This document shows positions 1 to 64,000 of a stretch of DNA of 64,000 nt, piece by piece (positions within the stretch are counted from its first letter, which is position 1; each line of letters opens with the position of its first letter). The notes under the pieces were generated by a model, which saw nothing but the letters and a program-made list of their open reading frames with translations, ran no database searches and was not told where the DNA came from. The stretch is from positions 7,017,001-7,081,000 of the forward strand of contig NZ_CP019724.1 of NCBI RefSeq assembly GCF_002005225.1, given 5' to 3'. This DNA is from Streptomyces pactum (GTDB taxonomy: Bacteria > Actinomycetota > Actinomycetes > Streptomycetales > Streptomycetaceae). The position numbers were made by a program, and so were the translations under genes.

Positions 1-185
1 TCCGGCCAGGGCAGGCCCTCGATGCCGTACAGCCCCTGGGAGGCGGGCTCGGGGAACAGGGCCCGTTCGAAGACCCAGAGGCTCTCGTAGCCCATCCGTT
101 CCGCCGCGCGGGCCACTTCGGGGACGTCCTTGCCGAGGTCGTACTGCCGCATCTGGGGGAGGCCGAGACCGAGCCGGATCGTCAT
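1..185 (-). CDS. LLM-class (luciferase-like) oxidoreductase, 3' part cut by window edge
   Basis: Only the first 61 codons are inside the window; the gene runs leftwards off the edge. The visible N-terminus begins MTIRLGLGLPQ, followed by a helix with ARAAERMGYESLWVFE and then a stretch containing GIEGLPWPD. This is the usual opening of bacterial luciferase-like, probably F420-dependent, oxidoreductases: a first TIM-barrel strand ending in GLP, then a helix ending in GYESLW. The ATG at 185-183 fits the family. Substrate cannot be inferred from this fragment. Confidence 0.75.
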   Translation of the reverse strand, partial: MTIRLGLGLPQMRQYDLGKDVPEVARAAERMGYESLWVFERALFPEPASQGLYGIEGLPWP

Positions 186-266
186 ACCTGGGTGCTCCTT
201 CGCAGTCGGGACGCGATGTTGCCCAACTCTCAACGTACTGCGGCCGCCGGGCGGTCACCGGAGCGC

Positions 267-983
267 TCACCGGGGATATTGGCGGGGTCGGTCCGGCAGC
301 GGGGTGAGCAGCATGCGGCCCGCGAGGCCCACCGCCGCGTCCAGCCGCTCGGTGAACTCGCCGGCGACATCGGGCAGCCGGCGCAGCGCCCACAGCGCGC
401 GGGCCGCCGCCCAGGTGGCGTCGCGGGCGCGCTCCAGGCTCCAGGAGCCGAGCAGATGGGTCAGCGGGTCCGCGATCTGCAGGAGGTCGGGGCCCGGCAT
501 CAGCTCGTCACGGATGCGCTCCTCCAGCGACACGAGGAGATCGCCCACCCGGTCGAACTCGTCCTCCAGCTCGACGGGGTCGCAGCCGAGCGTACGACAG
601 GTGTCCACGACGGCCAGCGCGAGGTCGTGGCCGATGTGCGCGTTGATGCCCGCCAGCGCGAACTGCAGCGGCCGTACGCCGGGGTGGCGGCGGAACTGGA
701 ACAGCGGCCGCCAGCACGCGGGCGGCCGGTGCCCGTCCTCCAGCGCGTCCACGGCGGCCAGGTAGCGCTCCGCGAACCGTACGTCCAGCGCGATCGCGGC
801 CCGGGCGTCCGCGAAGCGACCGGTGTCGATGTGCCGGTCGACCGCCTCGGTGACGGCCAGGTAGACGCGGTTGAAGACGGCCACCCCGTCCCGGACGGGC
901 AGCGCCGCGTCGAGGGCGCGCATCCGGATCAGGACCGTGTCCACCGTGCGGACGGCCGCCGGGACTTGTTCGCAGTGCGCCAT
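267..983 (-). CDS. DUF5995 family protein
   Basis: A 238-residue, mostly helical soluble protein with no signal peptide or membrane segment. It resembles the actinobacterial DUF5995 family: an N-terminal helix with TVDTVLIRMRALDAALP, a centre with FNRVYLAVTEAV and FADARAAIALDVRFAERYL, and a conserved ALAGINAHIGHDLALAVV stretch. The function of the family is not known to me. The conserved His and Asp residues in AHIGHD could be a metal or catalytic site, which is inference only. The ATG at 983 is the first good start, and the gene points away from the neighbouring cellulase. Confidence 0.7.
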   Translation of the reverse strand: MAHCEQVPAAVRTVDTVLIRMRALDAALPVRDGVAVFNRVYLAVTEAVDRHIDTGRFADARAAIALDVRFAERYLAAVDALEDGHRPPACWRPLFQFRRHPGVRPLQFALAGINAHIGHDLALAVVDTCRTLGCDPVELEDEFDRVGDLLVSLEERIRDELMPGPDLLQIADPLTHLLGSWSLERARDATWAAARALWALRRLPDVAGEFTERLDAAVGLAGRMLLTPLPDRPRQYPR

Positions 984-1085
984 GGCGGCAGGGTCGCAGC
1001 TTTAGGCTGGCGGCAGTGCCGGCGGACCCGACGCTTCCCCAGAACGGGGGAACGCGCCCGCCGTGCGGGGGAGGGGGAACCACAC

Positions 1086-2306
1086 GTGTCAGGCCTTCGT
1101 GCCCGGCGCCTGGCCGTTCGGCGGGCCGAGCGCAGACGTGCCGCCCGCCGCGGCGCGATGGTCGCGGCGGCGTCCGTCGTGGTCGCGGTGGGCACCGCGA
1201 CCGGCATGCTGTCCGCGCTCGGCGACGACGGCGGCGGGGTGGACGAGGCCCGGCCGCAGGTGACGCGGTCGCCGCGGCTGCAGTCCCTGCCGGTCGTACC
1301 GTCCGCGTCGGCGACGCCGTCGGTCTCCGCCTCGCCCTCCGCCCCGGCGAAGAGGACGAGCCCCGGTCCCGCGCCGAAGCCGGAGAAGACGTCCGGGGAG
1401 TCCGGGCGGGCCGGGCAGGAGGAGTCCCGGACCGCCCCGGCCTCCACCCGGCTCTACCGGCACCCCAGGTCCCAGGTCCTCGACTGGGTCCGGGCCCACC
1501 CCGACGACCCGCGCCGGGACGTCATCGAGTCCCGTATAGCCGGTCACCCGGCCGCCGTGTGGTTCGCCGACTACTCGCCCGGGACCATCGCCTCCCGGGT
1601 CCGCGCCGTCACGTCGGGCGGCGCGGAAGCGGGCCGGGTGCCGGTCGTCGTGCCGTACGCGGTACCCGACCGCGACTGCGGCGGCCACTCCCAGGGCGGG
1701 GCGCCCGACCTCGACGCCTACGACGCCTGGATCGACCGTTTCGCCGCCGGGCTCGGCTCGGGTGACGTCATCGTCGTGCTGGAGCCCGACTCGGTCGCCC
1801 AGGCGGAGTGCCTGTCCGCCGGTGAACGCGCCGACCGCTTCGCCTCCCTGGCCCGCGCGGGGCGCGTGCTCAAGGACGCCAACCCCAAGGCCCGGGTCTA
1901 CTTCGACGCCGGGCACTCCGGCTGGCACGCGCCCGCCAAGCAGGCGGGCTGGCTGAAGCAGGCGGGTGCCGCCTCGGCCGACTCCTCCGACGGCATCTTC
2001 AGCAACGTCTCCAACTTCCACGCCACCGCCGACGAGGTCGCCTACGACCGCGCGGTCCTCGACGCCCTCGGCGGCCCAGCGAGCCTGGGCGCCGTCATCG
2101 ACACCAGCCGCAACGGCAACGGCGCCCCGACCGACGGCGAGTGGTGCGACCCGGCCGGCCGCAAGCTCGGCCGCGCACCGACGCTGTCCACCGGCATGGG
2201 GCGCGTCGACGCCTACCTGTGGGTCAAGCTGCCGGGGGAGTCGGACGGCTGCAGGGGAACGCCGGGCACCTTCACGCCGTCGTACGCCTACGACTTGGCG
2301 CGCTGA
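1086..2306 (+). CDS. Glycoside hydrolase family 6 (cellulase/endoglucanase type), secreted or membrane-anchored
   Basis: About 406 residues from the GTG at 1086, which has a purine-rich GGGGGAGGGGG just upstream. The N-terminus is Arg-rich and followed by a hydrophobic segment (about residues 25-46), consistent with a signal peptide or anchor. A Ser/Pro/Ala/Lys-rich linker covers about 60-115, then the GH6 barrel. GH6 landmarks are visible: PYAVPDRDCGG (Asp197 is the expected proton donor), VIVVLEPDSVAQ (233-236), YFDAGHSGW, FSNVSNFH, VIDTSRNGNG, EWCDPAGRKLG and AYLWVKLPGESDGC. The expected role is hydrolysis of beta-1,4-glucan outside the cell. No carbohydrate-binding module is seen. Its end overlaps the convergent permease gene by 19 bp. 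Confidence 0.88.
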   Translation: MSGLRARRLAVRRAERRRAARRGAMVAAASVVVAVGTATGMLSALGDDGGGVDEARPQVTRSPRLQSLPVVPSASATPSVSASPSAPAKRTSPGPAPKPEKTSGESGRAGQEESRTAPASTRLYRHPRSQVLDWVRAHPDDPRRDVIESRIAGHPAAVWFADYSPGTIASRVRAVTSGGAEAGRVPVVVPYAVPDRDCGGHSQGGAPDLDAYDAWIDRFAAGLGSGDVIVVLEPDSVAQAECLSAGERADRFASLARAGRVLKDANPKARVYFDAGHSGWHAPAKQAGWLKQAGAASADSSDGIFSNVSNFHATADEVAYDRAVLDALGGPASLGAVIDTSRNGNGAPTDGEWCDPAGRKLGRAPTLSTGMGRVDAYLWVKLPGESDGCRGTPGTFTPSYAYDLAR

Positions 2307-3721
2307 GTCCCGTCGTCGCCCCCGGCCTGCTCGTCGTACGACGCCTCGGCCTGCTCGTCGTACGACGACGTGCCCTCGTCCAGCAGCGGCTGCTGTGTCT
2401 TGAGGTGGGCCGGGGCGAAGGCCCGCAGGGCGTGGTAGCCGGTGATGACGACCACGGTGCCGAGCGCGATGCCGCTGAGGGAGAAGGTGTCGGTGAACTC
2501 CATGCTGACGTTGCCGACGCCGATGATGATGCCCGCGGCGGCCGGCACCAGGTTCAGCGGATTGCGCAGGTCCACCTCGGCGTTGATCCAGATCTGGGCC
2601 CCGAGCAGGCCGATCATGCCGTAGAGGATGACCGTGATGCCGCCGAGGACACCGCCGGGGATGGCGGCCACGACCGCGCCGAACTTGGGGCAGAGGCCGA
2701 AGAGGAGCGCGAAGCCGGCGGCGGCCCAGTAGGCGGCCGTCGAGTAGACCCGGGTCGCGGCCATCACGCCGATGTTCTCGGAGTACGTCGTGTTGGGCGG
2801 GCCGCCGACCGCGGTGGACAGCATCGAGCCGACGCCGTCCGCGGAGATCGCCGTGCCGAGCTTGTCGTCGAGCGGGTCGCCCGTCATCTCGCCGACCGCC
2901 TTGACGTGCCCGGCGTTCTCCGCGACCAGCGCGATGACGACCGGCAGGGCGACCAGGATCGCCGACCACTCGAAGCTCGGCCCGTGGAAGGACGGCAGAC
3001 CGATCCAGTCGGCCTGTCCCACGGCGGAGAGGTCCAGCCGCCAGTGGTCGGTGAGCTTGCCGCTGCCGTCCACCGAGTGGATCTTGCCGAAGACCCGGTC
3101 GAGGGCCCAGGAGAGGACGTAACCGAAGACCAGCCCCAGGAAGATGGCGATCCGGGACCAGAAACCGCGCAGGCAGACCACGGCCAGACCGGTGAACAGC
3201 ATCACCAGCAGGGCCGTCCACTGGTCCTGCGGCCAGTAGGTGGAGGCGGTGACCGGGGCCAGGTTGAAGCCGATCAGCATCACCACCGCGCCGGTGACGA
3301 TCGGCGGCATCGCGGCGTGGATGATCCGCGCCCCGAACCGCTGCACGGCGAGCCCCACCAGGAACAGCGCGGCACCGACCACCAGGACCGCGCCGGTCAC
3401 CGTGGCGCTGGTGCCGCCCTGGGCGCGGATCACCGCGGCGACGCCCACGAAGGACAGGGAGCAGCCGAGGTAGCTGGGCACCCGGCCGCGGGTGGCGAGC
3501 AGGAAGATGACGGTCGCCACGCCCGACATCATGATCGCGAGGTTGGGGTCCAGGCCCATCAGGACCGGAGCCACGAAGGACGCCCCGAACATGGCCACCA
3601 CGTGCTGGGCACCGAGCCCGGCCGTGCGGGGCCACGAGAGCCGTTCGTCGGGGCGGACCACCGCTCCGGGTGCGGGCGTGCGCCCGTCACCGTGCAGCTT
3701 CCAGCGCACGCCGAGGTCCAT
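2288..3721 (-). CDS. Uracil-xanthine permease (NCS2 family)
   Basis: A 477-residue polytopic protein of NCS2 length (about 12-14 hydrophobic segments). Typical landmarks are QHVVAMFGASFVAPVLMGLDPN near the N-terminus, a VGVAAVI region, LIGFNLAPV, VALIAENAGHVKAV (QNxGxxxxTxxxSR-equivalent region) and MFSENIG-like motifs (NTTYSENIGVMAATRVYS). It should move uracil or a purine/xanthine with protons across the membrane. The C-terminal tail holds a short direct repeat, SYDEQAEASYDEQAGG, encoded by a duplicated 18-bp segment near 2335-2370. The gene stands alone and its stop lies inside the 3' end of the GH6 gene. Substrate specificity within uracil/xanthine/urate is not resolved. Confidence 0.88.
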   Translation of the reverse strand: MDLGVRWKLHGDGRTPAPGAVVRPDERLSWPRTAGLGAQHVVAMFGASFVAPVLMGLDPNLAIMMSGVATVIFLLATRGRVPSYLGCSLSFVGVAAVIRAQGGTSATVTGAVLVVGAALFLVGLAVQRFGARIIHAAMPPIVTGAVVMLIGFNLAPVTASTYWPQDQWTALLVMLFTGLAVVCLRGFWSRIAIFLGLVFGYVLSWALDRVFGKIHSVDGSGKLTDHWRLDLSAVGQADWIGLPSFHGPSFEWSAILVALPVVIALVAENAGHVKAVGEMTGDPLDDKLGTAISADGVGSMLSTAVGGPPNTTYSENIGVMAATRVYSTAAYWAAAGFALLFGLCPKFGAVVAAIPGGVLGGITVILYGMIGLLGAQIWINAEVDLRNPLNLVPAAAGIIIGVGNVSMEFTDTFSLSGIALGTVVVITGYHALRAFAPAHLKTQQPLLDEGTSSYDEQAEASYDEQAGGDDGTQRAKS

Positions 3722-3917
3722 GGTGAGGTTTCGCTTTCTCTGTACGTGAGGACTGTCCGCACCATTGTCAGGGGTACCGGACGGTCCCCCGTCCCGCGCC
3801 CCCCGCTGACCAGCACCTTCCCGGCGGCTGATGCTGAGCGTCCGCTTAGGATGGAGGGGATCGACCGTACGTGAGTACCTGTGTGAGCACAGCCGAGCAA
3901 GACCAGGAGCCCCGCCC

Positions 3918-4376
3918 GTGACCGCCGAAGCCCCCGCCGCCCCCGCCCTCTCCTACGGCCGGCTCGTCCCCGTCACCGTCCACTTCGACGACCTGGACGC
4001 GCTCGGCCTGCTGCACAACGCCCGCTACCCCGTCATGGCCGAGCGGGCCTGGGCCGAGCTGTGGACCGAGCACGGCTTCCGGTTCGAGGGCGACTGGGCG
4101 GCAGCCGGCGACGCCTGCAACGCGGTCAGGGAACTGACGATCAGCTACGAGGCGCCGGTCACCCGGCCCGGCGCGTACGCCGTCCACCTCTGGCTGGACC
4201 GGCTCGGCACGACCGGGCTGACGTACGGCTTCCGGTTCTGCTCGGCGGACGGTGGGACCACCTACGCGCACGGCACCCGGGTGCTGGTCCGGCTGGACTC
4301 CGAGACGCTGCGCCCGGCGCCGTGGAGCGACACCTTCAGGACCGCCGGTCGGGCACTGCTGCGCTCGACGGACTGA
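3918..4376 (+). CDS. Acyl-CoA thioesterase, 4-hydroxybenzoyl-CoA thioesterase-like hotdog protein
   Basis: 152 residues from the GTG at 3918, with AGGAGC seven bases upstream. This start is preferred over an earlier in-frame codon that would run through promoter DNA. The protein is a single hotdog domain: VTVHFDDLDALGLLHNARY carries the Asp and the LLHNARY helix start typical of the 4HBT/YbgC group, followed by a long helix and strands ending in ARLVRLDSETLRPAPW-like sequence. It should hydrolyse acyl-CoA thioesters; the substrate is unknown. The 3' end overlaps the convergent MFS gene by 41 bp. Confidence 0.85.
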   Translation: MTAEAPAAPALSYGRLVPVTVHFDDLDALGLLHNARYPVMAERAWAELWTEHGFRFEGDWAAAGDACNAVRELTISYEAPVTRPGAYAVHLWLDRLGTTGLTYGFRFCSADGGTTYAHGTRVLVRLDSETLRPAPWSDTFRTAGRALLRSTD

Positions 4377-5547
4377 TCTTCGGGCGGTCGCGGTCCCCGG
4401 CGCGCAGCACCTTCGCGAACAGCACCAGGCAGCAGGCCAGCACCGTCACCAGGCCGAACGACACCACCAGGCTGGTCGCCTGGGCCAGACCGCCGATCGC
4501 GCCCGGAGCGACCAGGCCCGAGGTGTACGTGATGGTGGCGACGCCCGCGATGGCCAGGCTCGGATTGGAGCCGGCGCGGCCCGCCGCGGCGAAGCACAGC
4601 GGGACGACCACGGCGATGCCGAGCCCCATCAGGGCGAAGCCGGCCATCGCCACTGCCGGATGGCCCCCGACGACGATGAGCAGACCGCCGAGAGTGGCCA
4701 GCACACCGCTCACCCGGACCGTACGCACCGCGCCGAACCGGTCCACCACCTTGTCGCCGGCGAGCCGGGCCACGGCCATGGTCAGCGTGAAGCCCGTCGT
4801 GCACGCCGCCGCCAGACCGGCCGAGGTCTCCAGTTCGTCCCGCAGGTAGACCGCCGACCAGTCCAGGCTCGCCCCCTCCGCGAACACCGCGCAGAAACCG
4901 ACCGCGCCGATCAGCAACGCCGACCTGGGCGGCAGCGCGAACCGCGGCGGCGGGTCCTCGTCCTCGGCGGGCTGGAGGTCCAGCACCCACGTGCAGGCGA
5001 TCAGGCCCGCCACCGTCAGCACCGCGGCGGCCAGGACGTGGTGCAGCCGGGCGTCCGAGCCGAGATGGGCGGCGAGCGTACCGGCCGCCGAACCGATCAG
5101 GGCGCCCGCGCTCCACATGCCGTGCAGGCCGGACATGATCGACTTGTCGAGCCGGTTCTCGACCTCGACGCCGAGCGCGTTCATCGCCACGTCCGACATG
5201 CCCGCCGTGGCGCCGTAGACGAACAGGGCCAGGCACAGGGTGAGCAGGTTCGGGGCGAGGGCCGGCAGGACCAACGCCAGCGTCCACAGGGCCAGCAGAC
5301 CGCGCAACGCGGTGCGGGCGCCGAAGCGGTGGCTGACGCCGCCGGCCAGCGGCATGGCGAGCGACGCGCCGATCGCCGGGAAGGCGAGCGCCAGCCCCAA
5401 CTGGCCCGCGCTCACCCCCGCGTGGTCCTGGATCCACGGCACGCGGGTCGCGAACGAGCCGGTGACGGCGCCGTGCACGGCGAACACGGCCGCCACGGCG
5501 TACCGGGCGCTCCTCACCTCGTGTTGCTCGTAGACCACTGCGCTCAT
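4336..5547 (-). CDS. MFS transporter
   Basis: 403 residues with about 12 hydrophobic segments and the MFS loop motif region (GGVSHRFGARTALR, and GDKVVDRFGAVRTVR in the second half). The start, MSAVVYEQHEVRSARYAVAAVFAVHGAVTGS-type sequence, resembles the group of MFS proteins adjacent to ROK-type regulators in actinomycetes. The gene is transcribed divergently from the ROK regulator at 5689. An inverted repeat (5613-5635) sits between them, so I infer that the ROK protein controls this transporter. The substrate, perhaps a sugar or small metabolite, is not known. A GGAGGGG sequence lies about ten bases before the ATG. Confidence 0.85.
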   Translation of the reverse strand: MSAVVYEQHEVRSARYAVAAVFAVHGAVTGSFATRVPWIQDHAGVSAGQLGLALAFPAIGASLAMPLAGGVSHRFGARTALRGLLALWTLALVLPALAPNLLTLCLALFVYGATAGMSDVAMNALGVEVENRLDKSIMSGLHGMWSAGALIGSAAGTLAAHLGSDARLHHVLAAAVLTVAGLIACTWVLDLQPAEDEDPPPRFALPPRSALLIGAVGFCAVFAEGASLDWSAVYLRDELETSAGLAAACTTGFTLTMAVARLAGDKVVDRFGAVRTVRVSGVLATLGGLLIVVGGHPAVAMAGFALMGLGIAVVVPLCFAAAGRAGSNPSLAIAGVATITYTSGLVAPGAIGGLAQATSLVVSFGLVTVLACCLVLFAKVLRAGDRDRPKISPSSAAVPDRRS

Positions 5548-5612
5548 TTCTCGGGCCCCTCCGTCGGGTCTGTGCGGCCGGCTCGCTTCCTGGCGTCACT
5601 GCGCCGCGTAAA

Positions 5613-5635
5613 CTATCAGGAACCCTGCCTGATAG
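5613..5635. promoter_or_regulatory. Inverted repeat, likely ROK-regulator operator
   Basis: The arms CTATCAGG (5613-5620) and CCTGATAG (5628-5635) are a perfect 8-bp inverted repeat with a 7-bp spacer. The site sits in the 141-bp gap between the divergent MFS and ROK genes, about 53 bp before the ROK start. The position and symmetry fit an autoregulatory operator that also controls the transporter. Binding by the ROK protein is inferred from position only. Confidence 0.6.
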
Positions 5636-5688
5636 ATAGGCGATTACCGGCGTGGGCCCCCGCGCCGCCGATCTGGAAGGATCCCGGC

Positions 5689-6912
5689 ATGCCCGCATCC
5701 CCGAGCACCGCCCGGGCCATCAACGACCGGCTCGCCCTGCGCCTGCTCCAGCAGGAGGGCCCGTTGACGGCAGGCCAGTTGAAGACCCTGACCGGCCTGT
5801 CCCGCCCCACCGTGGCCGACCTCGTCGAACGCCTCACCGCCTCCGGCCTGATCGAGGTGGCGGGGGAGTCGGGCGAGCAGCGCCGGGGGCCGAACGCCAA
5901 GCTGTACGGCATCGTCGCCGACCGCGCCCACCTCGCCGCCCTCGACGTACGCACCGAGGGCGTCGCCGTACTGGTCTCCGACCTGCTCGGCCGGGTGCTG
6001 GCCGAGGCGTCCGTGCCGATCGGTGACGAGGCCGGCACCGGGCCCGCGGTGGAGCAGGCGGTCGGTCTGGTCGAGCGGGCGGCGAAGGAGGCCGGGGCCG
6101 ACCGGCTGCACACCGTCGGCATCGGCGCACCCGGCCTGATCGACCCGGCGAGCGGGGAGCTGCGCGACTCCACCGGCCTGCCCGAGTGGCACCGGCGGTT
6201 GATGGCCGCGTTGCGGGAGAAGTTCCCCGAGGCGCGGGTCGGCGTCGAGAACGAGACCAACCTCGCCGCCCTGGCCGAACAGCGCGCCGGGGCGGCCCGG
6301 GACCGGGACACGTTCGTCCTGCTCTGGCTCGGCCGGGGCATCGGTGCCGCGGTCGTCCTCGACGGCACGCTGCGGCGGGGCGTCTCCGGCGGCGCGGGGG
6401 AGGTCGGCTTCATGCCGGTGCCCGGTACCTCGGGCCTGCCGTCGGCCACCGACTGCGACGGCGGTTTCCACTCCGTGGCGGGGGCGGCGGCGGTGACCGC
6501 CCTCGCGGCGCGGCACGGCGTGACGGCGACGCCCGAGGGGCCCGAGCCGCACGCCGCCGCGCTGGTACGGGAGGCGGTACGCCGGTCGGTAACGGACCGG
6601 GAGCGGTACGCGGGCGCCCCGGACCCGGCCGCCGGACGGTTCCTCGACGCGCTCGCCGACCGGGTCACCCTCGGGGCCGCCGCCGTCGTCTCCGTCCTGG
6701 ACCCCGGCTGTCTGGTGCTGGCCGGTGAGATCGGCCAAGCGGGCGCGGAGGCGCTCGCCGCCCGTGTCCAGGACCGTCTCACCCGGATGTCGCCGCTGGC
6801 CACCGAGGTCCGGCCCAGCACGCTGGGCGGCGGCGCCGTACTGCGCGGGGCCCTGCTGACCGCCCGCGACCGCGCCCAGGACGAACTGTTCGCGCCGCCG
6901 GGGCGGCCTTGA
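5689..6912 (+). CDS. ROK family transcriptional regulator
   Basis: 407 residues. The N-terminal winged helix (about 10-75) reads NDRLALRLLQQEGPLTAGQL, then TGLSRPTVADLVERL, and is followed by a ROK domain with VGIGAPGLIDPASG, NETNLAALAEQRAG (the ENDxN-like helix) and LLWLGRGIGAAVVLDG. The zinc-binding CxCGxxGC signature of many ROK proteins is absent; at that place there is one Cys in ATDCDGGFHS. Sugar binding may therefore differ or be lost. The ATG at 5689 with GGAAGG upstream is preferred; the open frame upstream runs through the operator and the MFS gene. It is divergent from the MFS transporter and probably represses it in response to the transported compound. Confidence 0.85.
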   Translation: MPASPSTARAINDRLALRLLQQEGPLTAGQLKTLTGLSRPTVADLVERLTASGLIEVAGESGEQRRGPNAKLYGIVADRAHLAALDVRTEGVAVLVSDLLGRVLAEASVPIGDEAGTGPAVEQAVGLVERAAKEAGADRLHTVGIGAPGLIDPASGELRDSTGLPEWHRRLMAALREKFPEARVGVENETNLAALAEQRAGAARDRDTFVLLWLGRGIGAAVVLDGTLRRGVSGGAGEVGFMPVPGTSGLPSATDCDGGFHSVAGAAAVTALAARHGVTATPEGPEPHAAALVREAVRRSVTDRERYAGAPDPAAGRFLDALADRVTLGAAAVVSVLDPGCLVLAGEIGQAGAEALAARVQDRLTRMSPLATEVRPSTLGGGAVLRGALLTARDRAQDELFAPPGRP

Positions 6913-6967
6913 CCGCTGCGGCCCCAGGCCGGGGCGGCCTTGACGGAGTGGCCCCGTATCGTCTTGG

Positions 6968-7032
6968 CCGGAGCGCCCAGACCGGAGCGCCCAGGCCGGA
7001 GCGCCCAGGCCGGAGCGCCCAGGCCGGAGCGG
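6968..7032. repeat. 14-bp tandem repeat, about 4.6 copies
   Basis: The unit CCGGAGCGCCCAGG starts at 6968, 6982, 6996 and 7010 and ends in a partial copy at 7024. The first copy differs by one base (A for G at the end). The array begins 56 bp after the ROK stop codon. No gene is seen here. Confidence 0.9.
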
Positions 7033-7064
7033 ATGTCCCCGCAGCACAGCGTCCGGATCACGTG

Positions 7065-7164
7065 CCGCTCCGCCGAGACATCCGCTCCGCCGAGACATCT
7101 GTTCCGTCGGAACATCTGTTCCGTCGGAACATCCGCTCCGTCGGGCCATCCGCTCCGGTCCGCG
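7065..7164. repeat. 17-bp tandem repeat, five copies plus a partial
   Basis: Units start at 7065, 7082, 7099, 7116 and 7133, with a partial one at 7150. The consensus is C-Y-G-Y-TCCG-Y-CG followed by RRMCAT: the first two copies read CCGCTCCGCCGAGACAT, and the next two CTGTTCCGTCGGAACAT. The middle copies contain the palindrome GTTCCGTCGGAAC. Together with the 14-bp array it fills the ROK to membrane-protein interval. Confidence 0.88.
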
Positions 7165-7182
7165 TGCCGGGACGGCGGGTGC

Positions 7183-7617
7183 TCAGGGAGCGGACCGGCG
7201 GCCTGCGGGCCCGGGCTCGCGGAAGGCCACCCCGTCCGCCGCCAGCCACAACAGGGCCGCCGGCAGCACCACCGCCGCCCCCAGCAGGGCCATGAACCCC
7301 GCACCGCTCGCCGCCGACAGGGGCTCCAGGTGCCGGGCGTGGAAGAGGAGGTGGGCGCCGGAGGACACCAGGTAGGCCACCAGCGCCGTGATCACCAACC
7401 GCCGTTCCATCGCCGCCACCGCCGAGCACAGCACCACCGCCAGGGCGAGGCTCGCCCCGCCGAAGTCCCGCAGCAGGTGCTCGTTGTAGGGCGGCAGGTG
7501 AGACACCCAGGGCCACTTCCAGAACAACTCGGGCAGCAGCGAGATCCACAGCCCCAGCACCACCTGCGCACCGGCCAGCAGTCCCAGCCCCGACCGCAGC
7601 CACGCCCGTCTGCTCAT
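7183..7617 (-). CDS. Small integral membrane protein, unknown function
   Basis: 144 residues from the ATG at 7617. Four hydrophobic segments can be seen, at about 8-28, 52-72, 77-98 and 107-130. The first is followed by a WISLLPELFWKWPWVSHLPPYNEHLLRDFGG-like loop; aromatic loops of this kind occur in several uncharacterised actinobacterial membrane proteins. No enzymatic motif is visible. In the same frame, coding-like sequence continues upstream to a GTG at 7758, which would add 47 residues (KRTFEEHPAVRLGRRDG). The true start is therefore uncertain. Confidence 0.6.
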   Translation of the reverse strand: MSRRAWLRSGLGLLAGAQVVLGLWISLLPELFWKWPWVSHLPPYNEHLLRDFGGASLALAVVLCSAVAAMERRLVITALVAYLVSSGAHLLFHARHLEPLSAASGAGFMALLGAAVVLPAALLWLAADGVAFREPGPAGRRSAP

Positions 7618-7749
7618 CCGCGCCGCCCGTCCGTCCCGCCGTCCGAGGCGCACCGCCGGATGCTCCTCGAACGTCCTCTTGTCGACCGCCCCTTCGGGCG
7701 CGGGGTGCCCGCCCGTACGGAACCCCCGGTAAGCCTTCCCGGCGGGCGG

Positions 7750-8020
7750 CACCTTCACCGCCGACCGGGGCGCCGGGCCGTGCGACCAGCGCGCCGTCGC
7801 CGTTGACCCCGGTGACGCAGATGTGCCGGCCGGCCGCGAAATACGGGAGGCCGCTCTGCACGAAGCGGACGGCCTCCGGGCGGCCGCCGACCGGGCGCCG
7901 GAGCGCGGTGACCTCGCCACCGCCGTCGCCCCACCGGACCACGTCCTCGGCGAGCGGCTTCCCCGGCCCGGCCGGGCATACGGCAGGCCGGGCCGGACAG
8001 ACGGGGCCGACGGGGTCGTC
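7750..8020 (-). other. Coding-like segment without an intact gene, possible decayed or frameshifted ORF
   Basis: The 539-bp interval 7618-8156 has no clean gene. On the minus strand, about 7765-8010 shows strong third-position G/C and protein-like sequence (LAEDVVRWGDGG, VRFVQSGLPYFAAG, HICVTGVNGDGALVARPG). Near 7755-7765 the coding-like signal moves to the frame of the membrane protein at 7183 (AYRGFRTGGHPAPEG, VDKRTFEEHPAVRLG). This is what a frameshift joining the two would look like, but no initiator or ribosome site was found. I do not recognise the family. Confidence 0.3.
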
Positions 8021-8156
8021 ACGCGTCTCACCCTGCCGGGGGCGCGGCGGACGCCTCGGCAGACCCGGCGACGCGCTCGGGGCGACCCGGCGGGCGTTGG
8101 AGACCCGGCGGCGGGCAAGGGCCTTCGTCACCGCCGCCGGGCCGGTCCTTCCGGGG

Positions 8157-10538
8157 TCAGCAGGCGCCGAGGTCCTGCCAGACGCCCCACTCACCCGTGG
8201 TGCCGGGCTCCTCGCCCTTCGTCCACCACTTCGACTTCCACGAGTGCCCCTCGTGGGACACCGTGATGCCACCGCCGTACGGGGTGGCCGCGTCCCAGGC
8301 CGGGGCCGCGCACTGCCCGGTGCCGTCCGTCGGGCTCGGACTCGGGCTCGGGGACCCGGAACCCGTGGGCGTGGGCGTCGGGGTGGGGGTCGGCGTCCCG
8401 GTCCCGGGCTCCACGACGGTCGTTCCGCGGGCCAGGTCACCCGCCAGGGCGTACGTCTTCCCGCCGAAGGAGACCGTCCAGTTCGACGGGGTCGACACCG
8501 GCAGGTAGTAGACGAGGTCCACCGTCGTGGAGGCGCCCGGCGCCAGCGACTGCCAGGCCGGCAGCCTCAGTGAGACGCGGTGGTAGTCGCCCTTCAGGCC
8601 GCCGACGTTGGCGCCCGTGTGGTCGCTGCGGATCACCGAAGTGCCCCAGCCGGACTGGTCCTTGGCGTTGCCGGGCGCGGAGGTGGCGTAGTCGAACCGG
8701 AACTCCGTACCGCCGGGCAGGGCCGTCTTCGTGTTGTTGGTGATCTTCAGCTTGGGGCTGATCGGGTAGTTGGAGTCGCCGAGCGGGAACTCCCCGAACG
8801 CCACGTCGACGTCGAGCGCCTCGGCCGGCATGTCGATCGTGGCGCGCTCGGCACCGTAGGGGGAGGCCGACTTGAACGTGTCGTACATCGTGTCCGTCAG
8901 CGTCGAGCCCGGCACGTACTGCCCCCTGCCCGCGTCCCAGGCGTAGTCGCCCGCCAGCTCCCACACCATCGTGCCGCCGATGCCGCGGTCGGCCACGTAG
9001 TCCGCCTTGGCCTTCACCGACTGTTCGTCCTCGGTGGACAGGAAGACCTTCTTCTCGGCGTTCCACAGCCAGGGGGCGACCAGCGTGGCGTCGTACTTGC
9101 GGGCGTACGTCCCGGTCAGCTTCGTGTCGGCGGGGAAGCCGTAGTCGGTGACGTAGTCGCCGACGATGCCCTTCTCCAGGTTCTTGGCGTGCCACATCGG
9201 GTTGGAGCCCGCGGGCGACTCCTCGCCGTCGGTGTCCAGGTCGTGCCACAGGTTGTCGATGCCGACCGCGCCGTCACCGCACTTGGTCAGGCCGGAGCCC
9301 GCCGGGCAGTCCGTGGAGGGTGCCTTGCCCCAGAGCCCGTCGGTGCCGCCGGTGACGTTCTTGAATCCGCGCGTGTAGTACGGCAGGCCGATGTTGATCC
9401 GGCCGGCCGGCATCGAGCCGCGGAAGTAGTGGTAGGCCCAGTCGGTGTTGAGGTAGCCGACGCCGCCGTACTGGGAGGTGGTGTAGACACCCGCGGCGGC
9501 GAGTTCGGAGTCCTTGCCGTCGTCGAAGAGGGAGGCGTTCGGGCCGACGTGCTCGTTCCAGGCGCCGTGCAGGTCGTACGACATGATGTTGACGTAGTCC
9601 AGGTACTTCTGGACCTGGAAGGTCTCCATGCCGCGCAGCAGGTAACCGGAGGACGGCGCGGCGACGGAGAGGAGGTAGTGCCTGCCGTCCGCGGCGCCCG
9701 CGCGGTCGAGCTTCTCGCGCAGCGTCTTCATCAGCGCCGCGTATCCCTTGACCAGCCCCGCCCGGCGGCCGTTCGCGAAGGACCAGTCGAGCGGGTTCCC
9801 CGCGTCCTTCATCGTCGTCGGGTACTCGTAGTCGATGTCGACGCCGTTGAAGCCGTACTTCCGGACGAAGTCGACCGCGGAGTCCGCGAAGGTCTCGATG
9901 CCGGCCTGGTTGACCGAGCCGTCGGCGTGGGTGGCCATCGAGTAGAAGCCGCCCGAGTCCACGCGGGTGCCGTCGTCCGCGAAGTAGCCGCCCGTCTCGG
10001 CCCACCCGCCCACCGAGATCATCGTCTTGACGTCCGGGTGCTGCTTCTTGAACTTGTTGAGCAGGTTGAAGTGGCCCTTGTAGGGGAGGTCCGGGTCCAT
10101 CCCGGCGCCCTCGACCCCGGGCCACGTCATGCCGGTCGCGGGGTTCTTCGCGGTGTCCGAGCCGACGGAGAGTCTGTTGCCGCCGTCCACGTGCGCGAAG
10201 GCGTAGTTGATGTGGGTGATCTTGTCCCACGGGATGTCCGAGGCGAGATAGGCGGGCTTGCCGTCCTTGCCGGTGCGCCAGCCCGTGAAGTAGCCGATCA
10301 CGCGCCGCGGGTGGTCGGCGCCCATCTTCTCCCGGCCCGCGGAGTCGTAGACCGAGCAGTAGGGAACGTTGACGCCGGGGGTCCGGTAGAGCCCGTCGGG
10401 ACGACAGGTCTCCTGGCCGGCGGCTTGCGAAGCGGTCGCCGGGAGGCCGGCGAGCAGTAGGCCGGCGACGGCGGCGGCCGCCGCGAACAGGGCCGGCCCC
10501 GCTCTGTGGCGGGATCTGGAGGGTGACGGGGAAGGCAC
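8157..10538 (-). CDS. Secreted chitinase, GH18 with C-terminal CBM5/12-type chitin-binding module
   Basis: 793 residues from the GTG at 10538 (GGAGAGG upstream). An Arg-rich signal peptide with cleavage near ATASQA is followed by a large GH18 domain (about 60-560). The catalytic strand [11 protein letters not shown] puts the proton-donor Glu at about residue 238; [21 protein letters not shown] and [12 protein letters not shown] are other GH18 strands. A beta-rich domain (about 570-700), a Pro/Thr then Pro/Ser linker and a Cys-bounded module ending [11 protein letters not shown] (Trp-rich CBM5/12) complete it. It should cleave chitin outside the cell. The promoter carries paired chi-type repeats, so DasR/GlcNAc-linked control is likely. 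I recall a similar gene next to the rib cluster in S. coelicolor. Confidence 0.93.
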
Positions 10539-10568
10539 AGTCGGTTCCTCTCCACGGAAGTTGCGCAG

Positions 10569-10611
10569 ACCCTAGAGAGGACTAGACCAGTGAGTCAATA
10601 GGTATGGACCA
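10569..10611 (-). promoter_or_regulatory. Chitinase promoter with paired 12-bp chi-type repeats (one DasR-box-like)
   Basis: Read on the minus strand, a -35 TTGACT (10598-10593) and a -10 TAGGGT (10574-10569) are separated by 18 bp. Two related 12-mers, on the minus strand TGGTCCATACCT (10611-10600) and TGGTCTAGTCCT (10589-10578), lie 22 bp apart. The second falls in the spacer and, with its flank, reads ACTGGTCTAGTCCT. Direct repeats of this form are known from Streptomyces chitinase promoters, and the second copy resembles the DasR-responsive element. Confidence 0.8.
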
Positions 10612-10756
10612 ATCTCAAGGTGGTTGGGTGGTGGCCCAGTTGGGGACGACCGTCGTGCCTCCCGGGCCTCTCGTAAAGCAAGCTGTGAGCTACCGCACAC
10701 GCTGCGTCCGCATGGACGGCGATCAGGCGTGGCACACTGGCCGTGTACCAGAAGCA

Positions 10757-10883
10757 GCGCACTCCGGGGTCGGTGAAAGTCCGAACCGGCGGTTACAGTC
10801 CGCGACCCGGTCGCCTCCAGCGACCGGTTGACCAGGTGAAATTCCTGGACCGACGGTTAAAGTCCGGATGGGAGGCAGTGCGC
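10757..10883 (+). promoter_or_regulatory. FMN riboswitch (RFN element)
   Basis: The aptamer is closed by GCGCAC (10757-10762) and GTGCGC (10878-10883). Between them are the conserved pieces of the RFN element: GGGTCGGTGAAAGTCCGAAC, GGCGGTTACAGTCCGCGACC, TGACCAGGTGAAATTCCTGG and ACCGACGGTTAAAGTCCGGA followed by TGGGAGGCAG. It lies about 150 nt before ribE and should shut down the rib operon when FMN is abundant. Confidence 0.97.
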
Positions 10884-10885
10884 GG

Positions 10886-10951
10886 CGGGCGAGCATACGT
10901 GCGCGCCGCCGATCTCTGGGCTCGCCCGTTGCCGGGCGGGTCCCGTCCGGC
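10886..10951 (+). promoter_or_regulatory. Probable expression platform of the FMN riboswitch
   Basis: Just after the aptamer, CGGGCGAGC (10886-10894) pairs perfectly with GCTCGCCCG (10920-10928), and a second hairpin forms between GCCGGGC (10931-10937) and GTCCGGC (10945-10951). No U-run follows, so control may act through Rho or translation rather than an intrinsic terminator. This is inference. Confidence 0.5.
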
Positions 10952-11035
10952 GTCGCTCCCGGTGTCCTCGCTCGCGATCTCTGTCGTTCCGACAGCCCCG
11001 GAGTCCGTGCCCGAAGAGGCAGGAGGACCCGGGAA

Positions 11036-11638
11036 GTGTTCACCGGAATCGTCGAAGAGCTGGGTGAGATCACCGCCGTCGAAACCCTCGACGACGCCTG
11101 TCGCTTCCGGCTGCGCGGCCCCGTGGTCACCGACGGCGCACGGCACGGCGACTCCATCGCCGTCAACGGCGTCTGCCTCACGGTCGTCGACCACGAGGGC
11201 GACGAGTTCACCGCCGACGTGATGGCCGAGACCCTGAACCGCTCCAGCCTGGGCGTTCTCGCCGTCGGCTCCCGCGTCAACCTGGAGCGCCCCACCGCCG
11301 TCGGCGCCCGCCTCGGCGGGCACATCGTGCAGGGCCACGTCGACGGCACCGGCGAGATCCTGGAGCGCAAGCCCTCCGAGCACTGGGAGCTCGTGAAGAT
11401 CTCCCTGCCCGCGGACCTCGCCCGCTACGTCGTGGAGAAGGGCTCCATCACCGTCGACGGCATCAGCCTCACCGTCGTCGACGCCGGCCCCGACTTCTTC
11501 ACCGTCAGCCTCATCCCCACCACCCTCGCCCTGACCACGCTCGGTCTGAAGCAGCCCGGCGACCCGGTCAACCTCGAGGTGGACGTCATCGCCAAGTACG
11601 TGGAGCGGCTGCTCGGCGTCCAGGGGGGCACCCGGTGA
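11036..11638 (+). CDS. ribE: Riboflavin synthase alpha chain
   Basis: 200 residues. It makes riboflavin by dismutation of two 6,7-dimethyl-8-ribityllumazine molecules. Two tandem lumazine-binding barrels are seen: [12 protein letters not shown], then NGVCLTVVD and [11 protein letters not shown]; second repeat [27 protein letters not shown] and [12 protein letters not shown]. The GTG at 11036 has AGGAGG nine bases upstream; longer open reading upstream runs through the riboswitch. It is the first gene of the operon and its stop overlaps ribM (GTGA). Confidence 0.97.
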
Positions 11639-12279
11639 ACTGGCTCAACTCCGAGGCGTTCACGCTCTTCGACCAGCACATCAAATGGTCGGACATGATC
11701 GGCAACGTGATCGGTCTGCTCGGCCTCGCACTCGGCTGGCGGCGCTCCATCTGGACCTGGCCCGTGCAGTTCGTCTCCGGGCTCGTCCTCTTCACCGCCT
11801 TCGCCACCGCCCACCTGTCCGGCAGCGCGGGCAAGCAGATCGTCGTCATGGCCGTCGCCGCCTGGGGCTTTTGGCAGTGGAACCGCGGCCGGCGGCAGAC
11901 CCAGGACGGAACCATCGCCGTCCGGTTCGCCACCGGCCTCGAACGACTCCTTCTGGTGGGTGCCGCAGTCGTGGGAACCCTCGCGGTGGGAGGCCTGTTC
12001 ACCCTCTATCCCTCGCTGTCCTGGGACCCCTGGCCGGACGCGTACATCTTCGTCGGCACCGTCGTCGCCATGTACGCCCAGGCGCGCGGCATGGTCGAGT
12101 TCTGGTTCGCCTGGCTGCTGGTCGACCTGGTCGGCGTCCCGCTGAACTTCGCCAACGGCTTCGCCTTCTCCGGCTTCGTCTACGTCATCTACGGCGCGCT
12201 CGTCCTGTGGGGCCTGCGCGACTGGTGGCTGCGCTCCCGCACCGCGGCGCGGCCCGTCCCGGAAGGAGCGCCCGCATGA
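11635..12279 (+). CDS. ribM: PnuC-type transporter, probable riboflavin importer RibM
   Basis: 214 residues with 7-8 hydrophobic segments of the PnuC fold. The N-terminus has [20 protein letters not shown] and the C-terminal half has [21 protein letters not shown], the WxxWxxxD-like core of PnuC proteins. PnuC proteins take up nicotinamide riboside by facilitated diffusion. However, members placed inside FMN-riboswitch rib operons of Streptomyces and Corynebacterium are riboflavin transporters, which I adopt from context. The GTG start overlaps the ribE stop; the stop overlaps ribBA (ATGA), so translation is coupled. Confidence 0.88.
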
Positions 12280-13565
12280 GCACGGCACCCATTCTCTACA
12301 GCACCGAAGGCCTCGACGACCTCACGCTCGACCCCGTCGAGCAGGCCGTCGCCGACATCGCCGCCGGCCGCCCGGTCGTGGTCGTCGACGACGAGGACCG
12401 CGAGAACGAGGGCGACCTCGTCATCGCCGCCGAGAAGGCGACCGAGGAGATCGTCGCCTTCATGATGAGCGAGTGCCGCGGCCTGATCTGCGCCCCCATG
12501 GAGGGCGACGAACTCGACCGGCTCCGCCTGCCGCAGATGGTCGACGACAACACCGAGTCGATGAAGACCGCCTTCACCGTCTCGGTGGACGCCACCGCCG
12601 CGCACGGCGTCAGCACCGGCATCTCCGCCGCCGACCGCGCCACCACCCTCCAGCTCCTGGCGAGCGGCACCGCCGAGCCGGACGACCTGGTCCGCCCGGG
12701 CCACATCTTCCCGCTGCGCGCCCGCTCCGGCGGTGTCCTCGTCCGCAACGGCCACACCGAGGCCGCCGTCGACCTCGCCCGCCTGGCGGGCCTGCGCCCG
12801 GCCGGCGCCATCGTCGAGATCGCCGGCGAGGACGGGCGCATGCTGCGGCTGCCCGAGCTGATCCCGTTCGCCCGCAAGCACGGCCTGACGATCATCTCCA
12901 TCGAGGACCTCATCGCCTACCGCCGCGGCGAGGAGCCCACCGTCCGCCGCGAGGCCGAGGTCCGGCTGCCCACCCGGCACGGCGAGTTCACGGCGTACGG
13001 CTACCGCTCCACCGTCGACGGCGTCGAGCACGTCGCCCTCGTGCACGGCAACCTCGGCGACGGAACGGACGTCCTCGTCCGCATCCACTCCGAATGCCTC
13101 ACCGGCGACGTCTTCGGCTCCCAGCGCTGCGACTGCGGCCCCCAGCTCGACGCCTCCCTGGACCGCATCCAGGCCGAGGGCCGGGGAGTGGTCGTCTACC
13201 TGCGCGGCCACGAGGGACGCGGCATCGGCCTGATGTCCAAGCTGCGCGCCTACGAACTCCAGGAGCGTGGCCGGGACACCCTCGACGCCAACCTGGAACT
13301 CGGCCTGCCCGCCGACGCCCGCGACTACGGCGCCGGCGCCCAGATCCTCGACGACCTCGGCGTGCGCGCCGTGCGCCTGATGACCAACAACCCGGACAAG
13401 AGCGACGCCCTCGTCCGGCACGGGATCGAGGTCACCGGCCGCGAGCCGATGCCCGTCCAGGCCGGCGAGCACAACCTCCGCTACCTGCGCACCAAGCGGG
13501 ACCGGATGGGACACGACCTGCCCTGGCTGGACACGACGCCCGTGTCCACCTGCGGCAACCAGTAA
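12276..13565 (+). CDS. ribBA: Bifunctional DHBP synthase / GTP cyclohydrolase II
   Basis: 429 residues. The N-terminal half (about 20-220) is 3,4-dihydroxy-2-butanone 4-phosphate synthase: [18 protein letters not shown] holds the acidic metal/ribulose-5-phosphate site, with [15 protein letters not shown] and [11 protein letters not shown]. The C-terminal half (about 225-420) is GTP cyclohydrolase II, with the zinc site in [20 protein letters not shown] and [15 protein letters not shown]. Together they provide both precursors of riboflavin. GGAAGGAG lies upstream of the ATG, which overlaps the ribM stop. Confidence 0.97.
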
Positions 13566-13585
13566 GCAAGGACCCCAGGAGAGAC

Positions 13586-14092
13586 ATGAGCGGCAAGGGT
13601 GCACCGGAGCTGTCCGTACGCAACGTGGGAGACCTGCGGGTCGCCGTCGTCGCGGCGCAGTGGCACGACAAGGTGATGGACGGACTGGTGGACGGCGCGC
13701 TGCGCGCCCTGCACGAGCTGGGCATCGACGAGCCGACCCTGCTCAGGGTCCCCGGCAGCTTCGAGCTGCCGGTGGTCGCCAAGGTCCTCGCGGGCCGCGG
13801 CTACGACGCGATCGTCGCCCTCGGCGTCGTCATCCGCGGCGGCACCCCCCACTTCGACTACGTGTGCCAGGGCGTGACCCAGGGCCTCGTCCAGGTCTCC
13901 GTGGAGACCGGCGTCCCCATCGGCTTCGGCGTCCTCACCTGTGACACCGAGGAGCAGGCCCTGGACCGGGCCGGCCTCGAGGGCTCCACCGAGGACAAGG
14001 GGCACGAGGCGGTGACCGCGGCCGTCGCCACGGCGGCCACGCTCCGCTCGGTATCCGAACCGTGGCGTCAGGCCGGTGGGCACTACGCGTAA
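13586..14092 (+). CDS. ribH: 6,7-dimethyl-8-ribityllumazine synthase
   Basis: 168 residues. It condenses the pyrimidine from the GTP branch with dihydroxybutanone phosphate to give lumazine, the substrate of RibE. Motifs: [47 protein letters not shown] (the catalytic His loop), [20 protein letters not shown] and NKGHEA-type turn (here DKGHEA). CAGGAGA precedes the ATG. It follows ribBA by 20 bp. Confidence 0.97.
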
Positions 14093-14105
14093 AGTGGGCG
14101 CCACC

Positions 14106-14378
14106 ATGTCCAAGAAGACTTTCGAGGAGCTCTTCACCGAGCTCCAGCACAAGGCCGCCGACGGCGACCCAGCCACCTCCCGCACCGCCGAGCTGGTGGA
14201 CAAGGGGGTCCATGCCATCGGCAAGAAGGTCGTCGAAGAGGCCGCCGAGGTCTGGATGGCCGCCGAGTACGAGGGCAAGGAGGCGGCGGCCGAGGAGATC
14301 TCCCAGCTCCTGTACCACGTCCAGGTGATGATGGTCGCCCGCGGGATCTCCCTGGACGACGTCTACGCCCACCTGTAG
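14106..14378 (+). CDS. hisE: Phosphoribosyl-ATP pyrophosphatase
   Basis: 90 residues, the normal length of stand-alone HisE. It hydrolyses phosphoribosyl-ATP to phosphoribosyl-AMP, the second step of histidine synthesis. The all-alpha MazG-like motif is clear: [15 protein letters not shown], then [18 protein letters not shown]. There is no strong ribosome site before the ATG at 14106; an in-frame GTG at 14076 would overlap ribH and could allow coupling. It sits directly between ribH and hisG, linking the riboflavin and histidine genes. Confidence 0.95.
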
Positions 14379-14426
14379 AGCCCGACCGCCGTTTTCCACC
14401 CCATTCACGCAAAGGAAGCCGACCTC

Positions 14427-15284
14427 ATGCTGCGCATCGCCGTCCCCAACAAGGGTTCCCTGTCAGGCCCCGCGGGGGAGATGCTGCATGAGGCCGGCTA
14501 CCAGCAGCGCCGCGAGTCCAAAGAACTGCGGATCGTCGACCCGACGAACGAGGTCGAGTTCTTCTACCTCCGCCCCCGCGACATCGCGATCTACGTCTCC
14601 TCCGGCAAGCTCGACATCGGCATCACCGGCCGGGACCTGCTGATCGACTCCGGCGCCGACGCCGAGGAGATCCTCCCGCTCGGCTTCGCCCGCTCCACCT
14701 TCCGCTTCGCCGGCAAGCCGGGCACCGCGAGCGGCGTCGAGGACCTCAAGGGCCGGACCGTCGCCACCTCCTACGAGGGCATCGTCGCCGCGCACCTGGC
14801 GGACCAGGGCGTCGACGCCTCCGTCGTCCACCTCGACGGAGCCGTCGAGACCGCCATCGAACTCGGTGTCGCCGAGGTCATCGCGGACGTCGTCGAGACC
14901 GGGACCTCGCTGCGCAACGCGGGCCTGGAGGTCTTCGGCGACCCCATCATGACGTCCGAGGCCATCGTGATCCGCCGCTCCGGCGCGGAGCCCGACGAGA
15001 CCACCGAACCCAAGGTGCAGCAGTTCCTGCGCCGCCTCCAGGGCGTCCTGGTGGCCCGGACGTACGTGATGATGGACTACGACTGCCGTGTGGAGCAGTT
15101 GGAGAAGGCCGTGGCACTCACCCCCGGCCTGGAGTCCCCGACCGTCTCCCCGCTGCACAACGAGGGCTGGGTCGCCGTCCGCGCGATGGTCCCGGCCAAG
15201 GACGCCCAGCGGATCATGGACGACCTCTACGAGATCGGTGCCCGGGCCATCCTGACCACGGCCATCCACGCCTGCCGTCTCTGA
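14427..15284 (+). CDS. hisG: ATP phosphoribosyltransferase, long form
   Basis: 285 residues, matching the long (HisZ-independent) form with a C-terminal ACT-like regulatory domain. It catalyses the first committed step of histidine synthesis, PRPP + ATP. Motifs: LRIAVPNKGSLSGPAGEML, DIAIYVSSGKLDIGITGRDL, the PRPP-binding IADVVETGTSLRNAGLEV, and the C-terminal SPLHNEGWVAVRAMVPAKDA. AAAGGAAG lies about ten bases before the ATG. It follows hisE by 48 bp and probably shares its transcript. Confidence 0.97.
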   Translation: MLRIAVPNKGSLSGPAGEMLHEAGYQQRRESKELRIVDPTNEVEFFYLRPRDIAIYVSSGKLDIGITGRDLLIDSGADAEEILPLGFARSTFRFAGKPGTASGVEDLKGRTVATSYEGIVAAHLADQGVDASVVHLDGAVETAIELGVAEVIADVVETGTSLRNAGLEVFGDPIMTSEAIVIRRSGAEPDETTEPKVQQFLRRLQGVLVARTYVMMDYDCRVEQLEKAVALTPGLESPTVSPLHNEGWVAVRAMVPAKDAQRIMDDLYEIGARAILTTAIHACRL

Positions 15285-15304
15285 GCGCGACCCGGAGCGA
15301 CGCC

Positions 15305-15784
15305 ATGCCCGACACCACGCCTCCCGCCACGCCGGACCCGCCCGCACTGCCGGTGACCTTCCGGCCGGGGCGCACCCGTGCGGTCCTGACCGTCCTCGCC
15401 GTCGGCACGTTCGCGACCATCACGGCGATCGGAATGCTGCTGGACGGGCTCGGCACGGGGGAGCGCCTCAGCTTCGCGCTGACGGCCCTCCTCCTCGCCG
15501 GGGTCCTGCTCCTGCTGGCCCGGCCCCGGGTCACCGCCGACGAGGCGGGCGTCACCGTCGTCAACCTCACCGCCAAGCGGCGCCTCGCCTGGGCCGAGAT
15601 CATCCGGGTCAACCTCCGCAACGGCGATCCCTGGGCCTTCCTCGACCTCAGTGACGGCACCAGCCTGCCCGCGCTCGGTATCCAGCCCGGTATCGCCCGG
15701 CAGCGCGCCGTCCAGGACGCGCGTGCTCTGCGCGCACTCGTCGAGGCCCGTTCCGCCGCCGCCCCCGAGGCTCCCCGCGGCTGA
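15305..15784 (+). CDS. PH-domain membrane protein, unknown function
   Basis: 159 residues. Two hydrophobic segments (about 28-50 and 56-76) lie after a Pro-rich start. They are followed by a bacterial PH-like domain (about 80-135) with RPRVTADEAGVTVVNL, RRLAWAEIIRVNLRNGD and PWAFLDLSDGTSLPALGIQ. The arrangement, TM pair then PH domain with W-E-I and LxDG elements, is common in actinobacteria. The 20-bp gap after hisG puts it in the same operon; it plays no known part in histidine synthesis. Confidence 0.8.
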   Translation: MPDTTPPATPDPPALPVTFRPGRTRAVLTVLAVGTFATITAIGMLLDGLGTGERLSFALTALLLAGVLLLLARPRVTADEAGVTVVNLTAKRRLAWAEIIRVNLRNGDPWAFLDLSDGTSLPALGIQPGIARQRAVQDARALRALVEARSAAAPEAPRG

Positions 15785-15840
15785 CGCGGCAGCGGCGCCC
15801 CTGCCGCGGGCACCCTTTTCGTGATTAATCTGGGAACGAC

Positions 15841-15988
15841 GACGCGGCCGTCGCGTCCTCACCCCTGTCGCTCCGCCCGGTGCGCGGGGGTTCCTGCTGA
15901 CCGAGGAGTGACTCCCTCCGGCGATGGACGGATCGTCCTGCAGTACCTGCGCCGCTCCCTGCTGTGACTTCCCACAGGCGGCGGCATC
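15841..15988 (+). promoter_or_regulatory. Structured leader before the CNNM gene pair, class unknown
   Basis: Several hairpins follow one another: GACGCG/CGCGTC (15841-15857), GGAGT/ACTCC (15905-15915), GGACG/CGTCC (15926-15935 region) and a longer pairing of GCCGC with GCGGC near the end. The downstream genes are CNNM/CorC-type, often linked to magnesium or cobalt, so a metal-sensing leader is conceivable. The conserved core of the M-box is not evident, so I do not assign a class. The stretch AACGACGACGCGG precedes it. Confidence 0.4.
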
Positions 15989-15992
15989 ATGA
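15924..15992 (+). CDS. Cys-rich mini-ORF (22 codons) overlapping the CNNM gene start
   Basis: An ATG at 15924 opens a 22-residue frame, MDGSSCSTCAAPCCDF then PQAAAS, ending at a TGA (15990-15992) that overlaps the ATG of the next gene as ATGA. Four of the first 14 residues are Cys in the pattern CxxCxxxCC. The CNNM gene lacks its own strong ribosome site, so it may depend on ribosomes finishing this frame. The mini-ORF's own site is weak (AGGAG about 15 bases upstream). Whether it is translated is unproven. Confidence 0.4.
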   Translation: MDGSSCSTCAAPCCDFPQAAAS

Positions 15993-17320
15993 CCACCCCC
16001 CTGCTGCTCCTGACCGCCGCGTTCCTGCTGATCCTCGCCAACGGCTTCTTCGTCGCAGCCGAGTTCGGCCTGGTGACCGTCGAACGCGCCGACGCCGAGC
16101 AGGCCGCCGCCGGCGGTGACCGACGTGCCCGCCGGGTCGTCGAGTCCCTCAAGGAGCTGTCCTTCCAGCTCTCCGGCACCCAGCTCGGCATCACCATCAC
16201 CTCCCTCGTCGTCGGCATGCTCGCCGAACCGGCGCTCGCCCAACTGCTGGACGGCCCCTTCACCGCGACCGGCCTCCCCGACGGCGCCGTCCCCGGCGTC
16301 TGTGTCGTCGTCGGCATGCTGCTGGCCTCCGCGGTGCAGATGGTGATCGGCGAACTGGTGCCCAAGAACTGGGCGGTGTCCAAGCCGCTCCAGGTCGCGC
16401 GCTTCGTCGCGGGCCCGCAGCACGCCTTCGCCCGGCTCTTCCACCCGGTGATCGCCGCGCTGAACGCCGTGGCCAACCGCCTGGTCCGCGCCCTGGGCAT
16501 CGAACCCACCGAGGAGCTGGCCTCCGCCCGCACCCCCGGCGAACTGGTCTCCCTGGCCCGGCACTCGGCCCGGGCCGGTGCCCTGGAACAGGACACCGCC
16601 GACCTCTTCGTCCGGACCCTGTCGCTGGGCGAGCTGACCGCGCAGCACGTCATGACCCCGCGCGTGAAGGTCAGTGCCCTGCACTCCTCGGCCACCGCAG
16701 AGGACGTGGTCAACCTGACCCGCGCCACCGGCCTGTCCCGCTTCCCCGTCTACCGGGAGAAGATCGACGAGATCGTCGGCATGGTCCACCTCAAGGACGC
16801 CCTCGCGGTCCCCGCGCACGACCGGCTGCGCACCCCCGCCGGCCGTATCGCCCGCCCGGCGCTGCTGGTCCCCGAGACCCTGCCCGTCAGGCCCCTGCTC
16901 ACCCGCCTGCGCAGCGAGCAGCCCATCGCGGTCGTCGTCGACGAGTACGGCGGCACGGCCGGCGTCGTCACCCTGGAGGACATCGTCGAGGAGCTCGTCG
17001 GCGAGGTCCGCGACGAGCACGACGGCCTGGACCTCCCCGAACTCGCCCCCGCCCCGCCCGAGGACGGCCGGCCCGCCTGGGACGTCGACGGCAGTTGCCG
17101 CGTCGACGCGCTGCGGCGCGTCGGCCTCGACGCGCCCGAGGGACCCTACGAGACCGTGGCCGGTCTCGTCGCCGACCTGCTCGGCCGTATCCCGGCCGTC
17201 GGCGACCGGGCGGAACTCCCCGGCTGGCGCCTCTCCGTCCGCCAGGTCGGCCACTACCGCGCCGAACGCATACGACTGGTGCGGACGGCGCCGGTCACCG
17301 TGCCGGAGGCAGCCCGATGA
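15989..17320 (+). CDS. CNNM/CorC-HlyC family transporter-like protein (DUF21-CBS-CorC_HlyC)
   Basis: 443 residues. The DUF21/CNNM membrane domain (about 1-195) begins LLLLTAAFLLILANGFFVAAEFGLV and contains SGTQLGITITSLVVGM and VIGELVPKNWAVSKP. A CBS pair follows (about 205-335; VMTPRVKVSALHSS, SRFPVYREKIDEIVGMVHLK, VVVDEYGGTAGVVTLEDIVE), then a C-terminal CorC_HlyC domain (WDVDGSCRVDALRRVG). Family members are linked to magnesium/cobalt efflux; the older name is hemolysin-related. The stop overlaps the next, related gene (ATGA). Confidence 0.92.
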   Translation: MTTPLLLLTAAFLLILANGFFVAAEFGLVTVERADAEQAAAGGDRRARRVVESLKELSFQLSGTQLGITITSLVVGMLAEPALAQLLDGPFTATGLPDGAVPGVCVVVGMLLASAVQMVIGELVPKNWAVSKPLQVARFVAGPQHAFARLFHPVIAALNAVANRLVRALGIEPTEELASARTPGELVSLARHSARAGALEQDTADLFVRTLSLGELTAQHVMTPRVKVSALHSSATAEDVVNLTRATGLSRFPVYREKIDEIVGMVHLKDALAVPAHDRLRTPAGRIARPALLVPETLPVRPLLTRLRSEQPIAVVVDEYGGTAGVVTLEDIVEELVGEVRDEHDGLDLPELAPAPPEDGRPAWDVDGSCRVDALRRVGLDAPEGPYETVAGLVADLLGRIPAVGDRAELPGWRLSVRQVGHYRAERIRLVRTAPVTVPEAAR

Positions 17321-18366
17321 GCGTCCTGCAACTCCTCTTCGCCGCGCTGCTCGTGCTCGCCAACGGCTTCTTCGTCGGTGCCGAGTTCGCCCTCGTCTCC
17401 GTCCGCCGCAGCCAGATCGAACCGCTCCGCACCGCACGGGCCCGCCAGGTCCTGTACGGCCTGGAGCGGCTGCCGCAGATGATGGCCGCGGCCCAGTTCG
17501 GCATCACGGTCTGCTCCCTCACCCTCGGCGCGGTCGCCGAACCGACGGTCGCCCATCTGCTGGAGCCGGTCTTCGAGTGGATCCACCTGCCGCACGGCGT
17601 GATCCACCCGCTCGGCTACGTCATCGCGCTGGCCGCCGTGGTCTTCTGCCACCTCGTCATCGGCGAGATGGTCCCGAAGAACCTCGCGATGGCCGCCCCG
17701 GAGAAAGCCGCGCTGTGGCTGAGCCCCGGCCTGGTCGCCTTCGCCCGCCTCTGCCGGCCGGTCACCGCCGCGCTCGGCGCCTGCGCACGGGGCATCCTGC
17801 GGCTTTTCCACGTCGAGCCCAAGGACGAGGTGGAGGCCGTCTTCACCAGCGAGCAGCTCAACCGGCTGGTGGAGGACGCCGGCCAGGCGGGTCTGCTCGA
17901 CCCGGAGGAGCAGGAACGCCTGGAGGACGCCCTGGAACTGGGCTCCCGCCCGGTCACCGACGTGCTCCTCGCACGCGAGTCCCTGATCACGGTCAGCCCG
18001 TCCGTCACACCGGCAGGGATCGTCGACCTCACCGCCCGCACCGGCTACTCGCGCTTCCCGGTCGCGGCGGAGGCGGGCGCCTTCATGGGCTACCTCCACG
18101 TCAAGGACGTCCTCGACCTGGTCATGGACTCCGACGACTCCGGCCGGGCCGTCCCACAGCACCTCTGGCGCCCGATGACCACACTCCGTCCCGAACTGCC
18201 CCTCGACGACGCCCTCACCGTGATGCGCCGCGCGGCGACCCACCTGGCCCAGGTGACGGACGCGTCGGGGAAGGTACTGGGTCTGGTCGCGCTGGAGGAC
18301 GTACTCGAGCTGCTGGTCGGGGAGGTACGGGATCCGGCCCACCGGGAGGTGACGCTGGCGACGTAG
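17317..18366 (+). CDS. Second CNNM/CorC family protein (DUF21-CBS), shorter paralogue
   Basis: 349 residues. It starts MSVLQLLFAALLVLANGFFVGAEFALVSV, a clear paralogue of the preceding protein, with AAQFGITVCSLTLGAVAEP and VIGEMVPKNLAMAAPE. The CBS pair has TGYSRFPVAAEAGAFMGYLHVK and GLVALEDVLELLVGEV. It stops after the CBS pair and lacks the CorC_HlyC domain of its partner. Translational coupling (ATGA) and the complementary domain content suggest the two form a hetero-oligomeric transporter, which is inference. It runs convergent to the AAA ATPase gene with a 15-bp gap and no visible terminator. Confidence 0.9.
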   Translation: MSVLQLLFAALLVLANGFFVGAEFALVSVRRSQIEPLRTARARQVLYGLERLPQMMAAAQFGITVCSLTLGAVAEPTVAHLLEPVFEWIHLPHGVIHPLGYVIALAAVVFCHLVIGEMVPKNLAMAAPEKAALWLSPGLVAFARLCRPVTAALGACARGILRLFHVEPKDEVEAVFTSEQLNRLVEDAGQAGLLDPEEQERLEDALELGSRPVTDVLLARESLITVSPSVTPAGIVDLTARTGYSRFPVAAEAGAFMGYLHVKDVLDLVMDSDDSGRAVPQHLWRPMTTLRPELPLDDALTVMRRAATHLAQVTDASGKVLGLVALEDVLELLVGEVRDPAHREVTLAT

Positions 18367-18381
18367 GCGCCGAGCCGCTTC

Positions 18382-20241
18382 TCACAAGGCCGACGGATCC
18401 TGCGGCCCCCGGCCCGACAGCACCTCTCCGTACGCCTGCATCAGATCCGGCAACCGCAGTGTCGCCAGATCATCCCGGGTCAGCGTCCCCGGATACACGG
18501 ACAACCGCAGATCCCGATAGGCACAGCTCTTCTCGTACAGCGTCCGCAGAAACCGCCCGTTACCCAACTCGTCGATCCACCCCTGGTCCACCACGTGCCC
18601 GGCGATCGACCGCAGCTCGTCCAGTGCCTCCTCGTCCCACACGTCCCCGTTCTCGGCCGCGAGCACCTCGCCGATCGAGGTGAGCTCCAGCGGCCGGTAC
18701 GACGGGAAGTCGACCCGCGTCGTGAAGCGGGAGGACAGTCCGGGGTTGGCGGTCAGCAGCCGGTCCATGCCCTCCGGATAGCCGGCCAGGATCACCACCA
18801 GGTGGTCCCGGTTGTCCTCGGCCCGCTTCAGCAGCACCTGCAGCGCCTCGTCGCCGTACGCGTCGCCCTTGCCGTAGCCGGAGTTGGACAGGGAGTACGC
18901 CTCGTCGACGAAGAGGACGCCGCCGAGCGCGGAGTCGATCAGCTCGTTCGCCTTCACGGCGGTCTGGCCGAGGTACTCGCCGACCAGGTCGGCCCGCTGC
19001 GCCTCCACCAGGTGGTCGCCGCCGAGCAGGCCGAGGGCGTAGAAGACACGGCCCAGGATGCGGGCCACGGTGGTCTTGCCGGTGCCGGAGGGGCCGGAGA
19101 AGACGAAGTGCCGCTTTGGCGGCTGGACCGGCAGACCCTGCCCGGCCCTCAGCCGCGCCATGTTCAGTTGTGCGGACAGGGCCTTGACCTGGCGCTTCAC
19201 CGGCTCCAGCCCCACCATGCGCTCCAGCTCCGCGAGCGCCTCCTCCAGTAAGGCGGGGTCGGTGGGGCCGGTGGGCAGGGAGGGGTCCGGCCCGTCGGCC
19301 TTCTCGCGCACGGACGGACCGCTCAGCGAGGGGAGCGGTGCGGCGGCCGGCGAGGGATCGGGTACGGAGAGCTTGAGGTCGCGCTCCTCGGTGCCGAAGA
19401 GGGGGTCGAGACCGTCCAGGCCTTCCGGTCCCAGACCGGCCTGGGCGAGCCCCGCGAGATCGGTGGAGTCGTCGTAGCCGTCGCTCTCGGCGATCGCGGC
19501 CAGTCGTGCCGAGGTGTCCATGAAGGCCGGGTCGACGCGGTGCACGGCCCGGTACAGGGGCAGTGCCGCGGCGCTGCGGCCCGTGCCCTCGTGGGCCCGC
19601 GCCAGCCAGTAGCGCAGTTCCTTGCGCTGCGGCTGCTCGCTGCGGCAGCGCATGAGGGCCGCCGACAGCAGTGGCTCGGCCTGTCCGTACATCTCCAGGC
19701 GCACCCGGGCCATGCCGCTGAACAGGCCGGCCTCGATGCCGAGAAGGGGGTCGCCGAGCAGTGGGTCGGTGTGCCGGACGAGCTGTTCCCAGTCCTTGAC
19801 GAGGTAGGCGCGGCAGGCGTGCAGGAAGCGCACCTGGGGGTCGGTGTCCACGGGCGGCAGCCCGGCCAGAGCCCGGTCCAGTTCCGGGACGTGGCGGCCG
19901 TCGAGCCAGTGGGAGGCGTGCGCCAGCAGCAGGTCGCGGGAACTCTCCAGCACGGGCTGCACCCACCAGCCCAGCCAGTACCAGGAGTTGAGCGTGCGAC
20001 GGTGGCGGGCGCGCTGCTCGCCGAAGCGCTCCCGGTGCCGGAACATCCGCAGCAGCGCGTTGGTGGTGTCGACGCGCAGCGCGTGCAGTCCCAGCCAGCC
20101 GTCGGCCATCGTGGGATCGATGCGCACCGCCACCCGGAACTCCTCCTCCGCCTGCGGATACGCCCCCATGGTGTAGGCGTCCACGCCGCGCAGCCAGGCG
20201 AGGTCGGCCGGGGCCTGTGCGCCCTGCGTGCCGAAGTCCAT
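18382..20241 (-). CDS. TPR-AAA+ ATPase, CbxX/CfqX (EccA-like) family
   Basis: 619 residues from the ATG at 20241 (GGGGGAC upstream). Residues 1-290 are helical tetratricopeptide-like repeats (DAYTMGAYPQAEEEFRVAVR, ARAHEGTGRSAAALPLYRAV), then an acidic/Pro-rich linker, then a single CbxX-type AAA+ domain (about 345-610). Walker A is SGPSGTGKTTVAR (Lys near 389), Walker B is GGVLFVDEAYSL, the sensor region is VILAGYPEGMDRLL and an arginine-finger segment is GLSSRFTTRVDFP. The TPR-AAA layout is that of EccA from type VII secretion loci, but no ESX genes lie nearby. Its partner is unknown. Confidence 0.88.
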   Translation of the reverse strand: MDFGTQGAQAPADLAWLRGVDAYTMGAYPQAEEEFRVAVRIDPTMADGWLGLHALRVDTTNALLRMFRHRERFGEQRARHRRTLNSWYWLGWWVQPVLESSRDLLLAHASHWLDGRHVPELDRALAGLPPVDTDPQVRFLHACRAYLVKDWEQLVRHTDPLLGDPLLGIEAGLFSGMARVRLEMYGQAEPLLSAALMRCRSEQPQRKELRYWLARAHEGTGRSAAALPLYRAVHRVDPAFMDTSARLAAIAESDGYDDSTDLAGLAQAGLGPEGLDGLDPLFGTEERDLKLSVPDPSPAAAPLPSLSGPSVREKADGPDPSLPTGPTDPALLEEALAELERMVGLEPVKRQVKALSAQLNMARLRAGQGLPVQPPKRHFVFSGPSGTGKTTVARILGRVFYALGLLGGDHLVEAQRADLVGEYLGQTAVKANELIDSALGGVLFVDEAYSLSNSGYGKGDAYGDEALQVLLKRAEDNRDHLVVILAGYPEGMDRLLTANPGLSSRFTTRVDFPSYRPLELTSIGEVLAAENGDVWDEEALDELRSIAGHVVDQGWIDELGNGRFLRTLYEKSCAYRDLRLSVYPGTLTRDDLATLRLPDLMQAYGEVLSGRGPQDPSAL

Positions 20242-20519
20242 CCCGTCCCCCACGTACCGTGCCCCCGTCGGTATGCCGCCGAGCCGTCGCCCGCCGACCG
20301 CCTCGGCCAACGGCTGCGCCGAGGACCGGAGTTGCAAGGTGCGCGCGGCAACCGCCCGTAGGTCGCACCGAGGGCATCGTACCCGCGGCGGTCCCTCCTC
20401 CGAAGGGTGCCGGGGCAGGCCGTTGCGCGAGGTGGGAGTGGACGGGGAGCGTACGGAATGGTGACCGAGGGTGAGCGATTCGCGCCGCCGAGCAGCAGGA
20501 AACCGGGCTCAGGGCAGAA

Positions 20520-20557
20520 CGAAGCCCCCGGTCACGGGGGAACAACCGGGGGCTTCG
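20520..20557. terminator. Strong hairpin, probable transcription terminator
   Basis: CGAAGCCCCCGGT (20520-20532) pairs perfectly with ACCGGGGGCTTCG (20545-20557) across a 12-base loop. There is no U-run on either side, which is usual for Streptomyces terminators. It stands in the 430-bp interval between the AAA ATPase start and the uridine-kinase gene, where I see no gene, and probably terminates the leftward transcript of the latter. Confidence 0.7.
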
Positions 20558-20671
20558 CGTCTGCGGGCGGCTCCGAGTGGCCGCATATCCAGAACGTAAG
20601 ACCTGTACGGTCCCCGGGTCAAGCGGAGTTGAGGCACTCCGAGCGCCAGCCGGGCAGTGATCTTCACGAGT

Positions 20672-21322
20672 TCAGCACATTGCGGACGGTCCGTCACCCT
20701 GCGTGAGGAAGTGGCTCGGTGAGGCGGTTCCCGCAGGTCCCGGAACCACCTCGTACCCCTTCTCCCTCTGCCGTACCAGAAGATGCGCGAAGGGGCGCGA
20801 AGGGTCGTCGGCGAAGTGTCGGCGCTCCGCCGGGATCCAATCGTCCCAGAACGTCCGCTGCTCCGCTCCGTCGCGCGCCCGCCCGCGGGCCCACGCCTCC
20901 TCGCGCGGCAGCTCCATCCAGAGCAGGTGGGCCAGGTACGGGCGCAGCGCCTCGCGGCCGGCCCCCACGCCCTCCACCACGACCACGCGGGCCGGCGGCA
21001 GCGGGCGGGGCGCGCCGAAGGACCGCCTCCGCCAGTCGTAGGGGGCGTAGTGCGCGGTGTCCCCGCGTCGCAGGGGCTCGATCACCTGGCTCAGCAGCCG
21101 CCCGGTCCAGTGGAACAGTTCCTCGTGACTGGCGATGTCGTCGAGGTGCAGTACCGGCACGCGGCCCAGCTCGGCGGCCAACCGTCCGGCGAACGTGGAC
21201 TTCCCGGAGCCGGCGTACCCGTCGACGCCGACCAGACGCACGGGCCCGCAGGAGGGGGGAAGCCGGTGGATCCGGGCTGCGAGGTCGTGGATGGCGGTTC
21301 CCGGGCGCGAGGGGGCGGACAT
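20672..21322 (-). CDS. Uridine kinase-like P-loop protein
   Basis: 216 residues. The N-terminal strand and P-loop are VRLVGVDGYAGSGKSTFAGRL; a Walker-B-like VLHLDDI follows, then HYAPYDWRRRSF, ARVVVVEGVGAGREAL and a basic lid-like helix (REEAWARGRARDGAEQ). This matches the uridine/cytidine kinase (phosphoribulokinase-like) superfamily. The exact nucleoside or metabolite phosphorylated is not defined. The gene is transcribed alone; the ribosome site is weak. Confidence 0.78.
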   Translation of the reverse strand: MSAPSRPGTAIHDLAARIHRLPPSCGPVRLVGVDGYAGSGKSTFAGRLAAELGRVPVLHLDDIASHEELFHWTGRLLSQVIEPLRRGDTAHYAPYDWRRRSFGAPRPLPPARVVVVEGVGAGREALRPYLAHLLWMELPREEAWARGRARDGAEQRTFWDDWIPAERRHFADDPSRPFAHLLVRQREKGYEVVPGPAGTASPSHFLTQGDGPSAMC

Positions 21323-21441
21323 CGTTCGCCCGCACTCTAACCGTGTCCGCCGCAGTCCCGGCCGCCCGGACTACCCCGGCCACCTCGCGAGGCGCCGCCC
21401 TCCCCGCCTCCCCGCCCGCTCGCTCGGCCGGCGTGGCGTCT

Positions 21442-21590
21442 CCCGGCCGACGTGGCGCCCCGCGACCGGTGGTGTGTCCCGGCCGGCGTGGCGTCTTGCG
21501 GCCGGTGGTGTGTCCCGGCCGGCGTGGCGTCTTGCGGCCGGTGTGTGTATCCCGGCGGGCGTCGCGCCTCGCGACCGGCGTGGCGTCTCC
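21442..21590. repeat. 36-bp tandem repeat, about four diverged copies
   Basis: Units start at 21442, 21478, 21514 and 21551. The core is CCCGGCCGGCGTGGCGTC followed by TTGCGGCCGGTGGTGTGT. The second and third copies are nearly identical; the outer copies are diverged. The length is a multiple of three, so all frames stay open and give 12-residue repeats (AARRHAGRDTPP on the minus strand). I find no start context or database-like protein. The 608-bp gap 21323-21930 holds this array and otherwise nothing recognised. Confidence 0.88.
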
Positions 21591-21930
21591 CCGCCGGCTC
21601 CGGCATATCCGGCCTCCGGCCACGCCTCCAAGGCCGGTACCGGTCACGCCCGACGCCGGTCGCGTCCACCGAACCCGCCCCGGCGCGCGCACGCGGTTCG
21701 CACCCAGCCGATCCGACGGGCCGGGGCCGGCCACGTGGTCCGTGACGCCGGGCCCACCCCCTCCCGCCGCCGTACTCCTCCTCGGCCCCGAGCCCACGCC
21801 ACTGGTCGATACCAATAATCATGGCGTGGCGGGCGCAGAGGTGCTGGCAGGAGTGGGCGCCTGCGGCCATAGTTGGCGCACAACCGTGCAACGGACCCGC
21901 CCGACCCGGACACCTGGGGGTCTTCCGCCC

Positions 21931-23316
21931 ATGAGCAGAGCCGAACAGCCGTCCCGCAGAACCGTCTTGGCCGCAGCCGTCGCCGCAGCCGTGGCGGGCA
22001 GCGCGATCCCGGCCACCGCCGACGCCGTGCCCGGCACGGGCCCGGGCACCGGCGGCGCGGACCCCGACCGTGCCACCGCCCGACAGGTCGACCACCGCGC
22101 CTGGACCACGTTCCGCGACTGGCGGAGCGGGACCGCGCGGGGCGCGCGCGCCGTCGCGGGCGCCCGGCCCGGTGTCGTGATCGGCACCCCGGCCGGCACC
22201 ACCGACTACACCGACCCGCACACCGGCGGGACCACCGCCTGGGAGTACGCGACCTGGACCTCGCCCGTGCACCGGCTCGCCGTGCCCTCGACCGAGGTCA
22301 TCGCCTCCTGGAACGCGCACACCCCGAGCGGCACCTGGATCCAGGTCGAACTCAAGGGCACCTACTCCGACGGCACGGACACACCCTGGTACGTGATGGG
22401 CCGCTGGGCGTCCGGCGACGGAGACCGGGACATCCGGCGGACCTCGGTCGACGACCAGGGCGACGGCAGGAGCAGCGTGTGGACGGACACGTTCGCCGTC
22501 GACGACGCCTCCACCGGCCTGCGCCTGGCCTCCTACCGGCTCAGGCTCACCCTCCACCGCCGCCCCGGCGCGAGGGCGACGCCCACCGTCTGGCGGCTCG
22601 GTGCCATGGGCTCCGACATCCCCGACCGCTTCACCGTCCCGGCCTCCGCCCCGGGCCTCGCCCGGGAGCTGCGCGTTCCGCGGTACTCGCAGGAGATCCA
22701 CAAGGGCCAGTACCCCGAGTACGACAACGGCGGCGAGGCCTGGTGCAGCCCCACCTCCTCGCAGATGATCATCGAGTACTGGGGCGGCCGGCTCACCGAC
22801 GAGCAGCTCGCCTGGGTCGATCCCTCGTACGCCGACCCGCAGGTCTGCCACGCGGCCAGGTACACGTACGACTACCAGTACGCGGGCTGCGGCAACTGGC
22901 CCTTCAACGCCGCCTACGCGGCCACCTTCAAGGGCCTTGAGGGCGTGGTCACGCGCCTCGGTTCCCTCACCGACCTGGAGACGCTGATCGCGGCCGGTAT
23001 CCCGGCCATAACGTCCCAGTCCTTTTTGGAGGAGGAGCTGACCGGGGCCGGCTACGGCACCTCGGGGCACCTGATGACCGTGATCGGCTTCACCGCCGAC
23101 GGCGACGTGATCGCCAACGACCCCGCCTCGGACGACAACGAGGCCGTGCGCCGTGTCTACAAACGGCGCGAGTGGGAGAACATCTGGCTCAGGACCAAGC
23201 GGTACAACGCGAGCGGCAAGGTCGTCTCCGGCACCGGTGGCGTCTGCTACCTGTACTTCCCGGCCCATCCGAACCCCCGCCAGCGCAGGGCCCTCGCGGC
23301 GGTGGGCGTGCGCTGA
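21931..23316 (+). CDS. Secreted C39-like peptidase family protein
   Basis: 461 residues from the ATG at 21931. The N-terminus (SRRTVLAAAVAAAVAGSAIPATA) is a Tat-like signal with an SRRT motif. A beta-rich N-terminal domain (about 60-250; TTAWEYATWTSP, WIQVELKGTYSDGT) precedes a C39_2-type papain-fold domain (about 255-440): EAWCSPTSSQMIIEYWGG holds the nucleophile Cys, GTSGHLMTVIGFT the His, and VIANDPASDDN the Asp. It is probably an extracytoplasmic cysteine peptidase or amidase-type hydrolase. Substrate unknown. Transcribed alone. Confidence 0.83.
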   Translation: MSRAEQPSRRTVLAAAVAAAVAGSAIPATADAVPGTGPGTGGADPDRATARQVDHRAWTTFRDWRSGTARGARAVAGARPGVVIGTPAGTTDYTDPHTGGTTAWEYATWTSPVHRLAVPSTEVIASWNAHTPSGTWIQVELKGTYSDGTDTPWYVMGRWASGDGDRDIRRTSVDDQGDGRSSVWTDTFAVDDASTGLRLASYRLRLTLHRRPGARATPTVWRLGAMGSDIPDRFTVPASAPGLARELRVPRYSQEIHKGQYPEYDNGGEAWCSPTSSQMIIEYWGGRLTDEQLAWVDPSYADPQVCHAARYTYDYQYAGCGNWPFNAAYAATFKGLEGVVTRLGSLTDLETLIAAGIPAITSQSFLEEELTGAGYGTSGHLMTVIGFTADGDVIANDPASDDNEAVRRVYKRREWENIWLRTKRYNASGKVVSGTGGVCYLYFPAHPNPRQRRALAAVGVR

Positions 23317-23356
23317 CCCGCTGTCTCCCCGCCCGTGCCCGCCCGTGCCCGCCCGT

Positions 23357-23395
23357 GACGACGGCCCCCGGAACCGCAGCACTCCGGGGGTCGTC
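23357..23395. terminator. Hairpin downstream of the C39-like gene
   Basis: CCCCCGGA (23365-23372) pairs with TCCGGGGG (23383-23390); the stem is extended by GACGA/TCGTC with a three-base bulge. It lies 40 bp after the stop codon at 23316 and is a likely terminator. Just before it a 10-bp motif CCCGCCCGTG is repeated in tandem. Confidence 0.6.
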
Positions 23396-23508
23396 GCTGT
23401 GACCGAGGTCTCGGCCGCGAAAGCCGCTCACGGTGGCAAGGTGGACAGGGTCACCGCGAGGGGAGCCTCCGGGCGCAGTCCACCCAACGTCGAGAGCAGC
23501 GAGAAGCC

Positions 23509-23649
23509 ATGACCGCACACACCGCCACCGCCACCCGTGTCCGCACCGGCGGCCCCAAGGACGACGGCCCGAAGATCTTCGAGCACGTCATGGGCTGGAC
23601 CCTCGTCGTGGTGATGGCGATGCTCGTGGTGCAGCTCGGCCTGCTGTGA
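23509..23649 (+). CDS. 46-residue single-pass membrane protein
   Basis: ATG at 23509 to TGA at 23647. The first 25 residues are polar (TATATRVRTGGPKDDGPKIF), followed by one hydrophobic helix (about 29-46), FEHVMGWTLVVVMAML then VVQLGLL. Third-position G/C is high throughout, supporting a real gene, although the ribosome site is weak (GAGAAG). Small proteins with a GGPKDDGPK-like head and one C-terminal helix are, as I recall, widely conserved in Streptomyces. Function unknown. Confidence 0.65.
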   Translation: MTAHTATATRVRTGGPKDDGPKIFEHVMGWTLVVVMAMLVVQLGLL

Positions 23650-23731
23650 CGTGACCGTCGTGTGACCTGCCCCACGAACCGACCTGCAATACTGCGGATG
23701 TCCCGCCGCCCGTAGGAGACCAGGGTCGAAA

Positions 23732-24391
23732 TTGAATATCAGTCAACAGCGTGCCGACGCCCGTCCCCGGGCGCGCGGCACGGAGCGCTCGGCGGCACGC
23801 CGCGCCGAACTCATCGCCATCGGGCGAAGGCTGTTCGCCGACACGTCGTACGACGCGCTCTCGATGGACGACATCGCCCGCCAGGCGCATGTCGCCAAAG
23901 GGCTGATCTACTACTACTTCCAGTCCAAGCGGGGCTACTACCTGGCGATCATCCAGGACTCCGTCGCCGACCTGGTCACCACCGCGGCGCGCGGCACCGA
24001 ACTGCCCCAGGTGGACCGCGTCCACCGCACCATCGAGGGCTATCTGCGCTACGCCGAGCAGAACCAGGCCGCCTACCGCACGATCGTCAGCGGCGGAGTC
24101 GGTTTCGACGCCGAGGTGCACGCCATCCGGGACGGCGTCCGCGAGGCGATAGTCGTCACCATCGCCGAAGGGGCGTACGGCCGCTCCGACATCGGACAAC
24201 TGGCCCGTATGGGGCTGCTCTCCTGGGTGTGCGGCGTCGAGGGCGCCACCCTCGACTGGATCGGCCGTCCCGAACTGCCCCGCGAGACCATGCGCGACCT
24301 GCTGGTGAAGTCGCTCGGCGGAACCCTGCGCGCCATCGAGGAGCTGGACCCCGCCTACCCGGCCCCGGCTCCCGCCCGCCGGGACGGCTGA
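23732..24391 (+). CDS. TetR family transcriptional regulator
   Basis: 219 residues. The N-terminal HTH (about 20-65) has ARRAELIAIGRRLFADTSYD, MDDIARQAHVAKGLIYYYFQ and SKRGYYLAIIQ, all typical of TetR. The remaining helices are the ligand/dimer domain. The apparent start is a TTG at 23732, 13 bases after AGGAG. No other in-frame ATG or GTG fits as well. The target is not evident: it stands between a small membrane protein and a convergent chitinase gene. Confidence 0.85.
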   Translation: MNISQQRADARPRARGTERSAARRAELIAIGRRLFADTSYDALSMDDIARQAHVAKGLIYYYFQSKRGYYLAIIQDSVADLVTTAARGTELPQVDRVHRTIEGYLRYAEQNQAAYRTIVSGGVGFDAEVHAIRDGVREAIVVTIAEGAYGRSDIGQLARMGLLSWVCGVEGATLDWIGRPELPRETMRDLLVKSLGGTLRAIEELDPAYPAPAPARRDG

Positions 24392-24448
24392 CGGACGAGG
24401 GGGCGGAGGCCCGCGCCGGCCCCCGCCCGGGGGCCCCCGTGGCCGTGG

Positions 24449-25702
<1,254 letters not shown>

Positions 25703-25775
25703 CGGGTGTCTCCTCGTGGGGGAAGAGGGAAACGCGCGCCGATTGGCATGAACGCGGTAAGGCGCTCGGGCCGTC

Positions 25776-25817
25776 ACCGTAGGAGGACTAGACCAGTGCG
25801 GTCAATGGTTCGGACCA
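25776..25817 (-). promoter_or_regulatory. Chitinase promoter with paired chi-type repeats
   Basis: On the minus strand a -35 TTGACC (25805-25800) and a -10 TACGGT (25781-25776) are spaced by 18 bp. TGGTCCGAACCA (25817-25806) and TGGTCTAGTCCT (25795-25784) lie 22 bp apart, the second identical to the copy before the other chitinase. The rest of the gap up to 26058 shows no gene. Confidence 0.8.
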
Positions 25818-26058
25818 TGTTCCCGGCGTGGGGGCCGGATCGGGTCCTGTCGCGGCGGTCGAACATTTCTTGAAGTAAGCGGTCGTTAACTGGTGACTCC
25901 ATGCCTCCAATCGGGCATACTCACAGCGCACAGCCGCTGGTCAGCAGCTTCCGCGACCCGGGAGTGCGAGCATCGGCCAGGCCCGAACGACCCGGCGGAG
26001 CCGCCTCCACCCAAGGCGCACAACCGCCGATGTGCCCGACAGGGAGGAGAGCGTCGAC

Positions 26059-27231
26059 ATGCCCGACCGCGCCCCGCAGCCGGTGGACCGGCAACTGCCC
26101 ACGGACGAGGCACGGGACCTGATCTCGCTCGTCCGCGACATCGCGCAGCGTGAGATCGCCCCGAGCGCGGCCGAGGAGGAGGACGTCGGACGCTTCCCGC
26201 GCGCGGTCTTCACCCTGCTCTCCGACTCCGGCCTGCTCGGCCTGCCCTACGACGCCGAGTACGGCGGCGGCGAGCAGCCGTACGAGGTCTACCTCCAGGT
26301 CCTCGAAGAACTCGCCGCGGCCCGGCTCACCGTCGGTCTCGGCGTCAGCGTGCACACGCTCGCCTCCTACGCGCTCGCCGCCTACGGCACCAAGGAGCAG
26401 CAGATCGAGCATCTGCCCGCGATGCTCGGCGGCGGCCTGCTCGGCGCCTACTGCCTCTCCGAACCCGCCTCCGGCTCGGACGCCGCCTCGCTGCGCACCA
26501 AGGCCGTGCGGGACGGTGACGACTGGGTGCTCACCGGAACCAAGGCGTGGATCACGCACGGCGGCATCGCCGACTTCTACACCGTCATGGCACGCACGGG
26601 GGAGGAGGGGCCGCGCGGGATCACCGCCTTCCTCGTCCCCGGCGACGCCGAGGGGCTGAGCGCCGCGGTGCCCGAGAAGAAGATGGGGCTGAAGGGCTCG
26701 CCCACCGCGCAGGTCCACCTCGACGGCGTACGGGTCTGCGACACCCGGCGCCTGGGGGACGAGGGCCAGGGCTTCGCGATCGCCCTGTCCGCGCTCGACT
26801 CCGGACGGCTCGGTATCGCCGCCTGCGCGATCGGCGTGGCCCAGGCGGCGCTGGACCAAGCGGTGTCCTACGCGGCCGACCGGCGGCAGTTCGGCAAACC
26901 GATCGCCGACTTCCAGGGGCTGCGCTTCATGCTCGCCGACATGGCGACCCAGATCGAGGCCGGCCGCGCGCTGTACCTGACCGCGGCACGGCTGCGCGAC
27001 GCGGGACTGCCCTTCGCCAAGCAGGCCGCCATGGCCAAGCTGCACTGCACCGACACGGCGATGCGGGTGACCACCGACGCCGTGCAGATCCTCGGCGGGT
27101 ACGGCTACACCGCGGACTTCCCGGCCGAGCGGTACATGCGCGAGGCCAAGGTGCTGCAGATCGTCGAGGGCACCAACCAGATCCAGCGGATGGTCATCGC
27201 CCGTCACCTCGCGGGGCCAGAGGGACGCTGA
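26059..27231 (+). CDS. Acyl-CoA dehydrogenase
   Basis: 390 residues from the ATG at 26059 (GGGAGGAG upstream); an in-frame GTG at 26032 would add nine residues. Complete acyl-CoA dehydrogenase fold: N-terminal helices (about 1-115), AYCLSEPASGSDAASLRTKA with the FAD-contacting region, WVLTGTKAWITHGG, KMGLKGSPTAQVHLDGVRV and C-terminal helices with RQFGKPIADFQGLRFMLADM, ILGGYGYTADFPAERYMRE and IVEGTNQIQRMVIAR. The GTNQIQ element with EG before it carries the catalytic base position typical of short/branched-chain enzymes (Glu in IVEGTNQ). It oxidises an acyl-CoA to the enoyl-CoA; chain specificity is unknown. It stands alone. Confidence 0.93.
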   Translation: MPDRAPQPVDRQLPTDEARDLISLVRDIAQREIAPSAAEEEDVGRFPRAVFTLLSDSGLLGLPYDAEYGGGEQPYEVYLQVLEELAAARLTVGLGVSVHTLASYALAAYGTKEQQIEHLPAMLGGGLLGAYCLSEPASGSDAASLRTKAVRDGDDWVLTGTKAWITHGGIADFYTVMARTGEEGPRGITAFLVPGDAEGLSAAVPEKKMGLKGSPTAQVHLDGVRVCDTRRLGDEGQGFAIALSALDSGRLGIAACAIGVAQAALDQAVSYAADRRQFGKPIADFQGLRFMLADMATQIEAGRALYLTAARLRDAGLPFAKQAAMAKLHCTDTAMRVTTDAVQILGGYGYTADFPAERYMREAKVLQIVEGTNQIQRMVIARHLAGPEGR

Positions 27232-27511
27232 AGGCGCCGGTGACGCGGGCGTCGCCCGTGGCGAACAGGTCTCCGGTGGTGAAGAAGTCCCCGGTGGCGA
27301 AGAAGTCCCCGAGCCCGCGCGGAGGCGCCGCGAGCCGGACCCACTCCGGGTCGTGGCGCCCCGGCAGGGTGCGGCCGCGAGCGGCCCAGGCCCGCATCAG
27401 CTCACGGTAGATCGGCGGGTCCGGGACCTGCGGTGCCGGCGGGACCGGTCCCGCCGGCACCGGGACGAACACGCGGCGCCGACGGTCGGTCGCCGAGTAC
27501 GTGGGGGTCAT
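27194..27511 (-). CDS. Hypothetical protein
   Basis: 105 residues from the ATG at 27511, overlapping the 3' end of the convergent acyl-CoA dehydrogenase gene by 38 bp. It opens MTPTYSATDRRRRVFVPVPA, continues with DPPIYRELMRAWAARGRTLPG and RHDPEWVRLAAPP, and has a C-terminal half of short repeats around GDFFATGDFFTTGDLFATGD. The repeats come from a duplicated DNA segment near 27255-27310. I do not recognise a family. The first 70 residues look like a genuine conserved stretch, the tail less so. Confidence 0.5.
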   Translation of the reverse strand: MTPTYSATDRRRRVFVPVPAGPVPPAPQVPDPPIYRELMRAWAARGRTLPGRHDPEWVRLAAPPRGLGDFFATGDFFTTGDLFATGDARVTGAFSVPLAPRGDGR

Positions 27512-27762
27512 ACCCGGGCAACGCGGCAAACGCGGACAGGTCACCGGCCCGCGGAATCGAGCGTGAGTTCGCGGGCGTACCCACCGCCGAGTCACCGTTG
27601 CCTGCCGGAACGGACCTGACGTACCGTCGCCGGCCATCGGCCCGACCGGGCCGCACGTGCCGGAACACGCCGACCCGCACCACGGCGGCCTGCCACGGGC
27701 CACGGCGCGGGCGGGTCGGCGGAATCGGGCGGCGTCCCCCGGACGGCGAGTGCCCGGGCGGC

Positions 27763-28200
27763 TCAGGCCGCTTCGCGCCGCATCGTCGGCACACGCATCG
27801 GGCGCGAGCCCGGACCGCCGACGTGGGAGAAGGGCTGGGTCCGCCAGTCGAGGCCCTGGGGGAGCGTCAACAGCAGGGCGGTGTCCTGCTCGTGGGGCTG
27901 GAACGACTCGTCCGCGGGACGCGCCTCGGTGGCCCGGCGGCCGGTGCCGACGCAGACCGAGAGCCCGAACGGGTTCCACGGCGAGGCGCACAGCGCGTGT
28001 TCCGGCAGCACCTCCTCGTCCGCCAGCAGGGCGATGGGCTGCGCGCAGTCCGGGCAGATCACCCGGTACATCTCGAAGGTGTCGTAGGTGTCGAGTTCCT
28101 CGTCGTCGAAGGCGTCGGGTTCGACGCCCTCCGATACGGGCTCGACGACCGGCTGCTGCCGCTTGGGCGTGGTACGTCCAGGGCGCTTAAGACTCTGCAT
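27763..28200 (-). CDS. Hypothetical protein with a possible zinc-ribbon motif
   Basis: 145 residues from the ATG at 28200, with GGGGGAG upstream. A basic N-terminus (MQSLKRPGRTTPKRQQP) is followed by an acidic stretch (VEPDAFDDEELDTYDTFEMY), then VICPDCAQPIALL, a CxxC that could be half of a zinc site, with further Cys in HALCASPWNP and SVCVGTG. No enzymatic signature is seen. Transcribed divergently from the Lrp-type regulator. Confidence 0.6.
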   Translation of the reverse strand: MQSLKRPGRTTPKRQQPVVEPVSEGVEPDAFDDEELDTYDTFEMYRVICPDCAQPIALLADEEVLPEHALCASPWNPFGLSVCVGTGRRATEARPADESFQPHEQDTALLLTLPQGLDWRTQPFSHVGGPGSRPMRVPTMRREAA

Positions 28201-28468
28201 GGGATTCTCCCCCTCGGGCTGGGTCGTGACGGCACTGCGGCCTCGACCACAGCAAGCACTTCCCGTCCCCAATCCGGGGTAATCACGAGAGGATCACGGA
28301 GACCGTTCGGAAGGTGTGGTCTTCGTCACATGCCGCTCGCAGGTGCCCCGTGCGGCGCATTTGTCCCCGCCCGGACCGCCGGCCGGCTCCCCCTCACATC
28401 ACGAACCGGGCATGACCTGGGCTGCCCAGGTATCCGAGGAGATCAACCGCACTGTAGGTTCTTGCGCC

Positions 28469-28909
28469 ATGGAGGAGCTGGACCGACGGATCGTGCAGCT
28501 GCTCGTCAAGGACGGGCGGATGAGCTACACAGACCTGGGCAAGGCCACGGGCCTGTCCACGTCGGCCGTGCACCAGCGGGTGCGGCGGCTGGAACAGCGT
28601 GGCGTCGTCCGCGGCTATGCCGCGGTCGTCGACCCGGAGGCCGTCGGACTGCCGATCACCGCCTTCATCTCGGTGAAACCGTTCGACCCCAGCGCCCCCG
28701 ACGACATCGCGGACCGCCTGGCCGGCGTCCCCGAGATCGAGGCCTGCCACAGCGTGGCGGGCGACGAGAACTACATCCTCAAGGTGCGCGTGTCGACCCC
28801 GCACGAACTGGAGGAACTGCTCGCCCGGGTGCGCTCCCTCGCCGGGGTCTCCACGCGGACCACCGTGGTGCTGTCGACGCCCTACGAGTCCCGGCCGCCG
28901 CGGATCTGA
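28469..28909 (+). CDS. Lrp/AsnC family transcriptional regulator
   Basis: 146 residues from the ATG at 28469. N-terminal HTH (about 1-55): EELDRRIVQLLVKDGRMSY, then LGKATGLSTSAVHQRVRRLE. C-terminal RAM/AsnC ligand domain: VKPFDPSAPDDIADRL, VPEIEACHSVAGDENYILKV and ARVRSLAGVSTRTTVVLSTP. An in-frame ATG at 28411 is an alternative start. Such proteins sense amino acids or related effectors. The downstream amidohydrolase may be a target, by position only. Confidence 0.88.
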   Translation: MEELDRRIVQLLVKDGRMSYTDLGKATGLSTSAVHQRVRRLEQRGVVRGYAAVVDPEAVGLPITAFISVKPFDPSAPDDIADRLAGVPEIEACHSVAGDENYILKVRVSTPHELEELLARVRSLAGVSTRTTVVLSTPYESRPPRI

Positions 28910-29021
28910 CCGGCGGCCGCGGCCCCGGCGTCGCGGATCCGGCCGTCGAAGGACGCCCCGACTCCCGCGCGGCGCCGACCTGCGTGCCAAGCCGTCCGCG
29001 TGAGGGGCGAGACTGGTGTCC

Positions 29022-30626
29022 ATGAGTGAGCCCACCACCCCGTCCACGACCGTCCTGCTGCGCCGCGGCGAGGTCCACAGTCCCGCCGACCCCTTCGCGA
29101 CCGCCATGGTCGTCGAACGCGGACAGGTCGCCTGGGTCGGCTCCGAGGGCGCCGCGGACGCCTTCGCGGACGGTGTGGACGAGGTGATCGATCTGGACGG
29201 CGCCCTGGTCACCCCGGCGTTCACCGACGCACACGTGCACACCACCTCCACCGGCCTCGCCCTCACCGGCCTGGACCTCTCCGGTGCCCCCACCCGCGAG
29301 GCGGCCCTCGCTCTCGTACGGGACTTCGCCGCGGCGCGCCCGGACGACCGGGTCCTCCTCGGCCACGGCTGGGACGCCTCCCGCTGGCCCGACGGCCTGC
29401 CCCCGACGCGCGCCGAACTGGACGCGGCCACCGGCGGCCGCCCCCTCTACCTCAGCCGTATCGACGTTCACTCGGCCGTCGTCACCACCGTACTGCTCGA
29501 CCTGGCCCCCGCTGGCGTCACCCGCGTCGACGGCCCGCTCACCGCCGCCGCCCACCACGCCGTACGCGCTGCCGCCCTCGGGGCCGTCGCCCCCGCCCAG
29601 CGCACCGAGGCCCAGCGCGCCGCCCTCTCGCACGCCGTCTCGCTGGGCATCGGAACCGTTCACGAGTGCGCAGGGCCGGAGATCTCCTCCGAGGACGATC
29701 TCACCGGCCTGCTCCGGCTGGCGGCCGAGGAGGCCGGGCCGCGCGTGATCGGCTACTGGGCCGAACAGGACGCCGACAAGGCGAGGGAGCTGGGCGCCAT
29801 CGGCGCGGCCGGCGACCTCTTCGTGGACGGCGCCCTCGGCTCGCACACCGCCTGCCTGCATCAGCCGTACGCCGACGCCGACCACACCGGCACCGCCTAT
29901 CTGGACGCCGCCGCCGTCGCCGCGCACGTCGTGGCCTGCACCGAGGCCGGCCTCCAGGCGGGCTTCCACGCCATCGGCGACGCCGCAGTCACCGCCGTGG
30001 TGGAGGGCGTGCGCGCAGCCGTCGACAAGGTCGGCCTCGCCCGCGTCCGCGCCGCCCGCCACCGCGTCGAACACGCCGAGATGCTCACCCCCGAGACCGT
30101 CGCGGCCTTCGCCGAACTGGGCCTGACCGCTTCCGTGCAACCCGCCTTCGACGCGTTGTGGGGCGGCGAGGACGGCATGTACGCCCAGCGCCTGGGTGCC
30201 GGGCGGGCCCGCTCCCTGAACCCCTACGCGGCCCTGCTGCGCGCCGGTGTCCCGCTCGCCTTCGGCTCCGACAGCCCGGTCACGCCCCTCGACCCGTGGG
30301 GTACCGTCCGGGCCGCCGCCTTCCACCGCACGCCGGAGCACCGCGTCTCCGTGCGCGCGGCGTTCACGGCGCACACGCGCGGCGGCTGGCGGGCGATCGG
30401 CCGCGACGACGCCGGCGTCCTGGTGCCGGGCGCGCCCGCCGACTACGCCGTGTGGCGTACCGGCGAGCTCGTGGTCCAGGCCCCCGACGACCGGGTGGCA
30501 CGCTGGTCGACCGACCCGCGCTCGGGCACGCCCGGCCTGCCCGATCTGACTCCGGGCCGGGACCTGCCCGTCTGCCTGCGCACCGTGGTCGGCGGCCGCA
30601 CGGTCTTCGTACGGCCGGGCGAGTGA
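29022..30626 (+). CDS. Amidohydrolase family protein (YtcJ/NfdA-like)
   Basis: 534 residues from the ATG at 29022, after GAGGGGCGA; a GTG at 29016 is the alternative. A composite beta-sandwich (RRGEVHSPADPFATAMVVERGQ-type start) surrounds a metal-dependent TIM barrel. Metal and catalytic elements: PAFTDAHVHTTSTG (HxH), LFVDGALGSHTACL (the conserved DGxLGSxTA of this subgroup), GFHAIGDAAV, HRVEHAEML and AFGSDSPVTPLDPWG (Asp). The subgroup includes N-substituted formamide deformylase-like enzymes, so an amide hydrolase is expected. The natural substrate is unknown. Confidence 0.88.
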   Translation: MSEPTTPSTTVLLRRGEVHSPADPFATAMVVERGQVAWVGSEGAADAFADGVDEVIDLDGALVTPAFTDAHVHTTSTGLALTGLDLSGAPTREAALALVRDFAAARPDDRVLLGHGWDASRWPDGLPPTRAELDAATGGRPLYLSRIDVHSAVVTTVLLDLAPAGVTRVDGPLTAAAHHAVRAAALGAVAPAQRTEAQRAALSHAVSLGIGTVHECAGPEISSEDDLTGLLRLAAEEAGPRVIGYWAEQDADKARELGAIGAAGDLFVDGALGSHTACLHQPYADADHTGTAYLDAAAVAAHVVACTEAGLQAGFHAIGDAAVTAVVEGVRAAVDKVGLARVRAARHRVEHAEMLTPETVAAFAELGLTASVQPAFDALWGGEDGMYAQRLGAGRARSLNPYAALLRAGVPLAFGSDSPVTPLDPWGTVRAAAFHRTPEHRVSVRAAFTAHTRGGWRAIGRDDAGVLVPGAPADYAVWRTGELVVQAPDDRVARWSTDPRSGTPGLPDLTPGRDLPVCLRTVVGGRTVFVRPGE

Positions 30627-30726
30627 TCTCCACGGCCGACGGGGCGATGATCTTCTCCCGGGTACGACCTGCGCGTCCTCGGCCCTGACCTGGGCTTTGG
30701 CACGGAAGCCGCAGGTCGAACGACTG

Positions 30727-30757
30727 TTGACAGGCGACGGCGGGGGGCCGGTAGGTT
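30727..30757 (+). promoter_or_regulatory. Possible promoter for the ppm gene with long leader
   Basis: TTGACA (30727-30732) and TAGGTT (30752-30757) are near-consensus HrdB boxes, with a 19-bp spacer. A transcript from here would carry a leader of about 385 nt before the GTG at 31152. In the 525-bp gap 30627-31151 I find no convincing gene; sequence is GC-rich with several short inverted repeats. Confidence 0.5.
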
Positions 30758-31151
30758 CGGCCGAGTCCACCACCGGACGCCCGACCGGGGAATCTTCCGC
30801 GTACGCGTCGCGGCGCCGCTGGGTCAGGGGCGGTGTGCCGCACCGGGGCACCGTCACTGGGAGCCAGGCCCAGCGCTCGCGCCGCGACGAGGGAACGTTC
30901 CGGCCGGTCGGGAGGTGTGACCCGGGTGGGGCCCGGGCGCTCAGTAGACAACGGCCTAGGTCGACCCGCAGCCGGCGGGTCCCGGGTCGGCCCGAAGGGC
31001 GCCGGGCCCCCATCCGCCGTGCAAACGGCTTTAATCGGCCATCCCTACCCCGGTCCTGGGGAAACGACACCACCGTACGGACGTCCCGTCACGTCACCGC
31101 AGGCCGCGGCCATTATGGTGGTCCTCTGCGTACGGACACGAAGGGGCAGCG

Positions 31152-32144
31152 GTGAACGACGGCGACGAGACGCCCGCGGAAGCGGGGCAGGGGAGGCGGT
31201 TCGGCCCCCTGGGTACGGCCTTGGTGATCATTCCGACCTACAACGAGGCGGAGAACATCAAGGCGATCGTCGCGCGCGTGCGTGAGGCGGTCCCCGAGGC
31301 GCACGTTCTGGTCGCCGACGACAACAGCCCCGACGGCACGGGCAAGCTCGCCGACGAGCTGGCCGCCGAGGACGACCATGTCCAGGTCCTGCACCGCAAG
31401 GGCAAGGAGGGCCTGGGTGCCGCCTACCTCGCGGGCTTCCGCTGGGGCCTGGAGCACGGTTACGGCGTGCTGATCGAGATGGACGCCGACGGCTCCCACC
31501 AGCCCGAGGAGCTGCCCCGCCTGCTGACCGCCCTCAAGGGCGCCGACCTGGTGCTGGGCTCCCGCTGGGTGCCCGGCGGCCGGGTGGTGAACTGGCCCAA
31601 GTCCCGCGAGTTCATCTCCCGCGGGGGCAGCATGTACTCGCGCCTCGCGCTGGACCTGCCGCTGCGCGACATCACGGGCGGTTACCGGGCCTTCCGCCGC
31701 GAGACCCTGGAAGGGCTCGGCCTGGACGAGGTGTCCTCGCAGGGCTACTGCTTCCAGGTCGACCTCGCCCGCCGGGCGATCAAGGCGGGCTACCACGTCG
31801 TCGAGGTGCCGATCACGTTCGTCGAGCGGGAACTCGGCGACTCCAAGATGAGCCGCGACATCCTCGTGGAGGCGCTGTGGCGGGTCACCACGTGGGGTGT
31901 GGGGGAGCGGGTCGGCAAGGTCCTGGGCCGGGACAGGCAGCCCGACGGGGCGGCGGGTGGGCCGACCGGCGCGCCCGCCGGAGCCTCGGCGGACGAGCCG
32001 GTGAACGACGCGGACGGGAGGCCGGCCGACACGGTTGCCGCGAAGCCGGCCGACACGACTGCCGCGAAGCCGGCCGACACCGCTGCCGCGAAGCCGGCGG
32101 AACCGGGTGGCAAGTCGGCACAGGCGCCTGACAAGAACGCCTGA
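31152..32144 (+). CDS. ppm1: Polyprenol-phosphate mannose synthase (GT2), Ppm1 catalytic domain
   Basis: 330 residues from the GTG at 31152 (AAGGGGCAG upstream). GT2 fold (about 20-255): LVIIPTYNEAENIKAIVARV, VADDNSPDGTGKLADEL, VLIEMDADGSHQPEELPRLL (DxD), SRWVPGGRVVNWPKSREFIS and GYCFQVDLARRAIKAGYHVVEVPITF. It transfers mannose from GDP-mannose to polyprenyl phosphate at the membrane, feeding protein O-mannosylation. There is no acyltransferase (Lnt) fusion. The tail of about 75 residues is Ala/Pro/Lys-rich with 8-residue repeats and is probably dispensable. FxsA follows 46 bp later. Confidence 0.9.
   Translation: MNDGDETPAEAGQGRRFGPLGTALVIIPTYNEAENIKAIVARVREAVPEAHVLVADDNSPDGTGKLADELAAEDDHVQVLHRKGKEGLGAAYLAGFRWGLEHGYGVLIEMDADGSHQPEELPRLLTALKGADLVLGSRWVPGGRVVNWPKSREFISRGGSMYSRLALDLPLRDITGGYRAFRRETLEGLGLDEVSSQGYCFQVDLARRAIKAGYHVVEVPITFVERELGDSKMSRDILVEALWRVTTWGVGERVGKVLGRDRQPDGAAGGPTGAPAGASADEPVNDADGRPADTVAAKPADTTAAKPADTAAAKPAEPGGKSAQAPDKNA
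32021..32100 (+). repeat. 24-bp tandem repeat inside the ppm tail
   Basis: Three units (32021, 32045, 32069) and a partial one at 32093 encode PADTVAAK, PADTTAAK and PADTAAAK. They lie in the unstructured C-terminal tail and keep frame. Confidence 0.9.
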
Positions 32145-32190
32145 TCGTCCCCTTATGCCGCGCTGAGCCGGGGCCAGGCACACTGGGGGT

Positions 32191-32763
32191 ATGACGACTG
32201 GCGCTCAGACCCCCAGGTCCCCCGCCCGGCCCTCGCGCTCCAGGCTGCGCACGTTCCTGCCGCTGGGCATCGCCGCGTGGCTCGTGCTGGAGATCTGGCT
32301 GCTGACCGTGGTCGCGGGTGCCTCCAGCGGGTTCGTGGTGTTCCTGTTGCTGGTGGGCGGCATCGTCCTGGGATCCGTAGTGATCAAGAGTGCGGGCCGC
32401 CGGGCGTTCCGGAACCTGACGGAGACGCTGCAACAGCAGCAGGCCGGCGTCCTGCCCGAGGCCCGCCCGAACAGCGAGGGCAACGGCCTGATGATGCTGG
32501 GCGGGCTGCTGCTGATACTCCCCGGCCTGGTCTCGGACGCGCTGGGCCTGCTCATGCTGCTGCCCCCGGTCCAGAAGGCCGTGAGCCGCTACGCGGAGCG
32601 GACGGTGGAGCGCAAGCTCCGCGAGGCCGCACCGGGCACCCTGGGCGACGCCTTCCGTCAGGCCCGCATGCACCAGCCGGACGGCAAGGTCGTCCAGGGC
32701 GAGGTCATACGGGACGACCCGGACGACGCACCGCGGGACCCCCGCCCTCCGCTGACGCGCTGA
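32191..32763 (+). CDS. fxsA: FxsA family membrane protein
   Basis: 190 residues. Membrane segments are at about 22-43 and 47-68, with a second hydrophobic pair (about 102-128) including MMLGGLLLILPGLVSDALG, the FxsA hallmark. The N-terminal FLPLGIAAWLVLEIWLLTVVA and GGIVLGSVVIKSAG are also typical. In E. coli FxsA suppresses F exclusion of phage T7; its role in actinomycetes is unknown. A perfect bidirectional terminator lies downstream, facing rbpA. Confidence 0.88.
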   Translation: MTTGAQTPRSPARPSRSRLRTFLPLGIAAWLVLEIWLLTVVAGASSGFVVFLLLVGGIVLGSVVIKSAGRRAFRNLTETLQQQQAGVLPEARPNSEGNGLMMLGGLLLILPGLVSDALGLLMLLPPVQKAVSRYAERTVERKLREAAPGTLGDAFRQARMHQPDGKVVQGEVIRDDPDDAPRDPRPPLTR

Positions 32764-32784
32764 GCTCCGCCGACAGACACAAAA

Positions 32785-32826
32785 ACCGCGGGTGCCGTAC
32801 GTGGAATCACGTACGGCACCCGCGGT
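32785..32826. terminator. Perfect 19-bp hairpin, bidirectional terminator
   Basis: The arms at 32785-32803 and 32808-32826 are fully complementary with a GAAT loop. An A-run (32781-32785) precedes it, giving a U-run for the leftward rbpA transcript. It sits between the convergent fxsA and rbpA genes. Confidence 0.92.
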
Positions 32827-32863
32827 GTTCGGTTGTGCTGTCTGTGCTCTCTACGGGGTCCGG

Positions 32864-33238
32864 CTACGCACTCTTGCGGCTGTCTCGCGGATGTACCGCG
32901 ATGTTCATCGCGCCGGAGCGCAGAACCGCCAGCCGCTCCTCGAGGACCTCTTCGAGTTCCTCGCGGGTGCGCCGCTCCATCAGCATGTCCCAGTGCGTAC
33001 GCGCGGGCTTGGCCTTCTTCTCCTCAGGGCCGTCGCCATCCACCAGGAGTGCCTGGGCCCCGCAGACCTTGCACTCCCACTCCGGCGGGATCTCCGCCTC
33101 GACCGAGAAGGGCATCTCGAATCGATGCCCCTTCTCGCATGCGTACTCCACGGCCTGGCGCGGGGCCAGGTCGATGCCGCGGTCCGTCTCGTAGCTGGTC
33201 ACCACGAGGCGCGTGCCGCGAAGAGCTCGCTCACTCAT
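32864..33238 (-). CDS. rbpA: RNA polymerase-binding protein RbpA
   Basis: 124 residues, the normal length. RbpA binds the principal sigma factor and core polymerase and stabilises the open complex. Landmarks: MSERALRGTRLVVTSYETDRG (N-terminal tail), the zinc-domain segment YACEKGHRF with ECKVCGAQA, then the basic linker and sigma-interaction helix RTHWDMLMERRTREELEEVL. GGGAGG precedes the ATG. The promoter region carries a sigma-R-like site, matching the known disulfide-stress control of rbpA in S. coelicolor. Confidence 0.97.
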   Translation of the reverse strand: MSERALRGTRLVVTSYETDRGIDLAPRQAVEYACEKGHRFEMPFSVEAEIPPEWECKVCGAQALLVDGDGPEEKKAKPARTHWDMLMERRTREELEEVLEERLAVLRSGAMNIAVHPRDSRKSA

Positions 33239-33299
33239 GAATCGTGCCTCCCGGGCTTGTCGCCCACAGGACAGGTGTCGCTGTCGTCGTCATCCGGTC

Positions 33300-33326
33300 A
33301 ACGTCCGGGCGGCGGTAAAGATTCCC
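33300..33326 (-). promoter_or_regulatory. Sigma-R-type promoter of rbpA
   Basis: On the minus strand GGGAAT (33326-33321) and GTT (33302-33300) are separated by 18 bp, matching the sigma-R consensus GGAAT-N18/19-GTT. It ends 62 bp before the rbpA ATG. Confidence 0.8.
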
Positions 33327-33516
33327 GTCCCGACTCCCGTTCCGGGCGTCTGCGTCGCCGTCGCAGTCGCAGCCTTGCAACCAGTGCAGTACCCGCCGAC
33401 GTCCGGTTTGTCACCTCTGCAAACAGATGCGACATAGCGTTTCGGCACCTTTGACGCGCAGTAACGGTACGCCTGGCAGGCCAAACGCGTACACTACAGC
33501 CCTTTCGCGCCGAGTG

Positions 33517-34863
33517 CTAAATCCTTTCGGGTACCGGGTTGCCCGCGTCGCCGATCGCCCGCCGCACCGGGACCCGCGCGAGCAGGGCGAAACCGATGAC
33601 GAAGAAGGCCACCAGCGAGATGATCGCGTCCCGGTAGCTCCCGGTGAGCTGGTAGGTGAGGCCGAACAGCAGCGGCCCGAGCCAGCTCATCCCGCGGTCG
33701 CTCAGCTCGTACGCCGAGAAGTACTCGGCCTCCTTGCCGGGCGGCACCAGGTGGGAGAAAAGCGAGCGGGACAGCGCCTGGCTGCCGCCCAGGACGAGAC
33801 CGATCCCGGCGGCCAGCACGAAGAACCACACCGGCTCGCCGGCCGGCAGGAAGTACCCGGCCGCGAGCGTCACGGTCCAGGCCACCAGCGACCCGAGGAT
33901 CGTGCGCTTCGCCCCGTACGTCCGGGCCAGCCGGCCCAGCGCCAGCGCGCCCGCCACCGCCAGGAGCTGGACCAGCAGGACGGCCACGATGAGCGTGGAC
34001 TGTCCGAGGTCCAGTTCCCTGGAGCCGTACACCGAGGCCTGGGAGATCACCGTCTGGATGCCGTCGTTGTAGACGAGGTACGCCAGCAGGAAGGCCAGCG
34101 TCAAAGGACGGCGCCGCATGTCGCGGACGGTCGCCGCGAGCTGCCGGAACCCGGGCAGGGCGGACTCCCGTGCGGGAGCGCGCCGGTCCCGCAGCCGCCG
34201 TAGCGGGATGAGCGCGAAGGCGCCCCACCACAGACCGGCCGACGCCAGGCAGACACGGACCGCGGCGCTCTCGCTCAGCCCGAAGGAGTCGTGGGCCGTG
34301 TAGAGGATCAGGTTCGCGATCAGCACCAGGGCCCCCGCCGCGTACCCGAAGGCCCAGCCGCGGGAGGAGACCGCGTCGCGTTCCTCGGGCGGGGCGATCT
34401 GCGGCAGGTAGGAGTTGTAGAGCATCATCGCCACCGACTGAGCGGCGTTGGCGACGACCAGGAGCAGACCGCCGAGCAGGTAGCGGTCGCCGTCGAGGAG
34501 GAACATGCAGGTCGTGGCCGCGGCCCCGGTGTACGCGGCGGCGGCCAGCAGCGGCTTCTTGCGGCCCGAGCGGTCGGCCGCGGCCCCCACCAGGGGCATC
34601 ACCAGCACCGCCACGATCACCGACAGCGACACCGAGTACGCGAAGAACGACCCGGCGCGCACGGGTATGCCGAGCGGGTGGACGTATCCCTCCGGGTCCG
34701 CCGCCGACTCGGCGACCGACGTCAGGTAGGGCCCCAGGAACACGGTGAGCACGCTCGTGGAGTAGACGGAGCACGCCCAGTCGTAGAAGTACCAGCCGCG
34801 CTGTTCGCGCCGCCTGCCGTCGGCGCCGTCGGCCGCTTCCGTCCGCAGGGTGTCGGTGCCCAC
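33517..34863 (-). CDS. UMF1-type MFS transporter (Atg22-like)
   Basis: 448 residues with about 12 membrane segments. It opens REQRGWYFYDWACSVYSTSV, the WxxYDWAxS signature of UMF1/Atg22 proteins. Also present: LVGAAADRSGRKKPLL, MMLYNSYLPQIAP, SSRGWAFGYAAGALVL and GGSQALSRSLFSHLVPP. Yeast Atg22 exports amino acids from the vacuole; the bacterial substrate is unknown. Starts with GTG at 34863. Confidence 0.9.
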   Translation of the reverse strand: MGTDTLRTEAADGADGRRREQRGWYFYDWACSVYSTSVLTVFLGPYLTSVAESAADPEGYVHPLGIPVRAGSFFAYSVSLSVIVAVLVMPLVGAAADRSGRKKPLLAAAAYTGAAATTCMFLLDGDRYLLGGLLLVVANAAQSVAMMLYNSYLPQIAPPEERDAVSSRGWAFGYAAGALVLIANLILYTAHDSFGLSESAAVRVCLASAGLWWGAFALIPLRRLRDRRAPARESALPGFRQLAATVRDMRRRPLTLAFLLAYLVYNDGIQTVISQASVYGSRELDLGQSTLIVAVLLVQLLAVAGALALGRLARTYGAKRTILGSLVAWTVTLAAGYFLPAGEPVWFFVLAAGIGLVLGGSQALSRSLFSHLVPPGKEAEYFSAYELSDRGMSWLGPLLFGLTYQLTGSYRDAIISLVAFFVIGFALLARVPVRRAIGDAGNPVPERI

Positions 34864-34936
34864 CCGTGCCCTCGCTTCCCCGTGAAAGCGCGATCCCGGG
34901 GGCTCGGTCGCGGATCCCGGACGGTCCCGGACCGTC

Positions 34937-35713
34937 TCAGACCCAGACGCCGCGGTCCTCCATGACCCTGCGCAGTGTGTCGATGTGATCGGTCATGATG
35001 CCATCCACTCCCAGGTCCAGGAGCCGGTGCATGCGGTCGGGATCGTTCACCGTCCACACGTGCACCTGGAGCCCGCGCGCGTGGGCGGCGCGCAGGAAGC
35101 GGTGGTCGACCACCTGGATGCCCGACTGGACCTCGGGCACCTGCGCGGCCACCGCCGAGCGGCGCAGCGAGGCCGGGACGCCCCAGGAGCGCAGCCGCAG
35201 ATTGAGGACGCCCCGGGTGCCGTACGAGGTGGCCAGGCGCGGGCCGGCCAGGCGCTGGGCGCGCACGACGCGGGCCTCGGAGAACGAGCCGACGCAGACC
35301 CGGTCCCAGGCGTTCGTCCGGCCGATCAGCTCCAGCAGCGGCAGCAGCGCGGTCTCGGCCTTCACGTCGATGTTCCAGCGCACCTCGGGGAAGGTGTCCA
35401 GCAGCTCCTCGAAGAGCGGCACCGGCTCCTCGCCCGCCACGCGCGCGCGGCGCACCCTCTCCCACGAGAGGTCGGCGATCCGCCCGGCCCCGTCCGTCAT
35501 CCGGTCCAAGGTCGCGTCGTGGAAGGCGACGAGCTTCCCGTCCCGCGTGGCATGGACGTCCGTCTCGATGTAGCGGTAGCCCGCCTCTGCCGCCCGCCGG
35601 AACTGCCGCAGCGTGTTCTCCAGGCCGCCCGCGGCCCCGCCCCGGTGGGCGAAGGCGATCGGGCCGGGATGGTCCAGATAGGGATGGCGGGGGTGGCGTA
35701 TCGGGGTGCTCAC
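34937..35713 (-). CDS. Glycerophosphodiester phosphodiesterase
   Basis: 258 residues from the GTG at 35713, which overlaps the stop of the upstream YczE-like gene (GTGA). GDPD barrel motifs: PIAFAHRGGAAGGLENTL (catalytic HRG and E-N), YIETDVHATRDGKLVAFHDATLDR (ExD plus catalytic His), NIDVKAE (Mg/Ca-binding), and the C-terminal VHVWTVNDPDRMHRLLDLGV then DGIMTDHID. It cleaves glycerophosphodiesters to glycerol-3-phosphate and an alcohol. No signal peptide, so cytoplasmic. Confidence 0.93.
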   Translation of the reverse strand: MSTPIRHPRHPYLDHPGPIAFAHRGGAAGGLENTLRQFRRAAEAGYRYIETDVHATRDGKLVAFHDATLDRMTDGAGRIADLSWERVRRARVAGEEPVPLFEELLDTFPEVRWNIDVKAETALLPLLELIGRTNAWDRVCVGSFSEARVVRAQRLAGPRLATSYGTRGVLNLRLRSWGVPASLRRSAVAAQVPEVQSGIQVVDHRFLRAAHARGLQVHVWTVNDPDRMHRLLDLGVDGIMTDHIDTLRRVMEDRGVWV

Positions 35714-36372
35714 CGACGCAGTATCGCGCGGCGGGGTTGAGCGGTGGCAACCACCGTGCTGCCGCCGGATGCCGACGGGACGGCGAACACGCGCAGGAAC
35801 ACCTGCGCGAGCGGGCCGATCGTCACGGCGTACAGCAAGGTGCCGACGCCGACCGTGCCGCCGAGGGTGAAGCCCGTGGCCACGACGGTGATCTCGACCG
35901 CCGTGCGCACCAGGCGCACCGAGAGCCCCGTGCGCCGGTTCAGCCCGGTCATCAGGCCGTCGCGCGGGCCCGGACCGAACCGTGCGGCGATGTACAGCCC
36001 GGTCGCCGCCCCGTTCAGGACGATCCCCGCCACCATCATGGCGATGCGCAGCGTCCAGCCGTGGGCGTCGGGCACGACGGCCAGCGTCGCGTCCATCGCG
36101 GCGCCGATCACCAGCACGTTGGAGACCGTGCCGAGGCCCGGGCGCTGGCGCAGCGGGATCCACAGCAGCAGGATCGCCGCGCCCAGCAGGGTCAGCACCA
36201 CGCCCATCGGCAGGCCGGTGCGCTCCGAGAGGCCCTGGTGGAGCACGTTCCACGGCTCCAGACCCAGTCCCGACCTGACCAGGAGCGCCGAACTCGCGCC
36301 GTACAGCACGAGACCGCCGAAGAGCTGTGTCAGTCGCCGCGTGAGATGCCGCTGCCCGGTCTGCCTGGACAA
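35710..36372 (-). CDS. YczE/YyaS/YitT family membrane protein
   Basis: About 220 residues. I take the TTG at 36372, because AGGGGG lies six bases before it; an upstream in-frame GTG at 36414 would add 14 residues but lacks a site. About five to six hydrophobic segments, beginning RRLTQLFGGLVLYGASSALLV, with RSGLGLEPWNVLHQGLSERTG, LNGAATGLYIAARFGPGPRD and GTLLYAVTIGPLAQVFLRVF. This is the DUF161-like YczE group. It is divergent from a MocR-type regulator, the arrangement known from YczR/yczE pairs. Substrate or role unknown, perhaps linked to vitamin B6. The stop overlaps the GDPD start. Confidence 0.85.
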   Translation of the reverse strand: MSRQTGQRHLTRRLTQLFGGLVLYGASSALLVRSGLGLEPWNVLHQGLSERTGLPMGVVLTLLGAAILLLWIPLRQRPGLGTVSNVLVIGAAMDATLAVVPDAHGWTLRIAMMVAGIVLNGAATGLYIAARFGPGPRDGLMTGLNRRTGLSVRLVRTAVEITVVATGFTLGGTVGVGTLLYAVTIGPLAQVFLRVFAVPSASGGSTVVATAQPRRAILRR

Positions 36373-36473
36373 GTCGTGCCCCCTGTGTGGTGGTAGTGGC
36401 CTGCTGCATGACACCCTGTGGCTTGAGAAGGAGAGCCAACCATGGCCAATTCGGGGAAGGTGGACTGATTTCC

Positions 36474-37973
36474 ATGGCGCAGTGGACCTCTGCTGTGGGG
36501 GCGGGGCAGCTCGCTCGGCTGCTCGGCTCCCAGCAGGACCGTCCGGCCGGGCCCGGCACCCGTCGCCCGCCCGCCTACCGCGCGCTCGCCGACGGCATCC
36601 GGCTGCTGGTGCTCGAGGGACGCGTGCCGGTCGCCGCCCGGCTGCCCGCCGAACGCGAGCTGGCCCTGGCCCTGACCGTCAGCCGCACCACCGTCGCCGC
36701 CGCCTACGAGGCGCTGCGCGCCGAGGGCTTCCTGGAGTCCCGGCGCGGCGCGGGAAGCTGGACCGCGGTGCCGGCCGGGAACCCCCTGCCGGCGCGCGGT
36801 CTGGAGCCGCTGCCGCCCGAGGCCCTCGGCTCGGTGATCGACCTCGGCTGCGCGGCGCTCCCCGCGCCCGAGCCCTGGCTCACCCGGGCCGTGCAGGGCG
36901 CCCTGGAGGAGCTTCCCCCCTACGCGCACACCCACGGCGACTACCCGGCCGGGCTGCCCGCGCTGCGTGCCATGATCGCCGAGCGCTACACCGCGCGCGG
37001 GATCCCGACCATGCCCGAACAGATCATGGTGACCACCGGGGCGATGGGTGCGATCGACGCCATCTGCCACCTCTTCGGGGGGCGCGGCGAGCGCATCGCC
37101 GTCGAGTCGCCCTCGTACGCCAACATCCTGCAGTTGATGCGCGAGGCCGGGGCCCGGCTGGTCCCCGTCGCGATGGCCGAGGGGCTCACCGGCTGGGACG
37201 TGGACCGCTGGCGCCAGGTGCTGCGCGAGTCCGCTCCCCGCATCGCGTACGTCGTCGCCGACTTCCACAACCCCACCGGCGCGCTCGCCGACGAGGACCA
37301 GCGGCGACGGCTGGTGGACGCGGCCCGCTCGGCGGGGACGGTGCTCGTGGCCGACGAGACGATGAGCGAGCTGTGGCTGGACGACGGGGTCGAGATGCCG
37401 CGCCCCGTCTGCGCCTTCGACCCGGCCGGGTCCACGGTGGTCACCGTCGGCTCCGCCAGCAAGGCCTTCTGGGCCGGGATGCGCATCGGCTGGGTGCGGG
37501 CCGCGCCCGACGTGATCCGCAGCCTGGTCGCCGCGCGCGCGTACGCCGACCTGGGCACGCCGGTACTCGAGCAGCTCGCCGTGAACTGGCTGTTCAGTAC
37601 GGGGGGCTGGGAGCAGGCCGTCCAGGTGCGGCGCGAGCAGGCCCGGCGGAACAGGGACGAGCTGGTGGCCGCCGTACGCCGGGAACTGCCCGGCTGGGAG
37701 TTCGAGGTGCCGCGCGGCGGGCTCACCCTGTGGGTGCGGACCGGCGGCCTCTCGGGTTCGCGGCTCGCGGAGGCGGGGGAGCGCGTGGGGGTGCGGGTCC
37801 CGTCGGGGCCGCGCTTCGGGGTCGACGGGGCCTTCGAGGGCTACGTCCGGCTGCCCTTCACCGTCGGTGACGCGGTGGCCGAGGAGGCCGCGACGCGCCT
37901 GGCCGCGGCGGCCCGGCTGGTGGAGAACGGGGCCGCGGGGGGCGGCGAGGCACCGCGGACGTTCGTGGCGTAA
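36474..37973 (+). CDS. MocR/GntR-type regulator with aminotransferase fold (YczR-like)
   Basis: 499 residues from the ATG at 36474. A GntR winged helix (about 28-100; RPPAYRALADGIRLLVLEGR, LPAERELALALTVSRTTVAAA) is fused to a fold-type-I aminotransferase domain (about 130-480). PLP-site elements: DYPAGLPALRAMIAERY, VTTGAMGAIDAICHLF, VVADFHNPTGALADEDQ, VADETMSELWLDD and TVGSASKAFWAGMRIGWVR, where the Lys of SASKAFW is the Schiff-base lysine. MocR proteins bind PLP and regulate a neighbour. Here the divergent YczE-like membrane gene is the likely target. The 101-bp gap holds short repeats (TGGCT at 36419-36423, AGCCA at 36434-36438). Confidence 0.9.
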   Translation: MAQWTSAVGAGQLARLLGSQQDRPAGPGTRRPPAYRALADGIRLLVLEGRVPVAARLPAERELALALTVSRTTVAAAYEALRAEGFLESRRGAGSWTAVPAGNPLPARGLEPLPPEALGSVIDLGCAALPAPEPWLTRAVQGALEELPPYAHTHGDYPAGLPALRAMIAERYTARGIPTMPEQIMVTTGAMGAIDAICHLFGGRGERIAVESPSYANILQLMREAGARLVPVAMAEGLTGWDVDRWRQVLRESAPRIAYVVADFHNPTGALADEDQRRRLVDAARSAGTVLVADETMSELWLDDGVEMPRPVCAFDPAGSTVVTVGSASKAFWAGMRIGWVRAAPDVIRSLVAARAYADLGTPVLEQLAVNWLFSTGGWEQAVQVRREQARRNRDELVAAVRRELPGWEFEVPRGGLTLWVRTGGLSGSRLAEAGERVGVRVPSGPRFGVDGAFEGYVRLPFTVGDAVAEEAATRLAAAARLVENGAAGGGEAPRTFVA

Positions 37974-38028
37974 CGGGGGGAGGGGGTGGGCGGATCGCCT
38001 CTGCGTCCCTTCCGGGAGGCGGCACCCT

Positions 38029-38114
38029 GACGACCGCCCAGGAGGTGGCGATCTGACGACCGCGCAGGAGGTGGCGATCTGACGACCGCGCAGGAGGTGG
38101 CGATCTGACGACCG
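38029..38114. repeat. 26-bp tandem repeat, three copies plus partial
   Basis: Units start at 38029, 38055 and 38081 with a partial at 38107. The unit is GACGACCGCGCAGGAGG followed by TGGCGATCT; the first copy has one change. It lies 55 bp after the MocR stop codon, and each copy contains AGGAGG and, at the junction, TGA. The 262-bp gap has no gene. Confidence 0.9.
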
Positions 38115-38235
38115 GCGCTTCGGCGGGCGGCGCCGGGCACGGGGGCGGCCCGGGCGCCGGATCATGGCGGCCCGGGCCGTTCCCGTGCCCGGTGGGCGCG
38201 GGACGCGCGCCGGACCGGGGTCGGACCGGCGTTCG

Positions 38236-40068
38236 TCAGGAGGTCTCGGCCGCCACCGCCTTGGCGGGAACCGTCTCCGGCGTGGCCGGCTCCACCGCGG
38301 TCACCTCCCGCGCCGCCGTTTCCACCGGGACCGGCGTCGCCTCCACGGCGACCCGCGTCGGCTCGGCCGAGGGAGGCGTCGGATCGGCCCCGACCGGCAT
38401 CGACTCGGCCGAGACCGGCGCCGCCCCGGCCGCGGCCGGTGTCGGTTCGGCGTCCGCCTGCGGCCGCTCCGGTTCTGGTTCGTCCTCGACGTCCTTCTTC
38501 TCGAAGACCTTCCTCCCGGCCTCCTCCTCCGCCACGGGCACCTGCTCTCCGTCCGCCGGTGTCGTGCGCGGCGGGAGCAGGTCGAGCACGGCCTTCCGGT
38601 GGGCGTCGCTCGTCGCGTCGTCGTAGGGGTCCGGCGTGGCCGGGACCTGGAGGCGGTGCACCGGTCCGGTGCCCAGGCGGGCGTATCCCCGGCCGGGCGG
38701 CACCTGCTCCACGGGCGTGGTGTGCGGGGGGACGCCGAGCACCGTCGCCAGCTCGTCCGCCGTGGCCGGGCCGAGGACGACCCGCGCGCGCGTGTGCTGC
38801 CGTACGGCGTCGCTGAGGCTGTCCAGGGCGTCCAGTTGGTCGGCGACGACCACCGTCACGTTCGCGGCGCGGCCGTGCCGCAGGGGGACCTGGAGCAGGG
38901 ACTGCGGGTCCTTGCGGCCGTCCGCGGCGGCCAGGTGCGCGAACGCGCTCGGCCGGTCCAGGAAGACCCACAGCGGCCGCTTGGTGTCGTCAGGCGCCGG
39001 CCGGCCCTCCTGACGGGCCCGGTTGACGGAGATCAGCCGGCGTTCCGTCTCGGCCGCGGCCCACTCCAGGCTGGTCAGCGCCCCGGTGAGGCCGCACTCG
39101 ACGGCCAGGACGCCGTCCCGGCCGACCAGGCAGGCGTACTCGCCGGTGCCGCCGCCGTCGACGATCAGCAGGTCGCCGTGGCGCAGTGCCTGGAGCGCGA
39201 CCGAGCGCAGCAGGGTGGACGTGCCGGTACCGGGCTGCCCCAGGACCAGCAGGTGGGGCTCGGTCGAGCGGATGCCGGTACGCCAGACGACCGGGGGCAC
39301 GTCGCGCCGCTCCGCGCCGTGGGTGAGCGGGAGGGTGCGCTGGACCCGGGTCGGGTCGGTGAAGCCGAGGACGGTCTCACCGGGCGCCGTCACGAAGCGC
39401 TGTGCGGCGATGTCGGTGGGGAGTGCCGGGAGTACGTCGACGGAGAGGTGGTTGGCCTCTTCGTCCCAGGTGAAGCGGTACTCCCGGCCCCGGCCGGACT
39501 TGGCGGTGAGCAGGTGCTCGATCCGGGCCCGGGCCTCGGCCTCCCCGTCGGTGAAGTACGCGGGGTAGCGGATCACCAGGTGGGCGAAGCGGCCGGTGCC
39601 GTCGAACTCGTACGCGGGGAACGCCTTCTCCCACGTGCCGCCGTGGACGTACAGGGGTTCCGGGTCCTCCGTGATCGAGAAGTACGGGACCAGCGCCTCG
39701 TAGAGCGACTGCAGACGCGTGGTCCGGGAGCCGTCGGGACCCTCCGGCTCCGCCGGGGTGCGGTCCCTGCCCTGCCAGGCTGCCGCCGCCATCAGGGCGA
39801 TGACGGCGAGCAGTGGGCCGTACGGCACGAGGGCCACGACCAGGACCACCGAGGCCACCAGGAACAGCAGCGCGCCGCGCCGGTCCTTGGGGGTCTCGGA
39901 CCATCTGCGCCGCGCGGCCGCGGCCAGGCGGCGCAGACCGCGGGCGATCGTGATCAGCGGCTGGAGGACGTCGGTGGCACTGTCGGCCGCCGTCCGGGCC
40001 AGCTCCCGGCTCCGGGCGAGCTGTGCGCCGCCGTTGCTCAGAATGCGGGGGAGGGGCCGCCGGGCCAC
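38236..40068 (-). CDS. Membrane protein with FtsK/HerA-like ATPase domain and degenerate P-loop
   Basis: 610 residues. N-terminal half: basic helices, then two adjacent hydrophobic segments (about 67-95; LLFLVASVVLVVALVPYGPL) and a folded region (about 115-250). A RecA-type NTPase domain follows: HLLVLGQPGTGTSTLLRSVA has Thr283 where the invariant P-loop Lys is expected, with LLIVDGGGTGEYACL and RPLWVFLDRPSAFAHLA further on. A Pro/Glu/Ala-rich tail (about 500-610) ends it. It resembles actinobacterial FtsK/SpoIIIE-like membrane ATPases, but ATP hydrolysis is doubtful. The downstream partner in the same operon direction is the 64-residue membrane protein upstream at 40120. Confidence 0.72.
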   Translation of the reverse strand: MARRPLPRILSNGGAQLARSRELARTAADSATDVLQPLITIARGLRRLAAAARRRWSETPKDRRGALLFLVASVVLVVALVPYGPLLAVIALMAAAAWQGRDRTPAEPEGPDGSRTTRLQSLYEALVPYFSITEDPEPLYVHGGTWEKAFPAYEFDGTGRFAHLVIRYPAYFTDGEAEARARIEHLLTAKSGRGREYRFTWDEEANHLSVDVLPALPTDIAAQRFVTAPGETVLGFTDPTRVQRTLPLTHGAERRDVPPVVWRTGIRSTEPHLLVLGQPGTGTSTLLRSVALQALRHGDLLIVDGGGTGEYACLVGRDGVLAVECGLTGALTSLEWAAAETERRLISVNRARQEGRPAPDDTKRPLWVFLDRPSAFAHLAAADGRKDPQSLLQVPLRHGRAANVTVVVADQLDALDSLSDAVRQHTRARVVLGPATADELATVLGVPPHTTPVEQVPPGRGYARLGTGPVHRLQVPATPDPYDDATSDAHRKAVLDLLPPRTTPADGEQVPVAEEEAGRKVFEKKDVEDEPEPERPQADAEPTPAAAGAAPVSAESMPVGADPTPPSAEPTRVAVEATPVPVETAAREVTAVEPATPETVPAKAVAAETS

Positions 40069-40119
40069 TGCTGCCTCCTGGAGTGCGTACGTGCGGATGT
40101 CGGGCGGGGAGAGCGGGCT

Positions 40120-40314
40120 TCAGAACTTGATTCCGCTGAGGAGGCCCGCCAGGCTCTCGCCGCCCGCCTTGATGCTCGGGGCGATGGCCGTACTCGCCAG
40201 GTAGAAGCCGAACAGGACCGCGACCAGCGCGTGCGAGGCCTTGAGGCCGTCCTTGCGGAAGAAGATGAAGACGACGATGCCGAGCAGGACCACGCCTGAG
40301 ATCGAGAGGATCAT
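40120..40314 (-). CDS. 64-residue membrane protein
   Basis: ATG at 40314 with AGGAGAA eight bases upstream. Two hydrophobic segments (about 2-19 and 27-48), separated by FFRKDGLKASHALVA, then a short tail SIKAGGESLAGLLSG. Proteins of this type accompany the FtsK-like membrane protein in Streptomyces as I recall. The 51-bp gap suggests one operon. Function unknown. An A+T-rich stretch (40380-40430), unusual here, probably holds the promoter. Confidence 0.75.
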   Translation of the reverse strand: MILSISGVVLLGIVVFIFFRKDGLKASHALVAVLFGFYLASTAIAPSIKAGGESLAGLLSGIKF

Positions 40315-40613
40315 GTGAATTCTCCTGGTTCGCGGGGACAGTCACCATGAGTACTTCCAGGCTCACAGCATGTATCCATACGATAAAAGGTGCAAATGGG
40401 GGAATTTTCGTCGAATTACCCCACGCGGCGGAGTAGTCCTTGGGCCGGTTGAGCACGGCTGTTGCGCCCTGCCGGGTCGGTGCTGATCTTTACCTCGGGC
40501 ACCTCGGCTCATGTGCGGCGCGAGCCAGTACCCTGGCGATTCACTCGCACGGCCGCACCGCTCGCGGTCGTGCGCACAGTCCCCGGTATTCGTAGTGAGA
40601 GGTGGTCCGGCCG

Positions 40614-41006
40614 ATGAGTGAAGCCCCCGACCCGGAGGTCGTGGAGCTGGCGACCAAGATCTTCGATCTGGCCCGGCAGGGCCGGACCGAGGAACTGGTG
40701 GCGTATGTGGACGCCGGGGTCCCCGCCAATCTCACCAACGACCGCGGCGACTCCCTCGTCATGCTCGCCGCCTACCACGGCCACGCGGAAGCGGTGCGCG
40801 CGCTGCTGGCCCGTGGCGCCGAGGTCGACCGCGTCAACGACCGGGGTCAGACGCCGCTCGCCGGTGCCGCCTTCAAGGGTGAAACGGAAGTGACCAGGGC
40901 GCTTCTGGAGGCGGGCGCGGATCCGACCGCCGGTACGCCGTCGGCCGTCGACACGGCGCGGATGTTCGCCCGGACAGAGCTGCTGGAGCTGTTCGGCGCC
41001 CAGTGA
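40614..41006 (+). CDS. Ankyrin-repeat protein
   Basis: 130 residues from the ATG at 40614 (GAGGTGG eight bases before). About three ankyrin repeats: ARQGRTEELVAYVDAGVPAN, DRGDSLVMLAAYHGHAEAVR and DRGQTPLAGAAFKGETEVTR, each with the ALLxxGA turn. Such proteins mediate protein contacts; no partner is known. Single gene, with leader DNA of 299 bp upstream. Confidence 0.9.
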   Translation: MSEAPDPEVVELATKIFDLARQGRTEELVAYVDAGVPANLTNDRGDSLVMLAAYHGHAEAVRALLARGAEVDRVNDRGQTPLAGAAFKGETEVTRALLEAGADPTAGTPSAVDTARMFARTELLELFGAQ

Positions 41007-41233
41007 CCGGACGCCGACCCGGATGGTTCCGGGTCTGCTCCACACGTTCTGACCAGGGAAAATACGAATAGCGGGGGAGGCGGTACCAGGCCGCCGAAAT
41101 TTCGGTCGCGGCAGATGTGACCGCCGGGTCATCATGACGACGTGGTTCACGGACGTGATGGCTGGGCAGGTGTTGCCGCACCGCGCGGGCCGTGACACGG
41201 CCCGCAAGGGCCACCGACGAGAGGCAGAGGAAC

Positions 41234-41293
41234 ATGGTCTTCAGCAAGCAAGAGACGGCGGGCGCTTCGACGTGTTGGCGCACGGCCAGGTAA
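41234..41293 (+). CDS. 19-residue mini-ORF, candidate leader peptide
   Basis: ATG at 41234, TAA at 41291-41293, with AGAGG five bases upstream. The predicted peptide is MVFSKQETAGASTCWRTAR. It lies 46 bp before the HEAT-repeat gene, in a 333-bp interval otherwise free of genes. The site spacing and the position suggest a translated leader, but 19 codons are too few to judge by codon bias. Confidence 0.4.
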   Translation: MVFSKQETAGASTCWRTAR

Positions 41294-41339
41294 CGCGTGC
41301 TCCCCGGTTGCGTCGACGCTTGATGTGAGGCTGTTTCCC

Positions 41340-42758
41340 ATGTTCGATCCGGTCATAGCGCCCAGCGGTACGCTGCTCGGCCTGCTTCAGCGGGGTCGCG
41401 GCGACGGCACGCTGCATGCGCTCACCGCTCCGCGCGCCGAAGCGCTCGCGGCACTGAACCACTGCGTGCTGCACGACCCCCGCCACGACTGGCAGGTCGA
41501 GAACCGCTCCCTCTACTACGCCCGCCTCTACCTCGATCTCAACGGCGAGCTGGACGCGATCGAGGCCCACCTCTTCGACCCCGAGGACGTCCTGGACGCC
41601 GACGAGTCACGCACCGGGCTGGCCCTCGCCGTCCTCGGCCACCTCGCCTCCTACGGCAGGCTGGACGCGCTGCGGTTGTTGCGCAGGTACGCCGCCCACG
41701 GCGTCAACTGGGCGTGGGCCCTGGACGAGCTGGCGCTGCGCGACGACGACGCCGGTCTGCGCGCGCTCGCCGCGCCCGTGCTGGCGCGCTTCCCGCACAA
41801 TGCCGAGGGCGACGCCGAGCTGGCCGTCGCCGTGCGGGACGCCTTCGAACCCCGGCCCTGGCGGCTGTGGGCCGACGATCCGCGCGAATCGATCGCCACG
41901 CGCGTGCGCGCCGCTCACGAGACGGGCAGCTTCGACCGCTGGCAGCGGCAGATGAGCCCCACCGGACCGCGCCCGGGCTGGAGCGTCCGGGCCGTGTTCG
42001 AGTGGGCCCAGCAGGGCGTCGAGCGCGGCGCCGCGCTCCATGTGCCCGCCGCCCGGTGCCTCACGGCCGTCGCCGGCCCGGAGGACCGCCCCGAGATCGT
42101 CGAGGCCGCCCGGTCCGGCGACGAGGGCGCCCGATGTACCGCCCTGCGCTATCTCGCCGACGGCAACGACCCGGAGGCCCTCGGCCTGATCGAGGGCGCC
42201 GTGACCAACGGCTCGACGCCGGTCGTGGAGGCCGCCGTCGCCGCCTTCGAGCGGCTGCGCAGCCTCGCCGCCGTCGACCTGGCACGCCGCTGGGTGCACC
42301 GGCCCGACGCCCTCGGCGCCGCCGCCGGGCGCGTACTCGCCTGCCGGGGCGGGACCAAGGACCGCGACCTCGTCCTCGCCGCGCTGCGGGAGGCGGTACG
42401 GGGTGAAGGCCCCGACGCGCCGACCCTGTGGACCCTCGTCGACGGCACCGGCCGGCTCGGCATCGTCTGCGCCGCACCCGTACTGCGCCACATCTACCGC
42501 GAGACCGCCTCCTCCCACCTGCGCGGGCGGGCCGCCCGCGCGCTGGCCGCCACCGACCCGTCCTTCGCCGCGGGGTTCGCCATCGAGTGCCTGTGGGACT
42601 GCGAGGAGACCACCCGCGAACTCGCCGCCCGCCACGCGGAGACCGGCGACAACCGCGTCGTCGAACGACTGCGCCGGCTCGCCGCCGATCCGGCCGAGGA
42701 GGACGAGGTCCAGACGGCCGTACGCAGCCGCTTCGGACCGGACGCGCCCGCCGTGTGA
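41340..42758 (+). CDS. HEAT-repeat domain protein
   Basis: 472 residues from the ATG at 41340 (GTGAGG nine bases before); an in-frame GTG at 41325 is the alternative. The protein is helical throughout. Residues 1-200 are not assignable; from about 240 onwards HEAT-like helical pairs are seen (DRPEIVEAARSGDEGARCTAL, DPEALGLIEGAVTNGSTPVV, LRGRAARALAATDPSFAAGF). Role unknown; likely a scaffold. Confidence 0.8.
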   Translation: MFDPVIAPSGTLLGLLQRGRGDGTLHALTAPRAEALAALNHCVLHDPRHDWQVENRSLYYARLYLDLNGELDAIEAHLFDPEDVLDADESRTGLALAVLGHLASYGRLDALRLLRRYAAHGVNWAWALDELALRDDDAGLRALAAPVLARFPHNAEGDAELAVAVRDAFEPRPWRLWADDPRESIATRVRAAHETGSFDRWQRQMSPTGPRPGWSVRAVFEWAQQGVERGAALHVPAARCLTAVAGPEDRPEIVEAARSGDEGARCTALRYLADGNDPEALGLIEGAVTNGSTPVVEAAVAAFERLRSLAAVDLARRWVHRPDALGAAAGRVLACRGGTKDRDLVLAALREAVRGEGPDAPTLWTLVDGTGRLGIVCAAPVLRHIYRETASSHLRGRAARALAATDPSFAAGFAIECLWDCEETTRELAARHAETGDNRVVERLRRLAADPAEEDEVQTAVRSRFGPDAPAV

Positions 42759-43423
42759 GCGGGCGGGGCCGGCCTCGAGCAGGAGCGGGGACGGCTGCGA
42801 GGACGGGGGAGACGGCTGCGAGGACGGGCAGGGACGGCTTGGAAGGCGGAGGAGACGGCCAGGGCGGGCAGGTCGGCTCGCGGGCGCTCGAGCGTGAGCG
42901 GCGGGAGGGGGCCGTACGGTCGCGGGCTCGTGTCCGGCCCATGTGAGGCGGACCCGACGTGGTCTTCGGCGCGAGCCGCCGCCCCGCTTAGGCCGTCCGC
43001 GCGCCAGGCTCTCGCCCACGAGGCCGTCCGCTCGGGATGCCGCGGGGCCGCCGGCCGTCCGCGCGTGAGGCCGCGGGGCCGCCGGCCGTCCGGTCTCGTG
43101 CACTGGCCCGGCCCGGCCCGGGCGTCGCTCCACCGGTCCGCCGGGCCCGGTCCCCGCGTGCGGGCGGCCCCCGCCCGAGCGGGCGTCGTCGCTGCGGGTC
43201 GCCGGGCGCCGTTCCGCGGGGCGCCGGATGCCGTCCTCGCGTGCCGCCAGGTGTCTTCCCCTTGTGCGTCCGCCCGGCGGGTGAACGACGGATGGCCCGC
43301 GGGTACGGCGGGCGTGGCCGCGGTCTGCCCCGCTCGGGCGGGCAGGGCAACGCTCATGGGACGTTCCTCGACCGGAAAGATCGACGTTGACGCGAGCACG
43401 TCCGGTTCGGCGACAACACCGGC
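42759..43423. other. 665-bp intergenic region without a gene
   Basis: No convincing gene in any frame. It contains direct repeats: CCGCGGGGCCGCCGGCCGTCCG at 43040-43061 and again at 43071-43092 (period 31), and GGCTGCGAGGACGGG twice around 42790-42830. A promoter for the glycosyltransferase operon presumably lies in the last 100 bp. Confidence 0.7.
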
Positions 43424-44551
43424 ATGCGTGTCGTCATCGTGACCGAATCCTTTCCCCCTGATGTGAACGGCGTCGCCCACTGCGCGCTCCAGACCGCCCG
43501 GCACCTCGTCGACCGCGGTCACGACTGCGTCGTCGTCGCCCCGGCCCCCGCTCCCGGCAACGGGGCGGACGCCTCCGCCCCGTGCCCCCTCGTCCGGATT
43601 CCCTCCCTCCCGCTCCCCGGCTACCCCCAGGTCCGCGTCGCTCTCCCCAGCCGGCGCGTGGCCGCCGCGATCGCCGACCACCGTGCCGACCTCGTCCACC
43701 TGGCCGGCCCCTTCGTCCTGGGCGTGCGGGGCATGGCCGCCGCCGCCAGGCTCGGTGTCCCCGCCGTCGCCGTCTACCAGACCGACCTCGCCGGATACGC
43801 CCGTACGTACATGGGGGCGGGCGAGGCGGCGGCCTGGCGGCGCATCCGTTCCGTGCACTCCGCCGCCGACCTCACCCTCGCCCCGTCCGGTGCGGCTCTG
43901 CGCGACCTCCGGGCGCACGGCGTGCCCCGGGTCGGCCTGTGGCCGCGCGGGGTGGACACCGTCCGCTTCCGGCCCGACCGGCGCGACGAGGCACTGCGCC
44001 GCGAACTCGCCCCGCACGGGGAGCTGATCGTCGGCTACGTCGGGCGGCTCGCCCCCGAAAAGCAGGTGGAGCTGCTCGCCGGTGTCTGCGGCCTGGACGG
44101 CGTGCGCGTCGTGGTGGTCGGCGACGGACCCAGCCGGCCCGGCCTGGAGCAGGCACTGCCCGGCGCGGTCTTCCTCGGCCGCCGTACGGGCGACGACCTC
44201 GCCCGGGTCTTCGCCTCACTGGACGTCTTCGCGCACACCGGCCCCTTCGAGACGTTCTGCCAGACCGTGCAGGAGGCCATGGCGAGCGGTGTGCCCGTCG
44301 TCGCGCCCGCCGCGGGCGGTCCGCTGGACCTCGTGGCCGACGGCCGCACCGGGCTGCTCGTGCCACCGCGCGACGCCGCCGCCGTACGGGACGCGGTGTG
44401 GTCGCTGACCGCCGACCCCGCGCTGCGGGCCGCGTACGGGGCGGCCGGGCGGGCGGCCGTCGAGGGGCGTACCTGGGCTGCCGTCGGCGACCGGCTGATC
44501 GGTCACTACACGGACGTCCTCACCTCGCGGAAGGCGGTGATGGCGGCATGA
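43424..44551 (+). CDS. GT4 glycosyltransferase (mannosyltransferase-like)
   Basis: 375 residues. GT-B fold: RVVIVTESFPPDVNGVAHC at the N-terminus, HLAGPFVLGVRGMAAA, AVYQTDLAGYARTYMGAGEA, then the nucleotide-sugar half with GYVGRLAPEKQVELLAGVCG, VVVVGDGPSRPGLEQAL and the EX7E element ETFCQTVQEAMASGVPVVAP. It is close to GDP-mannose-dependent alpha-mannosyltransferases such as MgtA/PimB-type proteins. It probably adds a sugar to a glycolipid. The stop overlaps the next GT4 gene (ATGA). Confidence 0.88.
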   Translation: MRVVIVTESFPPDVNGVAHCALQTARHLVDRGHDCVVVAPAPAPGNGADASAPCPLVRIPSLPLPGYPQVRVALPSRRVAAAIADHRADLVHLAGPFVLGVRGMAAAARLGVPAVAVYQTDLAGYARTYMGAGEAAAWRRIRSVHSAADLTLAPSGAALRDLRAHGVPRVGLWPRGVDTVRFRPDRRDEALRRELAPHGELIVGYVGRLAPEKQVELLAGVCGLDGVRVVVVGDGPSRPGLEQALPGAVFLGRRTGDDLARVFASLDVFAHTGPFETFCQTVQEAMASGVPVVAPAAGGPLDLVADGRTGLLVPPRDAAAVRDAVWSLTADPALRAAYGAAGRAAVEGRTWAAVGDRLIGHYTDVLTSRKAVMAA

Positions 44552-45708
44552 GCGGCGCGCTGCGGATCGTCCGGCTCGCCAACTTCGTCGCACCCGCGTC
44601 CGGCGGCCTGCGCACCGCGCTGCGCGAGCTGGGCAAGGGCTTCCGGGCGGCCGGACACGACCCGGTCCTCGTCGTCCCCGGCGAGTACGCCGACGACCGG
44701 GAGACCGAACAGGGCCGGGTGATCACCCTGCCGGGGCCGTTGCTGCCGGGCACCGGCGGCTACCGCGTCCTGACCGGCAAGCGACGCGTGGCCGCACTGC
44801 TGGAGGAGCTGGCGCCCGACCGGCTGGAGGTCTCCGACCGCACCACGCTGCGCTGGACCGGCAAGTGGGCCCGGCGGGCCAGGGTCCCCGCCGTGATGGT
44901 CTCCCACGAGACCACCGACGGTGTGCTGCGCACCTGGGGTCTGCCCGAGCGGACCGCCCTGCGCACCGCCGACGCCCTCAACATCCGTACGGCGCACACC
45001 TACGCGCGCGTGGTGTGCACCACGGAGTTCGCCGAGCGCGAGTTCGTCCGTGTCGGAGCCCGCAACGTCGTACGGGCGCCCCTCGGCGTCGATCTGACCG
45101 GGCGACACCCGGCGCTGCGCGATCCCGGGCTGCGCGCCCGGCACGCGCGCGTGGACGAGACGCTTCTCGTGATGTGCTCCCGGCTGTCCGTGGAGAAACG
45201 GCCCGGTACGGCGCTCGACGCGCTGGCGGCGCTGCGTCGGCGCGGGGAGCGGGCGGTGCTGGTGGTGGCCGGGGACGGGCCGTTGCGCCCGCGGCTCGAA
45301 CAGAGGGCGCGGGTGCGCGGGCTGCCGGTGACCTTCCTCGGCCACGTCGCCGACCGCGGGCTGCTCGGCGCGCTCCAGGCGTCCGCCGACGTGTGTCTGG
45401 CCCCCGGGCCGGCCGAGACCTTCGGGCTGGCCGCGCTTGAGGCGATGGCCTGCGGCACGCCCGTGGTGGCCAGCGCGTCCTCCGCGCTGCCGGAGGTGAT
45501 CGGCGCCGCCGGGGCCGTCGCCGCCGACCACGGGGAGGCCTTCGCGGACGCGGTGGACCTCCTTCTCGGCCGCCGGGAGGCGGACCGGCGGGAGGCGGCA
45601 CGCGCGCGTGCCGAGTGTTTCGGCTGGGACGCGGCGGTCGAGGCGTTCCTGGCCGCGCACGACGCGACGGCCCCCACGCGTCCCGTCCTGCCGGAGACGG
45701 TCTCATGA
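44548..45708 (+). CDS. Second GT4 glycosyltransferase
   Basis: 386 residues. LRIVRLANFVAPASGGLRTA opens it; SHETTDGVLRTWGLPERTAL, VCTTEFAEREFVRVGARNVV and the donor half MCSRLSVEKRPGTALDALAA, VVAGDGPLRPRLEQRA, ETFGLAALEAMACGTPVVAS (EX7E) follow. It is homologous to but distinct from its upstream partner, so the two likely act in sequence on one acceptor. ATG overlaps the preceding stop, and its own stop overlaps the SGNH gene (ATGA). Confidence 0.88.
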   Translation: MSGALRIVRLANFVAPASGGLRTALRELGKGFRAAGHDPVLVVPGEYADDRETEQGRVITLPGPLLPGTGGYRVLTGKRRVAALLEELAPDRLEVSDRTTLRWTGKWARRARVPAVMVSHETTDGVLRTWGLPERTALRTADALNIRTAHTYARVVCTTEFAEREFVRVGARNVVRAPLGVDLTGRHPALRDPGLRARHARVDETLLVMCSRLSVEKRPGTALDALAALRRRGERAVLVVAGDGPLRPRLEQRARVRGLPVTFLGHVADRGLLGALQASADVCLAPGPAETFGLAALEAMACGTPVVASASSALPEVIGAAGAVAADHGEAFADAVDLLLGRREADRREAARARAECFGWDAAVEAFLAAHDATAPTRPVLPETVS

Positions 45709-46530
45709 GACGCGTCCGGTTCGTGGCCCTCGGCGACTCGCTCACCGAAGGCGTGGGAGACCCGGTGGGTGACGGATGGCGCGGCTGGGCCGCGCTGCTC
45801 GCCGCCGGGCTCGCCGAGTTCACCAACCTCGCCCTCGGCGGGGCGCAGACCCGTGACGTGGCCGAGCGGCAACTGCCCGCGGCTCTCGCCCTGCGCCCCG
45901 ACGCCGCGTCCGTCGTCGTCGCGTCAACGACACCCTGCGCCGCACCTTCGACCTTGGCGCCGTCGCCGCCCGGCTCGACACGGTGTACGCCGCGTCGAGG
46001 GCCGGGGCGCGCTGCTGCTCACGGCGCGTCTGCCGGACCCCGGGGCGATGCTCGGGCTGCCGGATGTGCCGGCCCGCCCGCTGGCCCGGCGGCAACGGGG
46101 GGTCAACGCCGTGGTGCACGCCCTGTCCGACCGTTACGGGGCCGTGCACCTGCACGCGAGCGAGGGCGACTGGATCCCGGACCGCGCCATGTGGAGCGCC
46201 GACCGGCTGCACCCCGGCGAGCGGGGCCACCGGCAACTGGCGCTGCGTTGCCACGGCTCGCTCGCCGAGCGCGGCGACGTCACCGGGCCCGCGCCCTCGC
46301 CCGAGAACGAGTTCCCCGCGCCCAGCAGGTCGGCGAGCCTGCGGTGGCTGGCCACGGCAGGCACCGGCTGGGTGGCCCGGCGCTGCACCGACCTGCTGCC
46401 CCAACTGCTGGCGTTGGCCGCCGACGAACTGCGGCACCGCGCGCGCGGGAGGAGCGCCCGGCTCGACCTGCGCACCTCCGCCGCGATCTCCGCCGCGCTG
46501 TCGGCGACGGAGCGACCCGAGGTGGCGTGA
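45705..46530 (+). pseudogene. SGNH/GDSL hydrolase interrupted by two frameshifts
   Basis: Frame 1 from the ATG at 45705 gives RFVALGDSLTEGVGDPVGDG (GDSL block with nucleophile Ser) and LALGGAQTRDVAERQLP to about 45920. The continuation VNDTLRRTFDLGAVAARLDT (block III, GxND) is in another frame, and from about 46003 a third frame gives GALLLTARLPDPGAML, HLHASEGDWIPDRAMWSADR and LHPGERGH (catalytic D-x-x-H). One missing base at each point, G near 45921 and C near 46003, would restore 275 residues. Either a recent pseudogene or two sequencing errors. If intact, it would be an esterase/lipase-like member coupled to the two glycosyltransferases. Confidence 0.82.
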
Positions 46531-46587
46531 CCGGCGGCGCGAAAGCGCGAGCCGGTACGGCCGCGTGTCCCAGGCCGAACGGACTGC

Positions 46588-46652
46588 GGAGCACGGACGG
46601 TGCAGCCCGGACCGTGGAGCACGGACGGTAAAGCCCGGACCGCGGAGTGCGG
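46588..46652. repeat. 28-bp tandem repeat, 2.3 copies
   Basis: Units at 46588 and 46616 begin GGAGCACGGACGG and continue GCAGCCCGGACC or AAAGCCCGGACC; a partial one starts at 46644. A short 8-bp repeat GCACGTCG/GCACGCCG lies near 46706-46730. The 284-bp gap after the SGNH gene has no gene. Confidence 0.85.
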
Positions 46653-46814
46653 CCCCCAAGTACCCACGTGGCCACCTCCCCGTGGTCGTACGGTGTAGGT
46701 GCTCGCGCACGTCGGCACGTCGGCACGCCGGCATGCGGGCCGCCGACCTCGGCGTCGGGCACCCGGCGTACGCGGCACGGCGGCGTCCGTGTTCGCATGG
46801 GCCGTACGGCGGTG

Positions 46815-47684
46815 TCAGCGCCTGCGTACGGCCACGAAACGCACCGGTGTCCCGGGTGCCGCCTGGGCCGCCGCCGGGAGGTCGGCGGTGCGGACCACAC
46901 CGATCACCGGGTAGCCGCCGGTCGTCGGATGGTCGGCCAGGAACACGACCGGTCTGCCGTCGGGCGGCACCTGAACCGCGCCCAGCACCATCCCCTCACT
47001 GGGGAGTTCGCCGGAGCGGGCGCGTTGCAGTGCCGGTCCGTCCACGCGCAGTCCGATGCGGTTGCTCGCGGACGACACCCGGTACGCGCGCGAGGTGAAC
47101 GTCCGTACCGCCTCCGGCGTGAACCAGTCGGCGCGCGGGCCCGGCGTCACCCGCAGGACCAGCTCCGACGGAGGCGCCGGCTGCGGGGCGACGTCCACGC
47201 GCGCGTGCCGCCCGCGCGGTCGCCCCAGGGGCAGCACCACGCCGTCGGCGAGGGGCGGTGGGCCGAGGCCGGACAGCAGGTCGGTGGAGCGGCTGCCGAG
47301 GACCGGCTCGACGAGGATGCCGCCGGAGACGGCCACATAGCTGCGGACGCCGGAGTCGGCCGCTCCGACGTTCAGCAGGGCGCCGGCCGGCACACCGACC
47401 GGCGCCCCCCAGGGCACCGGCCGTCCGTCCACCGTCACCGGGCAGGGGGCGCCGCCGACCGCCACCGCCACCGCGCACCGCGGCCGCAGGGCGCAGCCGG
47501 TGAGCGTGGTCTCCAGGACCGCGGCGTCGGGCGGGCAGCCGACCAGCCGGAGGACCAGCGCCGCCGCGGGCGCGTCGAGCGCGCCGGAGCGGGGGACGCC
47601 GAGGTGCGCGTGGCCGGGCCGGCCCCGGTCCTGGACGGTGGTCAGGGCCCCGGCCCGGACGACGGCGAGCGCACGGTCCGTCAT
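46815..47684 (-). CDS. pxpC: 5-oxoprolinase subunit C (carboxyltransferase-like)
   Basis: 289 residues, of the biotin-dependent carboxyltransferase/KipA type. ALTTVQDRGRPGHAHLGVPR is the family opening; ETTLTGCALRP, AVSGGILVEPVLGSRSTDL, SNRIGLRVDGPAL and SEGMVLGAVQVPPDGRP are hallmarks. With PxpB and PxpA it opens 5-oxoproline to glutamate using ATP. AGGGGGG precedes the ATG, which overlaps the pxpB stop (ATGA). Last gene of the operon. Confidence 0.92.
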   Translation of the reverse strand: MTDRALAVVRAGALTTVQDRGRPGHAHLGVPRSGALDAPAAALVLRLVGCPPDAAVLETTLTGCALRPRCAVAVAVGGAPCPVTVDGRPVPWGAPVGVPAGALLNVGAADSGVRSYVAVSGGILVEPVLGSRSTDLLSGLGPPPLADGVVLPLGRPRGRHARVDVAPQPAPPSELVLRVTPGPRADWFTPEAVRTFTSRAYRVSSASNRIGLRVDGPALQRARSGELPSEGMVLGAVQVPPDGRPVVFLADHPTTGGYPVIGVVRTADLPAAAQAAPGTPVRFVAVRRR

Positions 47685-48319
47685 GGACCCCCCTGATGCC
47701 CGCACCGGGGTCCGCGCGGGACGAACCGCACGCGCGTGCCGGGCGACAGCAGCGCCGCGGGAACGCGCGTGTGGTCCCACAGCACGGCGTCCGTGCTGCC
47801 GATCAACTGCCAGCCGCCCGGCGACGAGCGCGGGTACACGCCGGTGTACGGACCCGCCAGTGCCACCGAACCGGCCGGTACCGCCGTGCGCGGGGTGTCC
47901 CGGCGCGGGACGTCGTAGCGCGCGGGCAGACCGGTGAGGTACCCGAATCCGGGCGCGAACCCGCAGAAGGCGACGTGGAACTCGGTACCCGCGTGGACGC
48001 GGCCCACCTCGTCCTCCGCCACCCCCCAGTGCGCGGCGACATCAGCCAGGTCCGGACCGTCGTAGCGGACCGGGATCTCGACGACGCGACCCGCGCGCGG
48101 GGCAGCGGGCGGCACGTCGGCGGCGGCCAGTTCCGAGGCCGGCCGGGCCGGGTCGGCGAGGCCGTCGAGGAGGACGGTGCGGGCCGCCGGGACGATCTCC
48201 CGGGCCACGAGCGTGCCCTCCGCGCGGCGCCGCAGCAGATCCGCGTGCAGTGCCTCGGCCTCCTCGCCCGAGGAGACCTCGACGAGCAGGGCGTCGTCAC
48301 CGACCGGCAGGACGTTCAT
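47681..48319 (-). CDS. pxpB: 5-oxoprolinase subunit B (KipI-like)
   Basis: 212 residues. VLPVGDDALLVEVSSGEEA opens it; ARTVLLDGLADPARP, IPVRYDGPDLADVAAHWGV and the strong KipI signature HVAFCGFAPGFGYLTGLP, then SVALAGPYTGVYPRSSPGGW and QLIGST. It partners PxpC. In Bacillus the same fold inhibits KinA. Start and stop overlap the neighbours (ATGA at both ends). Confidence 0.93.
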   Translation of the reverse strand: MNVLPVGDDALLVEVSSGEEAEALHADLLRRRAEGTLVAREIVPAARTVLLDGLADPARPASELAAADVPPAAPRAGRVVEIPVRYDGPDLADVAAHWGVAEDEVGRVHAGTEFHVAFCGFAPGFGYLTGLPARYDVPRRDTPRTAVPAGSVALAGPYTGVYPRSSPGGWQLIGSTDAVLWDHTRVPAALLSPGTRVRFVPRGPRCGHQGGP

Positions 48320-49074
48320 GCGAAGGCCTCCACGCGGACGCCCGACGCCGCCAGCCGCTTGTGGATCCGGCGGGCCAGTTCCACCGCGCCGGACGTGTCG
48401 CCGTGCACGCACAGGGAGCGGGCCCGGACCTCGACACGCGCCCCGGAGAGCGCGGTGACCGTGCCGGAGACGGCCAGGCCAACCGAGCGCTCCACGACGG
48501 CGTCCGGGTCGGCGACCACGGAGCCCTCCCGGCCGCGCGGCACCAGTGTGCCCTCGTCGGTGTAGGCGCGGTCGGCGAACGCCTCGGTGACGACCGGCAG
48601 CCCGGCCCGGCCGGCCAGTTCCAGCACGCGTGAGCCGGGCAGCCCGAGCACGGGCAGCGCACCGCCCGCGAGGAGCACACCGTCGACGACCGCCGCGGCC
48701 TGCTCCTCGTCCCGCACCACCCGGTTGTACAGGGCACCGTGCGGTTTGACGTACGCCACGCGTGTGCCGGCCGCGCGCGCGAACACCTCCAGGGCGCCGA
48801 TCTGGTAGGCCACCTCGGCCGCCAGCTCGGCGGGCGGCACGTCCATCGCGCGCCGCCCGAAACCGGCCAGGTCCCGGTAGGAGACCTGGGCGCCGACCGT
48901 CACACCCCGCTGGGCCGCCAGCTCGCACACCCGTCGCATGGTGGCCGGGTCCCCGGCATGGAACCCGCACGCCACGTTGGCGCTGGTGACGACCGTGAGC
49001 AGGCCCTCGTCGTCGGTGAGGCGCCAGCGGCCGAAACCCTCGCCGAGGTCGGCGTTGAGGTCGATCGAGGTCAT
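48316..49074 (-). CDS. pxpA: 5-oxoprolinase subunit A (LamB/YcsF family)
   Basis: 252 residues. SIDLNADLGEGFGRW opens it; TSANVACGFHAGDPATMRR, GAQVSYRDLAGFGRR, VAYVKPHGALYN and DRAYTDEGTLVPRG are the family blocks. It is the catalytic-partner subunit that binds 5-oxoproline. First of the three coupled pxp genes. A 45-bp gap separates it from the DUF1445 gene upstream. Confidence 0.95.
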   Translation of the reverse strand: MTSIDLNADLGEGFGRWRLTDDEGLLTVVTSANVACGFHAGDPATMRRVCELAAQRGVTVGAQVSYRDLAGFGRRAMDVPPAELAAEVAYQIGALEVFARAAGTRVAYVKPHGALYNRVVRDEEQAAAVVDGVLLAGGALPVLGLPGSRVLELAGRAGLPVVTEAFADRAYTDEGTLVPRGREGSVVADPDAVVERSVGLAVSGTVTALSGARVEVRARSLCVHGDTSGAVELARRIHKRLAASGVRVEAFA

Positions 49075-49119
49075 GTCTCCAGTGTCTCCGGTCTCCGGTG
49101 TGTGTCGGGGCGTCCCGGG

Positions 49120-49953
49120 TCAGAGGACGCGGTACTGCTCGTCCCGTGCGTCGGTGACGAACATCTGCCCCGGCGCGTGGGTGAGGGCGAAGGGCGGGCG
49201 CGAGGTCATGACCGCTGCCTGCGGGGTCACGCCGCAGGCCCAGAACACCGGGATGTCGTCCGGCTCGCCGTCCACCGGGTCGCCGAAGTCCGGGCGGCCG
49301 GGGTCGTCGATGCCGAGCGCCGACGGATCGCCGCAGTGCACCGGGCTCCCGTGCACCGCCGGGAGCAGGCTGGTCTCGCGGATCGCCGCCGACAGGTGAG
49401 CGGGCGGCACCGGGCGCATGGACACCACCATCGGCCCGTGCAGCCGTCCGGCCGGACGGCACTGCCGCGTGGTGACGTACATCGGGACGTTGCGCCCCTG
49501 CTCGACGTGGCGGATCGGGACGCCCGCCGCGGTCAGCGCCCACTCGAAGGTGAAGCTGCAGCCGATCAGGAACGACACCAGGTCGTCCCGCCAGTGCGCG
49601 CGTACGTCCGTCGGCTCGTCCACCAGCTCGCCGTCCCGCCACACCCGGTAGCGCGGCAGATCGGTGCGCAGGTCGGCGCCGTCGGCGAGCGCGGTGGTCC
49701 AGGACCCGGCGTCCGTGACGTCGAGGACCGGGCAGGGCTTCGGGTTGCGGGCGCAGAACAACAGCATGTCGTAGGCCCAGTCGGCGGGCACCGAGATCAG
49801 GTTGGCCTGGGTGTGGCCGGCCGCGATCCCGGCCGTGGGGCCGGACAACCCCTCCCGGAAGCGGGAGCGGGCCGTTTTCGGGCTCCACGCGCGCGCGTGC
49901 TCGTCGGCGAGAGCGATGGGACGGTCCTCGGGCACGGGATGCGAGTGCTTCAC
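49120..49953 (-). CDS. DUF1445 family putative hydro-lyase (D-glutamate cyclase-like)
   Basis: 277 residues from the GTG at 49953, which overlaps the transporter stop (GTGA). [69 protein letters not shown] and [16 protein letters not shown] are DUF1445 blocks. A mammalian member hydrates/cyclises D-glutamate and 5-oxo-D-proline, which fits the adjacent 5-oxoprolinase genes. The chemistry here is inferred. Confidence 0.88.
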
Positions 49954-51272
49954 GCCAGTTCCCTTCCGCGTGTCTCCGGCAGCCCCAGCAGCGCCAGCGC
50001 CGCGATGCCGTAACCGATGGCGCCGAAGACCAGCGCGCCGCCCACACCCCAGCTATCGGTCAGGAAGCCGACCGTGGTGGGGAAGACGGCGCCCACGGCG
50101 CGTCCGGTGTTGTACGTGAAGCCCTGGCCGGCACCGCGCACGGCCGTGGGGTACAGCTCGCTCAGGTACGAACCGAAGCCGCTGAAGATCGCCGACATGC
50201 AGAAGCCGAGCGGGAAACCGAGCACCAGGAGCAGGGTGTTGGCGCCGCTCGGGATGTTCGCGTACGCCAGGATGCAGAGCGCCGACAGCAGCGCGAAGAG
50301 CCAGATGTTGCGCTTGCGGCCGAGCCGGTCGGTGAGGTGGCCGCCGGTGAGGTAGCCGATGAAGGCGCCCGAGATCAGGAAGGTCAGATAGCCGCCGGTG
50401 CCGACGACCGACAGGTCGCGTTCGTCCTTCAGATAGGTCGGCACCCAGGTGGCGAGGGTGTAGTAGCCGCCCTGGACGCCGGTGGAGAGCAGGCTCGCGA
50501 AGAGCGTGACGCGCAGCAGGCCCGGGGTGCCCGCGGTGCCCGGCTTGAAGATCGCCGCGAACGAGCCCTTCCCGGCGCCCTTCTCGCGGGCCTCGGCGGC
50601 TTTGGGCGCGTCGTGGACGCTGCGCCGCACCCAGACGACGAGCAGCGCGGGCAGCGCGCCGGTCCAGAACATGACGCGCCAGGCCAGATCGTCTCCGACG
50701 AGCGAGAACACCAGCGTGTACACGACCACGGCGAGGGCCCAGCCCACGGCCCAGGAGCTCTGGACCGCACCGAGCGTGCGACCGCGGTTCTTGGCGCTCG
50801 CGTACTCGGCGACCAGGATCGCGCCGACCGCCCACTCGCCGCCGAAGCCGAGGCCCTGCAGGGCACGGAAGACCAGCAGCGTCTCGTAGTTGGGTGCGAA
50901 ACCGCAGGCCACCGTGAACACGGCGTAGGTGATCACGGTGAGCAGCAGCGCCTTGACCCGGCCGACGCGGTCCGCCAGAACGCCCGCGAGCGCGCCACCG
51001 ACCGCCGAGACCACCAGAGTGACCGTGGTGAGCAGGCCCGTCTGGCCGCTGTCCAGGCCGAAGTACGCGGCCAGCGCGACCATCGTCAGCGGGAGTGTGA
51101 AGTAGTCGTACGAGTCGAGCGCGTAGCCGCCGAACGCGCCGCCGAAGGCGCGGCGCCCGCGCGGGCCGAGGGCGCGCAGCCAGCCGAACGGGCCGTCGTC
51201 CGAGGGGTGTTCACCCGCGTGGGGAGGACGGGTTCGCGTGGGCGGGGCCTGCGGCGGAGGGGTTGTGCTCAT
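49950..51272 (-). CDS. MFS transporter, probable 5-oxoproline/acid importer
   Basis: 440 residues with about 12 membrane segments. [20 protein letters not shown] opens the membrane part, then [38 protein letters not shown] (GxxGEW signature of metabolite:H+ symporters) and [20 protein letters not shown]. The position as the first gene of the pxp operon makes it the likely importer for 5-oxoproline or a related acid. Substrate unproven. Confidence 0.87.
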
Positions 51273-51377
51273 GGTGCACCTCGCAGTGGGAGGACGGAGG
51301 GTGCTTGTCGACTGAGCCGTGCGGTGCGGTGTGGCGGCGCGGTGAGCGGAGCGGCCGTTGCGTCGTCACCTGTGGGC

Positions 51378-51407
51378 ACCGTAGGGGATCGTTCAACGAT
51401 CCCTCAA
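51378..51407 (-). promoter_or_regulatory. Transporter-pxp promoter with perfect 19-bp palindrome, likely GntR operator
   Basis: The palindrome GGGATCGTTCAACGATCCC (51385-51403) is perfect around the central C. On the minus strand a -35 TTGAGG (51407-51402) and a -10 TACGGT (51383-51378) have an 18-bp spacer, which the palindrome fills. The site lies between the divergent transporter and GntR genes, so repression by GntR is likely. Confidence 0.75.
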
Positions 51408-51451
51408 TACCCCTGTTGTTTCGTTCTGATATATGCGGTTGAATTCCGGGC

Positions 51452-52147
51452 ATGGCAGAGCAGTTGACGGGACTGGCCGACGACCGTGCCCTCCTCGGGC
51501 GCACCAGCACCGCCGAGCGGGTCTCGGACATCCTCAGGAGCCGGATCGCCGAGGGCTACTTCCCACCCGGGACCCGCCTGTCGGAGGACAGCATCGGCGG
51601 TGCGCTCGGCGTCTCCCGCAACACGCTGCGCGAGTCGTTCCGGCTGCTCACCCACGAACGCCTGCTCGTCCACGAACTGAACCGGGGCGTCTTCGTCCGC
51701 GTCCTGACCGTCGAGGACGTCGAGGACATCTACCGCACCCGCGCCCTCGTCGAATGCGCCGTCGTCCGGGGCCTCGGAGAGCCGCCGTACGACCTGGAAG
51801 GACTCGCCGGGGCCGTGGAGGACGGGCGGCGGGCGGCCCGCGAAGGTGACTGGAAAGGTGTGGGTACCGCCAACATCCACTTCCACCGGGAACTGGTCGC
51901 CCTCGCCGGCAGCGAACGCACCGACGAGCTGATGCGCAGCGTCTTCGCCGAACTGCGCCTCGCCTTCCACGTCGTGGACGACCCGAGGTGTCTGCACGAG
52001 CCGTACATCGCGCGGAACGCCGACATCCTCGCCGCCCTGGAGACCGGCGAGCGGAAGGCGGCGGAGCGGCTGCTCGCGGTCTACCTCGAGAACTCGCTGA
52101 AGCGGATCGTGGAGGTCTACCTGCGGCGGGTCGGGGACGAGGGATAG
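51452..52147 (+). CDS. GntR family regulator (FadR/FCD type)
   Basis: 231 residues. The winged helix (about 15-80) is TAERVSDILRSRIAEGYFPP then LSEDSIGGALGVSRNTLRES and LTHERLLVHELNRGVFVRV. The FCD ligand domain (about 90-225) has VEDVEDIYRTRALVECAVV, IHFHRELVALAGSERTDEL and HEPYIARNADILAALETGE. It probably represses the divergent transport and pxp genes and is relieved by 5-oxoproline or a relative. Confidence 0.9.
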   Translation: MAEQLTGLADDRALLGRTSTAERVSDILRSRIAEGYFPPGTRLSEDSIGGALGVSRNTLRESFRLLTHERLLVHELNRGVFVRVLTVEDVEDIYRTRALVECAVVRGLGEPPYDLEGLAGAVEDGRRAAREGDWKGVGTANIHFHRELVALAGSERTDELMRSVFAELRLAFHVVDDPRCLHEPYIARNADILAALETGERKAAERLLAVYLENSLKRIVEVYLRRVGDEG

Positions 52148-52257
52148 GCCCGGCAGGTCCCGCCGCGGGCCGGACCGCGAACCGGCGCGCGGCACCGGCG
52201 GAGCCTGTCGCGTCGGGGTGCGTCTGCGTCGTTTGGGCCGTTGTCAGACCGAGGACC

Positions 52258-52263
52258 TAGTCT
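52258..52263 (+). promoter_or_regulatory. Possible -10 box for leaderless start of the SMC operon
   Basis: TAGTCT ends eight bases before the GTG at 52271. No strong ribosome site precedes that GTG. A transcript beginning at or near the start codon would fit the leaderless mRNAs common in actinobacteria. Weak evidence. Confidence 0.35.
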
Positions 52264-52270
52264 GTGCACC

Positions 52271-53797
52271 GTGACTTCGCCTGCATCGACGGACAGCGTT
52301 CCGCCCCAGCTCAGCGCGGGGCCGCGCCCTGCCCCGGGCCCGGCCGCCGACGAGGGACTGGCGCGGCGGCTGCGCGCGCTCGCCTGCACGGCGCCGCTGC
52401 ACGACCTCGACGCGCGCAAGGCCAACCTCGCGGGTGAGTACTCGGTCTACGGCATGGCGGAGGTCGCCCTCGCCGCCATCGACCTCGTCACGCTGAACAT
52501 GGACTTCGACACGGGCGCCGACCACGACCAGATAGTGGCCCGGCTGGTCCCGCGCGTCGCCGCCCAGGCCCCGGCGCGGCCCGCCGCCGAGCACGAGCGG
52601 GTGGCCCGCTGGGTCCTGGAGAACCTGATCAACGTCGGCAGCGTCGACCGCGGCTTCCGCGCGGTGTACGGCACCTTCGGGCCGGACGGCACCTACGTGC
52701 GCCGCGACTACGACTTCAAGCTCCTCGAAGAGGTGCCCGGCCCCGGCGGCACCGTCTACCTGCGCACCACGGACGAGGCGGTCAACGTCCTCGTCGGCGC
52801 CCTGGACACCGACGTCACCAGCGCCCAGATCGCCGCCGAGGTCAAGCTGGAGGTGCTGATCAGCCGCGGCCGCCTCGCCGACGCCCAGCTCGCCGCCGAA
52901 CAGGCTCGGTACCGGACCGTGCAGTACTCGGAGACCCTGCGCAGGGCCCTCGACGCCACCCGGCGCAACGTCCGCGCGGTGGACTGGCTCAGCGCCGTGC
53001 CCGACATGATCGCCGAGGCGCTGGACCACGTCGCCGACCGGTACCGCCACGAGAACGCCATCCTCACCAACATCCGCAAGGCGCGCGACGAGTCCGAGGA
53101 CCTCGAGCACAAGCGCCGCGCGGCCGAGCTGGTCGACATCGTCAAGGACTGCATCCGCCGCCACACCCAGCTCCAGTCCCGGCTCCTGGAGGCGGGCCCG
53201 CTCTTCCGCGCCGAACAGGACCGGCAGGCCTTCGCCACCCCCCTGACGACCTCGGGCCTGGACCTGTACGGCCACCTCGTCGCCCCCGTCCTGCCGTTGC
53301 CCCTGGAGCGGGCGCTGCGTGTCACCGACGCCTTCTTCGCGCGGGGCACCGGTCTGCGTACGCCCGTCTCCGTCCGGGTCGGCGACCTCGTCGACATACT
53401 GCTGACCCCGCCGGTGGAGCGGGAGCACCTGGGCGCCGAGATGCCGGAGCCCGACCTGATCGCCACCCCGGACGACAGCCGCTTCAGCGAGGAGCAGCTC
53501 GCGGCGGCCATGGAGCTGCTCGACCTGCCGCACGACGCCCCGCGCCGGCTTTCCGGGCTGCTGGCCGACGCCCGTGCCAGGGACGCTGAGCTCCCGTACC
53601 TCGTGGCCCTGCTGGCCGTCCACGCGGCCAGCCCGCCGGTCGGCACCGCCTACCGGCAGGGCGAGCCGAAGCTGCTGTTCGCCGTGGACGACGGCACCGA
53701 GCTGGACGACCCCGAGTTCGGCGGCGCCGACCTCATCGTCGGCACGGCACTGCTGGACGCGGCCGGGATGGCCGCGGACCGCACGGAGGCGGCATGA
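52271..53797 (+). CDS. Predicted kleisin-type (MksF/JetA-like) subunit of an SMC complex
   Basis: 508 residues from the GTG at 52271. N-terminal helices (about 25-140; CTAPLHDLDARKANLAGEYS, VYGMAEVALAAIDLVTLNMD, HERVARWVLENLINVGSVDR), a central region with DYDFKLLEEVPGPGGTVYLR and then long helices (about 180-310; AAEVKLEVLISRGRLADAQL, VADRYRHENAILTNIRKARD, VDIVKDCIRRHTQLQSRLLE) that could clamp an SMC neck. The position as the first gene before a winged-helix protein and an SMC-like ATPase matches the kleisin of MksBEF/Wadjet operons. Sequence identity with known kleisins was not tested. The stop overlaps the next mini-ORF (ATGA). Confidence 0.6.
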   Translation: MTSPASTDSVPPQLSAGPRPAPGPAADEGLARRLRALACTAPLHDLDARKANLAGEYSVYGMAEVALAAIDLVTLNMDFDTGADHDQIVARLVPRVAAQAPARPAAEHERVARWVLENLINVGSVDRGFRAVYGTFGPDGTYVRRDYDFKLLEEVPGPGGTVYLRTTDEAVNVLVGALDTDVTSAQIAAEVKLEVLISRGRLADAQLAAEQARYRTVQYSETLRRALDATRRNVRAVDWLSAVPDMIAEALDHVADRYRHENAILTNIRKARDESEDLEHKRRAAELVDIVKDCIRRHTQLQSRLLEAGPLFRAEQDRQAFATPLTTSGLDLYGHLVAPVLPLPLERALRVTDAFFARGTGLRTPVSVRVGDLVDILLTPPVEREHLGAEMPEPDLIATPDDSRFSEEQLAAAMELLDLPHDAPRRLSGLLADARARDAELPYLVALLAVHAASPPVGTAYRQGEPKLLFAVDDGTELDDPEFGGADLIVGTALLDAAGMAADRTEAA

Positions 53798-53925
53798 GCG
53801 ACCACCCCACGCACCGGCGTCGGGACCGGCACGGCGAGCACGAGCACCAGCAGCGCGAGCACCCCCAACGACAGCCGCAACAGCAGCAGCAACAGCGCCA
53901 GCACAGCGAGGAGTACCGACCGTGA
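53794..53925 (+). CDS. 43-residue His/Gln/Arg-rich mini-protein inside the SMC operon
   Basis: ATG at 53794 (GGAGG four bases upstream), TGA at 53923-53925. The start overlaps the preceding stop (ATGA) and the stop overlaps the next GTG (GTGA), so all three genes are translationally coupled. Composition is extreme: it opens MSDHPTHRRRDRHGEHEHQQ, contains a Q-run region RQPQQQQQQRQ and ends SEEYRP. The GAGGAG within its last codons serves as the ribosome site of the next gene. It has no signal peptide or membrane segment. It may be a disordered linker protein or merely a translated bridge. Confidence 0.6.
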   Translation: MSDHPTHRRRDRHGEHEHQQREHPQRQPQQQQQQRQHSEEYRP

Positions 53926-54803
53926 CCGAGCACGTCGACCGGAGCGAACCGGAGGCGGGTGCCGTGCCGGCCACCGCGGCCGTCACGCCCGCCGACGCCG
54001 CCGACGCGGCGCGGCTCGTCGCCTTCGGCCTCCAGCCCAAACTGCTGCCCGCGCGTGACCAGGAGTACGCCGACCTGCTGCGCCGCTACCGCGAGGACCC
54101 GCCCTTCGCCCGGCTCGCCGACGCCGTGGCGGCCGGCCTCGGGCTGGTCGTCCTCGAGGTGTCCCCGCGCGCGGGGATGGCCGTGACCGCCGCCGAGGAC
54201 TCGGTGTTCGCCGTCCGCATGGGCGACTACGCGCGGCGTGCCGCCACCGACTCCGGCGACCGCTTCCTGCACGGCCTCGCGCACCTCGCCGTCGCCGCCA
54301 TGGCCTACCCGCGCCCCGAGGACCTCGCCGACGACGGCTACATCGGCCGCGTCACGGTCAACGGCGTGGACGCCTTCGTCCGCCAGGCCTGCCGGAAACT
54401 CGAGGAGCGGGCGGAGCGGCAGGGGGAGAACACGGACCCGGCCACCGACGCCCCGGGCCTGGAGGCCGCCTGGCGGATCTGGGCCCGGCGCAGCTCGACC
54501 GGCGCCACCAAGGACGCGCGTAGACTCCCCGGCTCCACCACCGGCATCGTCGGCAAGGCCGCCGCCTTCCTCACCGAGTCCGGCTTCCTCCAGCGCACCG
54601 GCGACGACAACGGCGGTACGTACCGCACCACGGCCCGCTACCAGCTCCAGGTGCGCGACATGGCGGGCAGCGCCGCCATGGCCGAGCTGCTGGACCTGGG
54701 TGTCGTCCCGGTGACCGACGGCACGGCGACGCTGCTGCCCGCCGAGGACACGGAGGACCTGGATCTGGTGGCCGACGCCGGACTGCCGTTCCACGCCTCC
54801 TGA
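53922..54803 (+). CDS. Predicted winged-helix (KITE/MksE/JetB-like) subunit of the SMC complex
   Basis: 293 residues from the GTG at 53922. An Asp/Ala-rich head, then VAFGLQPKLLPARDQEYADL, LVVLEVSPRAGMAVTAAEDS, a helical middle (FLHGLAHLAVAAMAYPRPED) and a likely winged helix (about 180-275; AAWRIWARRSSTGATKDAR, TTGIVGKAAAFLTESGFLQR, NGGTYRTTARYQLQVRDMAG). Size, helical/winged composition and place before the SMC gene fit KITE-type subunits. Low-confidence homology; context is strong. SMC follows after 49 bp with a C-run (54808-54815). Confidence 0.62.
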   Translation: MTEHVDRSEPEAGAVPATAAVTPADAADAARLVAFGLQPKLLPARDQEYADLLRRYREDPPFARLADAVAAGLGLVVLEVSPRAGMAVTAAEDSVFAVRMGDYARRAATDSGDRFLHGLAHLAVAAMAYPRPEDLADDGYIGRVTVNGVDAFVRQACRKLEERAERQGENTDPATDAPGLEAAWRIWARRSSTGATKDARRLPGSTTGIVGKAAAFLTESGFLQRTGDDNGGTYRTTARYQLQVRDMAGSAAMAELLDLGVVPVTDGTATLLPAEDTEDLDLVADAGLPFHAS

Positions 54804-54852
54804 CATCGCCCCCCCCGCACCCCCGCTTCACGAAGACTTACGAGAGTCCGCC

Positions 54853-57800
54853 ATGTACGAGCTGTCCCGGGTCCGCCTCTACTCCATCGGACCCGCCGGT
54901 GCGCGATACGCCGACACCGTGCTTGACCTGCGCGGTGTGGGCGAGCCCGTGCCCGACCCCGCGCCCACGCAGGCGGAGTTCTTCGAGGAGGAGCCCGTCG
55001 GCCCGCCGCGCCGGCCCGCACCCGCCGGCGTGCTCTTCCTGGAGAACGGCGGTGGCAAGTCCGTGCTGCTCAAGCTGATCTTCTCGGTGATGCTGCCGGG
55101 TCACCGCAACACCCTGGGTGGCGCCAGTTCCGGCGTGCTGCGCAAGTTCCTGCTCGCCGACGACTGCGGACACGTGGCGCTGGAGTGGCAGCACGTCCAG
55201 ACCGGAGAGTGCGTCGTCGTCGGCAAGGCCAGCGAGTGGCGCGGGCGCCAGGTCTCGGGCGACCCGCGGAAGTTCGCCGAGGCCTGGTACTCGTTCCGGC
55301 CCGGTCCCGGACTGACGCTGGACAACCTGCCCGTCGCCGAGGCCACCGCCGTACGCCCGCCCGTCGAGGGCGTCTCCGGCGCCCAGGGACGGCGGCGCAC
55401 CATGAAGGGCTTCCGGGACGCCATCACCGAGGCCGGGAAGGCCTACCCGCACCTCGAGGTGCACTGGGAGGAGATCCACGACCGCTGGATCGAGCACCTC
55501 GGCGACCTCGGCCTCGACCCGGAACTCTTCCGCTACCAGCGCGAGATGAACGCCGACGAGGGCGAGGCCGCCGGCCTCTTCGCGGTCAAGAAGGACTCCG
55601 ACTTCACCGACCTGCTGCTGCGCGCCGTCACCGACACCCGCGACACCGACGGACTCGCCGACCTGGTCGGCGGCTTCGGCAACAAGCTGGGCCGGCGCGC
55701 CGAGCTGATCGCCGAACGCGACTTCACCGCCGGGTCCGTGGACCTTCTCGGCCGGATCGTCGAGGCCACCGACGCCCGCACGCGCGCCCGCGACATCCAC
55801 ACCGCCGCCGAGCGCCGGACCAGGAGCCTGGCGCGCCGGCTCTCCTCGCGCGGAACCCAGGAACGGGGCCGGGCCGGCGACCTCGCCCAGCGGGTCACCG
55901 CCGCCGCCTACGCCGTCACGCACGCCGAGTCCGCGCGGGACCGCAGCTCCCTCATCGCCGCCGAACTCGCCTACCGGCACGCCTCGCTGGCCCTGACCGG
56001 GGCCGAGAAGGCCGCCGCCGCGCAGAAGCGCGAACTCGCCGACGCGCGCACCCTGCACTCCGCCTGGCAGGCCGCCGAGGCGGTCCTGCGGCACCGCGCC
56101 GCCGCCGACCGCGTCGCCCGCGTGTCCGCCGCCATCCAGGAGGCCGAACGGGACGCCGCCCCCGCACTCGCCGCCCGCGCCAAGGCCGCCGTCGACCTCG
56201 TCCGCGCCCTGCACGCGGCGGCCGGGAAGGCCGAACACCACGCCAACGAGGAGGAGGAGCGGTCCGCCGCCCTCCAAGAGGTCAGCGACGCCGCCCACCG
56301 GGACTCCACCACCGCGGCCACCGAGGCGCAGCGCGCCCGCAGCGAGGCCGGGCATCTGCGCCAGCGCCTCACCGAGGTCGAACAGGAGACCGCCGAGGCG
56401 GTCCGCGCCGGCTGGCTCGACGACAGCGCGCCCGACGCCGACCCCGCCCGTGCCGCCCTCGCGGCCAGCGACGCCGAGAAGACGACCGTGGCGGCCTGGG
56501 ACACCGCCCGAGAGGCGGCACGCCGGGCCACGGAGCACGCGCGTGAGGCCGCCGCCGCGGAGAGCCGCGCAGAACTGACGGCGGCCCGCGCGGCGGACGC
56601 CGCCACCGCGGCCGAGCGCGCCCACGAGGCCGAGCACCGCACGGCCCGGGCCCTGACGGCCGAGGAACGGCTCGCCGAACTGCTCGGCCTGGACGCCGGG
56701 ACCCGCCCGGGCATCCCCCAGCCCCGCCGGGACGCGGACCGTGGCGACCGGGCATCCGCGCCGCCCAGCGCACCGGAGGGCGCGCTGACCCCCGAGGAGC
56801 TCGACCGCTTCGCCGACGAGCTGGGCGGGCTGCTCGAGGACACCGTCTCCTCAGCCGAACGCCAGCTCTTCGAGCTGCGCACCGCCGCCGCCGACGACTC
56901 CCGCATCCTCGGCGCGCTCGGCGACGGCGGACTGCTGCCGCCCGGCCCGGACGTGCTGGCCACCGTGGAGTTCCTCGGCGAGCACGGCATCCCCGCCCTG
57001 CCCGGCTGGCGCTACCTCGCGCAGGCCGTCGACCCCGCCGACCACGCGCGCGTGCTGGCCGCGCGGCCCGAGCTGGTCGACGGCGTGATCATCACCGACC
57101 CCGACTCGCACACCCGCGCCCGCGACGTCCTCGGCGACGCGGCCCTGCTGCCGCGCTCCGCCGTCGCCGTCGGCACGGCCGCCGCCCTGCTCGCGCCGAC
57201 CCCGGCGCCGGACTCCGACACCGGGGACGTCTTCCTCGTACCGCCGAACCCCGCCATGCACGACGAGCACGCCGCCGACGAGGAGCGGCACGCGCTGCGC
57301 GCGCGGGCGACGGAGCGGGACGAGGAGATCCGCGCCCTCGCCGCCCGGCTCGGCAAGGACCGGGAGCTGGCGGCCCGGCTCTCCTCCTGGCGCGCCGGCT
57401 GCCCCGCCGGACGCCTCGCCGAACTGGCGCGGACCGCCGAGGAGGTGCGCTCCTTCGCCGAGGAGACCGAGGCCGAGCTGACCGAGGCGCGCACCGTGCG
57501 GGCCGAGGCCGACGAGAGTGCCGCCGAGGCCGTACGGATGCGGGACGAGCGGCAGGAGGCCGCGCAGAAGGCCCGCCGCGCCGCCGACGCCCTCGCCGGA
57601 CTCGCCTTCCGGCTGCGCGAGCGCGCCGGCTGGCAGGTCAGGCTCCGCGAACTGGCCGACGAGGGCGCCGAGGCCGAGGCCCGCGCCCAGGCTTGCCTGG
57701 AGCGGGCCCGCGCCGCCGACGAGGACCGCCGCGCCGCCCAGCGGGCCGCCGACGACGCCCGACGCACCGCCCGCACACTGCGCGCCGAGCGCTCCGAGAT

Positions 57801-59520
57801 CGCCGGCGCCCCCGACGACGTACCGCAGGACGCGCCGGACGACGGCACGAGCGCGCCGAAGACGTCCCTGCCCGCCCTCCGCGAGGCCTACCGTGCGGCC
57901 TCCCAGCTCTACGAGAAGGTCGGCGTCGGCGCCGACCTGCGGGCCGAACAGGCCCGCGCGGAGAGCGACGAGAGCGCGGCCCGCGCCGAACTGGACCGGC
58001 TCAGCAACAAGGTGCGCACCAGGGCCGGGCAACTGCTGGAGTCGCCCGACGGCTCCGACGGACCGTCCCGGCAGGCCGCCGCCGCCCGCGCCGAGGAACT
58101 GGTGCAGCTCCTGGAGACCCGCATGTCGAGCGCGAGCGAACAGCTCGGCCGGCTGCGCGGCGAGGCCGAACGGCTCGCGCCCGAGGACGGCGACGCCCAC
58201 ACCGAACTCCCCGAGGAGCTCCTCCCGCGCGACGCCGAACACGCCCAGACCCTGCTGCGCACGGCGACCGCCGAACTCGCCGCCCGCAACGAGGCACTGA
58301 GGCAGGCCCGCGAGGCCCACGCCGAACTGCTCGACGCGCACCGGGCCGCCGAGGACGCGGCCGGCGGGTTCGACGAGGTCGCCGCCATGCTCCGCGACCT
58401 GCTGCGCGAGCAAGCGCCCGACGAGGAGCGGGAGGAGTCCGAGCCCTATCCGGGCGGTCTGGAGGAGGCCCGGCAGTCCGCCGCCGAGGCCCGCCGCTCG
58501 CTGCGCGGCTGCGCCGCCGACCTGTCCTCCGCCGAGGCCGCCGTGCGCGAGGCGAGCGACGTCCTCGTCCGGCACGCCAACTCCACCCGCTACGAGCAGG
58601 TGCGCACCCCGGCCCGCCAGCAGATCCGCGAGCTGCCAGCCTCCGCGCTGCCCGAGCACGCGGGCAAGTGGGCGGACGCCTTCGCGCCCCGCCTCCGTGT
58701 CCTGACCGACGAACTGGCCCAGTTGGAACGCAACCGCGACTCGATCGTGGACCGGCTGCGCGGCCTGGTCGAGTCGGCCCTCGCCACGCTCCGCTCCGCC
58801 CAGCGCCTCTCCCGGCTGCCGGAGGGCCTCGGTGAGTGGTCGGGGCAGGAGTTCCTGCGCATCCGCTTCGAGGAACCCGACCAGGCAACACTCACCGAGC
58901 GGCTCGGCGAGGTCGTCGACGAGGCCACCCGGGCCGCCGTGAAGAAGAACTCCGACCTGCGCCGCGACGGCATGTCCCTGCTGCTGCGCGGCGTCGCCGC
59001 CGCCCTTCAGCCCAAGGGCGTCGCCGTCGAGATCCTCAAGCCCGACGCCGTACTGCGCGCCGAGCGCGTCCCCGTCGGCCAGATGGGTGACGTCTTCTCC
59101 GGTGGCCAGCTCCTCACCGCGGCCATCGCCCTGTACTGCACGATGGCCGCGCTCCGAAGCAACGACCGGGGCCGCGACCGGCACCGGCACGCAGGCACCC
59201 TGTTCCTCGACAACCCCATCGGCCGTGCCAACGCCACCTACCTGCTGGAGCTCCAGCGCGCGGTGTCCGACGCGCTCGGCGTCCAGCTCCTCTACACCAC
59301 CGGCCTGTTCGACACGACGGCGCTGGCCGAGTTCCCGCTGGTGATCCGGCTGCGCAACGACGCCGACCTCAGGGCCGGTCTCAAGTACATCAGCGTGGAG
59401 GAGCACCTGAGGCCGGGACTGCCCCAGCCGGCCCCGGCCGGTGACGGCGCAGGCGAGACGGTGCACAGCGAGATCACGGCGACCCGGATGTTCAGACGGC
59501 CCACCCAGTCACCCGCCTAG
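54853..59520 (+). CDS. Large SMC-like ATPase (MukB/MksB/JetC type)
   Basis: 1555 residues. The N-terminal head has APAGVLFLENGGGKSVLLKL (P-loop ENGGGKS, Lys69; Leu replaces the first P-loop Gly). Long Ala/Glu/Arg-rich coiled coils run from about 300-640 and 800-1270. Between them is a hinge-like folded domain (about 655-800; GIPALPGWRYLAQAVDPADH, LVDGVIITDPDSHTRARDVL). The C-terminal head carries the ABC signature VFSGGQLLTAAIALYCTM (1415-1419) and Walker B GTLFLDNPIGRANATYLLEL (Asp1453), then QLLYTTGLFDTTALAEFP. The residue after the Walker B Asp is Asn1454, not the usual Glu. It is the motor of the operon; DNA loop extrusion or plasmid restriction is possible. The end overlaps the convergent Rieske gene by 12 bp. 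Confidence 0.85.
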   Translation: MYELSRVRLYSIGPAGARYADTVLDLRGVGEPVPDPAPTQAEFFEEEPVGPPRRPAPAGVLFLENGGGKSVLLKLIFSVMLPGHRNTLGGASSGVLRKFLLADDCGHVALEWQHVQTGECVVVGKASEWRGRQVSGDPRKFAEAWYSFRPGPGLTLDNLPVAEATAVRPPVEGVSGAQGRRRTMKGFRDAITEAGKAYPHLEVHWEEIHDRWIEHLGDLGLDPELFRYQREMNADEGEAAGLFAVKKDSDFTDLLLRAVTDTRDTDGLADLVGGFGNKLGRRAELIAERDFTAGSVDLLGRIVEATDARTRARDIHTAAERRTRSLARRLSSRGTQERGRAGDLAQRVTAAAYAVTHAESARDRSSLIAAELAYRHASLALTGAEKAAAAQKRELADARTLHSAWQAAEAVLRHRAAADRVARVSAAIQEAERDAAPALAARAKAAVDLVRALHAAAGKAEHHANEEEERSAALQEVSDAAHRDSTTAATEAQRARSEAGHLRQRLTEVEQETAEAVRAGWLDDSAPDADPARAALAASDAEKTTVAAWDTAREAARRATEHAREAAAAESRAELTAARAADAATAAERAHEAEHRTARALTAEERLAELLGLDAGTRPGIPQPRRDADRGDRASAPPSAPEGALTPEELDRFADELGGLLEDTVSSAERQLFELRTAAADDSRILGALGDGGLLPPGPDVLATVEFLGEHGIPALPGWRYLAQAVDPADHARVLAARPELVDGVIITDPDSHTRARDVLGDAALLPRSAVAVGTAAALLAPTPAPDSDTGDVFLVPPNPAMHDEHAADEERHALRARATERDEEIRALAARLGKDRELAARLSSWRAGCPAGRLAELARTAEEVRSFAEETEAELTEARTVRAEADESAAEAVRMRDERQEAAQKARRAADALAGLAFRLRERAGWQVRLRELADEGAEAEARAQACLERARAADEDRRAAQRAADDARRTARTLRAERSEIAGAPDDVPQDAPDDGTSAPKTSLPALREAYRAASQLYEKVGVGADLRAEQARAESDESAARAELDRLSNKVRTRAGQLLESPDGSDGPSRQAAAARAEELVQLLETRMSSASEQLGRLRGEAERLAPEDGDAHTELPEELLPRDAEHAQTLLRTATAELAARNEALRQAREAHAELLDAHRAAEDAAGGFDEVAAMLRDLLREQAPDEEREESEPYPGGLEEARQSAAEARRSLRGCAADLSSAEAAVREASDVLVRHANSTRYEQVRTPARQQIRELPASALPEHAGKWADAFAPRLRVLTDELAQLERNRDSIVDRLRGLVESALATLRSAQRLSRLPEGLGEWSGQEFLRIRFEEPDQATLTERLGEVVDEATRAAVKKNSDLRRDGMSLLLRGVAAALQPKGVAVEILKPDAVLRAERVPVGQMGDVFSGGQLLTAAIALYCTMAALRSNDRGRDRHRHAGTLFLDNPIGRANATYLLELQRAVSDALGVQLLYTTGLFDTTALAEFPLVIRLRNDADLRAGLKYISVEEHLRPGLPQPAPAGDGAGETVHSEITATRMFRRPTQSPA

Positions 59521-60657
59521 CCCGGCCCCGCCGCCGGGGCCGGCGAGCCGTTCCAGCAGCCACTCGTGGAAGATCCCGATGTGGTGCTCGGTCGGCACGA
59601 GGACCCCGCCCGCACGGTAGGCCCGCGACGCCATGGCGGGCTGGGTCCGCTCGCACGCCTCGAAGTCCTGCGTGTTGACCCGGTGGAACAGCTCGACCGA
59701 CTTCGACAGGTCGGCCCCGGACGCCACGACCTCGGGTGCGTACAGCCAGTCGCACTCGACGACCGTGCGGTCCTCGGCGAGCGGGAACATGCGGTGCAGG
59801 ATCACGTGGTCGGGCACGAGGTTGACGAAGACCGTCGGCTTGACGGTGACGGCGTAGTAGCGGCGGTCCTGGTCCTGAGACACCTCGGGCAGCCTGCCGA
59901 GGCCCTCGCTGCCGTCGACCGTGAAGCCCCGCACCTCCTCGCCGAACTCGGCGCCGTGGCCCACGTAGTACTGGGCCGCGTAGCCGTCGGCGAACTCCGG
60001 CAGCACGTCGGTGAGTTCGGGGTGGATGGTGGCGCAGTGGTAGCACTCCATGAAGTTTTCGACGATCAGCTTCCAGTTCGCCCGCACGTCGTACCTGACG
60101 CGCCGCCCGAGCGCCAGGTTCTCCGTCCCGTACCGCTCGATCGCGGCCGGGTCTCCGAGCCGTTCGACGACCGCGCCCCGCACCGTCTCCTCGAAGGAGG
60201 GCGGCGCCTCGGCCAGGCACACCCAGGCGTAGCCGAGCCACTCGCGCAGGGCCACCCCGACCAGGCCGTACGCCGAACGGTCGACGTCCGGCATCCGCGT
60301 CAGGCCGGGCGCGGCGACCAGCCTGCCGTCGAGGTCGTACGTCCACGCGTGGTACGGACACTGGAGGCTGCGGCGCACCTCGCCGGAGTCCGCCACACAG
60401 AGCCGGGCTCCGCGGTGCCGGCAGATGTTGAGGAAGGCGCGCAGCTCACCCGCGCGGTTACGCGTGATGACGACGCTCTCGCTCCCGACCTGCACGGTGC
60501 GGAAGGCGCCGGGCCGGTCCAGGTCGGCGCCGCGGACGGCACAGAACCACATCGACTCGAAGACGTGCCGCTGTTCCTGACGGAAGACCTCCGGGTCGGT
60601 GTAGTAATGGCCCGGCAGGGTCGCGATGAGGCTGGGGGACAGGGGAGTCGTCGTCAC
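59509..60657 (-). CDS. Rieske oxygenase alpha subunit, glycine-betaine monooxygenase-like
   Basis: 382 residues from the GTG at 60657 (GAGGAG seven bases upstream); the start overlaps the MSOX stop. The Rieske [2Fe-2S] domain has [14 protein letters not shown] and [17 protein letters not shown] (CxH...CxxH). The mononuclear iron site is in [15 protein letters not shown]. It resembles GbcA/stachydrine demethylase-type subunits that strip a methyl group from betaines. Neighbouring sarcosine-oxidase and dimethylglycine-type genes support glycine betaine as substrate. No matching reductase lies inside the window. Confidence 0.85.
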
Positions 60658-61859
60658 GTGCGTGCTCCTCGGGCGGGCGCGGCGGCGGTGGGGGTCCCCC
60701 CGCTCGGGCGGAGCCGAGGGTGGGGGCGGGCAGGGTCGAACAGACCGATGGGGTGGGCGGTGGCGCCGGTCAGGGCCAGGTCGGCGAGGATCTCGCCCAC
60801 GACGGGCGTGAACTTGAAGCCGTGCCCGGAGAAGCCGCAGGCCACGGTCACCGAGCCGGGGTGCGCGGGGTGCCGCGCGATGACGAAGTGCTCGTCCGGC
60901 GTGGTGGTGTACATACAGGTCGCGGCCTTGAGGAAGGTCCCGGGCAGGTCCGGGACACGGCCGGACATGTGCGCGGCCATCGCCTCCACCTCGTGGTCGT
61001 GCACGGTCCGGTCGATGGTCTCCGGGGTGGTGGCCCGCCCCTTGCGGAAGAAGGCGACCTTGGCACCGTGATCGGGACCGTCGATGGCCGGGAAGCCGTA
61101 GACCTGGACGCCGGCCGCGTCCTCCCAGACGTAGATCGGCTGGTTGGCGGGGAGGAAGGGCCGGGTGCCGTTCCTCGGCTGGAACCAGTACATGACCTGC
61201 CGCTCGACCGTGAAGGGCACCCCCAGGTCCGTCAGCAGCCGCGGTGCCCAGGCGCCCGGGCAGACGACCAGTTGGGAGGCGGTGTAGGTGTTCTCGGCGG
61301 TGTGCACCCGCACGCCGTCCCGGTACGGCTCCCACCGTGTCATCGGCTCGTCGAAGTGCAGGTCGGCGTCCTGCCGGGTGGCGAGCTGGAGGTGGGCCGC
61401 GACCGTGTTCTCGGGGCGCAGGAGACCGGCCTTGGCCTCGTGGAGCGCGACCTCGTCGTCCGCCGGCGTGAGCGTCGGGAAACGGCGGCGGATCTCCCTG
61501 GCGTCCAGGATCTCGTGCGGCAGGTCCCACTCGCGTGCCGAGCGCAGCGAGCCGGAGACGGTCCACGAGTCGGGCCGGCCGACCATCACCCCGCCGCAGA
61601 GCAGGGCGATGTCCCGGCCGGTGGCCCGCTCCAGGTCCTCGTACAGCTCGTAGGCCCGCAGGAGGAGAGGTACGTACGCCGGGTCCTCGAAGTACGACTG
61701 CCGGGTGACCCGGGAGCCGCCGTGGCTGGAGCCCCGGTTGTGCACCGGGCCGAACTTCTCCAGACCAAGTACGCGGGCGCCCCGCGCGGACAGATGGTGG
61801 ACGGCGGCGCTGCCCATGCCGCCGAGCCCGATGACGATCACGTCGTAGGTGGGGGACAT
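60654..61859 (-). CDS. Monomeric sarcosine oxidase / N-methyl amino acid oxidase
   Basis: 401 residues. The N-terminal FAD fold is [20 protein letters not shown] (GxGxxG), with [37 protein letters not shown] and [16 protein letters not shown], whose Cys is the covalent flavin site of [24 protein letters not shown] closes the fold. It oxidises sarcosine or related N-methyl amino acids to the amine, formaldehyde and peroxide. AGGAGG precedes the ATG. The tail after about 375 is Pro/Ala-rich. Confidence 0.9.
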
Positions 61860-61870
61860 CGGAGCGCCTC

Positions 61871-64000
61871 CTAGCGGCGGATGCGGGTCATCTTCGGGTC
61901 GAACAGCGGCTCGTCGGCGACGGTGGCGGGCACCTTCTCGCCGAAGTACTCCACGTGCACGCCGGTGCCGGTGGCCAGTCCGGCCGGGAGCCAGGCGTAC
62001 GCGACACAGCGGCCGAGCGTGTAGCCGTACGCGGCGCTGGTCACGTAGCCGGAGGGCGTGCCGTCCACGTGGACCGGTTCCTTGCCCAGGACCACGGCGG
62101 CCGGGTCGTCGAGGAGGAGGGCCGTGAGGCGCCGGGCCGGTTCGCCCGCGCGCCGCAGCGCGGCCCTGCCGACGAAGTCCGCCTTGTCCGCGCGGACCGC
62201 GAAACCGACGCCCGCCTCGTACGGGTTGTGCTCGTCGGTCATGTCGGTGCCCCAGGCCCGGTACCCCTTCTCCAGCCGCAGCGAGTTGAAGGCGGACCGC
62301 CCGGCCGCGATCACGCCCAGGTCCCGGCCGGCCTCCCACAGCGTGTCCCAGAGCCTCAGCCCCACATCGGCGCTGGTGTACAGCTCCCAGCCGAGTTCAC
62401 CGACGTAGCTCAGGCGCATGGCCGTGACGGGTACGTGGCCGACGTACGTCTCCTTGGCGCGGAAGTAGCCGAACGCCTCGTGCGAGAAGTCGTCCGGGGT
62501 CAGCGGCTGGACGAGGTCGCGGGCGAGCGGGCCCCAGACGCCGACGCAGCAGGTGCCGGAGGTCGTGTCCCTGATGTGGACACCGCCGGGCGCGTGGCGC
62601 GACAGGTGGTCGAGGTCGGCGGGGGAGTTGGCGCCGACCTGGAAGCGGTCGGGGCCGAGACGGGCCACGGTGAGGTCGGAGCGGATGCCTCCGGTCTCGT
62701 CGAGGAGGAGCGTGTAGGTGACCGCGCCGGGCTTCTTGCGGAGGTTGTTGGTGGTCATGCGGTCGAGGAAGTCGAGGGCTCCGGGACCGGTGACCTCCAG
62801 CCGGCGCAGCGGGGTCATGTCGTACAGGGCGACCCTCTCACGGGTGGCCAGCGCCTCGGCCGCCGCGACGGGGGACCAGTGACGGGCGGACCAGGCGTCG
62901 CGGCCGGGGAGGCGCAGGCCTTCGGCGAGTCCGGCGTTGGCCTCGTACCAGTGCGGGCGCTCCCAGCCGCCGCCCTCCAGGAAGTACGCGCCGAGTTGCT
63001 GCTGCCGTGCGTGGAAGGGGCTCACCCTGAGCGGGCGTGGCCCCTCAATCGGCTGCAGGGGGTGGAGGACGTCGTACACCTCGACGAACTGCTGTGAACC
63101 GCGCTCACGGATGTACGCCGGTGAACGCTGCGCTTCTTCGAAGCGCGTGATGTCGCACTCGTGCACGTCCAGCGACGGCCGCCCGTTCACCATCCACTCG
63201 GCGACGGCCTTGGCGACACCGGCCGAGTGGGTGACCCAGACGGCCTCCGCCAGCCAGAAACCCCGCAGCGCCCGGGACTCGCCGAGGACCGGCATGCCGT
63301 CCGGGGTGAAGGAGAAGACACCGTTGAAGCCCGTCTCGATGCAGGCCGCCCGCAGGGCGGGCATCAGCCGCCGGCAGTCCTCCCAGCTCGGGGCCCAGTC
63401 GTCCGGGGTGAAGGGGTAGGACGAGGGCATCTCCATGTTCCGGTCGCGGGCCTCGTCGTAGGCGGGGACGTCGAACGGGTCGACGGGCAGCGGGCGGTGG
63501 GCGTAGGAGCCGATACCGAGGCGGTCGGTGTGCTCGCGGAAGTACAGGTCGCGGTCCTGAAAGCGGAGGATCGGCTTCGACGCCTCCGCGGTGGCGCCGC
63601 TCAGCTCCGGCAGCGGTCCGGTCCTCGCGTACTGGTGGGCGAGCGGTTGCAGGGGGACGTCGACCCCCGCCATGCCGCCGACGACCGGCCCCCAGAAACC
63701 GGCCGCGGAGACCACGTGGTCGGCCGGGAAGGTACCCCGGTCGGTGACGACCCCCGTGACCCTGCCGTCCCGCCGCTCGATACCGGTGACCGTGTGCCGG
63801 TCCAGGAAGCGGGCGCCCCGCGCGGTGGCGCGGTCGAGCTGGGCGCGGGACGCGTGCAGGGCACGGGCCAGGCCGTCCTCGGGCGTGTGGAAGCCGCCGA
63901 GCACCACCGACTCGTCGAGGAGCGGCCAGAGTTGCTTGCAGCGGGCGGGGCCGACGATCTCGCCGCGCACGCCCCAGGCGGCGGCGTGACCGGCCCTGCG
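61871..64000 (-). CDS. GcvT-family FAD-dependent dehydrogenase (dimethylglycine/sarcosine type), N-terminus beyond window
   Basis: About 710 residues are visible; the 5' end lies outside. The remaining FAD/DAO part has [40 protein letters not shown] and [20 protein letters not shown], then [20 protein letters not shown]. The aminomethyltransferase-like C-terminal half (about 370-700) has [40 protein letters not shown] and [20 protein letters not shown]. This is the dimethylglycine/sarcosine dehydrogenase architecture, which passes the methyl group to tetrahydrofolate. It is 11 bp upstream of the sarcosine oxidase gene, in one operon. Confidence 0.9.

Follow-up and report, generated by a model that had tools for sequence, protein, structure and literature searches.

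How defence SMC systems and housekeeping condensins interconvert is an open question. The SMC-ScpAB complex of Streptomyces works on the chromosome, and Smc5/6 and RecN are SMC machines dealing with DNA damage; Smc5/6 restrains circular DNA uncut, and human Smc5/6 is proposed to compact or silence circular DNA without cutting it. Wadjet systems (JetABCD) destroy plasmids, JetD being the DNA-cutting part. In P. aeruginosa, MksBEF is reported to act on the chromosome and probably corresponds to a JetABCD that lacks JetD (PMC10586767). Three further papers concern damage-type promoters and PafBC: in S. coelicolor the RecA-NDp promoter precedes both recA and SCO6735, a gene induced by UV (PMC5087735), single-stranded DNA activates PafBC (PMC11804915), and in an initial search the PafBC motif of M. 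smegmatis was not found to be conserved in S. venezuelae (PMC9380542).

The window analysed here (the whole stretch of 64,000 nucleotides) carries a three-gene set, the features of which are given in Table 1. The initial annotation had described it as a Wadjet/Mks-like SMC set without an adjacent nuclease; the reading frames agree with its lengths of 508, 293 and 1555 residues in A-B-C order. A convergent ORF, ending at 59509 and overlapping JetC by 12 bases, was found where a Rieske oxygenase had been reported, and is of the Rieske type by eye. The mini-ORF (53794-53925) was rejected as a gene. Its counterparts in 79 relatives that have JetB differ from one another in length and sequence, and some begin elsewhere than at the JetA stop; by eye, the last codons alone recur, and these hold the likely JetB ribosome-binding site.

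Table 1. Features of the jetABC locus, numbered from the first base of the window.
Feature	Coordinates	Strand	Basis or conservation
RecA-NDp/PafBC-type promoter element, TTGTCAG-N10-TAGTCT	52241..52263	+	Pattern match and conservation
JetA3-type protein, expected kleisin subunit, 508 aa, GTG start	52271..53797	+	PADLOC PDLC00567
Spacer ORF (mini-ORF), 43 aa, overlapping JetA stop and JetB start	53794..53925	+	Unconserved
Likely jetB ribosome-binding site, GAGGAG	53908..53913	+	By eye, also at this position in relatives
JetB-type protein, expected KITE subunit, 293 aa, GTG start	53922..54803	+	Homology to B of JetABCD
AGLPFH tail peptide near JetB C terminus	54777..54794	+	Conserved in Streptomycetaceae
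JetC3-type SMC ATPase, 1555 aa	54853..59520	+	PADLOC PDLC00588
JetC Walker A motif, NGGGKS	55045..55062	+	Identical in 37/37 core rows
JetC ABC signature motif, FSGGQL	59095..59112	+	FSGGQ in 37/37 core rows
JetC Walker B motif, LFLDNP, Asn where Glu is usual	59200..59217	+	LDNP in 37/37 core rows

Profile searches against the JetABC families, which the initial annotation had proposed, gave matches far beyond chance in PADLOC for JetA (JetA3; E = 3.1e-186, residues 24-506) and JetC (JetC3; E = 0). JetB had no PADLOC match, as was also the case for two B proteins of related copies, and was related by phmmer to the B genes of JetABCD systems; its predicted structure is a poor model that weakly supports a winged-helix nature. 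None of the three proteins matched anything significant in Pfam or NCBIfam, nor any Muk/Mks family in Pfam up to E = 1. The lone Pfam match at that threshold, LytR_C to JetB, was taken as chance. Profile searches of solved structures returned no match for JetA and weak or coiled-coil matches for JetB and JetC. Of 98 core loci, 96 encode the AGLPFH tail of JetB, and their codons for it vary synonymously; the tail was seen in neither f20 nor JetD-linked JetB. The ATPase motifs of JetC are intact and unchanged across the 37 aligned core rows. The Walker B asparagine was considered as a sign of a dead ATPase and this was ruled out, as LDNP also occurs in all 22 aligned JetD-linked JetC rows. Compared with the JetD-linked copies JetC has no extra domain, the differences amounting to three stretches of 4-16 residues. 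One of the three is 14 residues long (163-176).

The lack of an adjacent nuclease noted in the initial annotation was borne out and extends genome-wide for the two models used: profile searches of the 8.55-Mb genome with JetD_C and JetD3 were both empty. The core loci read (80 near, 20 family and 15 f20; 115 in total) gave no D match either. Of the 79 near loci that have C, 71 extended 1,200 bases or more past it, as did 10 of the 15 f20 loci. By the union of two listings, 22 of 150 Streptomyces genomes contain a JetD-like gene; wherever the locus was read, that gene was part of a distinct JetABCD paralogue with its own JetABC. A JetD-type gene in the neighbourhood of relatives, named beforehand as evidence against a nuclease-free set, was thus absent beside the orthologues read and present only in paralogous systems. 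To look for a fourth gene, the ORFs flanking 25 loci of Streptomycetaceae and 15 of f20 were clustered; neighbours recur and none is universal. A GntR-type gene accompanies 78/80 near loci but 3/20 family loci, a divergent TerD gene lies upstream in 13/15 f20 loci, and a co-oriented NIT/HATPase sensor gene, 7-10 kb beyond the JetA start, was present in 48 of 142 loci, not every one of the 142 reaching that distance. Ten neighbours scanned against Pfam contained no nuclease domain, and six of the ten had no significant domain. A nuclease of an undescribed family would slip past the profiles used, so that JetABC might still form a complete Wadjet in trans, its partner being an unlinked JetD or some unrelated nuclease; with both JetD models unmatched, and JetD-like genes scarce and encoded beside their own partners, we regard this as very improbable.

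A JetA match was found in 147 of 150 Streptomyces genomes and in 120 of 121 Streptomycetaceae genomes, covering 16 of 16 genera, and JetB in 143 of the 150; the set is single-copy as a rule. In the tree calculated here, the D-less copies form one clade (46 rows, support 98/96) that branches inside the type III Wadjet JetA sequences. Pairwise counts gave dN/dS values of 0.05-0.32, indicating purifying selection; the JetC comparison with L032 covers 566 codons, and JetD was left out, its frames being overlong. In 28 of 33 single-contig genomes the operon lies within 25% of an end and points toward that end. The operon of genome G012 (locus L250) has been split by a rearrangement: the JetA match is truncated and JetB lies 3.3 Mb away, which ruled out a loss of B and C. 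In locus L236 JetC is broken. These two cases indicate that the operon is dispensable in some species. Of the two options left by the initial annotation, a chromosomal complex is favoured since the set is core, mostly fixed in chromosome position and under purifying selection, and the empty JetD searches and the 22 of 150 count speak against a defence system whose JetD is unlinked. Defence could also proceed with no nuclease, damage or single-stranded DNA from incoming elements inducing JetABC, which would compact or silence circular DNA uncut. The relatives of JetABC are anti-plasmid systems, and several divergent JetABCD-type loci share the promoter type described below (5/27 exact); family-wide conservation under purifying selection, set against the rarity of JetD-like genes, and the few plasmid records with a match (four, the best at 53%) make this reading distinctly unlikely.

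The promoter element lies 7 bases before the JetA GTG and fits TTGTCRG-N10-TAnnnT, letters that we take to be the RecA-NDp/PafBC-type consensus; with this spacing the transcript is probably leaderless. The jetA element is the one exact match in the window, in which two sites with at most one mismatch were found against 0.70 expected. Genome-wide, 34 sites were counted against one for a reversed-pattern control, and the genes behind them include RecA, UvrA, UvrB, UvrD-type, MgsA, MGMT and DnaX; the recA site is also 7 bases from its start. This count is relevant to a matter that PMC9380542 left open, the existence of a PafBC-type damage response in Streptomyces. Among 80 core loci the promoter was exact in 53, had one mismatch in 26 and two in one, so that 79 of 80 retain it exactly or with one mismatch; among 20 family loci the counts were nine exact and six with one mismatch, leaving five with neither. 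Random windows drawn from the core loci gave 45 exact and 25 one-mismatch sites in 20,000, and because these windows include the JetA promoter itself the reversed pattern is the cleaner control. Sites with up to three mismatches occurred in 145 of 150 genomes among the matches listed, a supportive figure in which sites away from JetA were counted too. Neither the damage-type promoter nor the family-wide conservation figured in the initial annotation.

The promoter was also found before divergent, mostly JetD-bearing systems (five exact and six one-mismatch of 27 loci), and the D-less f20 loci had no exact and two one-mismatch sites among 15; promoter and JetD loss therefore do not coincide. 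Seven of the 27 divergent loci (L173-L175 and L226-L229, with L227 and L229 coming from a single genome) were chosen by their JetD match, so their possession of D is uninformative. The promoter also bears on the possibility that JetABC resembles MksBEF as a second housekeeping condensin, in charge of chromosome folding or segregation in general, and that its damage promoter is inherited or a minor input. Such a role would suit a core, usually single-copy set in a conserved chromosome place, and the chromosome is reported to be the substrate of relatives that lack JetD, MksBEF among them (PMC10586767). A housekeeping role would not need the promoter kept in 79 of 80 core loci, however, and the genome also encodes ScpA of the canonical SMC-ScpAB; we consider this explanation unlikely.

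A Wadjet-like set that lacks its DNA-cutting part and stands behind an apparent damage switch may serve the cell's own damaged chromosome. Our leading explanation, held with the case for and against it evenly balanced, is a complex of JetA, JetB and JetC derived from type III Wadjet that lost JetD and was kept for chromosome maintenance under DNA damage. Weighing against it are the five family loci without a site, the lack of a tie between promoter and JetD loss, the S. venezuelae result of PMC9380542 and the disrupted operons of G012 and L236. JetD loss would most simply be one event, before the Streptomycetaceae diversified. DNA damage or stalled replication would expose single-stranded DNA, upon which a PafBC-type activator would turn on the leaderless operon promoter alongside recA, uvrA, uvrB and further repair genes. 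Dimers of JetC that JetA closes together with JetB might then be loaded onto DNA and, powered by ATP, extrude loops or hold them. With JetD missing, the process would not end in JetD cleavage; damaged or replicating chromosome arms might instead be compacted or tethered, with a presumed role in repair. More tentatively, and with somewhat more doubt than confidence, we suggest that the Streptomycetaceae recast a plasmid-destroying Wadjet as a core, damage-inducible, nuclease-free SMC complex for linear chromosomes that have suffered damage; it would work as a bacterial counterpart of Smc5/6, having arisen by loss of the nuclease with the damage-type promoter kept.

If this is true, a family studied intensively and known for producing antibiotics contains, behind a damage-type promoter, a second SMC complex that has been overlooked. 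The accessible portions of two Streptomyces chromosome papers (PMC8410768 and PMC13121528) do not name the JetABC complex, and no description of it was found in the literature searched, mostly at title and abstract level. Because cultivable Streptomyces carry copies of the JetD-less clade alongside paralogues that have JetD, the interconversion question becomes directly testable.

Among known systems, type III Wadjet shares with the Streptomyces set the JetA3 and JetC3 profile matches, the A-B-C order and the Walker B Asp-Asn; unlike it, the Streptomyces set has no JetD in operon or genome and is a family-wide core rather than patchy. The MksBEF/MukBEF condensins are alike in combining an SMC protein with an expected kleisin and an expected KITE subunit, in kleisin-KITE-SMC gene order and with no linked nuclease, whereas the three Streptomyces proteins have no Pfam match and no solved relative by profile, and their JetA branches, in our tree, from within the type III Wadjet JetA sequences. 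The expected SMC-kleisin-winged-helix architecture is shared with SMC-ScpAB of Streptomyces, which is nevertheless a separate system (ScpA at 6,675,395 in the same genome). With the RecA-NDp/PafBC regulon the operon has in common the promoter element and the leaderless spacing seen before other genes, e.g. recA, although in the jetA element AC follows TTGTCAG, where most sites in the genome have TG. The likeness of JetABC to Smc5/6 and RecN is an analogy of working, not of membership.

The three reading frames of the operon lie where the initial annotation had placed them. Using PADLOC, the first protein was identified as a type III Wadjet JetA3 (E = 3.1e-186, residues 24–506) and the third as a type III Wadjet JetC3 (E = 0). 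The proposed Wadjet/Mks-like set was confirmed for these two members. JetB gave no significant match in the family libraries; two B proteins from related copies were likewise negative in PADLOC. In phmmer comparisons, JetB is related to the B members of JetABCD systems. Against Pfam and NCBIfam, none of the A, B and C proteins had a significant match. The mini-ORF, previously listed with the operon, was reassigned as a spacer: by eye, a likely ribosome-binding site is all that recurs of it across 79 relatives. In the window it overlaps the stop codon of jetA (ATGA) and the start codon of jetB (GTGA).

Positions of the operon and adjoining features in the window
Feature	Position	Strand	Remark
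Candidate RecA-NDp/PafBC-type promoter element	52241–52263		TTGTCAG-N10-TAGTCT
jetA	52271–53797	+	
Mini-ORF	53794–53925		between jetA and jetB
jetB	53922–54803	+	
AGLPFH tail, JetB residues 286–291	54777–54794	+	conserved after variable stretch
jetC	54853–59520	+	
Rieske-type oxygenase, sarcosine-oxidase-like enzyme, dimethylglycine-dehydrogenase-like protein	59509–63970	−	convergent run; translations by eye

The convergent run looks like a set for amine (betaine-type) breakdown. A same-direction NIT/HATPase sensor gene was observed 3′ of the operon in 48 of 142 loci (L234, L246, L243, L055, L110 and others), followed in loci read by eye by small genes, a layout that we take to be conservon-like; other genes, not this sensor, lie downstream of JetC in the window. 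A divergent TerD-domain gene lies upstream of JetA in 13 of 15 orthologous loci from another family, f20 (set L206–L218, L220 and L221).

The absence of an adjacent JetD nuclease, also claimed initially, was borne out and extends to the whole single-contig genome, in which JetD_C (PF09983) and JetD3 (PDLC00594) had no match. Among 150 Streptomyces genomes, JetD_C was found in 18 and JetD3 in 21 (union 22). We read 27 loci with divergent JetA copies (JetA identity at most 57% among the matches listed), 20 chosen by JetA match and seven by JetD match, the latter being A-B-C-D by selection. A, B, C and D were all present in 16 of the 20; the remaining four are uninformative, as L163 and L171 stop before C or within it, JetA is broken and C was not found in L170, and only JetA is visible in L172. 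A D profile was built from nine JetD of divergent copies, seven JetD frames were checked directly against JetD3 or Pfam, and PADLOC assigned five of five to JetD3. This profile had no match in any of the 15 f20 loci, ten of which continue for 1,200 bases or more downstream of C. The JetD-like genes of G049 and G129, and the whole JetABCD set of G090 (L227, L229), occur as mirrored copies near both chromosome ends, which fits terminal inverted repeats.

Counting any match, JetA was found in 147 of 150 Streptomyces genomes (missing in G050, G073 and G079, two of which are 78–82% complete) and in 120 of the 121 Streptomycetaceae genomes, covering 16 of 16 genera (missing in G610); JetB, counted likewise, was found in 143 of the 150, missing in the same three and in G112, G116, G120 and G139, which are drafts of 540–1010 contigs. 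In G121 the JetA match is weak (3e-71) and JetB is core-like (79%). JetC was present in 79 of 80 loci from relatives (L062 ends at the contig end), and a long C frame in 18 of 20 family loci (fragmented in L236, none in L250). In the order outside the family, JetA was found in two of 15 genomes (45 and 33% identity). Class-wide, 44 of 296 genomes had a match: 28 Streptomyces, one match at E = 8e-4 and 15 f20 genomes with orthologues of 61–64% identity; no match was obtained for at least one f20 genome (G297). Four plasmid records had a match (best 53%).

In a JetA tree of 71 rows (midpoint root, long branches flagged by the program), a single clade (support 98/96) unites 31 Streptomycetaceae rows with 15 from f20 and excludes those that carry JetD. 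The most parsimonious explanation would be one loss of JetD. Among 33 single-contig genomes, 28 have the gene no more than 25% from a chromosome end (median 15%, from rounded genome sizes) and oriented towards that end; the other five differ. The operon of L250 (G012) is split by rearrangement: a truncated JetA (match to residues 9–464 only) lies at 5.74 Mb and JetB 3.3 Mb away, at 9.00 Mb near a chromosome end.

Walker A, signature and Walker B of JetC are unchanged across 37 aligned core (JetD-less) rows, and the Walker B Asp-Asn is common to all 22 JetD-linked rows. The dN/dS values of core pairs were 0.05–0.20 (A), 0.12–0.29 (B) and 0.09–0.32 (C). AGLPFH ends JetB in 96 of 98 Streptomycetaceae loci, and its synonymously varying codons argue for selection on the peptide, which looks like a docking peptide; it is absent from f20 and JetD-linked JetB among the loci read.

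When the sequences preceding jetA in the window and in 34 loci were aligned, they showed a conserved block that in the window ends 7 bases 5′ of the jetA GTG, TTGTCAGACCGAGGACCTAGTCT. Its layout matches that of a RecA-NDp promoter. In a first set of 80 loci from relatives, 52 sites were exact and 27 had one mismatch; in the single miss, L079, the block is visible in the alignment, outside the scanned stretch. A second core set of 80, which includes the window and may overlap the first in species, gave 53 exact, 26 one-mismatch and one two-mismatch sites, and the 20 family loci gave nine exact, six one-mismatch and five without a site. Against this stand the 27 divergent loci (five exact, six one-mismatch) and the 15 f20 loci (none exact, two one-mismatch). 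The RecA-NDp promoter precedes recA and SCO6735 in Streptomyces and resembles the PafBC site (PMC5087735, PMC8223512).

The pattern TTGTCRG-N10-TAnnnT occurs at 34 sites in the genome vs one for the reversed pattern; two of the 34 are identical copies near the two ends. At 17 of 30 sites retrieved, the start of the ORF picked by script follows 5–10 bases downstream. The genes behind 20 of these 30 were domain-scanned: RecA, UvrB, UvrA (43 bases away), a UvrD-type helicase, MGMT, DnaX, MgsA/RarA, an exonuclease III-type enzyme, SigX5 sigma factor, a RadA-like protein (from its domains) and a helicase with Hel308-type matches below cut-off were found, six of the 20 had no match and two more had weak unrelated matches alone. 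With 34 sites against one and many of them a few bases 5′ of repair genes, this Streptomyces appears to have a regulon of the RecA-NDp/PafBC type.

As a core nuclease-less set with an intact motor, a damage-type promoter and repair genes in its company, the SMC set most probably acts on the chromosome when DNA is damaged. Exact sites also precede divergent type III systems in L161, L163, L167, L168 and L174, four of which have JetD (L163 is truncated), a hint that Wadjet III came under damage control long ago. Such promoters before some JetD-bearing systems suggest an old promoter type, with which a role of JetABC in nuclease-free defence would also be compatible. A search for ScpA alone found it in the genome, so JetABC would be an additional SMC complex, ScpA being a member of SMC-ScpAB, an SMC system separate from JetABC.
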